From: an uncultured Oscillospiraceae bacterium
GTDB taxonomy: Bacteria > Bacillota > Clostridia > Oscillospirales > Oscillospiraceae
Assembly: GCA_947627745.1 (NCBI GenBank)
Contig: CANQXH010000005.1
Coordinates: 1-50,684 of the forward strand
Direction: 5' to 3'
Length of the DNA stretch: 50,684 nucleotides
The position numbers were made by a program, and so were the translations under genes. The notes beneath the pieces were generated by a model, which was given only the letters and a program-made list of their open reading frames with translations, searched no databases and was not told where the DNA came from. Shown here piece after piece: positions 1 to 50,684 of the stretch. Within the stretch, counting starts at the first letter, position 1. Every line of letters starts with the position of its first letter.

Positions 1-1
1 G

Positions 2-1309
2 AGCCCCTTCAGCGAGAAAAACGGCTACACCTGGGAGGTGGAGGTCTCCGACGAGATCAAGGCCAATATCCAGGCCCGGGGCGTGGGCGCCTCCATGAAC
101 CCCATGTCCGAGGAGGACGCCGCCGCCAAGGCCGGGAAGTACAACCAGTCCGGCAATCTGGAGCTGATAGACTACCGTGGCCGGGACTTTGACGAGGTGG
201 AAGCCGAGGGCGGCTGGGACGCGCTGATCGACCAGATGGACCCCCAGGAGCTCCACGATATCATCCGCAACGGCGGCTATCAGACTTTGAGCTCCGCTTC
301 TGCCAGCAAGCCCCGGGCCATCGACTATGACGGCCCCTCCGGCCTGAACGAGGGCGGCATCACCCATGAGCCCTACTCCATCACCTATCCCTGCGCCACC
401 AACCAGGCGGCCAGCTGGGACCGGCAGAACGCCTATTACCATGGCTACTATGTGGGCGAGGACGCCCTGGCCGCCGACGGCAACTGGGGCAACCACCAGT
501 ACATCGGCATCATCTCCGGCTGGTACGCTCCGGCCATGAACATCCACCGGACGCCTTTCGCCGGCCGGAACTTCGAGTACTACTCCGAGGACGGCTTCAT
601 GTCCGGCCAGATGGCCCTCCAGGCCTCCACGGCCTGCGCCGAAAAGGGCGTCTACGCCTACATCAAGCACTTCGCGCTCAACGATCAGGAGGATCACCGG
701 AGCCATGTGGCCACCTTTGCCAACGAGCAGGCCATCCGGGAGATCTACCTGAAGCCCTTCCAGATCTGCGTCGAGGGCCGGGGCACTCAGACTGTCACCG
801 TCCAGGAATACAAGGACGGCGCCTACACCGAAAAGCAGGTCCAGATCCCCAAGGTGATGGCGGTGATGTCCGCCTTCAACCGGATCGGCTGCACCTGGGC
901 CGGCGGCAACTATAATCTGATTACCGGCGTGCTTCGCAATGAGTGGGGCTTCCGGGGCACCGTGATCACCGACTATGACGGCGGCGGCGTCATGGACACC
1001 GAGCAGTGCATCCGGGCCGGCGGCGATCTAAAGCTCACGGGCTATTACACCGACGCGGAGCTGGACATCAATAATCCCGCCTCCCAGTACTATGCCCGCC
1101 AGGCGGTGAAGCACATCCTGTACACCACCGTCAACTCCAACGCCATGAACGGCATCGTCCACGGCGTGGCCGCCGGGCAGCTGCCCTTCCCGAACTACTA
1201 CTTCATCCTCATTGCCGAGGGCGTCGTGGCCGCCGGACTGATTGCCTGGGGCACCGTCGCCATCGTCAAGCGCTGGACGCGGGAAAAGAAAGCCAAGCAG
1301 ACGAAGTAA
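2..1309 (+). CDS. Glycoside hydrolase family 3 (beta-glucosidase-like), 5'-truncated by window edge, C-terminal membrane anchor
   Basis: The reading frame is open from base 2, so the true start lies outside the window; 435 residues are visible. It matches the GH3 catalytic TIM barrel: an NIHRTP...GRNFEYYSEDGF block, the KHFALNDQE motif, an SAFNRIG segment and a VITDYDGGG stretch whose first Asp is the expected nucleophile position. The barrel sits at the C-terminal end of the protein, followed directly by a hydrophobic helix (about FILIAEGVVAAGLIAWGTVAIV, last 35 residues) and a basic tail. This implies the permuted domain order (C-domain first, barrel second) known from some ruminal and gut Clostridia, with the enzyme tethered to the outer face of the membrane. 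Expected reaction is hydrolysis of terminal non-reducing beta-linked sugars; the substrate cannot be told. The family call is secure, specificity is not. Confidence 0.88.
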   Translation, partial: SPFSEKNGYTWEVEVSDEIKANIQARGVGASMNPMSEEDAAAKAGKYNQSGNLELIDYRGRDFDEVEAEGGWDALIDQMDPQELHDIIRNGGYQTLSSASASKPRAIDYDGPSGLNEGGITHEPYSITYPCATNQAASWDRQNAYYHGYYVGEDALAADGNWGNHQYIGIISGWYAPAMNIHRTPFAGRNFEYYSEDGFMSGQMALQASTACAEKGVYAYIKHFALNDQEDHRSHVATFANEQAIREIYLKPFQICVEGRGTQTVTVQEYKDGAYTEKQVQIPKVMAVMSAFNRIGCTWAGGNYNLITGVLRNEWGFRGTVITDYDGGGVMDTEQCIRAGGDLKLTGYYTDAELDINNPASQYYARQAVKHILYTTVNSNAMNGIVHGVAAGQLPFPNYYFILIAEGVVAAGLIAWGTVAIVKRWTREKKAKQTK

Positions 1310-1346
1310 ACTCCATTTTGATTCCTCCTCTCTTCTCTCAAAGCGG

Positions 1347-1373
1347 AACCGGCCACGTAAGTGGCCGGTTTTG
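1347..1373 (+). terminator. Intrinsic terminator-like hairpin after the GH3 gene
   Basis: AACCGGCCAC and GTGGCCGGTT form a perfect 10-bp stem around a GTAA loop, followed by TTTGCC. The U-tract is short. It lies 37 bases after the GH3 stop. Confidence 0.7.
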
Positions 1374-1414
1374 CCGCCGCCAAAGAGTACCTTCACAAAA
1401 CCGCGCTATTTCTC

Positions 1415-1443
1415 TTGACAATCTTTTATACTGGTGATATAAT
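1415..1443 (+). promoter_or_regulatory. SigA-type promoter of the trp operon
   Basis: TTGACA (1415-1420) and TATAAT (1438-1443) are both perfect consensus hexamers with an exact 17-bp spacer. Transcription should start near 1450, at the head of the T-box leader. Confidence 0.9.
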
Positions 1444-1449
1444 AAGGAG

Positions 1450-1736
1450 GAATTTAATAGAGTAAACCGTTGAAGCGGAGATAACGGCAACGATGCCTTT
1501 ACAGAGAGCCTGTGGCGCTGAGAGTCAGGTAAGAAACAAGTTGTCAAATGGACCGCTGAGGGCGCAGTCAAATGAGATCTTCTCAGAGTATTCTGCGACG
1601 CTGAAGGCAAGCGTATAAATGCCGGGGGTATGTTGGTACCCCGCTAAGGGCATAGGGTCGTTCCTATGAATCAAGGTGGCACCGCGGATAAGTTTTTTAT
1701 TCGTCCTTGACAGAGCGCATCGTTCTGTCAAGGGCG
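1450..1736 (+). promoter_or_regulatory. T-box leader, probable tRNA-Trp specificity
   Basis: The T-box sequence AAGGTGGCACCGCGG lies at 1673-1687 and is preceded by about 220 bases of stem-rich leader. A TGG triplet followed by A at 1549-1551 is placed at the 3' side of the Stem I region, as expected for a Trp specifier codon, and the downstream genes make tryptophan. In known T-boxes, uncharged tRNA pairs with the specifier and with the TGGC bulge of the T-box, favouring an antiterminator over the terminator at 1702-1736. T-box identity is secure; the exact specifier position was placed by eye. Confidence 0.9.
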
Positions 1737-1740
1737 TTTT
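1702..1740 (+). terminator. T-box-controlled intrinsic terminator
   Basis: CGTCCTTGACAGA (1702-1714) pairs with TCTGTCAAGGGCG (1724-1736) with one G-U pair, followed by TTTTGTATTTT. Its position just after the T-box sequence is that of the regulated terminator. Confidence 0.85.
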
Positions 1741-1748
1741 GTATTTTG

Positions 1749-1790
1749 AACTCCTTTGACAGGGAAGAGTCAAAGGAGTTTTTCTTTTTT
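1749..1790 (+). terminator. Second intrinsic terminator between T-box and leader ORF
   Basis: AACTCCTTTGAC (1749-1760) and GTCAAAGGAGTT (1769-1780) form a perfect 12-bp stem with an 8-base loop, followed by TTTCTTTTTT. It lies 13 bases after the first terminator and one base before the AGGAGG of the short ORF. How the polymerase passes it when the T-box is ON is not evident from the sequence. Confidence 0.8.
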
Positions 1791-1803
1791 AGGAGGTTAA
1801 AAG

Positions 1804-1887
1804 ATGCTGATAAAGAAGCGCTGGTGGCGCCCCGCGCGCCTGACAAAAGACTTGAACGACGGAAAGCGAACGCAAAAAATTATTTAA
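1804..1887 (+). CDS. Putative trp leader peptide with tandem Trp codons (27 aa)
   Basis: An ATG preceded by a strong AGGAGG (1791-1796, 7-base spacing) opens a 27-codon ORF beginning MLIKKRWWRPARL and ending in TAA, 17 bases before trpD. Codons 7 and 8 are TGG TGG (1822-1827), directly upstream of tryptophan biosynthesis genes. Tandem Trp codons in a short ORF are the signature of ribosome-mediated attenuation; in Bacillus the anti-TRAP (rtpA) leader pairs a T-box with a Trp-containing leader peptide that controls translation. A small hairpin (GGCGC/GCGCC, 1826-1840) overlaps the second Trp codon. The 5' arm CTCCTT of the preceding terminator is complementary to the trpD Shine-Dalgarno AAGGAG (1891-1896). 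Expression as a peptide is inferred, not proven; it could be a remnant of a deleted upstream gene. Confidence 0.6.
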   Translation: MLIKKRWWRPARLTKDLNDGKRTQKII

Positions 1888-1904
1888 AATAAGGAGAGAT
1901 CATC

Positions 1905-2936
1905 ATGATCAGAGCGGCAATTGAAAAAATATCCAATAAAGCAGACCTCACCTATGCGGAGGCATACAACGTCATGAACGAAATCATGAGCGGGGAAACG
2001 ACGCCGACGCAGAATGCCGCCTTTCTGGCAGCATTGGCGACTAAGAGCACCCGGGCGGAAACCACCGAGGAAATCGCGGGCTGTGCCGCCGCCATGAGAG
2101 ATCACGCGACGAAAGTGAAAGCAGGTATGGATCTTTTTGAGATCGTCGGTACCGGCGGCGACGGCGCCCACAGCTTCAACATTTCCACCACCTCCGCCCT
2201 CGTCGCCGCCGCCGGCGGGATGAAGGTGGCGAAACACGGCAACCGTGCCGCTTCTTCCCAATGCGGAACGGCAGACTGTCTGGAAGCGCTGGGCGTCAAC
2301 ATTCAGCAAAGCCCGGAAAGATGTATAGAGCTTCTGAATGAAGTCGGTATGTGCTTCTTCTTCGCGCAGAAATATCACACCTCTATGAAATATGTGGGGG
2401 CGATCCGCAAGGAGCTGGGTTTCCGTACCGTATTCAATATTTTAGGGCCCCTCACCAATCCCGGCAGTCCGACCATGCAGCTTTTAGGGGTATACGATGA
2501 ATATTTGGTGACGCCGTTAGCGCAGGTTCTCATGAACCTGGGCGTAAAACGGGGGATGGTGGTATACGGACAGGATAAGCTGGATGAGATCTCCATGAGC
2601 GCGCCGACGACGGTATGCGAAATGCGAGACGGCTGGTTCAAATCCTATGTCATCACCCCGGAGGAGTTTGGCTTTGATCGTTGTACCAAAGAGGACCTGA
2701 AGGGCGGCACGCCCGAGGAAAACGCCAAGATCACCCTTGCCATCTTAAATGGGGAACAGGGACCGAAACGGAATACGGTTTTGATGAACGCGGGGGCGGC
2801 CTTTTATATTGGCGGCAAGGCGGACAGCATGGCAGACGGTATTGCCCTTGCCACCCAGATTATTGATTCCGGCAAGGCCCTGGAGACGCTCCACAAGTTG
2901 ATTGAAGTCAGCAACCGCCCAGAGGCGCCGGTATGA
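1905..2936 (+). CDS. trpD: Anthranilate phosphoribosyltransferase
   Basis: The 343-residue protein has the normal length of the family and transfers a phosphoribosyl group from PRPP to anthranilate, the second step of the tryptophan branch. The PRPP/Mg site [15 protein letters not shown] and the [21 protein letters not shown] block are intact. The start ATG follows AAGGAGAG at 1891-1898. It is the first enzyme gene of trpDCFBA; no trpE or trpG precedes it, so anthranilate synthase must be encoded elsewhere or anthranilate obtained otherwise. The stop overlaps the trpC start by ATGA, implying translational coupling. Base composition looks less GC-rich than the flanking glycan and transport genes. 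Confidence 0.96.
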
Positions 2937-3715
2937 CGATCCTCGATCAGCTCGCGGAACACGCCCGTGGGCGGGTGGCGGAGGCAAAAAGGAAGGTCCC
3001 GCTCCAGAAGCTCAAACAGCAAGCCCTGTCCATGCCCAAGGGGAATTTTGCCTTTGAAAAGGCGCTGAAAAAGCCGGGCATCTCCTTTATCTGCGAATGT
3101 AAAAAAGCGTCTCCTTCCAAAGGACTCATCGCGCCGGATTTTCCCTATCTGGAAATCGCGAAGGAGTACGAAGCGGCGGGGGCGGACGGTATTTCCGTCC
3201 TGACCGAACCGAAATGGTTTTTAGGCAGCAACGAATACCTGAAAGAGATCGCCCGGGCCGTCAGCGTTCCCTGCCTGCGGAAGGACTTTACGGTGGATGA
3301 GTATATGATCTACGAGGCGAAGGTGCTGGGCGCGTCGGCGGTACTGCTGATCTGCTCCATGCTGACCGAAGAGGACCTGCGGGAATACCTTACGCTGTGC
3401 GATGAGCTGGGGCTGTCCGCTTTCGTCGAAGCCCATGATGAGGCTGAAGTCCGCGGGGCGGTAAAAGCGGGGGCCCGGATTATCGGCGTCAACAACCGCA
3501 ACCTCAAGGATTTTTCCGTGGATACCGATAACAGCCGCAGGCTTCGCGGGCTTATTCCGAAGGACGTATTATTCATTTCCGAAAGCGGTGTACGCACCGC
3601 CGAAGATGTGGCAAAGCTCCTTGAGATCGGCGCGGATGGGGTGCTCATCGGTGAAACGCTGATGCGCGCGGCCGACAAATGTGCCAAGCTGGCGGAACTG
3701 CGAGGGAAAGTATGA
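2933..3715 (+). CDS. trpC: Indole-3-glycerol-phosphate synthase
   Basis: This 260-residue (beta/alpha)8 enzyme closes the ring of CdRP to give indole-3-glycerol phosphate, releasing CO2. Conserved blocks visible are [12 protein letters not shown] (catalytic Lys region), the LRKDF motif, [14 protein letters not shown] and the C-terminal phosphate-binding LIGETLM. Length equals the stand-alone TrpC family; it is not fused to TrpF. It overlaps trpD upstream and trpF downstream, each by ATGA, so all three are likely translationally coupled. Confidence 0.96.
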
Positions 3716-4320
3716 CAAAGATCAAGCTATGCGGTCTTTCCCGGCCTTGTGACATCGAGGCCGCGAATCAGCTAAAACCCGACTATATTGGATTTGTTTT
3801 CGCGCCGAAAAGCAAACGGTATGTCACACCTGAACAAGCGAGGGCGTTAAAGCAAATGCTTCTGCCTGAAATTCAGGCGGTCGGGGTGTTTGTAAATGAG
3901 GATCCCCAGAATATCGCAAGGCTCTTGCGGGACCAGATCATTGACATGGCGCAGCTTCACGGCGGCGAGGACGAGGCGTATATCGCACGGTTGCGACAGC
4001 TCACCGATCAGCCGGTCATCCAGGCGTTTCGTGTAGAGACCGCAAGGGATTTGGAAAAGGTTGAACAAAGCACCGCCGATTATGTACTGCTGGATTCCGG
4101 CGCGGGCACGGGGAAGGTATTTGATTGGGATCTCATCCAAAACATCACCAGGCCGTATTTCCTTGCCGGAGGTCTTGACCCTCATAATGTGGCAGACGCG
4201 GTCAAAACACGCCGCCCCTATGGGGTAGACGTCAGCTCCGGCATTGAAACAGGCGGACGAAAAGACAAAGACAAAATGGCGGCGTTTGTTGCCGCCGTGA
4301 GAAAGGAGGAGGGATCATGA
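3712..4320 (+). CDS. trpF: Phosphoribosylanthranilate isomerase
   Basis: A 202-residue (beta/alpha)8 isomerase converting PRA to CdRP. Motifs include [11 protein letters not shown] (catalytic Cys in strand 1), [24 protein letters not shown], the [14 protein letters not shown] block with the catalytic Asp region, [11 protein letters not shown] and DVSSGIE. The ATG at 3712 overlaps the trpC stop (ATGA) and is preferred over an in-frame start 33 bases upstream, because family members begin with the KLCG strand a few residues after the initiator. Confidence 0.95.
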
Positions 4321-5507
4321 CCAATCCAAAGGGACGCTTCGGCATTCACGGCGGTCAGTATATCCCCGAAACGCTGATGAACGCGGTCCTTGAACTGGAG
4401 GAAGCGTATAATCACTATAAAAAGGATCCTGAATTTAACAGGGAGCTTACCGAACTTCTCAATGAGTACGCCGGCAGACCGTCCAGGCTTTACTATGCTG
4501 AGAAAATGACGAAGGACCTTGGCGGCGCGAAGATCTACCTCAAGCGTGAAGACCTGAATCACACGGGCGCCCATAAGATCAACAATGTACTCGGCCAGGC
4601 GCTTCTGGCTAAAAAGATGGGCAAGACCAGACTCATCGCCGAGACGGGGGCCGGTCAGCACGGCGTCGCCACCGCTACCGCCGCCGCGCTGATGGGTATG
4701 GAATGCGTGGTATTCATGGGCGAAGAGGATACCATCCGTCAAGCGCTGAATGTGTACCGGATGCGGCTGCTTGGCGCGGAGGTCATCCCTGTCAAGACCG
4801 GCACTGCCACCCTCAAGGACGCGGTTTCCGAGGCAATGCGAGAGTGGACTTCCCGCATTGCTGATACCCACTACTGCCTCGGCTCGGTGATGGGGCCCCA
4901 TCCGTTCCCGACCATCGTCCGTGATTTTCAGGCGGTGATCTCCAAGGAGATCAAGGAGCAGATTCTGCAAAAGGAAGGCCGGCTACCCGACGCTGTGATC
5001 GCCTGTGTGGGCGGCGGCTCCAACGCCATCGGCAGTTTCTATCATTTCATTGAGGATCCGGTCGTCAGGTTGATCGGCTGCGAAGCGGCCGGCAGAGGAA
5101 TTGATACCTTTGAAACGGCGGCGACCATCAATACCGGCAGAGTTGGGATCTTCCACGGGATGAAGTCCTATTTCTGCCAGGATCAGTACGGTCAGATCGC
5201 CCCCGTTTACTCCATTTCCGCGGGACTTGACTATCCCGGCGTAGGCCCCGAACACGCCTATCTCCACGATATCGGCAGAGCGGAATATGTGCCCGTGACG
5301 GATGACGAGGCGGTAAACGCTTTCGAGTATCTTGCCAGGACGGAAGGGATCATTCCGGCAATCGAATCGGCCCACGCTGTTGCCCACGCTATGAAGATCG
5401 CGCCGGCCATGGATCCAGACAAGATCATGGTGATTACCATCTCCGGCAGAGGGGACAAGGACTGCGCGGCCATCGCCCGGTACAGAGGGGAGGATCTCCA
5501 TGAGTAA
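4317..5507 (+). CDS. trpB: Tryptophan synthase beta subunit
   Basis: A 396-residue PLP enzyme joining indole and serine. The PLP lysine motif [15 protein letters not shown], the AETGAGQHG loop, the phosphate-binding GGGSNAIG and the C-terminal SGRGDKD are present, marking the TrpB1 subfamily that pairs with TrpA. The start overlaps the trpF stop by ATGA and an AGGAGG lies just upstream within trpF. It overlaps trpA by eight bases, consistent with stoichiometric synthesis of the alpha2beta2 complex. Confidence 0.97.
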
Positions 5508-6270
5508 CATCAGAAAGGCGTTTGAAAACGGAAAAGCGTTTATTCCCTTTATCACCTGCGGAGATCCGGATCTGGAAACCACCGCCGCCGCGGTAAAGGC
5601 CGCTGTGGAAAACGGCGCCGACATCATTGAGCTTGGGATCCCCTTTTCCGATCCCACCGCGGAAGGACCGGTCATTCAGAGCGCCAACCTGAGAGCGCTA
5701 AGCGGTGGGATTACCACAGATCAGATTTTCGCGTTTGTCAAGGAGCTTCGCCGGGACGTAAAAGTGCCGATGGTGTTTATGACCTACGCCAACGTGGTGT
5801 TCTCCTACGGCGCGGAGCGATTTATCTCCACCTGTAAGGATCTCGAAATCGACGGACTGATTCTGCCCGACCTGCCCTTCGAAGAAAAGGAGGAGTTCCA
5901 CCCCCTTTGTAAGCGGTACGGCGTGGAGCTTGTATCCCTCATCGCGCCTACCTCGGGAAACCGGATCGCCATGATCGCCAAAGAAGCGGAAGGGTTTCTC
6001 TATATCGTATCCAGCCTCGGCGTGACCGGTATGAGAAGCGAGATTAAAACGGACCTTGCTTCCATTGTCCAGGTGGTAAGAGAAAACACCAGCATACCCT
6101 GCGCGATCGGGTTTGGTATTTCCACGCCGGAGCAGGCAAAGAAAATGGCGGATATTTCGGATGGCGCCATCGTCGGCTCCGCGATTATTAAGCTGCTTGA
6201 AAAGCACGGGAAGGATGCCCCGAAGTATATCGGCGCGTTCGTAAAGTCGATGAAAGACGCGATAAGATGA
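5500..6270 (+). CDS. trpA: Tryptophan synthase alpha subunit
   Basis: A 256-residue (beta/alpha)8 subunit cleaving indole-3-glycerol phosphate and channelling indole to TrpB. The catalytic Glu is in [11 protein letters not shown]. The following loop reads [10 protein letters not shown]; in the enterobacterial enzyme this position carries the second catalytic acid, Asp60 (DPLADGP), so here Asp is replaced by Glu. I believe such a Glu occurs in other Clostridia, which would make it a lineage trait, but this was not checked. Phosphate-binding GFGIS and IVGSAI are intact. It is the last gene of the operon. Confidence 0.95.
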
Positions 6271-6285
6271 CAAAATAACAAGGTC

Positions 6286-6316
6286 GGCGGCAGGGAGCGT
6301 TTCGCTCCCTGCCGCC
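6286..6316 (+). terminator. Strong hairpin after trpA
   Basis: GGCGGCAGGGAGCG and CGCTCCCTGCCGCC form a perfect 14-bp stem with a TTT loop, 15 bases after the trpA stop. No U-tract follows, so its strength as an intrinsic terminator is uncertain. Confidence 0.5.
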
Positions 6317-6371
6317 GCGGCTGTGCCAAGCGGCAAAAAGGGGGCGGCGCAAAACAATCCGTCCTTAGCGA

Positions 6372-6400
6372 TTGCAAAGAGCGCCGCCTTCTGCTATAAT
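6372..6400 (+). promoter_or_regulatory. SigA-type promoter for the RyR-domain gene
   Basis: TTGCAA (6372-6377) and TATAAT (6395-6400) with a 17-bp spacer, 56 bases upstream of the start codon. Confidence 0.7.
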
Positions 6401-6456
6401 GGTCCTAACACGAACCCACGCGGGCTATTTTCGCGCGGGGAGGGGAGCGGATCACC

Positions 6457-8214
6457 ATGCTGATACTTTTGGGATATTTGGCGGGGATGGCCCTGCTGAC
6501 GTGGCTGCTGCGCAGGCGGTCGATGCGGGTGCGCAGCTTCCTCATCGTAGGGTATACCTACCTGTTCGTCATCCCGCTGTACTTCTTTTCCCAGCTGCCG
6601 GAGGGGGCCAGCCCGGCACAGATGCTGAATCTGCTGCTGCGGTGCGCTTATCAGGCCCCGTCGGCCATGACCTTCGGGGCGAACCTGAACCAGTTCGACG
6701 ATCCGGCCATCACGCTGCTGTTTTATATCATGTCGGTCTACACCATCCGGACCCTGCTGGTGGCCTTTTTCCACCGGGCCTATGCGGCCCTGGCCAACCG
6801 GGCGCGGATGCAGTGGAAGCGGGAGATCTATGTGGTCTGCGGCGAGGTAGAGGACGCCAGGAGCATGATCGACCGGATCCGGGCCCAGGAGCGCCAGGCG
6901 GCCATCCTTTTCGTGCCTCAGAAGGAGGCGGACGAGGGGGCCAACATCGACGCTCTGACCGAGACACGGCCCTGGGAGCGGTTTCTGCGGCCCGGCAAAA
7001 AATACCATATTCTGCTCCTGCCCGACGGACGGAACAACAATCTGGGCCGCCTGGACACGCTGGAGAAGCTGGGATCCTCCATCCCCGGCCTGCGGGTCAC
7101 CGCCTTTCTGGACAACGACCTTCTCCGCTTTGAGAATCTGTCCTATCCCCATCTGGACGCCTACCTGGTATCCCGGGAGCAGCTGCTGATCCGGAGCTTC
7201 CTCCAGGACCATCTGCCGCTGCGTACCCTGATGGAGCGGGCTCCGGGAGCAAGGGAGCGGGGCGTCTATGTGCCCGCGCGGCCCTTCGGCCTTGGGATTC
7301 TGGGCTTTGGCGCGCTGAGCCGGGAATTTTTGCTGGCTACCTGGGAGAATACCGCCTTCCGCACCGCCGCGCCGGACGGCCGGGGCCTGGAGGCGCTGAT
7401 CGTGGACCGAGACCTGGCCCACAAGCAGGCGGCCTTTTCCACGGACGTGCCCCAGCTGCGGCAGGAGTCGGCCTTCACCTGGCTGGAGGCCCCGCCGGAT
7501 TCCGAGGCCTGCGTCCAGGCCCTGCTGGAGCGGCTGGAGCGGCTGGACCAGCTGCTCATCGCCACGGAGGACACCCGCTTCAATCTGGACATGGCCATGC
7601 GCCTGTTGCGCTTGTTCCGCCGCCACGGGGAGGAAAACATGCATCCTCAGCTGGTGGTGGCGCTCTTTGAAAAGGTGGACAGCAGCATCGACTTCCTTTC
7701 CAAGGAGGCCGGCGGCATGTTCCTCCAGAGCAACAGCGCCCAGTTCACCTTCGAGGAGCTGGTCCTTCGGGAGCCCGACCGGCGGGCGGAGACGCTGCAC
7801 CGGCAGTACAGCAAGACCAGCCTCTTTTCCACGAATTGGAACGAGATCGGCACCTACCTTCAAAATTCCAACCGGGCGGTGGTGTGGGACATTCCCAACA
7901 AGCTGCTGCTGGCCCAGGGTCTGGAGACCCGCACGCCAGAGGAGAAGGAGGAAGTCTACTGGGAGCTGGCAAAATATGAGCACCGGCGGTGGAACACCTA
8001 CCAGTATGCCCACGGCTGGGTGCAGCTGCCCCTCCGGGAGCTGACCGAGGAGGAGATCCGCGGCTGCGTCACCAAGCGGGCGGCCCAGAAGCGCCACGCC
8101 TGCCTGGTGCCCTGGGACGAGCTGGATTCGCTGCCCCAGGCCCGGCCCGGTCTGCTTAAATACTACGACTATGCCAACGTGCTGCGGCTGTTCCAGCCGG
8201 AGGAGGCGGAATAA
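6457..8214 (+). CDS. Membrane protein with Rossmann-like region and C-terminal RyR domain
   Basis: A 585-residue protein with three N-terminal hydrophobic helices (about residues 1-18, 28-48 and 88-108), then a cytoplasmic region with two Rossmann-like strands: EIYVVCGEVED (near 128), which lacks a glycine-rich loop, and GLGILGFGALSREFL (near 273), which resembles a TrkA-N GxGxxG turn. The last 80 residues carry the RyR signature LAKYEHRRWNTYQ...GW...KRHACLVPWDEL...YDYANV. RyR domains in prokaryotes occur with TrkA-N modules and have been predicted by comparative genomics to sense nucleotide-derived ligands in conflict or signalling systems. The gene has its own promoter and is convergent with a TIR-domain gene 63 bases away. 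The RyR call is fairly firm; ligand, channel activity and partnership with the TIR protein are inference. Confidence 0.7.
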   Translation: MLILLGYLAGMALLTWLLRRRSMRVRSFLIVGYTYLFVIPLYFFSQLPEGASPAQMLNLLLRCAYQAPSAMTFGANLNQFDDPAITLLFYIMSVYTIRTLLVAFFHRAYAALANRARMQWKREIYVVCGEVEDARSMIDRIRAQERQAAILFVPQKEADEGANIDALTETRPWERFLRPGKKYHILLLPDGRNNNLGRLDTLEKLGSSIPGLRVTAFLDNDLLRFENLSYPHLDAYLVSREQLLIRSFLQDHLPLRTLMERAPGARERGVYVPARPFGLGILGFGALSREFLLATWENTAFRTAAPDGRGLEALIVDRDLAHKQAAFSTDVPQLRQESAFTWLEAPPDSEACVQALLERLERLDQLLIATEDTRFNLDMAMRLLRLFRRHGEENMHPQLVVALFEKVDSSIDFLSKEAGGMFLQSNSAQFTFEELVLREPDRRAETLHRQYSKTSLFSTNWNEIGTYLQNSNRAVVWDIPNKLLLAQGLETRTPEEKEEVYWELAKYEHRRWNTYQYAHGWVQLPLRELTEEEIRGCVTKRAAQKRHACLVPWDELDSLPQARPGLLKYYDYANVLRLFQPEEAE

Positions 8215-8227
8215 CCGAAAAAACAAC

Positions 8228-8256
8228 GGCCGTCTGCCGGATCCCGGCAGACGGCC
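8228..8256. terminator. Bidirectional terminator between the RyR and TIR genes
   Basis: GGCCGTCTGCCGG and CCGGCAGACGGCC form a perfect 13-bp stem with an ATC loop. The minus-strand side runs into TTGTTTTTTC, a good U-tract for the TIR transcript; the plus side is followed by ATATTTCG. Confidence 0.8.
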
Positions 8257-8277
8257 ATATTTCGTGTCCCGGCGGCG

Positions 8278-10599
8278 TCAGCCGTCGATAAAGTAGGCGA
8301 TCCGCTCCGCCTCCGTGAGGGTCCGCCCGTCCAGCAGTGCCTGACCCTTGGCCACCAGCTCGTCCAAGGTGTACATGGGGTAGATCCGGAAGGCGGTATC
8401 CTCGATGAGTTGGGTGACGCTCCCGGAGCCGTAGCTGTTGTAGAAGCAGAGAATCTCGGAACCGGAGGGGCTGACGCGGGCGTAATCCACCGCCAGCCGC
8501 CGGGCGATCCGCCCGTCCGGGCTGAAATCGTACACCCGAGGGTACCGGGCGCCCACCTGGAAGCAGCCGTCGCCCAGCGCCAGGCCATAGCCGCTGGAGA
8601 GATCATCGTTGGGGTCCTCCATCACCACGGCCCGGCTTTCCAGATCCCAGGTGGTCAGATGCCCCGCGTCGCCGTACACCAGTAAAACGCGGTCGTTGAG
8701 GAACAAGCTGTACCCGCAGGACCGGCAGGCGATCTCCACTGTCTGCGCCGGGGCCCCGGCGGCAAGGTCTAAAATCGTGATCCCTTCGTCGGTCCAGACG
8801 GCCAATTTCCCGCTGTCGGGAGAGAAGGCCAGCGACCCTGCGTAGTTGTAGCCGCTGGGGGCGGCCAGCTCCCCCTTAAGCGGGACCCAGGCCCACCGCT
8901 CCAGATCTAATAGCTTTAGCTCCCCGCCGGTGATGAGGGCCAGATACTTCCCATCCGGGCTGATGGCCTGGGCGGAAGCCCGGCCCTCCAGGGGAAGGGA
9001 CCGCTCCGACTTTCCGTCAGGACCCAGCAGCTCCAGGGTGGACGGCGTCAGGTACAGTATTTTGTTTCCCAGGTTGCCCGGCAGCGTTCCCTCCTCGGAA
9101 AGCGCCGCTTCCAGCACCATTTGGTCCCGCTCCAGGCTCCATCCCCGCAGGAGGACCGTTTCCCCCTCCCTTAAAAGATAGTAGCATATTTCCCCGCCGT
9201 CCTCCGAAGGGATCACCAGCAGATCCAGCACCTGCCCGCCGGCGTCGGTGACGGCCACCGGCGTCTGCTCCAGGGGCCGGTAGAACAGCAGCCGCTGTTC
9301 GCTGGGAGCCTCGTCCACGATGGGCAGATCCTCCAGCACGATCCGGTATTCCCAGCCGTCGCCCGCGGCGTATTCCACGCTGCTGATACTGTTCAGCTCC
9401 ACCGTCCCGATGCCGGGGTCCTCCAGCCGGTTGCTCAGGACCACCGTGCGCTGGGAATCCTCCAGGGCCAGCAGGAACGCCCCCGTCTCCCGGTCATAGG
9501 CGGCGCTGCGCGGGACCCCCGTGACGCTGCCCATCTCCCCGATGACCTCTGACACTGGCAGATAGACCATCAGCTTGCCGTCGCGCAGGGCCAGATACAG
9601 CTGCCCGGCGCTGTATGGATAGGCGCAGAGAATGTCGGCGGCAAAGTCCGCCGTCCGCAGAACGGTGCCGTCGCTGGGCAGAAGCAAGAGCAGCCGTCCG
9701 GCGAACTGGGCCACCAGCAGCTCCTCGGCGCTGCCGTCCGTGAATTCCCGCCGCCACAGCTGTACCGAGCAGGTGGGCGTGGCCTCGTCCCCCACGGGGC
9801 GGTCAATGACGGCCCGGCCGGAGGTGGACCAAACCGGACTGCCTTCCTGAAAATCGTAGCAGGCGATGGCGTAGTCAAAATCAGTGTGGGTGTAGCCCGC
9901 TACGCTGGTGTCCACAGTGAACACACAGAGCTGGTCGTCAGATAGGAAGGTCAGCGCCGCCACGTCAGTATATTCCACCGCCACTGTGCGGCAGCCGCCG
10001 GAAAAATCCGCCAGCATCAGGAAGGCGGGCTCATCCTCCTCCTCGCCGGTGCGGAACCCGTATTCCGCGAAGCCCAGGGCCACCCGGTCTCCGCTGGGGG
10101 ACAGGGCCATGCGGCAGTGGTAGGCCCCCCGGGCGGGGGTCTCGCCGGTCAGGACGGCGGTGATCTCGCCGGTGCCGGCGGAGAGCCGGTAGAAGGTACA
10201 CTGGCCGCTGCCGGTGTGGACGAAGACCAGGCTCTGCCCATCCGGCGCCACCGCGCTTTGGGAGGCACCGCTAGAGTCGCCCATCAGATCGTTTTGGTCC
10301 AGCCTTGTCAGCCAGACCCGGCTTTCCGACGCCAGATCCCAGCATACGGCGCAGCTTTCCATATAGACCACGATCCGGTTCTCGCTGATAAAATCGGCGC
10401 TGAGGAACCCGGTCTGGGCGGTGCCCGGAAGGATTACCTGGGGGGAGAGGACCGCGACCCGCTCCGCCGTCTCCATATCGAAGATATACAGCTGGCCGCT
10501 GGCGTCTGAGATCATCCACCTGGTCCCCTGGGGGCTGACCTGCTGCCAATCCCCCCGGTGTCCATGACGCTCCCGTCTCCGTCGGTCTGGAGCATCCAT
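8278..10599 (-). CDS. C-terminal beta-propeller part of a frameshifted TIR protein
   Basis: This frame holds some 760 residues of repeated WD40/quinoprotein-like blades: repeating patterns such as SPDGKYLALITG, SPDSGKLAVWTDEG and SPSGDRVALGF, each followed by a strand and an LD or WD-like turn. It is the continuation of the TIR-TM protein encoded immediately upstream on the same strand: translation of the TIR frame passes a G6 run (C6 on the plus strand, 10551-10556), and one added G would join it to DWQQVSPQGTRWMISD of this frame. The in-frame codons upstream of that point, including the ATG at 10599, are not family-like and no ribosome site precedes them, so the piece is unlikely to start there. 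Joined, the gene spans 8278-11492 and would give about 1071 residues. It may be a sequencing error, a phase-variable switch or a real lesion. Confidence 0.75.
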   Translation of the reverse strand: MDAPDRRRRERHGHRGDWQQVSPQGTRWMISDASGQLYIFDMETAERVAVLSPQVILPGTAQTGFLSADFISENRIVVYMESCAVCWDLASESRVWLTRLDQNDLMGDSSGASQSAVAPDGQSLVFVHTGSGQCTFYRLSAGTGEITAVLTGETPARGAYHCRMALSPSGDRVALGFAEYGFRTGEEEDEPAFLMLADFSGGCRTVAVEYTDVAALTFLSDDQLCVFTVDTSVAGYTHTDFDYAIACYDFQEGSPVWSTSGRAVIDRPVGDEATPTCSVQLWRREFTDGSAEELLVAQFAGRLLLLLPSDGTVLRTADFAADILCAYPYSAGQLYLALRDGKLMVYLPVSEVIGEMGSVTGVPRSAAYDRETGAFLLALEDSQRTVVLSNRLEDPGIGTVELNSISSVEYAAGDGWEYRIVLEDLPIVDEAPSEQRLLFYRPLEQTPVAVTDAGGQVLDLLVIPSEDGGEICYYLLREGETVLLRGWSLERDQMVLEAALSEEGTLPGNLGNKILYLTPSTLELLGPDGKSERSLPLEGRASAQAISPDGKYLALITGGELKLLDLERWAWVPLKGELAAPSGYNYAGSLAFSPDSGKLAVWTDEGITILDLAAGAPAQTVEIACRSCGYSLFLNDRVLLVYGDAGHLTTWDLESRAVVMEDPNDDLSSGYGLALGDGCFQVGARYPRVYDFSPDGRIARRLAVDYARVSPSGSEILCFYNSYGSGSVTQLIEDTAFRIYPMYTLDELVAKGQALLDGRTLTEAERIAYFIDG

Positions 10600-11492
10600 T
10601 TTGCCAGAAATTCATCCGGCTGGGCGACGTGGTAGGGATAGACCGCGTTGTTGAGGGCGTACAGCGCCTCGGTCACCAGGGGCCTGGAATCATCTTCCAT
10701 CCCTTCCGGCAGGGCGGCCAGCGCCACCTGCAACGCGCCGATCCGGTCCCCCTGAGCCAGCAGCTCGCCGGATTTTTCCGCCAGATAGCGGGACTGGGTG
10801 ATCAAGGTGTTGCGGTATTCCTCCTCGATCCGCTCCGCCTGCCGGGCGATCACATAGGCCCGGTTGATGGCGTAGGCAGCCACGGCGGATACCAGGGTTA
10901 GGGCGGCGGAGAAGGCCGCGACCATCCGCCGGACACGGCGGCGGCGCTGCCGCTGCCACAGCTCGTCGTAGGCGCAGCCCAGCAGCGCCGCGGCCAGCCG
11001 GGGCAGCTCCTCCCGCCGGGCCTGGGCCCGCCGGAGGCGATAGTCGCAGGAAAGAGGTTCGATCTCCCGGCGCAGGGTGCGGGCCGTGCCGTCGCCGCTT
11101 CGCACCGCCACGTCCTCGTACCGGAGCAGATCCGGGATCACGTTCTGGGGCTCTCCGTCCGCCAGCACGGTAAGGACGTGCCGGCGGTCGTGATTTTGCA
11201 GAAACGTCTCGATCTCCCGGCGAACCCACAGGGAGGAGGCGGTATTCGTGGAGCAAATGACGATCAAAAAGTCCGAGCAGCGCAGGGCCTGCCCAATATC
11301 GTCGTTCAGGTCGCTGGTGATGGGCAGCTCCTCCTTGTCCCGGAAGACCCGCTCGATCCTCTTTTTGCCGGTCTTTTTCTGAATCTCCTTGGGGACGGGG
11401 TAGCGCTCCAGGCTGCGCTGGATCTCGGAGGCGATCCGAATGTCCAGCGGCGCGTGCCGGTAGGAGATAAAAGCGTTATAATGTAGACCCAT
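10512..11492 (-). CDS. TIR-domain membrane protein, N-terminal part (frameshifted before its beta-propeller)
   Basis: The start ATG at 11492 follows GGAGGGAAAA, better than an in-frame ATG 27 bases upstream. Residues 1-130 are a TIR fold: YNAFISYRHAPLD, ERVFRDKEELP, CSDFLIVICS, and SSLWVRREIETFL, where the Glu after the Trp is the usual catalytic residue of NAD-cleaving TIRs. A basic stretch and one membrane helix (AAFSAALTLVSAVAAYAI) follow, then a coiled, helical-repeat-like segment (SRYLAEKSGELLAQGDRIGALQVALAALPEG). The frame then crosses the G6 run at 10551-10556 and ends in SRSAPRGPGG, while the propeller continues in another frame. TIR plus WD40 sensors are common in Clostridia and actinobacteria as presumed signalling or defence proteins. 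The function of this one is unknown. Confidence 0.8.
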   Translation of the reverse strand: MGLHYNAFISYRHAPLDIRIASEIQRSLERYPVPKEIQKKTGKKRIERVFRDKEELPITSDLNDDIGQALRCSDFLIVICSTNTASSLWVRREIETFLQNHDRRHVLTVLADGEPQNVIPDLLRYEDVAVRSGDGTARTLRREIEPLSCDYRLRRAQARREELPRLAAALLGCAYDELWQRQRRRRVRRMVAAFSAALTLVSAVAAYAINRAYVIARQAERIEEEYRNTLITQSRYLAEKSGELLAQGDRIGALQVALAALPEGMEDDSRPLVTEALYALNNAVYPYHVAQPDEFLAKWMLQTDGDGSVMDTGGIGSRSAPRGPGG

Positions 11493-11639
11493 TTTTCCCT
11501 CCGAAAACGTGCGCGGCACAAAACGCCCCAGGGGACCGCCGCCGCGCGAACCGTGCCCCGGATCCTGAATGGTCCTCTTTTTCGCCCGCGGGACGGCCGA
11601 AAAAAGCGGAAAAAAGCATATTTTATAATTTTTATAATA

Positions 11640-11668
11640 ATTATACCATTCCCACCACCCGGTGTCAA
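11640..11668 (-). promoter_or_regulatory. SigA-type promoter of the TIR gene
   Basis: On the minus strand TTGACA (11668-11663) and TATAAT (11645-11640) are perfect hexamers with a 17-bp spacer. The transcript would have a leader of roughly 140 bases, A/T-rich at its start. The stretch 11493-11837 otherwise holds only this promoter and repeat copy 1. Confidence 0.85.
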
Positions 11669-11680
11669 TTGCCCCACCGC

Positions 11681-11741
11681 GCGTCCTTTCGCCGGCCCGA
11701 AATACAAAACCGCCCGGGGACCGCTTACGCGGTTCCCGGGC
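11681..11741. repeat. 61-bp direct repeat, copy 1
   Basis: Identical base for base to 12726-12786, 1045 bp away. It carries the hairpin CCCGGGGACCGC/GCGGTTCCCGGG (11713-11740), which on the minus strand is followed by CGGTTTTGTATTT, so it also serves as the terminator of the small gene ending at 11838. Confidence 0.95.
11712..11741 (-). terminator. Intrinsic terminator inside repeat copy 1
   Basis: Stem of 13 bp with one G-T pair and a GTAA loop; minus-strand read-out ends in GGTTTTGTATTT. Positioned to stop the transcript of the 79-residue gene. Confidence 0.75.
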
Positions 11742-11837
11742 GGGGTACTGTAAAATTTCTAAAAGCCTTTGCGGCCATGCCGGATGAGCAAACCGAACTT
11801 ACGCTGAAAGATGGCATGATATCTGCGGATGAGGCCA

Positions 11838-12077
11838 TCAGCTGGTCATGTCCCTGATTATGGCTGCCGCCCACAGGATAAACTCCTCGACAGTTGGCTC
11901 TTTGCCGGAGAAGCGAAACGTGGCCCACCATGCCTGAACTGCTGGGTTGGGATGGATTCTTCCTGCGTTTATTGCCTCCTCCATGTCCGAGCGTACTTGC
12001 TCTTCAGGGACATGATGCTCTTGGGCGATCTGCCCAATGATTTTTGTTGCCGCATTCCATTCTTTCTCTGTGTACAT
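11838..12077 (-). CDS. Small protein, possibly Spo0A C-terminal-domain-like
   Basis: A 79-residue soluble protein starting MYTEKEWNAATKI, with GGAGGT seven bases before its ATG. The C-terminal half (VPEEQVRSDMEEAINAG ... PTVEEFILWAAAII) recalls the DNA-binding C-terminal domain of Spo0A, which has an AI-helix followed by a PTNxEFI motif; small stand-alone relatives occur in Clostridia. The match is partial and the call is tentative. It lies between the 61-bp direct repeats with an Xre gene, and its promoter (-10 TATAAT at 12142-12137) is overlapped by two copies of the 20-bp operator-like motif, so it is probably repressed by the neighbour. Confidence 0.55.
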   Translation of the reverse strand: MYTEKEWNAATKIIGQIAQEHHVPEEQVRSDMEEAINAGRIHPNPAVQAWWATFRFSGKEPTVEEFILWAAAIIRDMTS

Positions 12078-12095
12078 TATTCTACCTCCGTCATT

Positions 12096-12142
12096 TAGTA
12101 TTGCTAATCGATATATGTATTTCTTTTAGCGATACTATTATA
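12096..12142 (-). promoter_or_regulatory. Promoter -10 with two inverted operator-like motifs
   Basis: The motif TAGTATNNCTAANNGAWATA occurs at 12096-12115 (plus) and 12118-12137 (minus), facing each other. The second overlaps a minus-strand TATAAT (12142-12137). No convincing -35 is seen. A third copy lies at 12652-12671 upstream of the Xre gene. Confidence 0.6.
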
Positions 12143-12186
12143 CAAAAGTAAATTGTAAAAATCTGCTGAAAGAAGTCGGGACAGGC

Positions 12187-12225
12187 AAAAAAAGATCCCT
12201 ACGCACAGAATTGTGGCGGAGGGAT
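12187..12225 (-). terminator. Intrinsic terminator of the Xre gene
   Basis: On the minus strand ATCCCTCCGC...GCGTAGGGAT forms a stem with one mismatch, extended by CAC/GTG, followed by CTTTTTTTGCC. It lies 11 bases after the Xre stop. Confidence 0.8.
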
Positions 12226-12236
12226 ATTTTATCGTG

Positions 12237-12566
12237 TCATTTCGTGCCGGATTCATCGATCATCACTTCAAGAACGCGAAGGAACCGCCGTTGCTCCTCT
12301 GGGGGAAGAGCCAGCAGTTTCTTGGAGACAAGGCCGCTTTCCCGTCCGGTGGTGACGTCCAGGACATCTGAGAGAAGCAGATTCGCGTCACACTGGAGCG
12401 CGTTGGCGATCAAAACAAAGGTGTTTAACTTCGGCGTTTTGAAGCCGCATTCCACATTGCTGATGTATTTGGTAGACAGGTCAACCATTTGCGCAAGTTC
12501 CGCTTGTGTAAGGCCGCGGGACTTTCGCACCTCTTGAATCCGTCTGCCAACTTTTTGAGCATCCAC
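12237..12566 (-). CDS. Xre-family helix-turn-helix regulator
   Basis: The GTG at 12566 gives 109 residues and follows AGGAGG with 6-base spacing; ATGs at 12599 and 12572 have no usable spacing to a ribosome site. The HTH_3 fold is clear: RIQEVRKSRGLTQAELAQMVDLSTKYISNVECGFKTPKLNTFVLIANALQC, followed by a short acidic C-terminal helical tail. Such proteins usually act as dimeric repressors of small operons. A dyad (12577-12602) between its -10-like TATACT and the ribosome site, plus the repeated 20-bp motif at 12652 and 12096-12137, suggest it controls itself and the downstream 79-residue gene. The module is bounded by 61-bp direct repeats, pointing to acquisition or duplication. Confidence 0.85.
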   Translation of the reverse strand: MDAQKVGRRIQEVRKSRGLTQAELAQMVDLSTKYISNVECGFKTPKLNTFVLIANALQCDANLLLSDVLDVTTGRESGLVSKKLLALPPEEQRRFLRVLEVMIDESGTK

Positions 12567-12576
12567 AAGCATCCTC

Positions 12577-12602
12577 CTAACAGATAGCAGTCTATCCATT
12601 AG
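12577..12602. promoter_or_regulatory. Dyad-symmetric putative operator before the Xre gene
   Basis: CTAACAGATAG and CTATCCATTAG are inverted with two mismatches around CAGT. It lies just downstream of a minus-strand TATACT (12610-12605), where a bound repressor would block the start of transcription. Confidence 0.45.
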
Positions 12603-12651
12603 TAAGTATACCCGCTGGGAAACTCAAATGAAATCCACTAACTGAAAGATG

Positions 12652-12671
12652 TATTTCTATTAGAAATACTA
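12652..12671 (-). promoter_or_regulatory. Third copy of the 20-bp operator-like motif
   Basis: On the minus strand TAGTATTTCTAATAGAAATA, containing the perfect dyad TATTTCT-N3-AGAAATA. It agrees with the copies at 12096 and 12118 at about 17 of 20 positions each. Confidence 0.55.
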
Positions 12672-12725
12672 ATCTGTATTTATTTTACGAATATTGCAAT
12701 GACCATTTGCCACCCCGGCCGCCGT

Positions 12726-12786
12726 GCGTCCTTTCGCCGGCCCGAAATACAAAACCGCCCGGGGACCGCTTACGCGGTTCCCGGGC
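12726..12786. repeat. 61-bp direct repeat, copy 2
   Basis: Identical to 11681-11741. Its hairpin (12757-12786), read on the minus strand, ends the dehydrogenase transcript. The two copies flank about 1 kb holding only the Xre and 79-residue genes. Confidence 0.95.
12757..12786 (-). terminator. Intrinsic terminator of the sugar-catabolic operon (inside repeat copy 2)
   Basis: GCCCGGGAACCGC/GCGGTCCCCGGGC stem with GTAA loop, followed on the minus strand by GGTTTTGTATTT, about 80 bases after the dehydrogenase stop. Confidence 0.75.
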
Positions 12787-12865
12787 TTAGGGTTACTCTC
12801 TATGGGCATTGTTCCAATCCTTGCGGGCGGGCTCTGGGGAATTTGCCCGCGGGATCGACGCGTTT

Positions 12866-14137
12866 TTATTGGATGGCCTGGACGCCGAAGTGGTGGAAGA
12901 GGAAGCGTTCCGCCTCCGTGTTCCACAGGCCGCCGTGGGCGTCGCAGAGGTCGGCCAGGGTGCGGTAGAAGGGGTCCGTCTCCCCAAGGGCGCGGAAATC
13001 GGAAATGGCGGTCAGGGGCATATCAAACTGGGTGTAGGTCAGCTTCTTGCCCCCGGGGATGTTGGGCAGGTTCCGGGTGGCCCCGGCAATGGCGTCCAGA
13101 CCGCCCACATGGGTCACCATCACCGCCGGGCGAATTTTTCCCGCCGCCGCTAGGGCAATGCTCTCCTTCAGGTCGTCGGTATTGCCGCCGGTGGTGCCCA
13201 TAATGTGGGTGCTGGTGTAGTGGCAGTTGTACAGATTGATACTGGCGGAAAAGCTCTTGTCCGTAGGCCCGGCGAAGAAATTCATGCACCCGTCGAAGGC
13301 CAGCAGCCGATCCCCCAGCTCCGCCAGGGAGCGGATAGGGGCCATGACGAACACATCGTCATACCCCGCTCCGTCGGTGAGGGCCATCAGGTGGGAAAAT
13401 TGATCGGCGCAGTTGTTTGGGTTTACATAATATAGCTCCACACCCTTTTCCGCCGCTTCCTTTTCCGGGAGCAATGCCTGGGCCCGGGCGATCCGCTGGT
13501 CGGACACGTCCGTTACCACGATCCGCCGGGGCTTCCGCTCCAGAGCCAGGGGGTATTCGATGGCGCCCAGGCCCATGGGCCCGCAGCCGCCGATGATCAG
13601 CAGATTTCCCCCGGGCTTGGGGCCGATGGCGTGGTCATGATTGACCTTGTTGGTGTGGTAGAGGCCCTGGTAGCCCCCCACGATGCAGCTCATGGGCTCG
13701 CCCAGGGAGGCCTCGAAATAGCTCTCCCCGTCGTAGTGGAGCAGGCACCCCAGCTCCATCACCTCATTGGGCATGACGCAGTAGGTCACCGCGCCGCCGC
13801 AGTAGCGGTAGGAGTAGCCCGGGGAGTCCAGCTTGCCCTTGTAATTCAGGGCCGGCTGCTGGGCGAATTTCTCCCCGGGATGAAATTCGTGGGCCCACTT
13901 TTTCCCCACCTGGACGATATCGCCGGCAAACTCATGGCCGATCAGGACCGGGTGGATGTCCACATCCTGGGGGCAGCGCTTGTGGGCCTTGCCCTGCTCC
14001 AGGAGCTTGTAGGTGGACATACAAATGCTGTCGCTCATCACCCGGACCAGGATCTCGTCGTCCCGAATCTCGGGCAGCTCAAATTCCTCCAGGCGGATAT
14101 CATGAGCGCCGTACAGGCGCACGCCTTTTACTTTCAT
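12866..14137 (-). CDS. Zinc-dependent medium-chain dehydrogenase (sorbose-1-phosphate reductase-like)
   Basis: A 423-residue MDR-superfamily dehydrogenase. The N-terminal GroES-like part has the GHEFAGDIVQVG motif, the Rossmann part the LLIIGGCGPMGLGAIEYPLAL nucleotide loop followed by IVVTDVSDQR. The long sequence and the C-terminal layout resemble the SorE group, which interconverts L-sorbose 1-phosphate and glucitol 6-phosphate, rather than short alcohol dehydrogenases; this is a family resemblance, not proof. It overlaps the PfkB kinase gene by ATGA, with GGAAAGGAG inside that gene as its ribosome site. The pairing with a sugar-phosphate kinase and an ABC sugar importer suggests it oxidises or reduces an imported polyol or its phosphate. 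Confidence 0.8.
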   Translation of the reverse strand: MKVKGVRLYGAHDIRLEEFELPEIRDDEILVRVMSDSICMSTYKLLEQGKAHKRCPQDVDIHPVLIGHEFAGDIVQVGKKWAHEFHPGEKFAQQPALNYKGKLDSPGYSYRYCGGAVTYCVMPNEVMELGCLLHYDGESYFEASLGEPMSCIVGGYQGLYHTNKVNHDHAIGPKPGGNLLIIGGCGPMGLGAIEYPLALERKPRRIVVTDVSDQRIARAQALLPEKEAAEKGVELYYVNPNNCADQFSHLMALTDGAGYDDVFVMAPIRSLAELGDRLLAFDGCMNFFAGPTDKSFSASINLYNCHYTSTHIMGTTGGNTDDLKESIALAAAGKIRPAVMVTHVGGLDAIAGATRNLPNIPGGKKLTYTQFDMPLTAISDFRALGETDPFYRTLADLCDAHGGLWNTEAERFLFHHFGVQAIQ

Positions 14138-15063
14138 AAATGGCTCCTTTCCATAGCCTCGATTTGGGCCAGGACCTTTTCAATGTCCGCCCGGCTGGCC
14201 AGTCCCAGGGAAAAGGCCGTGGCGGCGCCGGCGGCGGCGCCCAGGCGGTGGGCATAATGATAGTCCCGCCGGGCCAGCCATCCGGCCAGAAAACCGGCGG
14301 TCATGGAGTCCCCCGCTCCCACGGAGTTGACCACCTGCCCTTTGGGGGCGTAGAGGCGGTGGACCGCTCCGGTCTCATCCAGCAGCATGGACCCGTCGCC
14401 GGAAAGGGATACCAGCACGTTTCTTGCCCCCCGGTCTTGCAGCTCCCGAGCGCAGCCCTCCAGCCGCTCGTCGCTGCCGGCCTCCCGGCCGCAGAGCTCC
14501 TCCAGCTCCTTCCGGTTGGGCTTGATCAGGAAGGGCCGGTAGGGCAGGGCGGAGAGCAGGCTTTGCCCGGTGGCGTCCACCACACATTCCACCCCCCGGC
14601 CAGTCAGCCGGGCTAAAAGACAGCCGTAGGTGTCCTGGGGCAGGGACGCGGGCAGGGAGCCCGCCAGCACCAGGTAGTCCCCGGGGCCCAGGCGGTCCAG
14701 CTTTTCCTGCAGCGCCGAAAGAGACTCCGCCGGGATTTCCGGGCCGGGGGCGTTGATTTCCGTCTCGGCGGAGCCGGCCTTCAGCTTGACGTTGATTCGG
14801 GTCCGGCCGGCGGGGAGGGGGATCAGGTCGCTTTTCAGGCCCATTTGCTCCAGGCCCCGGGCCAGTTCCTCCCCGGTAAAACCGGCGCGAAAGCCCAGCG
14901 CCACGCTGGGTACCCCCAAATTTTTCAGCACATTGGATACATTGATGCCCTTGCCGCCGTACTGGATGTCGGTCTGGGCGGCCCGATTGGTCTGCCCCGG
15001 GGCCAGGGCGTCCAGGCGCAGGACATAGTCCAGCGCCGGATTCATGGTGACGGTATAGATCAT
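14134..15063 (-). CDS. PfkB-family 1-phosphofructokinase / tagatose-6-phosphate-type kinase
   Basis: A 309-residue ribokinase-superfamily kinase of the FruK/LacC type: start MIYTVTMNPALDYVLRL, the substrate loop YGGKGINVSNVLKNLG, and the C-terminal NSVGAGDSMTAGFLAGW with the catalytic Asp. FruK makes fructose 1,6-bisphosphate and LacC tagatose 1,6-bisphosphate; the sequence alone does not separate them. It overlaps both neighbours by four bases (YesL gene upstream, dehydrogenase downstream), so it belongs to the same polycistron. Here the phosphorylated substrate probably derives from the sugar brought in by the ABC system, as no PTS genes are seen. Confidence 0.88.
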   Translation of the reverse strand: MIYTVTMNPALDYVLRLDALAPGQTNRAAQTDIQYGGKGINVSNVLKNLGVPSVALGFRAGFTGEELARGLEQMGLKSDLIPLPAGRTRINVKLKAGSAETEINAPGPEIPAESLSALQEKLDRLGPGDYLVLAGSLPASLPQDTYGCLLARLTGRGVECVVDATGQSLLSALPYRPFLIKPNRKELEELCGREAGSDERLEGCARELQDRGARNVLVSLSGDGSMLLDETGAVHRLYAPKGQVVNSVGAGDSMTAGFLAGWLARRDYHYAHRLGAAAGAATAFSLGLASRADIEKVLAQIEAMERSHL

Positions 15064-15689
15064 GCTTCTTCCTCCCGGATCAGGCCCGCGTCCTTTGCTT
15101 CCCCTTCAAAAATGCGCCGAAGCTGCACAGCCTGGCAGTAAAAACCCACCGCCAGCAGGGGCAGGGCGAAAATCAGCAAAAACGCGCAGGCAAGGATCAT
15201 CCCGGCGGTGAGGAGCAGCAGCCCCAGACTGGCCATGGGATGCCGCAGGGTCAGCACCAGGGCGTTGCGCCAGCTTTGAAGGAAGCGGACCTGAAAGGCG
15301 CTGATTCCCGCGAAGAGATAGGTCCCCAGGATGAAAAACAGCACCGCCGCCGCCAGGGTCACGCCCCGGAAGATCTGCCACATTGGCCCGGCGAGTCCCT
15401 CCTGGAACCAGCAGAGGAAAATATCCAGGCCCAGCAGGGCCCCCAGGGCGGCATAGACCAGGAAATCCAGGGTGGCCAGCTTAAAATTGTCCCGGAAGGC
15501 GCGGAAAAAGCGGGCGGTGACGCCGGTATCCCCGCCCGCTACGGCCATCATGGCCGCGAACATGGCGGAGGCCGCGGCCCCGGCGGTGACGACCGGCAGG
15601 GAGCACACCGCCCAATAGACGGTGATCAGCGCCGCGTCGAATACCCTTGTCAGGCCCCGGTAAATGGGGCTGTCCAGCCGAATGGTCAT
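15060..15689 (-). CDS. YesL-type DUF624 membrane protein
   Basis: A 209-residue protein with about five hydrophobic segments, starting MTIRLDSPIYRGLTRVFDAALITVYWAVCSLPVVTAG, the typical DUF624 opening with conserved W and LP. YesL-like proteins sit beside carbohydrate ABC transporters in Firmicutes, for example in the Bacillus rhamnogalacturonan locus; their biochemical role is unknown. A GGGAGG lies before the ATG. It lies between the GDSL hydrolase and the kinase in the same operon. Confidence 0.85.
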   Translation of the reverse strand: MTIRLDSPIYRGLTRVFDAALITVYWAVCSLPVVTAGAAASAMFAAMMAVAGGDTGVTARFFRAFRDNFKLATLDFLVYAALGALLGLDIFLCWFQEGLAGPMWQIFRGVTLAAAVLFFILGTYLFAGISAFQVRFLQSWRNALVLTLRHPMASLGLLLLTAGMILACAFLLIFALPLLAVGFYCQAVQLRRIFEGEAKDAGLIREEEA

Positions 15690-15707
15690 GGCCTCCGCCT
15701 CCCAATG

Positions 15708-16385
15708 TCAGAAAATGTGGGTCTTGATATACGCCGCCACGGCGTGGCCCAGCCGGATGTGGGACTCCGGGGTGAAGTGGACCCCGTCGGCCACGCTGGG
15801 CTGGGCATACTGGGAAGCGTCCAGGAAATCGCAGCCCAGCTCCCGGGCAATTTCCCCGTAGACCTCCGGGAAGGCCAGGCTCAGGCGCCTGCCCACGTCC
15901 CCGTTGAATTTGGGGTACACCAGCACCCGCCCCTCCGGGCTGGAGGGCTGGATGTAGGTGGGGGCGATGAGCAGGATTCTGGGAGCAACCTGGCCCCGGC
16001 CGCAGTTGGGATTCTCCCGGATCAGGGCCACCAGGCGGCGGATGCCGTCCCCCAGCTTTTCCAGGGGCGGCTGATGGACCTTCTGCAAATCGTTGGTCCC
16101 CAGCATCATGATCACCAGGTCCAGGGGTCGATGGGTGAACAGGCAGGGCACCAGGTAGGGCTCCCCGCATTTCCAGGGGGCGGCGGGAGGCGGATAGATG
16201 GTGGTCCGGCCTCCCAGGCCCTCCTCAATGATCTTGTAGTCCGGGCCCAAGTCCTTTTGCAGGACCATGGGCCAGCGGATAGACTCGTCGTACCGCTCCG
16301 AGGGCACGGTGGATTCGGCCCAGCGGGGGATGCAGCCCCAGGTATTGGAGTCGCCGAAGCAGAGAATGTTTTTTCTCGTATCCAT
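15708..16385 (-). CDS. SGNH/GDSL-family hydrolase
   Basis: A 225-residue cytoplasmic protein (no signal peptide) with all SGNH blocks: block I FGDSNTWG with the nucleophilic Ser, block III MLGTNDLQ with Asn, and block V DGVHFTPESH with the Asp-His pair. Family members remove acyl, often acetyl, groups from sugars or arylesters. Its place between the permease genes and the kinase suggests deacetylation of an imported acylated sugar, which is inference. The start is one base beyond the permease stop, so translation is coupled. Confidence 0.88.
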   Translation of the reverse strand: MDTRKNILCFGDSNTWGCIPRWAESTVPSERYDESIRWPMVLQKDLGPDYKIIEEGLGGRTTIYPPPAAPWKCGEPYLVPCLFTHRPLDLVIMMLGTNDLQKVHQPPLEKLGDGIRRLVALIRENPNCGRGQVAPRILLIAPTYIQPSSPEGRVLVYPKFNGDVGRRLSLAFPEVYGEIARELGCDFLDASQYAQPSVADGVHFTPESHIRLGHAVAAYIKTHIF

Positions 16386-16386
16386 T

Positions 16387-17220
16387 TTAACCCTTTAAGC
16401 CGGAAGTGGCAATCCCTTCCACAAAATATTTCTGGCAGACGATGAACAAGATGATCACCGGCACAATGGCGCTGGTGGCGCAGGCCATGGTCAGGTCGTA
16501 CCGGGACAGCTGATCCAGCAGATACCACCGGATGGCCTGGGCCACGGTGTACTTGGTTTTCTCCGTCAGGAAGATCATGGGGGAGAGGTACTCGTTCCAG
16601 CTGGCGATGAAGCTCAGCACGATCAGCGACACCATGGCCGGCTTTGTCAGGGGGAGCATGATGGTGTGGAAGATCCGCAGATATCCGGCCCCGTCAATCT
16701 TCGCCGCGTCCATCAGATCATCCGGCAGGCCCATAAAGAACTGGCGGAGCATGAAAATGGCGGTGGCGCCGAACCAGGAGGGCAGGATGATGGAGAAGAG
16801 CTTGTTGTACAGCCCCATTTCCTTGAACATCATGAACCGGGGAATGATGGTGACCTGGGTGGGGATCATCATGGAGGAGAGGAAGAGCATGAAGATGAAA
16901 TTCTTCCCCTTGAAATTGATCTTGGCGAAGGCAAAGGCGGCGTAGGCCGCGATGACCAGCTGGCCGACGGTGGCGAAGACCACGATGAAGAAGGAGTTGA
17001 GATACGCCTGGACCAGGCTCATATCCTTACTGGTCCAGACCTCCACATAGTTGGACCAGCGGAACTCCGAGGGAAGCCAGTGGAATTCGGTGGCGAAGAC
17101 CTCGTTGGCGTTCTTCAGGGAGGACAGCACCATCCACACCAGAGGGATCATGAACAGCACGCCCAGCAGCGCGATGATCAGGGTGACCAGCAGCGCCTTG
17201 GCGATTTTTTGCTTTTTCAT
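16387..17220 (-). CDS. Carbohydrate ABC transporter permease, MalG type
   Basis: A 277-residue inner-membrane permease with six predicted helices, starting MKKQKIAKALLVTLIIALLGVLFMIPLVWMVLSSLK as in the CUT1 family. The cytoplasmic EAA loop reads DAAKIDGAGYLRIFHTIMLPLTKP and contacts a nucleotide-binding subunit. No ATPase gene lies in the cluster, so a shared MsmK/UgpC-type ATPase encoded elsewhere is expected, as is common in Firmicutes. It follows its partner permease by 16 bases with AGGAGG in the gap. Confidence 0.92.
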   Translation of the reverse strand: MKKQKIAKALLVTLIIALLGVLFMIPLVWMVLSSLKNANEVFATEFHWLPSEFRWSNYVEVWTSKDMSLVQAYLNSFFIVVFATVGQLVIAAYAAFAFAKINFKGKNFIFMLFLSSMMIPTQVTIIPRFMMFKEMGLYNKLFSIILPSWFGATAIFMLRQFFMGLPDDLMDAAKIDGAGYLRIFHTIMLPLTKPAMVSLIVLSFIASWNEYLSPMIFLTEKTKYTVAQAIRWYLLDQLSRYDLTMACATSAIVPVIILFIVCQKYFVEGIATSGLKG

Positions 17221-17236
17221 AGCCTATCCTCCTTTT

Positions 17237-18172
17237 TTAGTAGTGGACCCATTTCTTCTGTCCCCAGAAGTTGATGAGGGTGATGATGAGGATCACGGCG
17301 AAAAGCACCACCGCCTCGGCGGAGGCGTAGCCGAAATTGTACTTGGTAAAGGCTTCATCGTAGATCTGCACCACCATGGAGGTGTTGTCCAGGGCTTTGG
17401 AGCCCAGGGTCATGACGTCGATGGCGGAAAAGACCTTGAAGGCGCTGATCAGCCGGACGATCACCAGATAGAAGGTGGTGGGGGAGATCAAGGGGAACGT
17501 GATGTGGACAAACTGCCGGAACCCGGTGGCGCCGTCCAGCTCGGAGGCCTCCAGGAGACTCTTGGGGATGTTTTGCAGGGCCGCCATGTAGATGATCAGC
17601 TCATAGCCGATGGCGGTCCAGATCAAAAGCAGGACAATGGGGACCTTGTTAAGCTGGGGATTGGTGAACCACTTGACCGGGGAGGTGACGATGTGCAGAC
17701 TCATCAGGATATTGTTGATGATTCCGTCCTCCCGGAACATGAATTTGAACACGGCGGACAGGGCCACGGCGCTGGAAATATAGGGGATGAAGAAGAACAG
17801 CCGCAGCAGCTTCTTGCCGTAGACCTTGCCGTTGAGCAGGTAGGCCAGGACCAGCGCGATCAGAATGGAGGTGGGCACGGTGGCCAGGGCGTAGGTGAAG
17901 GTGTTAAAGAAGGCCTTACCGAATCGCCGGTCTCGCAGCAGCTCCCGGAAATTCTCCAGGCCCACGAATTTTAAGTTTTGGATACCGGAGAGGAAATTCC
18001 ACTCCGTCAGGGACAGGAACAGGGAAAAGAAGAAGGGAAAGGCAATAAACATCAGAAATGCCAGCAACGCCGGTGTGACGAATACATAGCCGATGATGTT
18101 TTCGTTCCGCTGCTGCTGATGCCGGAGCCGCCGGGCGCCGGAGGCGTCGGTTTTGGAAAGGATCTTTGACAT
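17237..18172 (-). CDS. Carbohydrate ABC transporter permease, MalF/UgpA type
   Basis: A 311-residue permease with six helices; the EAA-type loop EASELDGATGFRQFVHITFPLISP is conserved. It forms a heterodimer with the product of the next gene to import a sugar delivered by the upstream binding protein. A 95-base gap with a strong hairpin separates it from that binding-protein gene. The ribosome site is GAGGTAGCGAT before the ATG. Confidence 0.92.
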   Translation of the reverse strand: MSKILSKTDASGARRLRHQQQRNENIIGYVFVTPALLAFLMFIAFPFFFSLFLSLTEWNFLSGIQNLKFVGLENFRELLRDRRFGKAFFNTFTYALATVPTSILIALVLAYLLNGKVYGKKLLRLFFFIPYISSAVALSAVFKFMFREDGIINNILMSLHIVTSPVKWFTNPQLNKVPIVLLLIWTAIGYELIIYMAALQNIPKSLLEASELDGATGFRQFVHITFPLISPTTFYLVIVRLISAFKVFSAIDVMTLGSKALDNTSMVVQIYDEAFTKYNFGYASAEAVVLFAVILIITLINFWGQKKWVHY

Positions 18173-18206
18173 ATCGCTACCTCTTTTCTGGGAAGTGGCT
18201 TACTGC

Positions 18207-18238
18207 GGACCGGGACCCGCCTGGGCGGGCCCCGGTCC
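18207..18238 (-). terminator. Intercistronic hairpin between binding protein and permeases
   Basis: GGACCGGGACCCGCC and GGCGGGCCCCGGTCC form a 15-bp inverted repeat with almost no loop. No U-tract follows. Such structures after binding-protein genes often stabilise the upstream message or partly attenuate, giving more binding protein than permease. Confidence 0.5.
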
Positions 18239-18267
18239 ACTGGAATTTAGCATATGGAAAGACGATG

Positions 18268-19728
18268 TTAGCCGGCTTCCCGGGCAATATAATCGTTGGC
18301 GATCTCGGCGGCTTCCTCCATGGCCTCCTGGGCGGACATCTCGCCGTTCAGGGCGTACATCGCGTACTCGGTCAGGGTGCTCACCACATCGTCGTAAGCG
18401 GTCAAAACCGTGTCCACATGGGTGGGCAAGTCGGTGCGGCCTACCACCCGCTTAAAGCTCTCCACATCGATGAGCTTGGCGGCCTCTTCCTCGGAGCCGA
18501 AGATCAGGCTGACCAGGTCGTCGTTCTCGGTGCCCTTCCACACGGCGGCGTGGCCGGCGATGGCCAGGTACTTGGAGCCGTAGGTGGCGTACCACTTGGT
18601 GAAGGCCCAGGCGGCGTCCACATCCTGACAGCCGGTGGCGATGCCTACATGGCTGAACACATAGGTGCCGGCGCAGTAGTTGGTCTGGCCCTTCTCCTCG
18701 GTGGGATAGGGCGCGAAGCCGGTGATGAAGTCCACGGGGTAGTTCTCGGTGTCCCGGATGCTGCGGTAGATGATCTGGCTGTTGGCGGAAGCGGTCTTGC
18801 CCTGGGTGAAGGGCTGGATGGTGTTCAGGTTATCGGACCGGTAGGTGGCCTTGGGGAACCAGATCTTGTCTTCCAGCTCGGCCTTCAGCTCCCGCTCCAG
18901 GGACTTGATGACCAGCTCGGAGTCGAAGGAGGAGGCGGTGCCGTCCTGATTGTAGTAGTTGTCCTTGCCGTAGACCTGATACACAGGATAGGTGAAGTAC
19001 TGCACGGAGTGGGCGTCGGAGCCGCCGTAGACCAGCACGTTGCCGTTCTCGTCCACCTTGGTCATGGCCTTGCAGGCCTCCAGGTACTCATCCCAGGTCC
19101 ATTCGGTGGGCAGCGGGCCCAGGCCTGCCTCGTTCCAAGCGGTCATGTTGATGTTGATGTAGTCGCACTGGCCACCGTTGGGCAGGGTGTAGACCTTGCC
19201 GTCGTACTTATACACGTCGGTGCCCCAGTTGGTGATCAGGTCGATGTGTTCCTCGGCCAGCTTGTCGGTCAGATCCATGTACAGGTTGTTCTCCCAGCGC
19301 TTGTAGGTCTGGTTCAGGCCGAAGGAGGCCAGAACGTCCACCTGGCCGCCGGCGATGATGGCGGCGTTGACGGAGAGGTTGCCGTCGGAGTTGTTGTTGT
19401 AGGTGTTGAGGTTGACGGTGATGTTGGGATAGACGGTGTTGAACTCGGCGATCATGTCGTCCATACCCTGGTTGCCCTTAAAGGGGACCCAGAAGTTGAC
19501 GGTGCCGCTGATGGAGGTGTCCTCCTCCAGGATCCAGTCCCGCAGGGGATCCGCGTCCGCGGGGGGCTCGGCGCCCTGGGTGCTGCCCTGGGTATCCTTG
19601 GGGGGATCGGAGGTCTTGGGGGGGTTTGTCTTTGGGGGATCGGTCTGAGTGGGTTCTGTGGGGCCGCAGGCGGCAAGCATACCAATGACCATGACGGCCG
19701 CAAGGATCATCGCGCAAAATTTCTTCAT
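18268..19728 (-). CDS. Extracellular sugar-binding lipoprotein of the ABC transporter (family 1)
   Basis: A 486-residue protein with a lipoprotein signal: MKKFCAMILAAVMVIGMLAAC, lipobox LAAC with the lipidated Cys at 21, then a low-complexity Pro/Thr/Asp linker. The rest follows SBP_bac_1: ISGTVNFWVPFKGNQGMDDMIAEFN near the start, GTYVFSHVGIATGC and a DAAWAFTKWYATYGSKYLA segment later. It captures a mono- or oligosaccharide outside the membrane. The start follows AGGAGGAGAAACA. A LacI-type operator (19815-19830) lies 87 bases upstream, so this gene probably heads a regulated transcript down to the dehydrogenase. Confidence 0.92.
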   Translation of the reverse strand: MKKFCAMILAAVMVIGMLAACGPTEPTQTDPPKTNPPKTSDPPKDTQGSTQGAEPPADADPLRDWILEEDTSISGTVNFWVPFKGNQGMDDMIAEFNTVYPNITVNLNTYNNNSDGNLSVNAAIIAGGQVDVLASFGLNQTYKRWENNLYMDLTDKLAEEHIDLITNWGTDVYKYDGKVYTLPNGGQCDYININMTAWNEAGLGPLPTEWTWDEYLEACKAMTKVDENGNVLVYGGSDAHSVQYFTYPVYQVYGKDNYYNQDGTASSFDSELVIKSLERELKAELEDKIWFPKATYRSDNLNTIQPFTQGKTASANSQIIYRSIRDTENYPVDFITGFAPYPTEEKGQTNYCAGTYVFSHVGIATGCQDVDAAWAFTKWYATYGSKYLAIAGHAAVWKGTENDDLVSLIFGSEEEAAKLIDVESFKRVVGRTDLPTHVDTVLTAYDDVVSTLTEYAMYALNGEMSAQEAMEEAAEIANDYIAREAG

Positions 19729-19814
19729 TGTTTCTCCTCCTAAATTAATTTTATTTCAGCGGGAAAATACCCGTTGAATACGTTGTTTTCCGTACTAAAA
19801 GAGTTCAAAAATCT

Positions 19815-19830
19815 ACTGGACCGCTCCAAA
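19815..19830. promoter_or_regulatory. LacI-type operator upstream of the sugar-binding protein gene
   Basis: Core TGGACCGCTCCA is a dyad around a central CG with one mismatched pair. It belongs to the same GACCG-centred motif as the sites at 22355-22779. Located in the 142-base gap between the oxidoreductase stop and the binding-protein start. Confidence 0.6.
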
Positions 19831-19870
19831 AAACGCTTGTCCTCCCGCCCGTTTTGGGCGGCGCAGGGGG

Positions 19871-21247
19871 TCATAAGTAGGCCCCGTTCTCTTTCAGCAC
19901 CTTTCGCAGCTCCTGGGCGTCGATCTGCCGGGGCGTCTTGCCGCCGCGGACCGCCAGTGCCGCCGCCGTGCCCGCCGCCTGGCCCATGGCCATGCAGGGG
20001 GGCATCACCCGGATGGCCCCCGCCGCCTCGGAGCAGGCGGACACCGGCCTTCCGGCCACCAGCAGCCCCTCTACCTTCACCGGCAGCAGGCAGCGGTAGG
20101 GGACGCCGTAGTAGCTGCCGTCCTCAATGGGCAAATACTCGTTGCTCTCCGGGCCAAAGCGGCCGTGGACGTCCACGGAGTTGGCGCACAGCAGGATGCT
20201 GTCCTCGGGAACCTGGGCGTGGAGGATGTCCTCCAGGGTCAGGCAGTATTCGCCCTGAATATGGCGGCTCTCCCGAATGCCCAGGTAGCTGGCGGTGGAC
20301 ACCAGCCGGGCGTCGGCGCAGCCGGGGACATATTTTTTCAGGAAGCGAAAGACCTGGTCCGCCTGGGCCCGGCCGGTGATCTCCCCCCGGGTGAGGCTCT
20401 CCACGTCGGTGCTGTCCACCCCCATGATCCGGGAGGTGTTGACGCACCACTCGTCCTTTTTGGGCATTTGGTACAGGCCCACGCTGACCCGCTCCAGATT
20501 CCAGTCTCCGGCGGCTCTCGCCTTGCTGACCCACCAGTGGAGGGAGCGGTAGTTTACCCCGTTTTTCCGGTGGAAGGTGGAGATATTGGCTTGGATATCC
20601 GCCTCCAGCGCCTGGGAATCCACGTTGCTGATGTGGAAGAACATGGTGGCCGGCTGCATGATCCCCAGCTCCTGGTTGCCCAGCTCGCAGGGAACGCCGC
20701 TGCGGTAGGCCACGTCCGCGTCGCCGGTGCAGTCGATGACGACCCGTGCGCCGATCCGTTCGATCCCGCTTTTGGAGCAGACCACCACACCGGTAATGAC
20801 GTTTTCCTCCAGGAGCGGTTCCAGGAACGTGGTGTGGTACATCACCCGGACGCCGGTCTCCTGAAGCATTTCATCTGATAGCAGCTTGAGCCCTTCCGGC
20901 TCGAAGGGGGTCACATGGTCGTGACCCACGGTGATCCAGGAGGTGTAGCTGGTGCCGGACCGGACCTGGGAGGGATGGATGGCCGCGCCCCGCTCCACCA
21001 GTCGGTCCACGATCTCCGCGAACAGGCCCCGGATGATCATGGTCTTGCCTTCCCGGTCGTAGCAGGTCATGAACGGCCCCACCAGTCCTTGGGTGGCCAT
21101 GCCGCCGCAGCAGTTGCTTTGCTCCACCACCAGTACGTCCGCTCCCATTCGGGCTGCCGCCACCGCGGCGCACAGTCCGCTGGGTCCGCCGCCGACGACA
21201 ACCACATCGGCACGGCGGATCCGGGCAGAATCCTCGGTTTTCCTCAT
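19871..21247 (-). CDS. FAD-dependent oxidoreductase (FAD_oxidored family)
   Basis: A 458-residue flavoprotein with an N-terminal dinucleotide fold ADVVVVGGGPSGLCAAVAAARMGADVLVVEQ, the GGMATQGLVGP motif typical of this family, a VVIDCTGDADVA second FAD contact, a SRHIQGEY block, and the C-terminal GAIRVMPPCMAMGQAAGTAAALA. Homologues are frequent in polysaccharide- and sugar-acid loci of gut and soil bacteria but have no settled substrate. The ATG at 21247 was chosen because GGAG lies 10 bases upstream; in-frame ATGs at 21265 and 21256 are also possible. It follows lacI by 43 bases, so both may share a transcript. A GC hairpin (CCGCCC/GGGCGG) right after the stop may end it. Confidence 0.85.
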   Translation of the reverse strand: MRKTEDSARIRRADVVVVGGGPSGLCAAVAAARMGADVLVVEQSNCCGGMATQGLVGPFMTCYDREGKTMIIRGLFAEIVDRLVERGAAIHPSQVRSGTSYTSWITVGHDHVTPFEPEGLKLLSDEMLQETGVRVMYHTTFLEPLLEENVITGVVVCSKSGIERIGARVVIDCTGDADVAYRSGVPCELGNQELGIMQPATMFFHISNVDSQALEADIQANISTFHRKNGVNYRSLHWWVSKARAAGDWNLERVSVGLYQMPKKDEWCVNTSRIMGVDSTDVESLTRGEITGRAQADQVFRFLKKYVPGCADARLVSTASYLGIRESRHIQGEYCLTLEDILHAQVPEDSILLCANSVDVHGRFGPESNEYLPIEDGSYYGVPYRCLLPVKVEGLLVAGRPVSACSEAAGAIRVMPPCMAMGQAAGTAAALAVRGGKTPRQIDAQELRKVLKENGAYL

Positions 21248-21290
21248 GTTTTCCATTCTCCTCATATTTCTGGGCGCCGCCGCGCCGGGA

Positions 21291-22325
21291 TCACCGAACC
21301 AGAACGCTGTCCCGGAAGGTCATATAGGGGGGGACGACGATTTTTTGGTAGGGCCGGTCCGGATCCTTCATCCGCTCCAGCAGCAATTTGGCCGCCAGCT
21401 GGCCCAGCTTTTCCTTTTGAATATTGATGGCGGTCAGCGCCGGTACGGCATAGCCGCAGAGTACCGAGTCCTCATAGGGAATGATGGACACGTCCTCCGG
21501 CACCCGGATGCCCAGCTCGTGGAGCCGCCGCATGGCGCCCAGGGCCAGGGGGGCGTTGGCGGCCACAATGGCGTCGGGCCTGGCGCCGGTGTCCAGGAAG
21601 GCCTTCATGGTCTTGTAGGCGCTGGCACCCTGGTTGTGCTCACAGCTTAAGAACCACTCCGGGTTGTACTCCACTCCCAGCTCCTTGACCAGCTGTTCGA
21701 CGCCGTGCTTCCGAACGTAGTAGGAGCGGAACCGGGTGGGGCAGTTGAGGAAGCAGATGCGCTTGTGCCCCGTCTCCACCAGGTAGCGGATGGCCAGGGC
21801 GCTGCCCTCGCCGGGATCGGCCAGGACGGAGTCGGCGTCCTGCTCGTAGCTGTTGACGCCCACCAGCACAAAGGGGATGCCCGTCTTTTTCATATTGGCC
21901 ACCAGCTCCGGCGCGTAGGGGGAGCCCACGATAAAGGCCCCGTCCACCCGCCGGTTCCCGATAATCTTGGGCAGCCGGTCCGGCTCCGCCACGGAGCAGA
22001 AGGCCTCGGTGATGATGCCGTAGTCCGTGTCCGCCAGGCCGGACATGATGCCGTTGCTGATGTTGTAGGCGCACAGGCCGGAGTGATTGTCGAAATTGTA
22101 GCTGTTGGAAGGCTGGGACTCGTTCATAATAATGACGCCCAAGCTATTCATTGTCTTATTGCTCAGGCCCCGGGCGTTGTTATTGGGGACGTAATTCATC
22201 TCCTTGATCACCGCCAGGACCAGTTCCCGGGTCTCTTCCTTGACCAGCGGGCTTTTATTGAGCACCAGGGAAACGGTGCTGCGGGAAACCCCAGCACGCT
22301 CCGCCACATCCCGAATTGTTACCAT
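21291..22325 (-). CDS. LacI-family transcriptional regulator
   Basis: A 344-residue regulator with the LacI head: MVTIRDVAERAGVSRSTVSLVLNKS (helix-turn-helix, residues 1-25), a hinge helix near NNNARGLSNKTMNSLGVII, and a periplasmic-binding-protein-like effector domain ending RDSVLVR. GGAGAGGGG precedes the ATG. It likely represses the adjoining sugar genes until the inducer sugar binds. Repeated imperfect palindromes with a GACCG core around its own promoter, near the divergent phosphoesterase gene and before the binding-protein gene are the obvious candidate operators. Confidence 0.93.
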   Translation of the reverse strand: MVTIRDVAERAGVSRSTVSLVLNKSPLVKEETRELVLAVIKEMNYVPNNNARGLSNKTMNSLGVIIMNESQPSNSYNFDNHSGLCAYNISNGIMSGLADTDYGIITEAFCSVAEPDRLPKIIGNRRVDGAFIVGSPYAPELVANMKKTGIPFVLVGVNSYEQDADSVLADPGEGSALAIRYLVETGHKRICFLNCPTRFRSYYVRKHGVEQLVKELGVEYNPEWFLSCEHNQGASAYKTMKAFLDTGARPDAIVAANAPLALGAMRRLHELGIRVPEDVSIIPYEDSVLCGYAVPALTAINIQKEKLGQLAAKLLLERMKDPDRPYQKIVVPPYMTFRDSVLVR

Positions 22326-22354
22326 TTTTATACCCCTCTCCGCTTTCCGTGAAT

Positions 22355-22370
22355 TTTAGACCGATTTAAT
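22355..22370. promoter_or_regulatory. LacI-type operator O1
   Basis: TTTAGACCGATTTAAT, an imperfect dyad around CG, 30 bases upstream of the lacI start; placed for autoregulation. Confidence 0.55.
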
Positions 22371-22386
22371 TTTGCGTTCTGCCGTC

Positions 22387-22408
22387 GCTCTCGCGTGCTT
22401 GCGAGAGC
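22387..22408. other. Short perfect inverted repeat in the lacI upstream region
   Basis: GCTCTCGC and GCGAGAGC flank GTGCTT. No U-tract follows on either strand; role unknown. Confidence 0.4.
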
Positions 22409-22486
22409 CTGCGCCCAAAAGGCGGGCAGTGGGAAATGCTGCCGAAAGGAGGGAAGAGGGTACGGTCCTTGCAAGCACGTGCTGGA

Positions 22487-22502
22487 ATTAGACCGCTTTT
22501 GT
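22487..22502. promoter_or_regulatory. LacI-type half-operator O2
   Basis: ATTAGACCGCTTTTGT keeps the left half TTAGACCG; the right half is degenerate. It lies 30 bases from the best site O3, a spacing close to three helical turns. Confidence 0.4.
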
Positions 22503-22516
22503 GCTTTTCATTATAC

Positions 22517-22532
22517 TTTAGACCGCTCTAAA
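22517..22532. promoter_or_regulatory. LacI-type operator O3 (best match)
   Basis: TTTAGACCGCTCTAAA is a 16-bp palindrome with only one non-complementary pair (C7/C10), centred on CG, the classic LacI-family layout. It overlaps a possible plus-strand -10 TATACT (22512-22517). Confidence 0.75.
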
Positions 22533-22651
22533 TTACAAGATGGCAGTTTTTCCGAATCGTTTCCGGAAACTTTGTGGAGAATCACAACGTTTTTTAAATA
22601 ATTCTCCGTTATGCAAAAATTCACGCCGATCATTTCATGTAATTCGCACAA

Positions 22652-22680
22652 TTGACAATCGAATCGGTCCAAATTATAAT
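22652..22680 (+). promoter_or_regulatory. SigA-type promoter of the LamG-phosphoesterase gene with operator O4 in the spacer
   Basis: TTGACA (22652-22657) and TATAAT (22675-22680), both perfect, 17-bp spacer. The spacer contains CGGTCCAAA (22665-22673), the right half of the LacI-type site, where a bound repressor would exclude polymerase. The leader to the ATG at 22831 is about 145 bases. Confidence 0.8.
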
Positions 22681-22763
22681 AAATTTGTAAATAATGCCAC
22701 ATTCCTATGGAAATGCCCCAGTCCGAAGGAATAACCCGTGGAAGAACCGTTGCCTGTCTTGTT

Positions 22764-22779
22764 TTTAGACCGGTTTCAT
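22764..22779. promoter_or_regulatory. LacI-type operator O5
   Basis: TTTAGACCGGTTTCAT in the leader of the LamG-phosphoesterase gene, about 75 bases past the expected transcription start; its presence argues against a coding start at 22738. Confidence 0.5.
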
Positions 22780-22830
22780 TTTTTCCACGGCGTTTTCTAC
22801 TATTCAAGAAAAGCGGTGGAGACGCAGCGT

Positions 22831-24813
22831 ATGAAAAAACAGGACCGATCCAAATCCCTGCTTGCGCCGGTGCTGTCCGTGAACTTTGAAAACGGGGTCC
22901 AGGACGCCTCCGGCCAGGGCAATCACGGCACGGTCCACGGCAGCCCCACCTACGCCCCCGGCTATGACGGCGGGCAGGCCCTTTACATCACCAACGCCCA
23001 TGGCCGGACCGCCCAGAATTATGTGCTGTTTGAAAACCTGAAAGGCGTCGATCTGCGGAAGGACAGCTACACGGCCCTGTTCTGGTACAAGACCCTCTGC
23101 GGCGGCAATGTGGAGTGGGCCAGGGCGGACTTTGCCTCCACCGCGGGCGCCGGCATCGATATGGGCCGTGCCCTGCTGGGCGGCATCGTGTTCTCCAACC
23201 AAAATACCGCCGATCCCGCCGCTCCCGGAATGTCCGCCGCCCAGCTGCCCCAGGCGGAATTCTTTGCCGTCGGCGTCACCGGTGGGGACGGCGCCCATCG
23301 GGATCTGGACGGCGTGGCCGATCCCCAGGACAGCCGCTGGCATCAGGTGGCGGTGGTCTATCAGCGGGACGGCGCCCTCCGGGTCTATGTGGACGGGGAG
23401 CCGGTCAAGACGGTGGACATCGCCGCCTTTGACGGGCAGAGCCTGGGCGTCAACAGCCTGGGCCTGGGCGCGGACGTGCTGGGCCAGTACGGCCTGGGCA
23501 ACGCCTATATTGACGATTTCCAGATCTACCCCGGCGTCCTGTCCCGGACAGATATCCGGGCCAACTACCATCTGAGCCGTCTCAAGGTCCTGGTGGCCGA
23601 GGCGGAGCGGCGCCTGACCCAGGTCGGCCCGGAATACACGCAGGCAGCCAAGAGCGCCTTCGCCCAGGCCATCCAAGCTGCCCAGGCCAAGCTGAACGGC
23701 GTCACCGCCGCGGAGAATTCCGGCCTGATCCCGGCCTATGACGAGCTGAAGGCTGCGTTCGACGCGTTCCTCCTGTCTCCGGTTCCCCGGCTGTCCATGC
23801 TGCTGCTTGGCGATATGCACATCGGCAGCGCCAATGATGCCCGGGCCAAGGCTCTGGAGCAGGTGCTTCAAGATGTGACGGGCCTGGGCTTGGACGGCAT
23901 GGTGAATGTCGGTGACTTCGCCAACCACGCCACCGCCGGCGCCACCGACATCGCTTACCGGGTGCTGGAAGACCTGCTGACAAAATACGGCCTGACCTCC
24001 CTGCAAATGGTGGCCTCCTTCGGCAACCACGAGGTCAATTACGAAAGTGAGAAGGAGAATTATCTGGTGAGTACCGCCAGGTATTGGGAGAATCTCCAGC
24101 GCCATATTGGGGGAAATAAGCAGTTTGGCCGGGGCGTGGGCGTGCTGGACGACGCGTGGTACCAGGCCGGGAAACACTACTGCTACGGCATGACCTTAAA
24201 GGGGCGATACCACTTCCTGGTGCTGAACACCGACTACCTGCCCCAGACCGGCAGCAGCAAGAACGTTCCCGACGAATCCGGTAACGCCCTGGACCCCATT
24301 CGCCATGGCGTTCACTTTGAGCCGGAGACTTTTGAATGGATCGACAGGATGATGGCTAAGTACAGCGCCGGCGGTCTGCCCATCTTCGTCATCAGTCACT
24401 TCCCGTTTATCGACACGGTGCCCCTGTCCTATTTTGACCCCGTCATCGTGAAGGACAATTCCATCGGCGCGCAGGATGAACAGATCCGGGCGGCGCTGGC
24501 AAAATACGACAATGTAGTTTACTTCTGCGGCCACCTTCACGCCGCCCTGGGTATGAGCGGGCCGGTGCGGGTGAGAAGCAAGGGTGGCGGCAGCTTCACC
24601 GAGATGAATCTGCCCAGCCTGAAATCCAGCGCCCGGGGCTACCGGAACATCCCGGCCAGCTGGATCATGTTCGTCTACGACACTAAGATCGTCCTCCGGG
24701 CCCGGGACTTTGCCACTGGCGAATGGCTGACCCAATACGACGCGGTGATCCCCATTAAGGGCGCGGCGCTGAAGGCCCCCTCCGGCCCAGAACCCCCCGA
24801 CGGTTCGCTCTAA
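22831..24813 (+). CDS. LamG-like lectin domain fused to a calcineurin-like phosphoesterase
   Basis: The ATG at 22831 gives 660 residues; an in-frame ATG at 22738 would place operator O5 in the coding region and adds an unlikely sequence. Residues about 12-215 are a concanavalin-like LamG jelly roll (VLSVNFENGVQDASGQGNHGTV ... RWHQVAVVYQRDGALRVYVDGEPV ... AYIDDFQIY). A helical FIVAR-like linker follows (VAEAERRLTQVGPEYTQAAKSAF). Residues about 325-620 are a metallophosphoesterase with GDMHIG, NVGDFANH, FGNHEVN, VISHFP and CGHLHA metal-binding blocks. No signal peptide is visible although LamG domains usually work outside the cell. It is transcribed divergently from lacI and carries its operators. 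Substrate unknown; a sugar-linked phosphodiester is a guess from context. Confidence 0.82.
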   Translation: MKKQDRSKSLLAPVLSVNFENGVQDASGQGNHGTVHGSPTYAPGYDGGQALYITNAHGRTAQNYVLFENLKGVDLRKDSYTALFWYKTLCGGNVEWARADFASTAGAGIDMGRALLGGIVFSNQNTADPAAPGMSAAQLPQAEFFAVGVTGGDGAHRDLDGVADPQDSRWHQVAVVYQRDGALRVYVDGEPVKTVDIAAFDGQSLGVNSLGLGADVLGQYGLGNAYIDDFQIYPGVLSRTDIRANYHLSRLKVLVAEAERRLTQVGPEYTQAAKSAFAQAIQAAQAKLNGVTAAENSGLIPAYDELKAAFDAFLLSPVPRLSMLLLGDMHIGSANDARAKALEQVLQDVTGLGLDGMVNVGDFANHATAGATDIAYRVLEDLLTKYGLTSLQMVASFGNHEVNYESEKENYLVSTARYWENLQRHIGGNKQFGRGVGVLDDAWYQAGKHYCYGMTLKGRYHFLVLNTDYLPQTGSSKNVPDESGNALDPIRHGVHFEPETFEWIDRMMAKYSAGGLPIFVISHFPFIDTVPLSYFDPVIVKDNSIGAQDEQIRAALAKYDNVVYFCGHLHAALGMSGPVRVRSKGGGSFTEMNLPSLKSSARGYRNIPASWIMFVYDTKIVLRARDFATGEWLTQYDAVIPIKGAALKAPSGPEPPDGSL

Positions 24814-24949
24814 GCGCCCCGGACTGGCGACACGGCCACGCTCCTGCCCTGGCTGCCGCCTTGCTGGGGAGTCTGGCGGGGATCGCGCCGGCGCGGCCTC
24901 GGAAGAAAAAACACGCTGACGTTTTTTCATTTTCTTTCCTTTTTATGAA

Positions 24950-24981
24950 GGTCCCCGCCGCGCGAAAGCGCGGCGGGGACC
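24950..24981. terminator. GC-rich hairpin between convergent genes
   Basis: GGTCCCCGCCGCGC and GCGCGGCGGGGACC form a perfect 14-bp stem with GAAA loop. Flanking T-tracts are poor on both strands, so termination strength is uncertain. The rest of 24814-25106 shows nothing recognisable apart from T-rich tracts at 24921-24945. Confidence 0.5.
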
Positions 24982-25106
24982 GAACTTATTATGGACCAAT
25001 TGCGCCGGCCCATGGAAAGGATCAGCGGGATGCACAGAAGGGCAAATTATATACGACCTGAATACCCCTCTTTCGCGGGAGCGCATCCATGGCATTCCCG
25101 CCCCGA

Positions 25107-27089
25107 TTATCTTCCCCAGAAGCTCAGAAGCAGGTACCCCAGCGTCAGGCACAGACCGATGCAGGCCAGCAACAGGCCGTAGGAAAAGCTCTCCTGGATC
25201 AGCCGGAGGGTGCCCTTGGCCCGCTCCTCATCCTCCACCAGCCGGTCGGTAATGGATCCGGCCTTGGGCGTCTTGCGGAAGAATCCGGCGGCCCGGTCCA
25301 GAATGCCGCCGAGGAAATGGGCGACGGGATCGGAATCCAGGGTCTCCCTGGGCGGGGGAAGCGGTCGGTGGGTGGTCCGCCGCAGGAGGCGAATGAGACT
25401 GTCCACCAGACTGTCCAGGACCCGGGAGAGAAAGGTACCGACAGCCAGGAAGCCTTTCACTACGGCATCCACCAAATAGCGGTCCAGCGCCTGGCAGAGC
25501 CCGCCGAAAATTGCCGGGAGGACTTTCAAAAGCAGGGGCCGGTAGACCAGTTCTTCCAGGTCCAGGACCTGAGGCCAACGGTTAACATAACGCCGAACCG
25601 CTCCGTCCTTCTTCATGAGCAGCCCCCGGACAACAAAAACGTAAATTCCCGCGCCGAGGCCAATACTGATGGCCGCGCCCCGCAGGTTCTCCGGAGCAAA
25701 GTAGGCGACCCGCTCCGCTGTCCCGGCGGCATAGAAGAAGCCCTGGCCCAGATCGGCGATGGGGTCCATGGTCCAGTGGGGCAGCAGCCCCAAGACCGGC
25801 GGCACCGCCGCCGCCAGGAGCAGCACGTCCTTTGTCAGGGGCCCCATTCCGGAACCCATTTCGTCAAAAGCCCGCTGCCGCTGGGGGTCCTGGTTTTTTT
25901 CGACAAAGAGCGCAACGAACAGCTTGAGCATATAGGCCACGGTCATGCCGCCGGTGAGCAGAAAGACCCACTCCGCCAGGTAAAAGAGCCCTGGATTTTG
26001 GGCAAGGCCCTGATACGCTACGATGCTCTCATGGAGCAGGGTCTTGCTGATGTACCCGGAAAACAGGGGAAAGCCTCCGATGCCCAGAGCTCCGGAGAGA
26101 AACGCCGCCAGAAGGGCCGTTTTTCCCCGGCCAAAGCCCCGGATCTCGTTTAAGTCCAGCTGGCGCAGGTTCATGAACACCACCCCGGCGCAGAGGAACA
26201 GCACCAGCTTGAAAGAAGAGTGGTTGACCATGTGCAGGAAAGCGCCCCGCACCGCCGTCAGGTTCTCCGCCCCGGCGCTCCGCAGCAGGCAGGCCATGCC
26301 GATGCCTGTCAGGATGAATCCGATCTGGGAGACGGAGGAGCAGGCCAGGGTCCGCTTGAGATTCACGGAGAAAAGGGCCAGCACCGCTCCCAGGAGCATG
26401 GTCACCAGCCCCAGCAGCGTCAGCAGCGCCCCGGCGGCTTGGTCCGCCTCAAAGAGGCCGCAGGCGGTGAAAATGATCCCAAACACCCCGGCCTTGGTCA
26501 GAATGCCGGAAAGCAGAGCGCTGGCCGGTGCGGGGGCCTCGGGATGGGCTTTTGGGAGCCAAATGTGTAGCGGGAAGCAGCCGGCCTTGGCGCCGAAGCC
26601 AAAGAGCAGCATCCCTCCAGCGGCGTACAGGCGGATTCGTCCTTCCGTGGGGCCCGCCAGGACCGGCCCGGCCAGCCGGGCCAGATCGTCCATCTCCAGG
26701 GTGCCGAACTGATCATAAAGGAGGAACAGGCCCATCAGCAGCACCAGCCCTCCGATAACCGCCACGGCCAGATACGTCTCCGCTGCCCGCAGGCTGGCCC
26801 GCCGCTGGTCAAAGGCGACCCAGACATAGGAGGTGAAGGACATGATCTCAAAAAAGAGGAAGGTAGTATACAGGTCCGCCGACAAAAACACGCCCACCGT
26901 GGCAAAAAAGGTGGCCCAGAGAAAGAAATAGTACCGCCCCCGGTTTTCATAGTGGGCCATGTATTCCCGGGAGAACGCGCTGCTCACCGCCCACATAAAG
27001 ACGGCGATGAGGCAATAGACCATGCGGAACCCATCCAGCCGGAGGTGAAGGCCCATCCCGCAGAAGTTCGGAATGAACAGATCCATCAT
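25107..27089 (-). CDS. NuoL/MrpA-like proton-conducting antiporter subunit with C-terminal extension
   Basis: A 660-residue polytopic protein of the Proton_antipo_M family. The key charged sites are present: Glu in LFFEIMSFTSYVW (TM5-like), Lys in FGFGAKAGCFPLHIWLPKAHPEAPAPASALLSG (TM7-like) and the HMVNHSSFKLVLFLCAGVV segment with His and Lys (TM11/12-like). Beyond about residue 480 it has an amphipathic stretch and a last helix ending LGYLLLSFWGR, recalling the lateral arm of NuoL. It is the last gene of the ten-gene cluster and overlaps the preceding gene by four bases. It should move H+ or Na+ in a multisubunit complex; the driving redox module is not in the window. Confidence 0.85.
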   Translation of the reverse strand: MMDLFIPNFCGMGLHLRLDGFRMVYCLIAVFMWAVSSAFSREYMAHYENRGRYYFFLWATFFATVGVFLSADLYTTFLFFEIMSFTSYVWVAFDQRRASLRAAETYLAVAVIGGLVLLMGLFLLYDQFGTLEMDDLARLAGPVLAGPTEGRIRLYAAGGMLLFGFGAKAGCFPLHIWLPKAHPEAPAPASALLSGILTKAGVFGIIFTACGLFEADQAAGALLTLLGLVTMLLGAVLALFSVNLKRTLACSSVSQIGFILTGIGMACLLRSAGAENLTAVRGAFLHMVNHSSFKLVLFLCAGVVFMNLRQLDLNEIRGFGRGKTALLAAFLSGALGIGGFPLFSGYISKTLLHESIVAYQGLAQNPGLFYLAEWVFLLTGGMTVAYMLKLFVALFVEKNQDPQRQRAFDEMGSGMGPLTKDVLLLAAAVPPVLGLLPHWTMDPIADLGQGFFYAAGTAERVAYFAPENLRGAAISIGLGAGIYVFVVRGLLMKKDGAVRRYVNRWPQVLDLEELVYRPLLLKVLPAIFGGLCQALDRYLVDAVVKGFLAVGTFLSRVLDSLVDSLIRLLRRTTHRPLPPPRETLDSDPVAHFLGGILDRAAGFFRKTPKAGSITDRLVEDEERAKGTLRLIQESFSYGLLLACIGLCLTLGYLLLSFWGR

Positions 27090-28588
27090 CCCGCCTCCTT
27101 CCCAATTTCAGCCAGAGCCGCCAGGAGGGGCTGCCCACAGAGCCCCAGCGCCAGCAGGAGCCCGGCAAAGAGCAGCAGCGGCAGGAGCATCCGCCAGTCC
27201 GGGTCCCGGCGGTCTGGCAGGGCCGCCGCCCGCCAGGGGAAGAAGGCCCGCACCGATACCGAGAGCATATAGATCCCCGTCATCAGCGCGGAGTACAGGA
27301 TTACCGCCACCCCTACTACCGGCAGTGCCGCGCCCCCGGCATCCGAGGCAGCGGAGAGGGCCGCCGTACACAGGCTCCATTTGCTCAGGAACCCAGCAAA
27401 GGGCGGGATCCCCATCAGGGACAGCGCCGCCACGGTGAAGCATCCGAAGGTCACCGGCATCCGCCTGCCCAGGCCGTCCAGCTCGGTGACGTAGGTTTTA
27501 CCGGTTTGGGTCTGGACCGCCCCGGCGCAGAAAAAGGCGCAGATCTTCATGATGGCATGGACAATCAGATGGGCCAGGGCTGCCGCCAGCCCCGCCGGGG
27601 TCATCAGCGACGCGCCAAAGAGAATGTAGGACAGGTTGCTGATGGTGGAGTAGGCCAGCCGCCGCTTCCAGTGGATCTCTCGAACGGCCATGGTGGAGGC
27701 GTACACGATGGTAACGAGCGCCGCACCCATCACCACCCACTGGGCCCAGGTGCCCCGCAAAAGATCGGTCCCGAAGCTGAAATAGGTCAGCCGCAGGACG
27801 GCAAAGGCCCCGGATTTCACCACCGCCACGGCGTGGAGCAGGGCGGTCACCGGCGTGGGGGCCACCGTCGCCCTGGGCAGCCACCCGTGGAAGGGAAACA
27901 GCGCCGCCTTCACCCCAAAGCCGAAGAAGGCCAGCACATACAGTAGAAGGGTCAGATCCTTCCCCTCGGCCGCCGGGTTCAGCATCCCGCCGGGAACGAA
28001 GGCGGTGGTGCCCGTGGCGGAGTAGGTCAGGACGTAGATCAGCCCCAGAAAGGCGAAGGCCGCTCCGCCGATGGAATAGTAGAGGTAGCGCCTGGTGGCC
28101 CGGGCCGCCTCGGAGGTCATGGGGTGCATGACCAGGGGGAAGGTGGCGAAGGTCAGCATCTCATAAAACAGGTACATGGTCACCAAATTGCCCGCCAGGG
28201 CCACCCCCAGGGTCACCCCAAAGGAGATGGTGTAAAATCCGAAGAAGGTGGGCCGCCGCTCCTCCTTTTCCATGTAGGAAAAGGCGTACAGGGTCGCCAG
28301 GGGCCACAGAAAGGACACCAGCCCGGCAAACACGCTGCCCATCCGGTCCAGGCGGAACGTCACCGTCAGCTCCCCGTACAGGCGAAACAGGAGCTGGGGC
28401 GGACTTTCCCCGCCGTTAATCGCGATCAGCGCTCCCATCCAGAGGCTGTTTCCCAGCACCAGCAGGAGCAGCGCCCCCCGGACCAGGGACCGCCGCCTGG
28501 GCGTGGTGATCCAGGGCTGGAGTAAAAATAGCAGCAAACCTGTAAAAATGGGGAGAAACACCGGCCCCGCCAGCAGAATACCGCCCAT
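27086..28588 (-). CDS. NuoM/MrpD-like antiporter subunit (paralogue 3)
   Basis: A 500-residue integral membrane protein of the same family. Marker sites are MYLFYEMLTFATFPLVMH (Glu), FGVKAALFPFHGWLPRATVAPTPVTALLHAVAVVKSG (two Lys) and HLIVHAIMKICAFFCAGAVQ. Length matches NuoM/MrpD without an arm. It overlaps the downstream paralogue by four bases and lies six bases after the upstream one. Confidence 0.85.
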   Translation of the reverse strand: MGGILLAGPVFLPIFTGLLLFLLQPWITTPRRRSLVRGALLLLVLGNSLWMGALIAINGGESPPQLLFRLYGELTVTFRLDRMGSVFAGLVSFLWPLATLYAFSYMEKEERRPTFFGFYTISFGVTLGVALAGNLVTMYLFYEMLTFATFPLVMHPMTSEAARATRRYLYYSIGGAAFAFLGLIYVLTYSATGTTAFVPGGMLNPAAEGKDLTLLLYVLAFFGFGVKAALFPFHGWLPRATVAPTPVTALLHAVAVVKSGAFAVLRLTYFSFGTDLLRGTWAQWVVMGAALVTIVYASTMAVREIHWKRRLAYSTISNLSYILFGASLMTPAGLAAALAHLIVHAIMKICAFFCAGAVQTQTGKTYVTELDGLGRRMPVTFGCFTVAALSLMGIPPFAGFLSKWSLCTAALSAASDAGGAALPVVGVAVILYSALMTGIYMLSVSVRAFFPWRAAALPDRRDPDWRMLLPLLLFAGLLLALGLCGQPLLAALAEIGKEAG

Positions 28589-28594
28589 GTTCGC

Positions 28595-30070
28595 TCACCC
28601 CACGATCCCAGCTTCCGCCAGACGGCCGATCCAGCCCAGAAGCGGGCCGGGGAAGCAGCCCAGCAGCACCGCCGCCGCCCCCAGCAGGAGAATGGGGAGG
28701 GCCATCATCAGGGACGGCTTTTCCCCGGAAATGAGGGCGGGTCCCTCCGGCTCCCGGCCGGGGAAGAACCCCGCGATCACCGGGGGCAGCAGATAGCCGG
28801 CTGTGAGCAGGGCGCTGATCAGAAGCACCGCCGGGCCCAGATACCGGAACACCCCGGTGTCCGAGGCCAGCGCCCCCTGGGCCAGGTACCATTTGCTGAT
28901 AAATCCGCTGGCGGGGGGAATGCCGATCAGCGCCAGGGAGGCCGCCGTATAGGCCCCCAGGGAGATGGGCATGATCCGCCCCAGGCCTCGGAGCTCCTCC
29001 GCCCGGGTCCTGCCGGTGCTTCTGATTACCGCTCCGGCAAACAGGAACAGCCCCGTCTTGATCACGGAATGGAACGCCACATGGGCCAGCGCCCCGGTAA
29101 AGCCCAGGGGATCCATCAGCCCCAGGCCAAACAGGACATAGGAGACCTGGCTGACGGTGGAATAGGCCAGCCGCTTTTTGAAGACCGGCTCCCGGTAGGC
29201 CAGCATGGAGCCTAAAAACACCGTCAGGAGAGACAGGATCAGCCAGGCGTCCTGCACCCAGGTTCCCCGGAGAGCTGCGGGCCCGATCAGGTCATAGGTG
29301 CTCCGCAAAATCGCCAGGACGCCGGCCTTGGTGATGACCCCGGAGAGCACGGCGCTGGCCGGGGCCGGGGCGGCGGGATGGGCCACCGGCAGCCACCCGT
29401 GGAGGGGGAACATGCCGGCCTTAGCCCCGAAGCCCACGATCATGCACAGCGCCGCCGGCAGCAGCAGCGGCGCGGAGGCGGCGGACGCCGCTGTGAAATA
29501 GCCCCCCGGCAGGAACGTCAGGCTCCCGGCGGCCTGGGCCAGGTAAAAGATCCCAAACAGGGCCAGAAACGCGCCGCCTACGGAGTAGAACAGGTACTTG
29601 AGACCCGCCCGCACCGCCTCCTTGGTCCGTTCGTGGAGCACCAGCGGCAGGGAGGTCAGGGTCATCAGTTCAAAAAACACATAAAATGTCAGCAGGTCCG
29701 CCGCAAAATCCAGACCCATCAGCGCTCCGGGGACCATCAGGTAAAGCCCGTAAAACCCGGCGGCGTGGCCGTCCTCTTTTAAGTACGAAACTGCGTAGAC
29801 GGCGGTCAAAAACCACATCACGGCGGTCAGCACCCCGAAAAAGCGTCCGACCCCGTCCACCCGGAGGCCCATGGTCAGGTTCCCGGTCAGGCTGAGCAGG
29901 GTCACGTCCCCGCCCAGCGCCGCCGCTAAGATGATAAAAACCGTCTCCAGCGCCTGGGCCGCCAGGAAGATCCCATCCAGCAGCGCCCTGCTGTTCCCAA
30001 TCCGGCGGCCCGCCAGAAGCATCGCGGCCCCGGCAGCCAGAGGGAAGAATACCGGCAATAAAAGGAACAT
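28595..30070 (-). CDS. NuoM/MrpD-like antiporter subunit (paralogue 2)
   Basis: A 491-residue membrane protein; charged sites TFYVFFELMTLTSLPLVLH, FGAKAGMFPLHGWLPVAHPAAPAPASAVLSGVITKAG and HVAFHSVIKTGLFLFAGAVI. The PAAPAPASA loop is close to that of the 660-residue paralogue, suggesting these two arose from one duplication. A 23-base gap separates it from the preceding paralogue. Confidence 0.85.
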   Translation of the reverse strand: MFLLLPVFFPLAAGAAMLLAGRRIGNSRALLDGIFLAAQALETVFIILAAALGGDVTLLSLTGNLTMGLRVDGVGRFFGVLTAVMWFLTAVYAVSYLKEDGHAAGFYGLYLMVPGALMGLDFAADLLTFYVFFELMTLTSLPLVLHERTKEAVRAGLKYLFYSVGGAFLALFGIFYLAQAAGSLTFLPGGYFTAASAASAPLLLPAALCMIVGFGAKAGMFPLHGWLPVAHPAAPAPASAVLSGVITKAGVLAILRSTYDLIGPAALRGTWVQDAWLILSLLTVFLGSMLAYREPVFKKRLAYSTVSQVSYVLFGLGLMDPLGFTGALAHVAFHSVIKTGLFLFAGAVIRSTGRTRAEELRGLGRIMPISLGAYTAASLALIGIPPASGFISKWYLAQGALASDTGVFRYLGPAVLLISALLTAGYLLPPVIAGFFPGREPEGPALISGEKPSLMMALPILLLGAAAVLLGCFPGPLLGWIGRLAEAGIVG

Positions 30071-30093
30071 CTAATTTCTCCTTTCCGCGTTCT

Positions 30094-31611
30094 TTAGCTG
30101 AACATGGCCAGGCCCTCGGTAATGGCCCGGACAATGGGCTGGGAGAACAGCCCCAGAATCAGGTTAAAAGTGATCAGACATAAAATGGCCACCTGGAAAC
30201 CCAGGGCGTTGACCTTTTCTCCGGCGGCCCCATCCGGGCCCACGCCGGCGGCGTAGGCGCCGCTCCTGGCGGGGCGGTATAGGCCCGTCAGCAGCCGCAG
30301 GAAATACACCGCGTTCAGCACCGTACTCACCGCCAGAGCGATCAGGGTGGTCAGCATCTTGCCGGGGCTGGCCATGGCGGAGGTGGCGAACAGGAGCTTG
30401 GAAATAAAGCCTGAGAGCATGGGGAAGCCCACCATGGACAGCGAGCCCACCAAAAAGCCCACCCCCGCCAGCCGGTTCCGATACCCGGAGCCCCGGAGGG
30501 CCAGAAAATCCGTCCGGTCCCCGGAGACCCGGTAGAGCCCCCGGGCGCTGAGAAACAGTAGCGCCTTGGTGGCCCCGTGGGAGAAAATGTGGAATACCGC
30601 GGCGATCATGCCCTCCGGCGTCCCCAGGCCGATGCCCATGTAGATATAGCCGATCTGAGCCACGGAGGAGTAGGCGATCATCTTTCTGGTGTCGGTCTGC
30701 ATGATGGCCCGCAGGGAGCCCAGCATCATCCCCGCCACGCCGAAGAGGAACAACACGTTTCCAATATGGCTGCGGATCACGCTCTCTGGGGACAGGACCC
30801 GGTAGTAAAATTTGATCAGCAGAAAAATGTACCCCTTGGAGACCAGCCCGGAGAGGATGGCGCTGGCCGTTGGAGTGGCGTAGCCGTAGGTGTCCGGGAT
30901 CCAGTAGTGGAAGGGGAACAGCCCGCTTTTTATTGCCAGGCCCACGCTGACCACCGCCACGATCACCAGCAGTGGGATCTCATACTGCCCGCTTTCGACG
31001 ATTTTTGCCACCGTCTCCTGGGCCGGACTCATCAGCAGCTGCCCGGTCACGTCGTAAAGAAGGCTCAGCCCAATGAGAAACAGTCCGGAGCCCAGGGAGC
31101 TCATGACCATGTACCGAATGGCGGCGGTCAGGCTTCGCCCGGTCTGGGTGATCATGATCAGACCGCAGCCGGCGATGGTGTTGATCTCCACGAAGACATA
31201 GGCCGTAAACAGGTCGTTGGTGTACACCAGGGCCAGAAGAGAGCTGAGCATCAGATCGATCAGGATGTAAAACAGGTTCTGCTTGCCAGGCTCCACGTCG
31301 GTCTGGGTATATTTCACCCCGCCGATCACTGAAAGAAGCATGATGGCGCTGAACAGTAGGGCCGTCAGCCCCTCCAATACCCCCGCCCGAATTTCGTTGC
31401 CCCAGGGGGCGGGGAAGTGGCCCATCCAATAGACGTAGCTCTCCCCGGTGGCGGCGCAGTAGGCCAAAACAGCGGCGGACAGGACCATGGTCACAGAGAT
31501 GGCGCAGACGCTTAGCACCCGGGCCTTCTTCCCCTTCAGAACCGAGGAGACGATTCCGGAGAACATGGCCAGAATAATGGAAAAGAACGGGAAATTTTGG
31601 ACGAAGCTCAA
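30094..31611 (-). CDS. MrpD-like antiporter subunit (paralogue 1)
   Basis: A 505-residue membrane protein with AYVFVEINTIAGCGLIM (Glu), LAIKSGLFPFHYWIPDTYGYATPTASAILSGLVSKG (Lys pair) and HIFSHGATKALLFLSARGL. The FHYWIPDTY loop is MrpD/MbhH-like rather than NuoL-like. It starts with TTG at 31611, overlapping the MnhC stop (TTGA), with AGGAGGAGG a little upstream; no ATG lies near the expected N-terminus. It directly follows MnhC, the canonical C-D order of Mrp operons. Confidence 0.87.
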   Translation of the reverse strand: MSFVQNFPFFSIILAMFSGIVSSVLKGKKARVLSVCAISVTMVLSAAVLAYCAATGESYVYWMGHFPAPWGNEIRAGVLEGLTALLFSAIMLLSVIGGVKYTQTDVEPGKQNLFYILIDLMLSSLLALVYTNDLFTAYVFVEINTIAGCGLIMITQTGRSLTAAIRYMVMSSLGSGLFLIGLSLLYDVTGQLLMSPAQETVAKIVESGQYEIPLLVIVAVVSVGLAIKSGLFPFHYWIPDTYGYATPTASAILSGLVSKGYIFLLIKFYYRVLSPESVIRSHIGNVLFLFGVAGMMLGSLRAIMQTDTRKMIAYSSVAQIGYIYMGIGLGTPEGMIAAVFHIFSHGATKALLFLSARGLYRVSGDRTDFLALRGSGYRNRLAGVGFLVGSLSMVGFPMLSGFISKLLFATSAMASPGKMLTTLIALAVSTVLNAVYFLRLLTGLYRPARSGAYAAGVGPDGAAGEKVNALGFQVAILCLITFNLILGLFSQPIVRAITEGLAMFS

Positions 31612-31991
31612 AGCTGCTCTTCCTCCTCCTGCTTCATGGAGATCAGAATCCGGTCCAGGTCCAGGGAGTGGTAGCGCTCATAGAGCCGGATGGTCAGGGC
31701 CAGCATCAGCGCCGTGGTGCTGACGCTGACCACGATCCCCGTCAGCACCAGGCCGCTGGGAATGGGGTTGATGTAGGCGGCGGGGTCCGTCACCCCGCTC
31801 GTGAGGATGGGCACCTGCCGGCCCGCGATATAGCCCTTGGCGGCCAGGAACAGGTAGATGGCCGTGTCCATGATGTTCATGCCCAGGATCTTCTTGATCA
31901 GGTTCCGGTGGAGCAGGAGCATGGTAAAGCCGATGCCGAAGAGGACCATGGCGGCCTCTTCCTCCAGGTTCAAATTCAGTTCTCCAAACAT
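31608..31991 (-). CDS. MnhC/MrpC (NuoK-like) subunit
   Basis: A 127-residue protein with three helices and the NuoK-type core: LFGIGFTMLLLHRNLIKKILGMNIMDTAIYLFLA, followed by the family-typical ALTGIVVS-like TM3 (LVLTGIVVSVSTTALMLAL). Start follows GGGAGGAATGTGAGCC. Between the MnhB-like and MnhD-like genes, as in Mrp operons. Confidence 0.88.
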   Translation of the reverse strand: MFGELNLNLEEEAAMVLFGIGFTMLLLHRNLIKKILGMNIMDTAIYLFLAAKGYIAGRQVPILTSGVTDPAAYINPIPSGLVLTGIVVSVSTTALMLALTIRLYERYHSLDLDRILISMKQEEEEQL

Positions 31992-31994
31992 GGC

Positions 31995-33074
31995 TCACAT
32001 TCCTCCCTTGCGGAACAGCGTGTAAAAGGAATACATAGTCCCCATCACCACCAGGCCCACGCAGATGTTGAGGGGCAGAATCAGGCCGCTGCTGAGGATC
32101 GCGCCGGGGGTCCCCAGGGGGATGCCACTTTCCAGATGGTTGGCGCCGGTGAAGAAGGAATAGCTCTTCGCCAGGCAGTAAAAGGTCAGAGCGCACAGGG
32201 TTATCCGGCGATAGATCCGCTCATTGAAGAACCGTTCCGTCTTGGCAAAGCCGAAGGCGTTCAGGTACAGGATTAGCCCGGAGCCCAGCACCGCGCCCCC
32301 GGAAAAACCGCCGCCGGGGGATAGGTGGCCGTTTAAAATAATGTAGACCCCGAAAATCAGAATCAGCGGCACTAGGAGCCGGGCGGTCTGCTGGAGGATC
32401 CCGTCATTTTTCGGCTCAAACAGCCGGTCGTTCTCCTGCTGGATCCGGGTCCGGGCGGCGCTTTTGCCGTCGCAGGCGTCCACCCGAAGCAGCACCTGGA
32501 CGCAGCAGGAGGCGATGAACAGCACGCAGGACTCCCCAAAGGTATCGAAGGCCCGGTAGTCCAGGATCATGCCGGTGACAAAATTGGTGGCGCCGGTCTC
32601 CTCCACGCCGTGGCGGATGTAGCGGGCGGGAACCTCGTTATTGGCTGGGTTATCGGGGCTTCCGAAGGGCGGCAGATGGACGGTGGTCCAGAGGAACACC
32701 AGAATGATCGCCCCGCACAGCAAAACGGCCATGATCTTATACACGGCCCGGAAGAACCGTAGGGACTTTTCCTGGGCCTGGAGTACCGCCTGGGCGTCTC
32801 CGGTCCCCTTTTGCAGGGCGATCCGGTCCCGCCAGGCCTGGGCGTAGCCCGGGGTGTGGGACTGGGGCCAGACCTCGGGGCCGTAGACCTCCTCGGAGGC
32901 CCGGCGGCGGGATTCCAGAGCGCTGTCCCGGGCCGGGAGACGATCGGCGCTTTCCGGGGCGACCGCCGGACCGGCGTCCTCCGTCACATCCTCTAATAGG
33001 TCCAGGTCCCCGGCCAGCCAGCGCTTGAATTTCAGGTAGCCGCCCAGCTCCTGGGGGCTTTTTCGCTTACTCAT
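31995..33074 (-). CDS. MbhE-MnhB fusion subunit with soluble N-terminal extension
   Basis: A 359-residue protein in three parts. Residues 1-105 are hydrophilic and charged, with no match known to me. Residues about 110-200 resemble MbhE: one helix then HLPPFGSPDNPANNEVPARYIRHGVEETGATNFVTGMILDYRAFDTFGE, the link found in membrane-bound hydrogenase antiporter modules and at the end of long MrpA. The rest is MnhB: LLVPLILIFGVYIILNGHLSPGGGFSGGAVLGSG, three or four helices. It overlaps the DUF4040 gene by eight bases. The set DUF4040 plus MbhE-MnhB corresponds to a split MrpA C-terminus plus MrpB. Confidence 0.82.
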   Translation of the reverse strand: MSKRKSPQELGGYLKFKRWLAGDLDLLEDVTEDAGPAVAPESADRLPARDSALESRRRASEEVYGPEVWPQSHTPGYAQAWRDRIALQKGTGDAQAVLQAQEKSLRFFRAVYKIMAVLLCGAIILVFLWTTVHLPPFGSPDNPANNEVPARYIRHGVEETGATNFVTGMILDYRAFDTFGESCVLFIASCCVQVLLRVDACDGKSAARTRIQQENDRLFEPKNDGILQQTARLLVPLILIFGVYIILNGHLSPGGGFSGGAVLGSGLILYLNAFGFAKTERFFNERIYRRITLCALTFYCLAKSYSFFTGANHLESGIPLGTPGAILSSGLILPLNICVGLVVMGTMYSFYTLFRKGGM

Positions 33075-33321
33075 CCCGGTCCTCCTTCCGGATGGCGTGG
33101 ATCTTTTTCAGCGTCACGAAAAAAAGGACGCTGGTAACGCCGGCCCCCACCGCCGCCTCCGTGATGGCCAGATCCGGGGACTGGAGGAGGATCCAGATGA
33201 TGCACATAATCAGGCTGTAGGACATGAACACAATGATGGAGGCCAGCAGGTCCCGGATCACCGCCACCGACACGGCGCACACCACCAGCGACAGCAACAG
33301 CAGCAGCTCAAACACTTCCAT
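33067..33321 (-). CDS. DUF4040 / MbhD-like antiporter subunit
   Basis: An 84-residue protein with two to three helices. The core RDLLASIIVFMSYSLIMCIIWILLQSPDLAITEAAVGAGVTSVLFFVTLKK is the DUF4040 domain found near the C-terminus of MrpA and free-standing as MbhD; the PDLAxTEAAVGAG segment is diagnostic. The ATG at 33321 follows GGAGGAAAAGGACC and is preferred to one 42 bases upstream. Confidence 0.85.
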   Translation of the reverse strand: MEVFELLLLLSLVVCAVSVAVIRDLLASIIVFMSYSLIMCIIWILLQSPDLAITEAAVGAGVTSVLFFVTLKKIHAIRKEDRDE

Positions 33322-33667
33322 GGTCCTTTTCCTCCTGTTTTCCTTCGTTGTCCAGATGAACAACGGCGATTTCTCCCAAATTTTCGTTGGTCATGGCTTC
33401 CAGCCGGCTGATCATGTGCCCGGAAACCGGGGAGGCCAGCCAGAAAAAGGCGATCACCAGGAACAGCTTCAGGCTGTCCATGCTGAACCCCCGCAGGACC
33501 ATGCACCCCAGGAACACAAAAAGGATCCCCAGGGTGTCCCCAATGGCGGCGGCGTGTATCCGGTTCAGGGCCTTGCGGAATTTGTTGACGCCGAACACCG
33601 CCAAAATCTCTAAAAACAGCCCCAGCAGGAGCAGGATCCCCGCCAGAAAATACCGTACCCATTCCAT
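33308..33667 (-). CDS. MnhG/MrpG subunit
   Basis: A 119-residue membrane protein with three helices: YFLAGILLLLGLFLEILAVFGVNKFRKALNRIHAAAIGDTLGILFVFLG, then LKLFLVIAFFWLASPVSGHMISRLEA, the PhaG_MnhG_YufB pattern, with a charged tail. GGAG precedes the ATG. Follows MnhF by one base and overlaps the DUF4040 gene. Confidence 0.88.
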   Translation of the reverse strand: MEWVRYFLAGILLLLGLFLEILAVFGVNKFRKALNRIHAAAIGDTLGILFVFLGCMVLRGFSMDSLKLFLVIAFFWLASPVSGHMISRLEAMTNENLGEIAVVHLDNEGKQEEKDHGSV

Positions 33668-33668
33668 A

Positions 33669-34037
33669 TCAATTCGTCTCCTTTTCCTCGGGGCCCGCCG
33701 GCTCCTCCCGATGCTTCAGATTGTCCTCCACCGCCTGGAGATCGGCCTTCATCTGCTTTTTCTGAAGATACACGCCGGTGTAGACCTTGCAAAGCACCAC
33801 CACCGCCAGAAAACTGATCATGGCGTAGATCAGGCAGACGTCCACCAGGTAGCTCTCATCCAGGTATACGGACAGCAGAGCGATCAGCATAATGACGATG
33901 GTGCCGATCATGTTCACCGCGATGATCCGGTCGGAAATTCCCGGCCCCAGCACCGAGCGGATGATGCTGACAATGATGAGGATCCCCAGTGCCACCATCA
34001 TGCCGATTAACAGGGCCCCAAAAACCTGCTCTATCAT
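33669..34037 (-). CDS. MnhF/MrpF subunit
   Basis: A 122-residue protein with three helices and the family signature RSVLGPGISDRIIAVNMIGTIVIMLIALLSVYLDESYLVDVCLIYAMISFLAVVVLCKV. The N-terminus is set by an ATG overlapping the MnhE stop (ATGA). Its C-terminal 35 residues are charged and longer than in most MrpF proteins. Confidence 0.88.
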   Translation of the reverse strand: MIEQVFGALLIGMMVALGILIIVSIIRSVLGPGISDRIIAVNMIGTIVIMLIALLSVYLDESYLVDVCLIYAMISFLAVVVLCKVYTGVYLQKKQMKADLQAVEDNLKHREEPAGPEEKETN

Positions 34038-34531
34038 GCCTGCTCCGCCTCCTTTCGGCCAAATTCGCGATCCCGGGCTTCCATCTCCCGCAGGAGCTGG
34101 ACGAAGGACGAGTTTTCCAGACCCTCCCCGAATTTTCGGTCCAGGCAGTGGACGCAGAAGCGGCTGCCCTCCATGGACACGGTGATGGTGCCCGGGGTCA
34201 GGGTGATGGAGTTGGCTAGCATCGCTTTGGCCAGATCGGAGGTCAGGTCCGTGGTGAAATAGACCAGCGCCGGCTCCGGCTCCAGTTCCGGGGACAGGAC
34301 CAACCCCAGCACCTCCAGATTGGCCTTCACGATCTCCCGGATCAGCACCCCCAGATACCGGACCAATAGAGGCGACAGCCGCCAGAACCGCAGCTCCTTT
34401 TCCAGGCTGTAATCCAAAAAGCGGCACAGAAACCAAAAAAGCGCGGCTGACAGAACCAGGCCAAGCACACAGATTTCCAGTGTGATTCTCCCGTTCAAAA
34501 TCAGCCACGCGGCAAAGATCAGGGCAAACAA
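34034..34531 (-). CDS. MnhE/MrpE subunit
   Basis: A 165-residue protein: N-terminal helices (FALIFAAWLILNGRITLEICVLGLVLSAALFWFLCRF), then the soluble ferredoxin-like part with NSITLTPGTITVSMEGSRFCVHCLD, the MrpE hallmark. The frame can begin only at TTG 34531, because a TGA lies nine bases upstream. An ATG at 34541 in another frame (ATGACCCTGTTT) would give MTLFFALIFAAW if one base were missing, so the natural start may be shifted by a one-base indel. First gene of the cluster behind a good promoter. Confidence 0.82.
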   Translation of the reverse strand: MFALIFAAWLILNGRITLEICVLGLVLSAALFWFLCRFLDYSLEKELRFWRLSPLLVRYLGVLIREIVKANLEVLGLVLSPELEPEPALVYFTTDLTSDLAKAMLANSITLTPGTITVSMEGSRFCVHCLDRKFGEGLENSSFVQLLREMEARDREFGRKEAEQA

Positions 34532-34565
34532 ACAGGGTCATCTTCCTTTCTCAGATTCAGCCCAC

Positions 34566-34594
34566 ATTATATACCTCCGTTTTCAGAAATGCAA
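34566..34594 (-). promoter_or_regulatory. SigA-type promoter of the antiporter operon
   Basis: On the minus strand TTGCAT (34594-34589) and TATAAT (34571-34566) with a 17-bp spacer. The predicted leader before mnhE is short, about 30 bases. Confidence 0.75.
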
Positions 34595-34757
34595 GTGCCA
34601 AAAGCGCAAAATTGCAAAAATGGTCAGGATCCGACAAAAGCGCTCACAGCGACCCTTGTCAGTGTCCGGTAATCCTCCGGCGGATCGATCAGTTTTATCA
34701 CCGCTCTCCAATTCTTGAACGTGTACCTCCTTTAGAATAAAACTACATTTTAAAATC

Positions 34758-34786
34758 TTGTCAAATTGCAATACATCTTGTATACT
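34758..34786 (+). promoter_or_regulatory. SigA-type promoter of the PHP-phosphatase operon
   Basis: TTGTCA (34758-34763) and TATACT (34781-34786), 17-bp spacer. Between this and the divergent promoter at 34566 (34600-34750) no further gene is supported. Confidence 0.75.
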
Positions 34787-34826
34787 ATAAAAAACAGGAA
34801 ACATAGACGTAAGCTGTCCTAGAGAC

Positions 34827-34902
34827 GGCAGACCGCTGCCAGGCCCTGGTAACGGCTGCCCCGGAGGAATGCTGCCAAGACTCCAGGGAAAACTGCCTGG
34901 AG
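34827..34902 (+). other. Structured leader: two hairpins upstream of the PHP gene
   Basis: Nested stems GGCAG/CTGCC, CCG/CGG and CCAG/CTGG fold 34827-34860; CTCCAGG/CCTGGAG folds 34881-34902. No known riboswitch consensus was recognised. Confidence 0.4.
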
Positions 34903-34952
34903 CGTTCACGGAGGTACCGCCCATGGGCAAAGGGAGCGAAAACGGAGATAAA

Positions 34953-35672
34953 ATGATCGATATCCATATGCATTTGATCCCAGGGGTGGACGACGGCGCC
35001 GCGGATATGGAAATGGCGCTGAGTATGGCCCTTCGCGCCATGGACCAGGGCATCACCGCCATTATTGCCACGCCCCACAGCGCCGCCTTTGATGGGGATC
35101 CCCAGCGGACCGTAGAGCAATTCAACCGTCTGCGGGCAGGGCTGTCCAGACTGCTCCCCGTGTACCTGGGATGCGAGGTGTACTGCGCGCCGGAACGGAT
35201 GCGCACGGTGACGGAGGCGCTGAAAACGGGACGCTACCCCCGCATGAACGGCACGAGCTATGTCTTGACGGAGTTCTCTCCCTGGGTCACAGAGGAAGAC
35301 GCCCTCGTTTGCGCGGCGGCACTGCTCCGAGACGGCTGGAAGCCGGTCCTTGCCCATGTGGAGCGGTATGAACGGCTTCGCTCGTCGGTAACGGCGCTGC
35401 GGGCCATGGGGTGCCTGATGCAGATCAATGCGTACAGCCTGTATGACGAGGAGGACGCGGCCATCCGGACGTTTGCCCAGCGTCTGGCGCTGGACCGGGT
35501 GGCGGATGTGCTGGGTACAGACGCCCATCGGACCTATCACCGCCCGCCCAGTGTCCGCATGGGGCTGAAATGGCTGTATGAGAACTGCGCCGCCGACTAT
35601 GCCGACAGCCTGTCCTGGAGGGAGGCAGCGCGACTGTTTGAGATCAGGGAGGACTCCGACGGAGGAATATGA
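34953..35672 (+). CDS. PHP-fold tyrosine-protein phosphatase (CpsB/YwqE-like)
   Basis: A 239-residue PHP enzyme: DIHMHLIPGVDDGA (first metal motif), ATPHS, LGCEVY, LAHVERY and GTDAHR supply the His/Asp/Glu ligands of a trinuclear metal site. CpsB/YwqE proteins dephosphorylate bacterial tyrosine kinases that control capsule and polysaccharide export; no kinase or capsule genes are present here, so the substrate is open. The ATG at 34953 follows GGAGATAAA and gives the usual MIDIH start; an in-frame ATG at 34923 has an even better GGAGGT and would add ten residues. It is followed by an unknown gene and a NadD-NADAR gene in the same direction. Confidence 0.82.
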   Translation: MIDIHMHLIPGVDDGAADMEMALSMALRAMDQGITAIIATPHSAAFDGDPQRTVEQFNRLRAGLSRLLPVYLGCEVYCAPERMRTVTEALKTGRYPRMNGTSYVLTEFSPWVTEEDALVCAAALLRDGWKPVLAHVERYERLRSSVTALRAMGCLMQINAYSLYDEEDAAIRTFAQRLALDRVADVLGTDAHRTYHRPPSVRMGLKWLYENCAADYADSLSWREAARLFEIREDSDGGI

Positions 35673-35810
35673 GGAAACGCCGGCCGCGGCCGATATCCGC
35701 GGCGCGTTGAAAAAGGGCATTGGATGGCGCCGAGTACGCTGTATGGCATCCGACCGGAGCGGTGGGAGGCGGACGAGGTAGAATGGATCTGCAAATCGAA
35801 AGGAGCGGAT

Positions 35811-36353
35811 ATGATGGAAAAATGGTCTAAAAAAGAAGGGGAGGGCGCGGCCGTACCGGTGGGGAAAATGCTCTGGACCGGGGATATGGTCATCCGTGCC
35901 TGCGGCGGCGGGGAGCCGGCGCGTTATCCCGGCTGCCGTTACCCCACCTACCGTTTACAGTGGGTGAGCCGGACCACGGGAGAGGTCCGAGAGCCACAGG
36001 AGACGACCAGGACCTATTCCGCGCACCTGGGATTCACCGCGGCGGGCAAACAATACCAAAGCATCAGCCAGCTCTATGCCCAGCATGACGAAAGGCGGAC
36101 CTGGTGCCGGGATATCTATGGCCGGGAGGTGCTGTACCTGGCGGAGCGCTTTCCGTGCTTTGACAGCGAGGACTTTCTGTATGAAAAACGGTTTTACCGG
36201 TTCTTCTTCCTCCGGGAAGGGGAAAAGCTGACTCGGGTGCAGTACACCGATGAGTCCAACACGGTGACCGTCACCGAGGATGTGGCGAATTTGGAACGGC
36301 AGTGGATGGAGAAGTTTCAGTCCCTGGGATATTTTGATACGGAGATTGGATAG
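35811..36353 (+). CDS. Protein of unknown function (180 aa)
   Basis: The ATG at 35811 follows AAAGGAG with five-base spacing. The product is hydrophilic, without signal peptide or membrane helix. A central segment SAHLGFTAAGKQYQSISQLYAQHDERRTW and a Phe/Tyr-rich YEKRFYRFFFLREGEKL followed by a VTVTEDVANLERQWMEKF tail suggest a folded, mixed alpha/beta domain. I do not recognise the family. It lies 138 bases after the PHP gene and 107 bases before the NadD-NADAR gene, so co-transcription is plausible but not shown. Confidence 0.65.
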   Translation: MMEKWSKKEGEGAAVPVGKMLWTGDMVIRACGGGEPARYPGCRYPTYRLQWVSRTTGEVREPQETTRTYSAHLGFTAAGKQYQSISQLYAQHDERRTWCRDIYGREVLYLAERFPCFDSEDFLYEKRFYRFFFLREGEKLTRVQYTDESNTVTVTEDVANLERQWMEKFQSLGYFDTEIG

Positions 36354-36460
36354 AGCGCAAGCGCGGCACGGATGTGCCGCTCCTGCTGAAAGATCACATT
36401 TTTAGCGGGGTGGACTTCTTTGATGCCACGTTTCAGGTACTTGAGAAAGGAGATCAAGCG

Positions 36461-37570
36461 ATGGCGGAGAAGATCATTGTGATGGGCGGTTCCTTCAATC
36501 CGCCTACCCTTGCCCACCAGCGGCTCTTACTGGCGGCGGTGGACACATTCGGAGCGGACAGAGGGATCTTTGTCCCTTCCTCCCATACTTATGTGAAGAT
36601 CAAAATGCGGCGGGCGAAGCGGCCGGAGGAGACCCTTCCCGAGGACGTGCGTTTGGCGATGCTCCAGGCCATGGCAGAGGACGACCCCCGGCTGGCGGTG
36701 GATAATCTGGAATACCACCGCACGGAAAAGGGCTATTCCTATGAGACGATGCTGTCCATCCAGGAAAAGAACCCCGACAGTGAACTGTACTTCCTGGCCG
36801 GCGGCGATAAGCTGGAGGTCATTCCCCGGTGGCGCCGGAGCCGGGCGTTTCTGGAGCGTTTTCGGGTGATCGTTGTCCGGCGGAATGGGGAGGACGTGGA
36901 AGCCGCGCTGCGGGAGGACCCGTTTCTGCGGGAATACAGCCGGATGCTGTGCGTCATGGACGCGCCCCCGGGGCTGGAGGGGATCAGCTCCTCCGCTGTC
37001 CGGGACCTGCTGCGTTCCGGCGCTCCCGGCGCCGAGAGCATGTGCCACAGCAAGGTGTGGGCGCTGCTGCGGGCCCATGGCTGCATGGACGGCAGGGCTG
37101 TTCTGCAATTTCGGGACGATTATTTCTTCCTCAGCAACTTCTATGCCGCCCCGGTGCGGTACGATGGGGTGCTGTACCAGAACAACGAGGCCGCTTTTCA
37201 GGCTCAGAAATGCGTCACGCGGGAGGAGCGGGCGGCTTTTGCGGACCTTCCGCCTGACGCCGCCAAGAAGTTGGGTCGCCGTGTGCGTCTTCGTCCGGAC
37301 TGGGAGGATGTGAAGGTGGGGATCATGGAGCAGATCGTTCGGGCCAAATTCACCCAGAACCGGGAGCTGGGGCGGCTTCTGCTTGCCACCGGCAGCGGAC
37401 GGCTGGAGGAAGGCAATACCTGGAATGACACCTTCTGGGGAACCCATCTGTCCAACGGAAAAGGGGAGAATCACCTGGGCATCATTTTGATCAAAATCCG
37501 CGAGGAGTTGAAAAAAGGGCAAAATGCTGAATACGCTATGAACAGCGATTATACGCTGGATGAAAAATAG
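36461..37570 (+). CDS. Fusion of nicotinate-nucleotide adenylyltransferase (NadD-like) and NADAR domain
   Basis: The ATG at 36461 follows AAAGGAG; 369 residues. Residues 1-205 are a nucleotidylyltransferase: VMGGSFNPPTLAHQRLL (HxGH-type motif as TLAH), FLAGGDKLEVIPRW and the C-terminal ISSSAVRDLLRSG, as in NadD, which adenylylates nicotinate mononucleotide. Residues about 212-350 are a NADAR (YbiA-like) domain: FLSNFYAAPVRYDGVLYQNNEAAFQAQK, DWEDVKVGIMEQIVRAKFTQN, LLATGSGRLEEGNTWNDTFWG and LGIILIKIREEL. NADAR domains act on N-glycosidic links, including ADP-ribosylated guanine and riboflavin intermediates. One chain thus joins NAD synthesis with a presumed ADP-ribose-type clean-up activity. 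The usual first His of HxGH appears as T in the TLAH motif, so activity needs testing. Confidence 0.87.
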   Translation: MAEKIIVMGGSFNPPTLAHQRLLLAAVDTFGADRGIFVPSSHTYVKIKMRRAKRPEETLPEDVRLAMLQAMAEDDPRLAVDNLEYHRTEKGYSYETMLSIQEKNPDSELYFLAGGDKLEVIPRWRRSRAFLERFRVIVVRRNGEDVEAALREDPFLREYSRMLCVMDAPPGLEGISSSAVRDLLRSGAPGAESMCHSKVWALLRAHGCMDGRAVLQFRDDYFFLSNFYAAPVRYDGVLYQNNEAAFQAQKCVTREERAAFADLPPDAAKKLGRRVRLRPDWEDVKVGIMEQIVRAKFTQNRELGRLLLATGSGRLEEGNTWNDTFWGTHLSNGKGENHLGIILIKIREELKKGQNAEYAMNSDYTLDEK

Positions 37571-37694
37571 GGGGCCTATGATCAAATTACAGGTCTCATG
37601 AGACAAAGAAGAAAAGGCGATGAACATCGTACTTTTGGAATGGGACATCATCCGTATCATTATAACGCAACCAAGCAGACAGCAAAAAAGAACT

Positions 37695-37728
37695 CTCTCT
37701 GATCATCTAGAATCAGAGAGGGCTCTTT
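37695..37728. terminator. Bidirectional intrinsic terminator
   Basis: CTCTCTGAT and ATCAGAGAG form a 9-bp stem with an 8-base loop. It lies between the NadD-NADAR gene and the convergent SpoIIE-like gene, with GCTCTTT on the plus side and a CTTTTTTGC tract on the minus side. Confidence 0.7.
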
Positions 37729-37741
37729 GCGCCCGCAATCG

Positions 37742-39406
37742 TCAGCAGTTTTTCTTGATCGTCACAATGTTTTGACCGTCTTTGTACTTATAGGTCACCG
37801 CGTCCATAGTCTTTTTCACCATGAAGATGCCGAGACCGCCGATCGGCCGCTCTTCGGCGGAGAGGGTAATGTCGGGGTCCGGTTTGGCGAGGGGATCATA
37901 GGGCTTGCCGTGGTCCATGAAGGTGACGCAGGCAGCCGCGGGCGCTTCTTCCATGCGCACTCGCACAGTCGCCGAACCCGTGACGGTGTCATAGGCATAA
38001 TGGGCGATATTGCCGAAAAGCTCATCCACCGCCACGTTGATCAGCGCCCTTGTCTTGACCGGGCAGCCCATGGCCTCCAGCCGCTCCTCCACAAAGGCTG
38101 TGACCCGGGAGATGTTTTCAGCCACCGCCGCTACGGTCAGTTCATCGGGATTGGAAAGCCGCATCTTTTTCTTGAATTCCAAAGAGAGCATGGTGATGTC
38201 GTCAAATTGGGGAGACGAACCGACAAAGGCGTCGATGTCCGCTTTTACCGCGGGGATCAACGCGGCGGGGGCGGCGCCGGCGTTTCGGTTCAGAACCTCC
38301 CCGAGCCGCCGGATGCCGTAGAGCTCGTTTTCCTCGTTGGTGGCCTCGGTCACGCCGTCCGTATATTGGAAGAGCTTATCCCCCGGCTGCAGCATGACGC
38401 TTCCCATTTTGTAGCGGGTGGTTTCCATACCGGCGAGTACGAAACCGGCACGGATCTTGTAGGGCTCATACTGTCCGCCTGCCCGGCATAGGAAGGGCGT
38501 TTCATGACCGGCGTTGACAAAGCGAAATTCTCCCGTTTCCAGGTCCAGCACGCCCTCAAAGGCGGTGATGAACATCTCCTCGGCATTCCCTTCGCACAGA
38601 AGCCGGTTCACTTCCATGAACACTTCCCCCAGATCCTTGCCCGGGGTGGTGTGATCCTTGATCAGGGTCTTGCCGATGACCATAAAGAGCGCCGCCGGCG
38701 CCCCTTTGCCGGACACGTCCGCCACCACCACGGCCAGATGGGTGTTGTCCACCAGGAAAAAGTCATAAAAATCACCGCCCACCTCTTTGGCCTGGCGATA
38801 CCAAGAGGACGCCGTGTAGTCCCAATAGCTTGGGGCCAGGTCCGCCCGCTCGTCGTAGTTGAGCATCAGCCCGTTTTCTGCGCAAAGATAGATGGAGGCG
38901 ATGTTGCCCGCGTTTTCCCGCATGATCGGCGCCCAGAGATGGACAAGATTCGCCAAAAGCCCCGCTTCCGCGGCGACTTCCCCTTGGCTTACTGTTTCGC
39001 TTCGCAGAACCAGCTGCATGGTATAGGTATGGGCATTTGCCGCATCGGGCGGCAGGACCTCCATGGGGCGATAATCCTCCGGCTCCGCGTAGAGCTGATG
39101 GGCGAAGAAGGCGGAATTGCGCACGAAGCCTGCGAAGCGCTCCAGCTTTTCATCCACCACGGTGGCCTCGCTCTGGGCCCCTTTATACAGATTCTGCTCC
39201 ATCTGGCGCAGCAGCGCGTCGCTTCCTACTGCGGCCGCGTTGCCGCCTAGATCCTGACTGTCCCGCTGCACCGTGTCCCGCAAGGTAAGCAGGCACCCCG
39301 TCCAAAGGATCCCCGTCAGCACCAGCGCGGCCACGCAGAGCAGAAGCATCATTCGCTGTACCTGACGGCGAATGGGTCTGCGTTTTTTCCGCTTGTCTTT
39401 TTCCAT
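37742..39406 (-). CDS. SpoIIE/RsbU-type PP2C phosphatase with HATPase domain, apparent internal deletion
   Basis: A 554-residue protein. Residues 19-41 form one membrane helix; residues about 45-205 look like the outer sensor (dCache-like) ending NYDERADLAPSYWDYTASSWYRQ. The sequence then jumps directly to AKEVGGDFYDFFLVDNTHLAVVVADVSGKG, the first PP2C motif, with no second helix, no HAMP linker and no remainder of the sensor. Later PP2C blocks (VNAGHETPFL, TDGVTEA, FDDITML) and a C-terminal anti-sigma-type kinase fold (NVAVDELFGNIAHYAY, GGLGIFMVKKTMDAV) are intact. Family members of this layout run to 700-800 residues, so some 200 seem lost, possibly by recombination between two similar AKE-GG coding stretches. 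It follows the STAS gene by 11 bases from that gene's ancestral stop and should have reversed phosphorylation of that antagonist. Confidence 0.82.
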   Translation of the reverse strand: MEKDKRKKRRPIRRQVQRMMLLLCVAALVLTGILWTGCLLTLRDTVQRDSQDLGGNAAAVGSDALLRQMEQNLYKGAQSEATVVDEKLERFAGFVRNSAFFAHQLYAEPEDYRPMEVLPPDAANAHTYTMQLVLRSETVSQGEVAAEAGLLANLVHLWAPIMRENAGNIASIYLCAENGLMLNYDERADLAPSYWDYTASSWYRQAKEVGGDFYDFFLVDNTHLAVVVADVSGKGAPAALFMVIGKTLIKDHTTPGKDLGEVFMEVNRLLCEGNAEEMFITAFEGVLDLETGEFRFVNAGHETPFLCRAGGQYEPYKIRAGFVLAGMETTRYKMGSVMLQPGDKLFQYTDGVTEATNEENELYGIRRLGEVLNRNAGAAPAALIPAVKADIDAFVGSSPQFDDITMLSLEFKKKMRLSNPDELTVAAVAENISRVTAFVEERLEAMGCPVKTRALINVAVDELFGNIAHYAYDTVTGSATVRVRMEEAPAAACVTFMDHGKPYDPLAKPDPDITLSAEERPIGGLGIFMVKKTMDAVTYKYKDGQNIVTIKKNC

Positions 39407-39417
39407 AGACGCACCCG

Positions 39418-39715
39418 TCAGACAACGGTCAGAATGTCCGCGAAGCCGGTCACCTCAAAAAATTTCCGAGATCGTCTCGTTCACATGGTGGATTTCCATT
39501 GTGCCCTGCTTGTTCATGGTCTTCTGCGCGACAAGAAGTACCCGCAACCCCGCCGAGGAGAGATAGGCAAGCTCGGCAAAATCCAGAACCAGCGCGGTGA
39601 CGCCGTCCAGGGACTGTTTCAGTTCCGCCTCCAGTTGAGGCGCCGTCGTCGTATCCAGGCGTCCCGAGAGCGCGAGGACAAGACAGCTGCCTTCTTTGGC
39701 CTTGGTGATGATCAT
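39418..39715 (-). pseudogene. STAS-domain anti-sigma factor antagonist, frameshifted near the 3' end
   Basis: The first 86 residues are a SpoIIAA/RsbV-type STAS domain: LVLALSGRLDTTTAPQLEAEL, LVLDFAELAYLSSAGLRVLLVAQK with the phosphorylatable Ser in YLSSAG. Reading stops at 39455 (TGA) after EISEIF-like residues NETISEIF. Removing one T from the T6 run (A6 on plus, 39457-39462) restores EVTGFADILTVV and a stop at 39418, the standard family C-terminus. So the gene is either mutated or mis-sequenced at a homopolymer. In partner-switching systems the antagonist is phosphorylated by an anti-sigma kinase and released by the phosphatase encoded next door. Ribosome site GGAGGAAAAAAG precedes the ATG. 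Confidence 0.78.
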
Positions 39716-39735
39716 TCTTTTTTCCTCCTTCGTAT

Positions 39736-40430
39736 TTATGCCTCCGGTTCGTCCGGCAGGCGCATTTTCGGTACATGAATGTCAAAGGGGCGCTGACCGT
39801 ACAGTAAATACCCTCTGACTCCAGAAGATCTACAAACGCTTTGAAATAGGTATCGTCCTCAAACTCCTGCATAAAGCAGTAATCAAAATAGCCGTTGCAG
39901 GTGTTGATTTCAATGCAGATGCCGCTGCCGTCCGTGGTGACGGAGCAGTGAACCGATTCGATCATGTTCGCCATGGAGCCCCAGTCGGTTCGCCCCACAT
40001 AACTGACCTTGTAACTCACGGGCGCCGAGGCCGGGAGATTGCCGATACCCGTTCGGGCACCGGTCACGATGGGACGCAGCAGGGCAAACCGCTCTTTCAG
40101 CGTAAGCCCTTCCAATTGCTTTTCCAGTTCAACCTGTTTTTGTACTACCTGCCACACCGTCTCCGGCTGGCTTTGAAGCATCACCATACCGCGGCTGCAA
40201 ATCGCCAGCCGCTCCATGTCCGCCCCTTTCAGGCGGGGCGGGTAGGCAAGCTCGATGAGTTTGACCATGCTCTGATGGGCCAGGGGCTTGCGCAAGACGT
40301 CTCGAATGTTGTGCGCCATGCCGCGCACCACGGGCTCGGTCATGTCGGGATGCAGGGTGTGCAGGGCCTTGGCCATGAACGCCGAGGTGATGGTGGCGGG
40401 GCTGCCGTCCTGAGAGCGGGTGTATTTCAT
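39736..40430 (-). pseudogene. C-terminal remnant of a condensation/alcohol-acyltransferase-like protein, frameshifted
   Basis: About 205 residues read in frame from the ATG at 40430, for example ITSAFMAKALHTLHP, NIRDVLRKPLAHQSMVKLIELAY, SYVGRTDWGSMANMIESVH and CIEINTCNGYFDYCFMQEFEDD, a pattern like the C-terminal half of AATase/condensation-type acyltransferases. The N-terminal half with the HHxxxDG active site is absent, and a stop lies 33 bases upstream in frame. Near 39811-39813 (GGG on the coding strand) the frame breaks: adding one G gives EGYLLYGQRPFDIHVPKM and a proper stop at 39736, just before the STAS ribosome site. The product is probably inactive. The family call is by resemblance only. 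Confidence 0.6.
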
Positions 40431-40485
40431 GAAGCAGGGTGGGCGGTTTCTGTTTTTTTAACATGGGAATGTCGTAAAAAAGTAT

Positions 40486-40514
40486 TTGATGATCGCGCCG
40501 GCATGGATTATAAT
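40486..40514 (+). promoter_or_regulatory. SigA-type promoter of the lipoprotein gene
   Basis: TTGATG (40486-40491) and TATAAT (40509-40514), 17-bp spacer, 69 bases before the start codon. Confidence 0.7.
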
Positions 40515-40583
40515 AGATTGAGAATGGAGAGGGATTCAATGAATCTTTATCTTTCGGATAACGGCTATATGGAGGGCAGAACC

Positions 40584-41087
40584 ATGAAACAGACTGGGTT
40601 CCTCTTGCTGGCCCTGCTTCTGCTGGCTCTGACGGCTTGCGGCGGCATGGACGGGCCGGCAGCGCAAATAGAGGCGGCCATGACCGAAAAAACCGAGGCG
40701 GAAGCTCCGGCAGAATCAAAAAACGAGGAGGAGAATACCTTGAAAATGACCATTGGCGATACAGCCGTGACGGTCGCGTGGGAGCGCAACGAGTCCGTTG
40801 CCGCTCTAAAGGAATTGGTGAAGGACCAGCCGCTTACGGTGCGGCTATCCATGTACGGCGGCTTTGAGCAGGTGGGTCCCCTGGGGACGGAGCTGCCCCG
40901 GAGCGATGAGCAAACCGTGACTCAGGCCGGGGACATCGTGCTGTATTCCGGCAACCAGATCGTGGTATTCTACGGCTCCAACTCCTGGGCTTACACCCGG
41001 CTGGGGCATATTACGGACAAGACCGCTGAGGAGTTGGCGGCGCTTCTTGGGAACGGGGACGTCACGCTCACCTTGTCGGCAGAATAA
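40584..41087 (+). CDS. Lipoprotein with cyclophilin-like domain
   Basis: A 167-residue protein; the ATG at 40584 follows GGAGGGCAGAACC. MKQTGFLLLALLLLALTAC is a lipoprotein signal with Cys at 19, followed by a Glu/Ala-rich linker. The rest matches the cyclophilin-like domain of small Firmicutes proteins: MTIGDTAVTVAWERNESVAALKEL, then AGDIVLYSGNQIVVFYGSNSWAYTRLGHITD. Despite the fold these lack a proven isomerase function. An aldo/keto reductase gene follows 24 bases later, and such pairs with reductases or flavodoxins recur in Clostridia. Membrane-anchored, outside face. Confidence 0.83.
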   Translation: MKQTGFLLLALLLLALTACGGMDGPAAQIEAAMTEKTEAEAPAESKNEEENTLKMTIGDTAVTVAWERNESVAALKELVKDQPLTVRLSMYGGFEQVGPLGTELPRSDEQTVTQAGDIVLYSGNQIVVFYGSNSWAYTRLGHITDKTAEELAALLGNGDVTLTLSAE

Positions 41088-41111
41088 CAGAGATCATTTA
41101 CGGAGGTACTT

Positions 41112-42203
41112 ATGGAATATCGCACATTACCCCACGGCGGCGAAAAAATCAGCGTGATCGGACTCGGCGCGGGAAGCCTTTCCGGCACAAAGGAGGAAAT
41201 GGTCGCTGTATTGAACACTGCTATTGAAAACGGGATCAACTATTTTGACTTGGCCCCTTCGGTAGAGGCGCCATGGTATGCCTATGGGGAGGCGTTCGCC
41301 GGGCGGCGGGAGAGAATCCTGACCCAGATGCACTTCGGCGCCGTTTACAAGGGTGGAAAATACGGCTGGACAAGAAGCCTCGCCGAGATCAAAGCGCAGA
41401 TCTCGTGGAATTTCAGAATGCTGAAAACGGACTACACCGACATGGGGTTCATTCATTGTGTGGATGATGAAGAGGACCTGGACGAAGTAATGAACGGCGG
41501 CCTTTGGGAATATATGAAATCCCTCAAGGCGGATGGAACCATTCGTCACCTGGGCTTTTCCTCCCACAACCCCGCTATTGCCAGACAGATTCTCGATACC
41601 GGACTTGTGGACCTGTTCATGTTCAGCATCAACCCGGCCTACGACTATCAAAAGGGCGAATACGCCATTGGCGAGGTGACCGAGCGGGCCGCGCTGTACC
41701 GGGACTGCGAAAAAATGGGCGTGGGCATCTCGGTGATGAAGCCCTTCGCGGGCGGGCAGCTCCTGGACGCCAGGCGGTCTCTTTTCAAGCGGGCCCTCAC
41801 CCATACCCAGTGCATCCAGTATGCCCTGGACCGCCCCGGGGTGGTGACGGTGCTTCCGGGCGTCCGCGACATGGCGGACCTTCGGACCGTGCTGGCCTAT
41901 GTGAACGCCTCGCCGGAGGAAAAGGATTACTCTGTGATCGGGGCGTTTACGCCCCAGGACGCCGACGGGATCTGCGTCTACTGTAATCACTGCCAGCCCT
42001 GCCCCATGGGGCTGAACGTGGGGCTCATCAACAAGTATTATGACCTGGCCCTGGCCGGGGACGAGATGGCGAAAGGCCACTATCGTAAGCTGCCTGTCCA
42101 CGCAAGCGACTGTATCCAGTGCGGCCACTGTGAGCGCCGCTGCCCCTTCCATGTAAAGCAAGAGGCGCGGATGCAAGAGATCGCCCGCTATTTTGAGAAG
42201 TAG
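41112..42203 (+). CDS. Aldo/keto reductase with C-terminal 4Fe-4S motifs
   Basis: A 363-residue protein. Residues 1-260 form the AKR barrel: MEYRTLPHGGEKISVIGLGAGSL, NGINYFDLAPSVE, DYTDMGFIHCVDD, HLGFSSHNP and SVMKPFAGGQLL. The usual catalytic Tyr of the strand-2 motif is not obvious (the segment reads APSVEAPWYAYGEA). The C-terminal 80 residues carry two Cys clusters: CVYCNHCQPCPMGL and CIQCGHCERRCPF, typical of ferredoxin-linked reductases of anaerobes. GGAGGTACTT precedes the ATG. Probably a cytoplasmic, ferredoxin-dependent carbonyl or enone reductase; substrate unknown. Confidence 0.88.
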   Translation: MEYRTLPHGGEKISVIGLGAGSLSGTKEEMVAVLNTAIENGINYFDLAPSVEAPWYAYGEAFAGRRERILTQMHFGAVYKGGKYGWTRSLAEIKAQISWNFRMLKTDYTDMGFIHCVDDEEDLDEVMNGGLWEYMKSLKADGTIRHLGFSSHNPAIARQILDTGLVDLFMFSINPAYDYQKGEYAIGEVTERAALYRDCEKMGVGISVMKPFAGGQLLDARRSLFKRALTHTQCIQYALDRPGVVTVLPGVRDMADLRTVLAYVNASPEEKDYSVIGAFTPQDADGICVYCNHCQPCPMGLNVGLINKYYDLALAGDEMAKGHYRKLPVHASDCIQCGHCERRCPFHVKQEARMQEIARYFEK

Positions 42204-42268
42204 TCGAATAGAATTTTTCGCTCCCGGCGAAGGAGGGCTGATTCCTGCCGCCAAGAAAACTCCCAAAA

Positions 42269-42304
42269 AAATCCTTCCTCTAGCTTCTACAAGAGGAAGG
42301 ATTT
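42269..42304. terminator. Bidirectional intrinsic terminator between reductase and tRNA-Ala
   Basis: AAATCCTTCCTCT and AGAGGAAGGATTT form a perfect 13-bp stem with T- and A-tracts on both sides. Confidence 0.88.
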
Positions 42305-42322
42305 TTCCGCGTTTCACGCAAA

Positions 42323-42398
<76 letters not shown>

Positions 42399-42470
42399 AT
42401 AAGACAGTGAAACATATTCAATTTTTCCGCAATACTCCAATCAGGGTACCCATTTCTCTGACGCCTGCGT

Positions 42471-42499
42471 ATTATATCAGAAATTGCCGGACTTGTCAA
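42471..42499 (-). promoter_or_regulatory. SigA-type promoter of tRNA-Ala
   Basis: TTGACA (42499-42494) and TATAAT (42476-42471), both perfect, 17-bp spacer on the minus strand. The tRNA begins about 65 bases downstream of the expected start. Confidence 0.85.
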
Positions 42500-42562
42500 G
42501 CACTTTGAAAAACTTTTTTTGCGCCGGGAACCGGGATTTGCGAGGAAAAATGAAATCAGACA

Positions 42563-42591
42563 TTGCATTTGTCCGCCGGGTGTAGTATAAT
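42563..42591 (+). promoter_or_regulatory. SigA-type promoter of the SDR gene
   Basis: TTGCAT (42563-42568) and TATAAT (42586-42591), 17-bp spacer, 40 bases before the start codon. Confidence 0.78.
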
Positions 42592-42631
42592 TAAATTATC
42601 ACTAAAAAACAATAGAAAAGGAGGAAGCGTT

Positions 42632-43378
42632 ATGAAATTGCAGGGTAAAATCGCGATCATCACCGGAGGCAGCCGGGGAATCGGCTATGCCACAGCGGAC
42701 GCGTTTCTTCAGGAGGGCGCCAGGGTGATCCTTTGCGCCAGCCGTCAGGAAACCGCCCAGCGGGCCGTGGACGCTCTGACCAAGGCCCATCCGGACGCGG
42801 CCGTCGAGGGTATCTGGCCCAACCTAAGCGACCCGGAAGCGGTCAAGGCCGCGTTCCAGAACGTGGCGGAGCGGTACGGGCGGATCGACATCCTGGTGAA
42901 CAACGCCGGCACGGCGGAGAGTACGCCCTTCCGGGACTATACCCCGGAGCTGTTCAACAAGGTCATGGATCTGAATGTGAAGGCTGTGTTCAACTGCTGT
43001 CAGGCCGCCGTCCCGTTTATGGAGCGGCAGGGAAGCGGCGTGATTCTCAACACTTCCTCCATGGTCAGCATCTACGGCCAGCCCAGCGGCTTGGCCTACC
43101 CCACCAGTAAATTTGCCGTCAACGGCATGACGGTGTCCCTGGCCCGGGAGCTGGGGCCCAAGGGCATCCGGGTCTGCGCCGTGGCTCCGGGGATCATCGA
43201 GACGGACATGATGCGCTCCGTGCCAGAGAACTTGATCGCGCCGCTGGTGGCCAGGATTCCCCTGCGGCGCATGGGAAAGCCGGAGGACATTGCCAAGGCG
43301 TTTGTGTTCCTGGCGTCCAGCGACGCCTCCTATATTACCGGCGTGGTACTCCGGGTGGACGGTATGGCGTCCAATTAA
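42632..43378 (+). CDS. Short-chain dehydrogenase/reductase (FabG-like)
   Basis: A 248-residue classical SDR. The ATG at 42632 follows AAAGGAGG. The cofactor loop TGGSRGIGYATA, the NNAG motif (LVNNAGTAES), the catalytic Ser in LNTSSMVS, the YPTSK active-site Tyr and Lys, and the C-terminal ITGVVLRVDGMAS are all present. The basic Ser-Arg in the cofactor loop fits NADP(H). It stands alone between its own promoter and a terminator, away from fatty-acid genes, so it is more likely a general or xenobiotic/steroid-type oxidoreductase than FabG of the fatty-acid cycle. Confidence 0.92.
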   Translation: MKLQGKIAIITGGSRGIGYATADAFLQEGARVILCASRQETAQRAVDALTKAHPDAAVEGIWPNLSDPEAVKAAFQNVAERYGRIDILVNNAGTAESTPFRDYTPELFNKVMDLNVKAVFNCCQAAVPFMERQGSGVILNTSSMVSIYGQPSGLAYPTSKFAVNGMTVSLARELGPKGIRVCAVAPGIIETDMMRSVPENLIAPLVARIPLRRMGKPEDIAKAFVFLASSDASYITGVVLRVDGMASN

Positions 43379-43390
43379 AATCTGTCTTAA

Positions 43391-43424
43391 AAAACGCGGA
43401 CCGCCAAAGGCGGCCCGCGTTTTT
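43391..43424. terminator. Bidirectional intrinsic terminator between SDR and btuF-like gene
   Basis: CGCGGACCGCC and GGCGGCCCGCG pair with one mismatch around AAA, flanked by AAAAAA and TTTTT, so it works on both strands. Confidence 0.85.
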
Positions 43425-43430
43425 CGCGCT

Positions 43431-44567
43431 TTAGAATTCGGTATCGGGATAGATGTACGCCGCCAGCACCTGGTAGGCCTGGTCATAGAGGTGGTTGGCC
43501 TTGTTGTGGAACAGGTTCTTATCCAGCTGGTAGAAGCGGTCCTCCTTCACGGCCCGCAGCTCTTGCCACACCGGGTTGTCCCCCACCATGTCCATGAGTT
43601 GGTTATACATCTGGCCGGGCTCGTCGTACCAGCTCAGGAACAGGTAGTCCGGGTCCAGAGCGTACAGGTCTTCCAGGCTGATCTCCACGCTGGAGGACTT
43701 GGCGGTGTTGTCCGGGTCTGCCAGGTTCACGCCCCCCAGCTCGTGGAGGATGGTGCCGGGCTGGGATTCGCCGGTGTAGGCCTTCAATGTGTCGGAGCTG
43801 ACCGTCAGGATCACTGCCGTGGGGGCCTGCTCCACCTGGGGCACCTTGGAGACAATGTCAATGATGCCGTTCGCGGTCTTCTCCGCCACCTCGTCCCACA
43901 GCTGGGCGTTGCCGGTGAGGTTGCAGAACACCTTGAACCACTTGAGATAGTCCTGGACGCCATCATAGTCGATGCCGATGACGGGGATGCCCACGGCGGC
44001 GGCGGGGCCGGAGATGGTCTCATAGCCCTTCATGCCCATGGAGCAGACGATCAGGTCCGGCTTCTCCGCCAGAATGGCCTCCACGTCCCAGCCGGTGCCG
44101 GAGGACTTCTCGGTGACCACCTTCACGCCCTCGTCCTGGGTGATGTCCCGGCCGATCTGCTCCTTATAGAGGGTCACGGCGCTCTTGCCGCCCACGGCCA
44201 GGGGCACGGTGCCGCCGGCCTCGTACCACAGCGCCACCAGGCTGCCGTAGAGCACGGCCACCTTCTTGGGCTCCTTGTCGATGGCCAGCTCCTGACCGCT
44301 GCCATCGTCGGTGAAGAGTACCTGGGTGTCCGTGACGGTGACCTCGTTGGCTTTGCTCATGTAGTACTCCACCACCTGATTATCGACCTCCGGCTCCGTG
44401 GCGGGAGGGGCGGTGGTGCCCTCCGTGGGCGCCTCCGTCTGGGCGGAGGAGGAGGGAGGCGTGGAGGAGGTGGACGGCGGGTTTGTCTCCCCAGAGCCGG
44501 AGGGGCCGCAGGCGGCCAGGCTCAGGGCCATGGCCAGCAGCAGGAGCAGCGCGGTGAATTTTTTCAT
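43431..44567 (-). CDS. btuF: Corrinoid ABC transporter substrate-binding lipoprotein (BtuF-like)
   Basis: A 378-residue protein. MKKFTALLLLLAMALSLAAC is a lipoprotein signal (Cys 20), followed by a Ser/Thr/Pro linker. The mature part is a TroA/BtuF-type two-lobed binder: KKVAVLYGSLVALWYEAGGTVPLAVGG, LAEKPDLIVCSMGMKGYETI, FLSWYDEPGQMYNQL and VKEDRFYQLD. Similar proteins bind siderophores or haem, but the cobalamin riboswitch ahead of the operon points to corrinoids. The ATG at 44567 is favoured by GAGGT at eight bases; an ATG at 44582 is also in frame. Last gene of the BtuC-D-F order. Confidence 0.85.
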   Translation of the reverse strand: MKKFTALLLLLAMALSLAACGPSGSGETNPPSTSSTPPSSSAQTEAPTEGTTAPPATEPEVDNQVVEYYMSKANEVTVTDTQVLFTDDGSGQELAIDKEPKKVAVLYGSLVALWYEAGGTVPLAVGGKSAVTLYKEQIGRDITQDEGVKVVTEKSSGTGWDVEAILAEKPDLIVCSMGMKGYETISGPAAAVGIPVIGIDYDGVQDYLKWFKVFCNLTGNAQLWDEVAEKTANGIIDIVSKVPQVEQAPTAVILTVSSDTLKAYTGESQPGTILHELGGVNLADPDNTAKSSSVEISLEDLYALDPDYLFLSWYDEPGQMYNQLMDMVGDNPVWQELRAVKEDRFYQLDKNLFHNKANHLYDQAYQVLAAYIYPDTEF

Positions 44568-44593
44568 GCTTACATACCTCATTTTTGATATAT

Positions 44594-45391
44594 TTACGCC
44601 TTTTGCGAGTGCGTACCGAGTTTTTCCGGGATCAGGAAGGGGCAGTGGTTCTTCTCGTCCCGGAGGATCTGGGCGCCGATGGAGAACAGGCCCTCCATAT
44701 TGGCCCGGCTGATCACGTCCTCCGGCGCCCCGGCGGCGTAGACGCCGCCGGATGCCAGGGCATAGACCCGGTGGGAATACCGGGCGGTGAAATTCATGTC
44801 GTGGAGGACCATGACGATGGTGATGTTCAGCTTTTCCCCCAGCTCCCGGATCAGCTCCAGCACCTCCACCTGGTAGCCGATGTCCAGGTAGGTGATGGGC
44901 TCGTCCAGCAGCAGAATTTCCGGCTGCTGGCAGATGGTCATGGCCAGCCAGGCCCGCTGCTTCTCCCCGCCGGACAGGTTGTTCAGCAGCCGGTCCCCCA
45001 TTTTGTCCAGGCCCGTCAGGGCCAGGGCCCGGTCGATCATCTCCCGGTCCTCCCCGGTCATGCTCCGGCCAAAGCGCTTGTAGGGGTAGCGGCCGTAGGA
45101 AACCAGGGTGCGGATGGTGATGTCCCGGGGGGAGGTGTGGACCTGGGGCAGATAGGCGATCCGCTGGGCCAGCTCCCGGGGGGAGTAGGATTTTAAGGGC
45201 CGGTCCTGATACACCGGGCCGCCGGTGTAGGGGGCCACCACCCGGGGAATGGTCTTGAGCAGGCTGCTCTTGCCGCAGCCGTTGGGGCCGATGATGGTGG
45301 TGATCTTTCCCTTTTCAAATTCCATGGTGACGTTTTCCAGGATTTTCCGCTTGCCGTAGGCAATGGAGACGTTGTCAAAGCCAAAGTACAT
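44594..45391 (-). CDS. btuD: Corrinoid ABC transporter ATP-binding protein (BtuD/FecE-like)
   Basis: A 265-residue ATPase: Walker A GPNGCGKSSLL, Q-loop YLPQVH, signature LSGGEKQRAWLA, Walker B ILLLDEPITYLD and the switch His in VMVLHDMNF. Start ATG 45391 follows GAAAGGAGGGAAAACC. It lies 14 bases after the permease gene and energises import. Shared family with iron-siderophore ATPases; corrinoid specificity comes from the riboswitch. Confidence 0.9.
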   Translation of the reverse strand: MYFGFDNVSIAYGKRKILENVTMEFEKGKITTIIGPNGCGKSSLLKTIPRVVAPYTGGPVYQDRPLKSYSPRELAQRIAYLPQVHTSPRDITIRTLVSYGRYPYKRFGRSMTGEDREMIDRALALTGLDKMGDRLLNNLSGGEKQRAWLAMTICQQPEILLLDEPITYLDIGYQVEVLELIRELGEKLNITIVMVLHDMNFTARYSHRVYALASGGVYAAGAPEDVISRANMEGLFSIGAQILRDEKNHCPFLIPEKLGTHSQKA

Positions 45392-45405
45392 GGTTTTCCC
45401 TCCTT

Positions 45406-46419
45406 TCAGGCGGTCTCCTTCGTCCTGAGCAGGTACAGGAAGAAGGGCGCGCCGATAAAGGACAGCACGATGCTCACCGACAGCTCGCCCACCGGCAGCA
45501 CCACCCGGCCTACGGTGTCGCAGATGACGATGAAGGAGTACCCCAGAAAAATGGAGGCGGGGAAGAGATACTTGTAGTCCGAGCCGATGATCAGCCGGGC
45601 GATATGGGGCACGATGAGCCCCACGAAGCTGATGAGCCCCGCCACCGCCACCGAGGCCCCCGCCAGGAGCGACGCCACGGCGATGAGGAACAGCCGGAAC
45701 CGCTCCACTCGCAGGCCCAGGGAGCTGGCCATTTCGTCCCCCAGCATGAGGATGTTCATTTTCCCGGGCAGGAAGAAGCAGATACACACCCCCACCAGCA
45801 TATAGGGGAAAATCAGTTGCAGATCGCCCCAGACCGTGCCGTTGAGGCTGCCCACCAGATGGCCGGTGGCGTTGGCCAGCCGCTCGGAAAAAAAGCTGCG
45901 GATAATGTCGTTAAAGGCGCTGAACATGGCGGACACCGCCATGCCGGAGAGGATCATCTTCACCGGGCTGACTCCCTTCTCGTAGGCCAGCAGGTAGATC
46001 AGCATGGTGGTGACGAAGGAGCCCACGATGGTGCCCACAGGCAGCAGGCTGTAAAACTGAGGGAAGGCCACCAGGGTCAGATACCCCACGAAGCTGGCCC
46101 CGCTGGTGACGCCGATGGTGGAGGGGGAGGCCAGGTGGTTGCGCATGACCCCCTGGAGGATGCACCCGGACAGGGCCAGGCAGACCCCCACCAGCCCGCC
46201 GCAGAGGACTCTCGGCAGCCGCACGTTCCAGATGATCAGCCGGGCCTCCGCGTCCTCCCGGAACAGGGCCTGGACCACCTGCCAGAGGGTATATTTTACG
46301 CTGCCGATTGCCGTGCAGGCCAGGGTGGCCGCCAGGCACAGCCCCGCCAGGAGCAGCAGCACCGTCAGCTTATAGGGCAGGGTCTGGCGGAGCAGTTTTG
46401 TTTTCGTCCGGGTTTCCAT
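45406..46419 (-). CDS. btuC: Corrinoid ABC transporter permease (BtuC/FecCD-like)
   Basis: A 337-residue FecCD-family permease with about ten helices: RLPRVLCGGLVGVCLALSGCILQGVMRNHLASPSTIGVTSGASF near the start, SLNGTVWGDLQLIFPY and GLISFVGLIVPHIARLIIGSDYKYLFPAS later, the last containing the coupling helix. The ATG at 46419 follows GGAGGTGCCCCGCCT; a start 69 bases upstream would run into the riboswitch terminator. First gene behind the cobalamin riboswitch. Confidence 0.9.
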   Translation of the reverse strand: METRTKTKLLRQTLPYKLTVLLLLAGLCLAATLACTAIGSVKYTLWQVVQALFREDAEARLIIWNVRLPRVLCGGLVGVCLALSGCILQGVMRNHLASPSTIGVTSGASFVGYLTLVAFPQFYSLLPVGTIVGSFVTTMLIYLLAYEKGVSPVKMILSGMAVSAMFSAFNDIIRSFFSERLANATGHLVGSLNGTVWGDLQLIFPYMLVGVCICFFLPGKMNILMLGDEMASSLGLRVERFRLFLIAVASLLAGASVAVAGLISFVGLIVPHIARLIIGSDYKYLFPASIFLGYSFIVICDTVGRVVLPVGELSVSIVLSFIGAPFFLYLLRTKETA

Positions 46420-46440
46420 AGGCGGGGCACCTCCAAAATA

Positions 46441-46478
46441 AAAAATCGGGCATGACCAAATTGGCCATGCCCGATTTT
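46441..46478 (-). terminator. Riboswitch expression platform: intrinsic terminator
   Basis: AAAATCGGGCATG and CATGCCCGATTTT form a long stem around CCAAATTGG-like loop bases; on the minus strand it ends in ATTTTTTATTTT. It lies between the aptamer and btuC, as expected for a ligand-OFF switch acting on transcription. Confidence 0.88.
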
Positions 46479-46504
46479 CGCACGACAAACACCGCCCCCT
46501 TGCG

Positions 46505-46735
46505 GGAACGTCGAAAAAGCCACATCATCGGTCTTCCGGCTCGTGTATTGGAAGGCTCACGCCTCTGCGCCAAAAGATCTACCTTCTCAGGGCTTTCCCC
46601 AATGGCCGGCTCACGCCGCGACCTCTTGACTCCTACACATACGGCAACGGTAAAATGCGCCGGACTCCCACCGGCTTCCCTCATCCAGGCGCCTGCGAAA
46701 ACCGCAGTCTTCACGCCGGGACACGATGCTCTGTT
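46505..46735 (-). promoter_or_regulatory. Cobalamin (AdoCbl) riboswitch
   Basis: On the minus strand the conserved core GGGAAGCCGGTGGGAGTCC lies at 46680-46662, and the B12 box GAGCCGGAAGACCG followed by ATGATGTGGC lies at 46542-46519. Spacing and order fit the cobalamin aptamer. It precedes btuC with a terminator between them, so high cobalamin should shut the importer off. Outer limits are approximate. Confidence 0.92.
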
Positions 46736-46746
46736 AAATTGATAAC

Positions 46747-46775
46747 ATTATACCGATTGCCCCCCTATTTGTCAA
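46747..46775 (-). promoter_or_regulatory. SigA-type promoter of the btu operon
   Basis: TTGACA (46775-46770) and TATAAT (46752-46747), both perfect, 17-bp spacer on the minus strand, ahead of the riboswitch. Confidence 0.88.
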
Positions 46776-46844
46776 GCGGGAAGGACAAAATATTTCCGCC
46801 TTTTCGCCCCCGCCGACAAAAGGAGCCTGGGGGCGTATTGGTAC

Positions 46845-46872
46845 TTGCTTTTCCTCTGATTTTCGCTATAAT
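46845..46872 (+). promoter_or_regulatory. SigA-type promoter of the M16C protease gene
   Basis: TTGCTT (46845-46850) and TATAAT (46867-46872), 16-bp spacer, 49 bases before the start codon. Confidence 0.65.
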
Positions 46873-46921
46873 ATAAGTAAATGCGCGCCTCCGCGCGAAT
46901 CAAAATAAGGAGTTGGATAGC

Positions 46922-49819
46922 ATGCAAGTAAATACCCTGCTTCACGGCTTCCGGGTCACCCGGGTACGGGAGCTGGCGGAGCTGAAGGCCCAGCTGGTGG
47001 AAATGGTTTATGAGAAGAACGGCGCGCGGCTGGCCTGGCTGGACCGGCCGGACCAAAATATGTCCTTTGCCATCGCGTTCAAGACGGTGCCGGAGAACGA
47101 CACCGGCGTTTTCCACATTTTGGAGCACAGCGTTTTGTGCGGCTCCGACAAATATCCCGTGAAGGAGCCCTTCGTTAATCTGCTGCGGACCTCCCTGCAG
47201 ACCTTCCTCAACGCCATGACCTTCGGGGACAAGACCATGTACCCCGTGTCCAGCCGGAACAAGAAGGATTTTGCCAATCTGGTGGACATCTATATGGACG
47301 CGGTGCTCCACCCTGCCATCTATTCCCAGGAGAACATCTTCCTCCAGGAGGGCTGGCACTATGAGCTGGCCGAGGACGGCAGCCTCCTGCGCAACGGCGT
47401 GGTGTACAACGAAATGAAGGGCGCTTACGCCTCCGAGGACACTCTCATCGAGTCCCAGATGCAAAAACTCCTGTCCCCCGATTCCTGCTACCGCTACGAC
47501 TCCGGCGGCGACCCGGCCCACATCCCGGAGCTGACCTATGAGCAGTTCCTGAACGCCCACCGCCGGTTCTACCATCCCAGCAACAGCCGGATCTTCCTGG
47601 ACGGGCAAATCGACCTGGACGCCACCCTAGCGCTGCTGGACGGGTACTTAAAGGACTATGGCCCCAGCCCCGACCCGGAGCCGGTAATCCCCATGCAGGC
47701 GCCCACCGGCTTCCACTCCGCCCGGATTGAATATGAGATCGCCCCCAATGAGGACCCGGCCCACCGGGGCCACCTGGCCATGGGGTTTGTGGGCGGTACC
47801 TTCGCCGATCAGAAGGAGCTGATCGGGCTGAACGTGCTGTCCGACGTGCTGTGTGGCTCTAACGAGGCCCCCTTGAAGAAGGCCCTTCTGGAGCAGGGAC
47901 TGGCGGAGGACGTGTCCATGTACGCCAACGCCACCCAGCAGATCGTGGCGGTGATCTCGATCCACAATACCGACGAGGAGAAGGTCCCCCAGATTCAGGC
48001 GGTGTGCCGGGAGGTGCTGACGGGCCTGGCCCGAAATGGCATTCCCAAGGACCAGATCATTGCCGCCCTCAACAACCGGTTGTTCCGGGTGCGGGAGGCG
48101 GATTTTGGGCGGATGTCCCCCGGCGTGATCTACGCCATCTCCGCCATGGACACCTGGCTCTACGGCGGCGATCCGGCGGAGAGCCTGTGCTTCGGCGAAG
48201 TGTTCGCCCAGCTGCGCCGGGAAATGGACCAGGGCTATTTTGAAAAGCTGCTGGAGAAGACCTTTCTGGAGAACACCCACTGCGCCCAGGTCTACTGCGC
48301 CCCCTCTCATACCGTGGGGGAGCAGGCCCGGAAGCGGGAGGCGGAGCAGCTCGCCGCCCTGCTTGCCACCTGGGACCAGGACAAGAAGGACCAGGTTGTC
48401 GCCCAGGCCAAGGCTCTGAAGGAGCATCAGCAGGCCCCCGATTCCCCGGAGGCCCTGGCCACCCTGCCCCAGCTCAAGCTGTCGGACGTGGCGAAAAAGC
48501 CGGAGCCCATCCCCATGGAGGTGGGCAAAACGGGGCAGACGCCGGTGCTGTACGTCCCCGTGAACACCAGCGGCATTGTCTATGCTGATTTCTACTTTGA
48601 CGCCCGGGACCTGACCCTGGAGGAGCTGCCTCTGGCGGACCTGCTGGCCAGCCTGCTGGGTCAAGCCGCCACGGAAAAGCGGGACAGCCTGTCCCTGCTC
48701 AACGCCATCAAGACCCACTTGGGCGCCTTTGACGCCGGCATGGAGGCCTATTCCCGGAAGGACGACCCCCATTTCTGCGCCCCGGCCCTGGTAGTCTCCG
48801 CCAGTATGCTGAAAACCAACGTGGACCAGGCCCTGCCCCTGATCGCCGAGGTGCTGACCGGCTCCATTCTCCGGGACCGGCCTCTGGTGGGCAAGCTCCT
48901 GCGGCAGAAGAAGCTGGACACCCGGCAGTACATCGTGATGAGCGGCAACCGGTTTGCCTCTACCCGGGCCGCCGCCGGATTCTCCGCCTCGGGCATGGTG
49001 GCGGAGGCCCTGGGCGGTCTGGAGAATTACCGCTGGCTGTGCAAGACCGAGGCCGCCTTCTCCCAAGGAGATGATACGCTGCTGACCCAGCTGGAGGAGC
49101 TGGCCAAGCGGCTGCTGTGCCGGGCCCGGCTGACCCTGTGCCTGACCGGGGACCGGGACGAGGCCCTGGCTGCCCGTCTGGCGGAGCCTCTGCCCATGGG
49201 CGAGGCGGTGACTGCCCCGGCGTCTTATCCAGGCTGGGGCGTCCGGCGGGAGGGCTTTGTGATCCCCGCCGAGGTCTCCTTCGCCGCCAAGGGCGGCAAC
49301 CAGCTGCTGCTGGGCAGCACCTACCGGGGCGCCCAGCGGGTGGCGGCAAGCGCGTTGTCCTCGGACTACCTGTGGAACACCATCCGGGTCCAGGGCGGCG
49401 CCTACGGTTGCGGCCTGATGGTCGCCAGCGCCGGCCAGGTGGTCTTCCACACCTACCGGGATCCCAACGCCGCCGGTTCTTTGACCGCCTTTGACCGGGC
49501 CGGGGCCTTCCTCCGGGCGCAGCACTACGGCAAGGAGGAGATCGAGGGCCTGATTCTGGGCACCATCTCCGACGCCGACCCCATGCTCACTCCTCGGCTC
49601 AAGGGCCGCAACGCGGCGGCGCTGTACCTCTCCGGCCGGACCCAGGCGGACCAGGACGAGCTGTACAGCCAGATCCTCTCCACCACCTGGGAGGATATGG
49701 AGCAATTCGCGGACCTGCTGGATCAGACCTGCGCCCAGGGCAGCGTGTGCGTTATCGGCGGCAAGGCCCTTCTGGATGCCTGCGGCGACGCCCTGGACAC
49801 CGTGGAAAATCTGGCCTGA
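46922..49819 (+). CDS. M16C-family zinc metalloprotease (presequence-protease/Cym1-like)
   Basis: A 965-residue protein; ATG 46922 follows AAGGAG. The inverted zinc motif HxxEH appears as FHILEHSVLCGS near residue 67, with the downstream Glu ligand likely in YNEMKGAY. Following LRTSLQTFLNAMTFGDKTMYPVSSRNKKDF and the late RVQGGAYGCG block with the substrate-binding Arg/Tyr type residues are characteristic of the PreP/M16C group, which forms a closed chamber degrading short unfolded peptides. No signal peptide is present, so it acts in the cytoplasm, probably in peptide turnover. It is monocistronic with its own promoter and terminator. Confidence 0.93.
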   Translation: MQVNTLLHGFRVTRVRELAELKAQLVEMVYEKNGARLAWLDRPDQNMSFAIAFKTVPENDTGVFHILEHSVLCGSDKYPVKEPFVNLLRTSLQTFLNAMTFGDKTMYPVSSRNKKDFANLVDIYMDAVLHPAIYSQENIFLQEGWHYELAEDGSLLRNGVVYNEMKGAYASEDTLIESQMQKLLSPDSCYRYDSGGDPAHIPELTYEQFLNAHRRFYHPSNSRIFLDGQIDLDATLALLDGYLKDYGPSPDPEPVIPMQAPTGFHSARIEYEIAPNEDPAHRGHLAMGFVGGTFADQKELIGLNVLSDVLCGSNEAPLKKALLEQGLAEDVSMYANATQQIVAVISIHNTDEEKVPQIQAVCREVLTGLARNGIPKDQIIAALNNRLFRVREADFGRMSPGVIYAISAMDTWLYGGDPAESLCFGEVFAQLRREMDQGYFEKLLEKTFLENTHCAQVYCAPSHTVGEQARKREAEQLAALLATWDQDKKDQVVAQAKALKEHQQAPDSPEALATLPQLKLSDVAKKPEPIPMEVGKTGQTPVLYVPVNTSGIVYADFYFDARDLTLEELPLADLLASLLGQAATEKRDSLSLLNAIKTHLGAFDAGMEAYSRKDDPHFCAPALVVSASMLKTNVDQALPLIAEVLTGSILRDRPLVGKLLRQKKLDTRQYIVMSGNRFASTRAAAGFSASGMVAEALGGLENYRWLCKTEAAFSQGDDTLLTQLEELAKRLLCRARLTLCLTGDRDEALAARLAEPLPMGEAVTAPASYPGWGVRREGFVIPAEVSFAAKGGNQLLLGSTYRGAQRVAASALSSDYLWNTIRVQGGAYGCGLMVASAGQVVFHTYRDPNAAGSLTAFDRAGAFLRAQHYGKEEIEGLILGTISDADPMLTPRLKGRNAAALYLSGRTQADQDELYSQILSTTWEDMEQFADLLDQTCAQGSVCVIGGKALLDACGDALDTVENLA

Positions 49820-49855
49820 GTAACAAGCGGCCCCGCGTCACCTGGCAAAAAGTAA

Positions 49856-49885
49856 GCGGCACAGCCTCCGGGCTGTGCCGCTTTT
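49856..49885 (+). terminator. Intrinsic terminator of the M16C gene
   Basis: GCGGCACAGCC and GGCTGTGCCGC form a perfect 11-bp stem with TCCG loop, followed by TTTTCC. Confidence 0.85.
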
Positions 49886-49937
49886 CCGCATCCGTCAGGG
49901 TGTTTGCCCATGGGAACCGCTTTGCCCCGGGCGTTCT

Positions 49938-50168
49938 TTAGTCCAGGGGGGTGAAGACAAATTTCTGGGTCAGCCCGTCGCAGGCGGCGTAGATGGTCAT
50001 GCCGCCCCCGTCCTGCAGATCCATGGTCATTTCCACGGCCTTCCCCGGGAGCAGAGTGCGGACATAGGCCTCTGGATCGTCGGTCTCCACTTCCTCAAAA
50101 AACACATCCCGCATTTGGTTGTTGCGGCAAAGATTCTGGATCTCCCGCACCATTTCGTAAGCAGCCAA
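49938..50168 (-). CDS. Small protein of unknown function (76 aa)
   Basis: The most likely start is TTG 50168, nine bases after GGAGG, giving AAYEMVREIQNLCRNNQMRDVFFEE and so on to FVFTPLD. In-frame codons further upstream run into the tRNA-Gly promoter region and are not coding-like. The product is acidic and soluble, with an N-terminal helix and a later GGGMTIYAACDGLTQKFVF beta-like stretch. I do not recognise the family; it looks like a conserved house-keeping-size protein because the ribosome site and frame are clean. Confidence 0.65.
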   Translation of the reverse strand: MAAYEMVREIQNLCRNNQMRDVFFEEVETDDPEAYVRTLLPGKAVEMTMDLQDGGGMTIYAACDGLTQKFVFTPLD

Positions 50169-50253
50169 AACAGCACGCCTCCTTTCAGCAAAAAGTATAT
50201 CATAGTATGTCCCTCCGCGCAAGTTTTTTGCAGCCCGGGGCATAAAAAAGGAC

Positions 50254-50282
50254 TTGCATTTTCCCAGACCATCTGCTATAAT
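50254..50282 (+). promoter_or_regulatory. SigA-type promoter of tRNA-Gly
   Basis: TTGCAT (50254-50259) and TATAAT (50277-50282), 17-bp spacer, 11 bases before the tRNA 5' end. Confidence 0.8.
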
Positions 50283-50293
50283 ACAGGGGCGAT

Positions 50294-50367
50294 GCGGGTA
50301 TAGTTCATCGGTAGAATGCGACCTTCCCAAGGTTGACAGGTGGGTTCGACTCCCATTACCCGCTCCA
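50294..50367 (+). tRNA. tRNA-Gly (CCC)
   Basis: GCGGGTA/TACCCGC acceptor stem, D-arm GTTCATCGGTAGAAT, anticodon stem CGACC/GGTTG with loop TTCCCAA (anticodon CCC), T-arm TGGGTTCGACTCCCA, discriminator T and encoded CCA. Confidence 0.96.
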
Positions 50368-50395
50368 TCAAGAGACAATAAAAAAGATATTGTCC

Positions 50396-50426
50396 CCGAA
50401 AAGCCTTGCGCCGCAAGGCTTTTCGG
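50396..50426 (+). terminator. Hairpin downstream of tRNA-Gly
   Basis: CCGAAAAGCCTTG and CAAGGCTTTTCGG form a perfect 13-bp stem with CGCCG loop. Few Ts follow; it may terminate or help 3' processing. Confidence 0.6.
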
Positions 50427-50538
50427 CGTTCTAAGGGGCGAAATTTCGGGATTCAAAACCGTAGATATAAAACGCGTTTTTTCCGCTTTTTGTAGACTTG
50501 AACCCTCGTGGAAGCCGAATATCGCAAAAATTAAGAAC

Positions 50539-50573
50539 AGCAGGCAGGAAAAATCCCGCCTGCTTTTCGTTTT
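50539..50573 (+). terminator. Intrinsic terminator 1 of a tandem pair
   Basis: GCAGGC/GCCTGC, extended inward by GGA/TCC, AAAA loop, followed by TTTTCGTTTTTT. Confidence 0.75.
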
Positions 50574-50577
50574 TTCA

Positions 50578-50618
50578 GAGCCAATCGTTTTTTCAAACGG
50601 TTGGCTCTTTTTTATTTT
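50578..50618 (+). terminator. Intrinsic terminator 2 of a tandem pair
   Basis: GAGCCAATCGTTT and AAACGGTTGGCTC pair with one G-U around TTTC, followed by TTTTTTATTTT. Confidence 0.8.
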
Positions 50619-50647
50619 CTAGGAAAGGAAGTAGAAAGGTTGAAACA

Positions 50648-50684
50648 TTGCGATTTGAGTATCATTCCGAAAAAGGACGCACAA
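50648..50684 (+). CDS. Possible 5' end of a further gene, cut by window edge
   Basis: A TTG at 50648, eight bases after AGAAAGG, opens a frame LRFEYHSEKGRT that runs off the window. Twelve codons are too few to identify or confirm it; another frame from TTG 50640 is also open. Confidence 0.25.
   Translation, partial: MRFEYHSEKGRT

Follow-up and report, generated by a model that had tools for sequence, protein, structure and literature searches.

The locus examined here raises the question of why trp genes that already stand behind a tryptophan T-box should carry, beyond its terminators, a short open reading frame (ORF) with two adjacent Trp codons. We addressed it in the window, by which we mean the whole analysed stretch of 50,684 nt from an uncultured Oscillospiraceae bacterium, and in leaders from other genomes; features lie on the plus strand unless stated otherwise. 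The promoter (1415..1443) matched the consensus in 12/12 letters, with TTGACA at 1415-1420, a 17-nt spacer and TATAAT at 1438-1443, in agreement with the perfect promoter of a preliminary description of this DNA. The Trp T-box claimed there was also recovered: a leader running from stem I to the antiterminator (1461..1711) matched the covariance model RF00230 over its full length (model 1-219, 85.7 bits, E 4e-19). This score is below the Rfam gathering score of 93, so the match is absent from a default-threshold scan; the T-box identity is real nonetheless. The T-box sequence occupies 1673-1687, and the specifier codon, inferred from the Rfam alignment to the specifier region, is UGG at 1550..1552 within AAATGGACCG (1546-1555), which agrees with the regulated pathway, trpDCFBA downstream. 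The fold of 1448-1790 was better than that of 100/100 dinucleotide shuffles (z -4.5). The leader is placed directly on biosynthetic genes, as had been described: trpD (1905..2936; TIGR01245, E 5e-122) is followed by trpC (2933..3715; NF001377), trpF (3679..4320; best model NF002298, 188 bits and below the cut-off of 215), trpB (4317..5507; TIGR00263) and trpA (5500..6270; TIGR00262), the last two above cut-off. In the window's genome, which is 98% complete in 150 contigs, no TrpE-family match was found at E 0.001; the cell may need anthranilate from its surroundings, or trpE may lie on a missing contig. Elsewhere in the window we observed a Cobalamin riboswitch (46530-46680, minus strand, 35.7 bits), a tRNA-Ala(GGC) (42323-42398, minus strand) and a tRNA-Gly(CCC) (50294-50367, plus strand).

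Two successive U-tailed hairpins had been claimed behind the T-box sequence, and both were found. The antiterminator (1673..1708, from the sequence and a forced fold) pairs AAGG with CCTT and GCGGATAA with TTATTCGT, with the bulge UGGCACC. Terminator T1 (1702..1736, 16 pairs) excludes it, CGTCCTT being common to both in forced folds, and terminator T2 (1748..1781, 13 pairs) carries a U tract. T1 and T2 are the sole terminator-like sites in 1350-1990 (2; shuffle mean 0.9). The 5' arm of T2 (CTCCTTTGACAG) resembles that of T1 and is able to pair with the 3' arm of T1, which could capture it once freed (duplex -17.7 kcal/mol). We considered and rejected coupling of T1 and T2 through this arm: the pairing exists, but the coupled fold (-37.1 kcal/mol) is less stable by 5.9 kcal/mol than the antiterminator plus T2 (-43.0 kcal/mol). 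T2 may therefore stop transcription even with the T-box on; it is probably a second, fail-safe terminator, possibly coupled to T1 kinetically and loosened once the T1 3' arm is free. Across loci, the T1 3' arm fitted a downstream stretch at z < -2 in 31/97, a figure obtained with 30 shuffles per locus by an approximate dinucleotide method of our own making, and as a sign of coupling this fit is suggestive only. Some loci carry the leader ORF without T2 and others T2 without the leader; the two are therefore separate modules. Three leaderless Trp T-boxes before trpS or trpD (L035, L036, L037) showed an arrangement of another kind, in which a T2-like hairpin, judged by eye, seems to cover the Shine-Dalgarno sequence (SD) and this stretch is also a fit for the T1 3' arm (z -3.1, -2.6 and -4.1), which hints at a T-box governing both termination and translation.

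Beyond T2, the AGGAGG-N7-ATG and the 27-codon ORF with TGG TGG at codons 7-8 were found as the preliminary description had given them: the SD lies at 1791..1796, and the ORF (1804..1887) starts with ATG at 1804, has the tandem Trp codons at 1822-1827, stops with TAA at 1885-1887 and encodes MLIKKRWWRPARLTKDLNDGKRTQKII. The SD of trpD, AAGGAG, follows at 1891..1896. No family for the leader peptides was found in NCBIfam (two peptides tested) or in Pfam (best E 0.12). A leader with tandem Trp had been expected in orthologues, and within the genus, where TrpD is present in 6/136 genomes, the expectation held at four of the six trpD loci (the window, L027, L028 and L029), which carry T2 and a KRWWRP leader; it failed at the other two (L030, L031), where the T-box is present and T2 and the leader are both absent. 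KRWWRP, the SD and the start are kept across the 4 species. Synonymous-biased change, likewise expected, was confined to part of the peptide: pairwise codon differences among the four leaders were 13 synonymous versus 9 non-synonymous in codons 2-13, and 10 versus 14 in codons 14-22, so that mainly the N-terminal half is kept. The Arg codon before the tandem Trp is CGC in the window, CGT in L027 and L028, CGA in L029 and CGT in a fifth KRWWRP leader, L034. A possible 5-bp hairpin, GGCGC-CCCGC-GCGCC (1826..1840), overlaps the second TGG; its GGCGC/GCGCC stem letters are identical in 5/5 KRWWRP leaders and its loop differs in 2. The leader stop precedes the trpD SD by 3 nt in the window and by 5 nt in L028 and L029, and in L027 the leader ORF extends beyond the trpD start. 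The ORF of this genus might be a decaying remnant left after trpE loss, with the T-box alone acting, a reading that would suit the missing trpE match in the window's genome, the weakly conserved second half of the peptide and the two loci without a leader. We regard it as very unlikely, given that KRWWRP, SD and start are retained in four species with synonymous changes. The leader ORF is genuine and more than chance, because related ORFs are found in orthologues and behind distant T-boxes.

A first set of distant leaders came from a DNA search of the order for the T-box alone, which matched 170/394 genomes; 30 loci and 80 more listed places were taken. Together with the genus and earlier loci, they made a set of 132 (L009-L141 without L026), from which the T-box loci of the window's own genome (L001-L008) were left out. 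Removal of 4 duplicates and of 16 loci without an accepted T-box motif gave 112 distinct T-box leaders. In 37/112 parsed Trp T-box loci, one leader without a recognised SD included (L052), a short ORF encodes Arg-Trp close to its N-terminus; the other 75/112 have no such ORF. The ORF occurred at 29/52 loci before trpB, 3/8 before trpD, 1/34 before trpE, 1/6 before TrpB-like genes, 0/2 before trpS and 3/10 before unassigned genes. A relaxed pass over the 16 motif-less loci yielded one leader (L027, tandem Trp, CGT), which deviates from the T-box motif used and stands outside the 37/112 count; T-box-like places without a leader were seen in L059 and L137, and nothing was found in 13. The peptides are exemplified by MLLTKRWRLFS, MFLLTKRWRGI and MFILSKRWRSYN. 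The core of the family is Arg-Trp (RW), mostly Lys-Arg-Trp (KRW), usually with a single Trp. The tandem-Trp ORF proposed earlier is thus a genuine leader with WW in this locus, but the conserved element is Arg-Trp and WW only a variant. With its SD and start, N-terminal Arg-Trp, Trp T-box upstream and Trp gene downstream, the window leader fits the KRW family.

KRW leaders were found behind Trp T-boxes before trpB, trpD, trpE and trpX (a Trp transporter gene), in Clostridia and Streptococcus. A nucleotide pattern (T-box, U run, CGATGGYG) run over named genomes matched at least 120 stretches; among the 80 matches listed with names were 19 streptococci, three lactobacilli and one Endomicrobium, and most were Clostridia. 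The CGA pattern matched 12/391 genomes of the class, and a pattern without constraint on the Arg codon matched 7/398 genomes of the phylum, with L274 the sole true leader among the seven. The frequency in these wider samples is low; both nucleotide patterns miss leaders placed behind T2, the window's included. In other clostridial orders, chosen via the CGA pattern, three T-box searches (31, 4 and 16 genomes) gave 22 loci, 15 of them parsed; 11/15 had an RW leader, 4 of these 11 being already known through the CGA pattern, and 4 had none. One locus from these orders (L281) reads MKKIWWRQKPHNIN, with WW and neither CGA nor Arg.

Streptococcus was also chosen because the CGA pattern matched there. 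A T-box-only search matched 95/118 genomes, and 70 loci were parsed (30 returned, 40 fetched). Among 38 ORFs with RW, 36 were accepted; they represent 23 distinct peptides, and 33 of the 36 leaders stand before trpX-type genes. The remaining two were set aside as chance: L348 (AGG) has a TTG start and no assigned gene, and L371 (CGT) overlaps the next gene. A relaxed pass on four loci that had given no parsed row found CGA leaders in L311 and L354, a trpX-type gene without a leader in L332, and no T-box in L340; the leader is missing at two trpX-type loci, L355 and L332. Many Streptococcus genomes have two Trp T-box matches, with the KRW leader on the trpX copy; the parsed trp-operon T-boxes are without a leader except at L360 (trpB copy).

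Trp genes follow nearly all of the 139 leaders assembled: N-terminal motifs named 100 downstream genes as trpB and 23 as trpX; 2 were ECF-type and 14 were others. Family models were applied to 7 of these 14 and identified 5 as Trp-type and 1 as a TRAP-transporter gene (L204), with 1 falling in no family (L268). Spot checks with family models gave trpB in L018 and L346, trpD in L162, TrpB-like in L057, TrpX (NF041285) in L191 and L150, and trpE in L034, L166, L234 and L363, the last with trpE as best model below the full-length cut-off; for genes beyond the spot checks the names come from N-terminal motifs or from visual inspection. The gene of L158 is an ECF-type S component, and with those of L204 and L268 it marks the few members that are therefore not clearly on Trp genes. 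In L204 (Syntrophomonadaceae), a KRWRW leader ORF lies behind a T-box-like stretch and before the TRAP-transporter substrate-binding gene, which is a candidate Trp transporter, or else the match is due to chance. In L166, from an Endomicrobium with rho present, a T-box and MSRIKRWRF precede trpE, perhaps acquired horizontally.

The family shows a constraint at the level of a single codon. In T-box-selected leaders, the Arg before a single Trp was CGA in 33/33; among 1520 Arg codons of the genes that follow in the 132-locus set, CGA accounts for 5.5%. In the other clostridial orders, all 11 RW leaders had CGA, one being WW, and the single-Trp leaders therefore counted 10/10, 4 of the 10 known beforehand by the CGA pattern. 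Streptococcus gave CGA in 36/36 accepted leaders and in 2/2 recovered by the relaxed pass; its Arg background, 39 codons with CGA at 20.5%, is too small for a comparison. The Arg codon after Trp varied in T-box-selected leaders (CGA 13, CGT 8, CGG 5, CGC 2, AGA/AGG never) and so serves as an internal control against mere shared ancestry, the counts being not tree-based; this Arg is missing in 5/33 single-Trp leaders. The window lacks CGA before Trp and reads CGC TGG TGG, and WW leaders use CGT, CGC or CGA. Either CGA-UGG or UGG-UGG thus seems to serve. The parts, their frame, their conservation and the codon bias are all seen in the sequence.

The constraint could instead lie in the nucleotides, CGAUGGYG being an RNA-binding site or pause signal and the peptide a by-product; CGATGG is indeed fixed in single-Trp leaders, and the base after TGG was C or T in every T-box-selected leader of the order set and the other clostridial orders. 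However, an SD-preceded start lay in frame with CGA TGG in 115/121 distinct matches, the other two frames giving 8 and 12 (matches selected by nucleotide motif only, from the listed named-genome matches and the class scan). The motif is therefore translated; moreover, CGATGG is absent from 4/5 KRWWRP leaders, and we consider a nucleotide signal quite unlikely. An overlapping ORF from the ATG inside CGATGG was also rejected; by eye it has neither an SD nor a constant length.

Arrest by the nascent peptide deserves somewhat more weight but is still unlikely. K-R-W-R, a motif of the +X+ type, would stall the ribosome through the peptide and not through an empty tRNA, perhaps sensing Trp or a drug, and the residues L-L-T-K-R-W-R do recur through synonymous changes. 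Parts of one study (PMC8632094) link an Arg-Leu-Arg upstream ORF to antibiotic-induced stalling. Peptide arrest predicts no fixed Arg codon, yet CGA is fixed, and 5/33 single-Trp leaders have no Arg after Trp. We propose that CGA before UGG sensitises the bacterial ribosome. According to the parts consulted of PMC3711424 and PMC10454642, a wobble inosine lets one tRNA-Arg decode CGU, CGC and CGA in most bacteria, and those of PMC6301793 describe CGA-CGA pairs as inhibitory in yeast. Tentatively, and with the odds rather against it, CGA-UGG would be a codon-pair sensor of an amino acid: on CGA, the inosine-adenosine wobble of tRNA-Arg(ICG) would make reading of the following codon slower or less stable and turn a single UGG into a sharp gauge of charged tRNA-Trp. 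It would add, behind the T-box, a second Trp sensor at the ribosome for the Trp biosynthesis and uptake genes found in Clostridia and Streptococcus, one that works without Rho, terminator or hairpin and for which UGG-UGG is interchangeable.

We then asked what output such a sensor could have. T1 and T2 are transcribed ahead of the leader's ribosome site, so the leader cannot steer either, and no terminator-like site follows the leader within 1350-1990. The switch suggested earlier, in which CTCCTT (1751-1756) would pair with AAGGAG of the trpD SD (1891-1896), did not survive: CTCCTT is inside the 13-pair T2 stem, AAGGAG is present three times in 1415-1920, and the trpD SD was open in both folds, 79% of it being unpaired when no ribosome was present and 76% when one occupied codons 7-8. 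Across the 139 leaders, whose sequences are related, the next SD was more open than in composition-preserving shuffles (0.50 versus 0.43, Wilcoxon p 1.5e-5). No excess folding was detected at 139 loci over the stretch from leader to gene (group mean z -0.2 to 0.1) or after the Trp codon (0.3 to 0.8), single loci with z below -2 numbering 3 and 4 of 139 in the two tests. Because the SDs are more open than shuffles and excess folding is missing, no shared output is visible. No rho match over cut-off was found in 22/24 leader genomes, the window's and all 10 streptococci tested among them; 19 of these 22 gave weak matches taken for ATP synthase subunits, and several of the genomes scanned are drafts. 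The two genomes with rho over cut-off were G627 and the Endomicrobium. Classical transcription attenuation, ermC-type SD masking and tnaC-type Rho control each use Trp or stall leaders elsewhere, but with no terminator after the leader, open SDs and rho largely below cut-off they are already contradicted for the window and unlikely as shared outputs; we give this group of explanations almost no credence.

What the window does have is a leader stop close to the trpD SD, and a ribosome that terminates at 1885-1887 should cover part of the SD at 1891-1896, as in rtpA. This stop-next-to-SD geometry is not general: the distance from stop to gene has a median of 45 nt (IQR 37-52) over 139 leaders, and occlusion is therefore unlikely in the wider family. 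For the window, tRNA sensing, stalling and its output, occlusion and the role of CGA are what we infer. In the transcription layer, the T-box is predicted to bind uncharged tRNA-Trp, upon which the antiterminator would displace T1. In the translation layer, beyond both terminators, ribosomes would load on the KRW-family leader ORF and, if charged tRNA-Trp runs short, pause at the Trp codons there. Because only a few nt separate the leader stop from the trpD SD in the window's lineage, ribosomes finishing the leader should hinder trpD initiation, and ribosomes paused at codons 7-8 would leave that SD open. This would be rtpA-like logic applied directly to trpD, and CGA-UGG would achieve with one Trp codon what UGG-UGG does in the window. 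To this reading of two stacked tryptophan checks, with the T-box controlling transcription and a Trp sensor based on ribosome stalling acting on trpD translation, we assign an even chance on the basis of the leader sequences. The two-layer control of the preliminary description thus keeps its T-box, two terminators and leader ORF on biosynthetic genes, its layers remain plausible, and its CTCCTT switch falls away.

In the wider family, the best alternative is mRNA shielding, in which a ribosome paused close to the 5' terminus of the readthrough transcript would guard that RNA against 5' decay and so raise its yield, with no need for an RNA switch. Ribosomes stalled in ermC-type leaders stabilise mRNA, and shielding would account for a conserved stall site with no downstream structure, variable spacing and no Rho. 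It leaves unexplained why the leader stop adjoins the trpD SD in the window, and overall we think it a real but minority possibility.

Stacked tRNA-Trp sensing by a T-box and a stalling ribosome is already known from one system, the Bacillus subtilis rtpA (yczA, anti-TRAP) leader, reportedly described by Chen and Yanofsky in 2003/2004. The rtpA leader ORF has three Trp codons and a stop a few nt before the next SD. The window resembles it in stacking a Trp T-box and a multi-Trp leader ORF after a terminator, with the stop 3 nt before the SD, and differs in being placed on trpD instead of the anti-TRAP gene and in having two Trp codons as well as a second terminator; the wider KRW family differs further, with one Trp after CGA and a gap of about 45 nt. 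To our knowledge, Bacillus rtpA is the sole known case of double tRNA-Trp sensing by T-box and ribosome. E. coli trpL is a short leader with WW then Arg that responds to charged tRNA-Trp and has its terminator after the leader; the window shares the WW then Arg in a short leader, whereas both of its terminators precede the leader. For rtpA, the portions consulted of PMC11255114 describe a Trp T-box and tRNA-dependent ribosome stalling, with transcription and translation both answering uncharged tRNA-Trp. In Streptococcus suis trpXYZ, a Trp T-box stands before trpX, the gene bearing KRWR leaders in other streptococci, and the portions seen of PMC9382623 mention no leader peptide for it. Actinobacterial trp attenuators and cys leader peptides are conserved, the cys case without an obvious terminator (PMC1262725, in part); unlike in the window, no T-box on the actinobacterial genes and no KRW or CGA-UGG appear in those portions. 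In the parts of the open-licence literature covered, we found neither a KRW leader nor any leader ORF following the trp T-box at these genes, absence from print being unproven.

The finding is that, in many Clostridia and streptococci, an rtpA-like stack stands directly ahead of genes for biosynthesis and uptake, and that conservation of the leader core reaches as far as one rare codon. This codon-level constraint is the part that would surprise a specialist. The arrangement opens a test of whether a codon read by wobble inosine can tune a hungry codon, and another of how a leader peptide acts without a terminator, a masked ribosome site or Rho. The KRW/CGA signature is also usable to find Trp-regulated genes.
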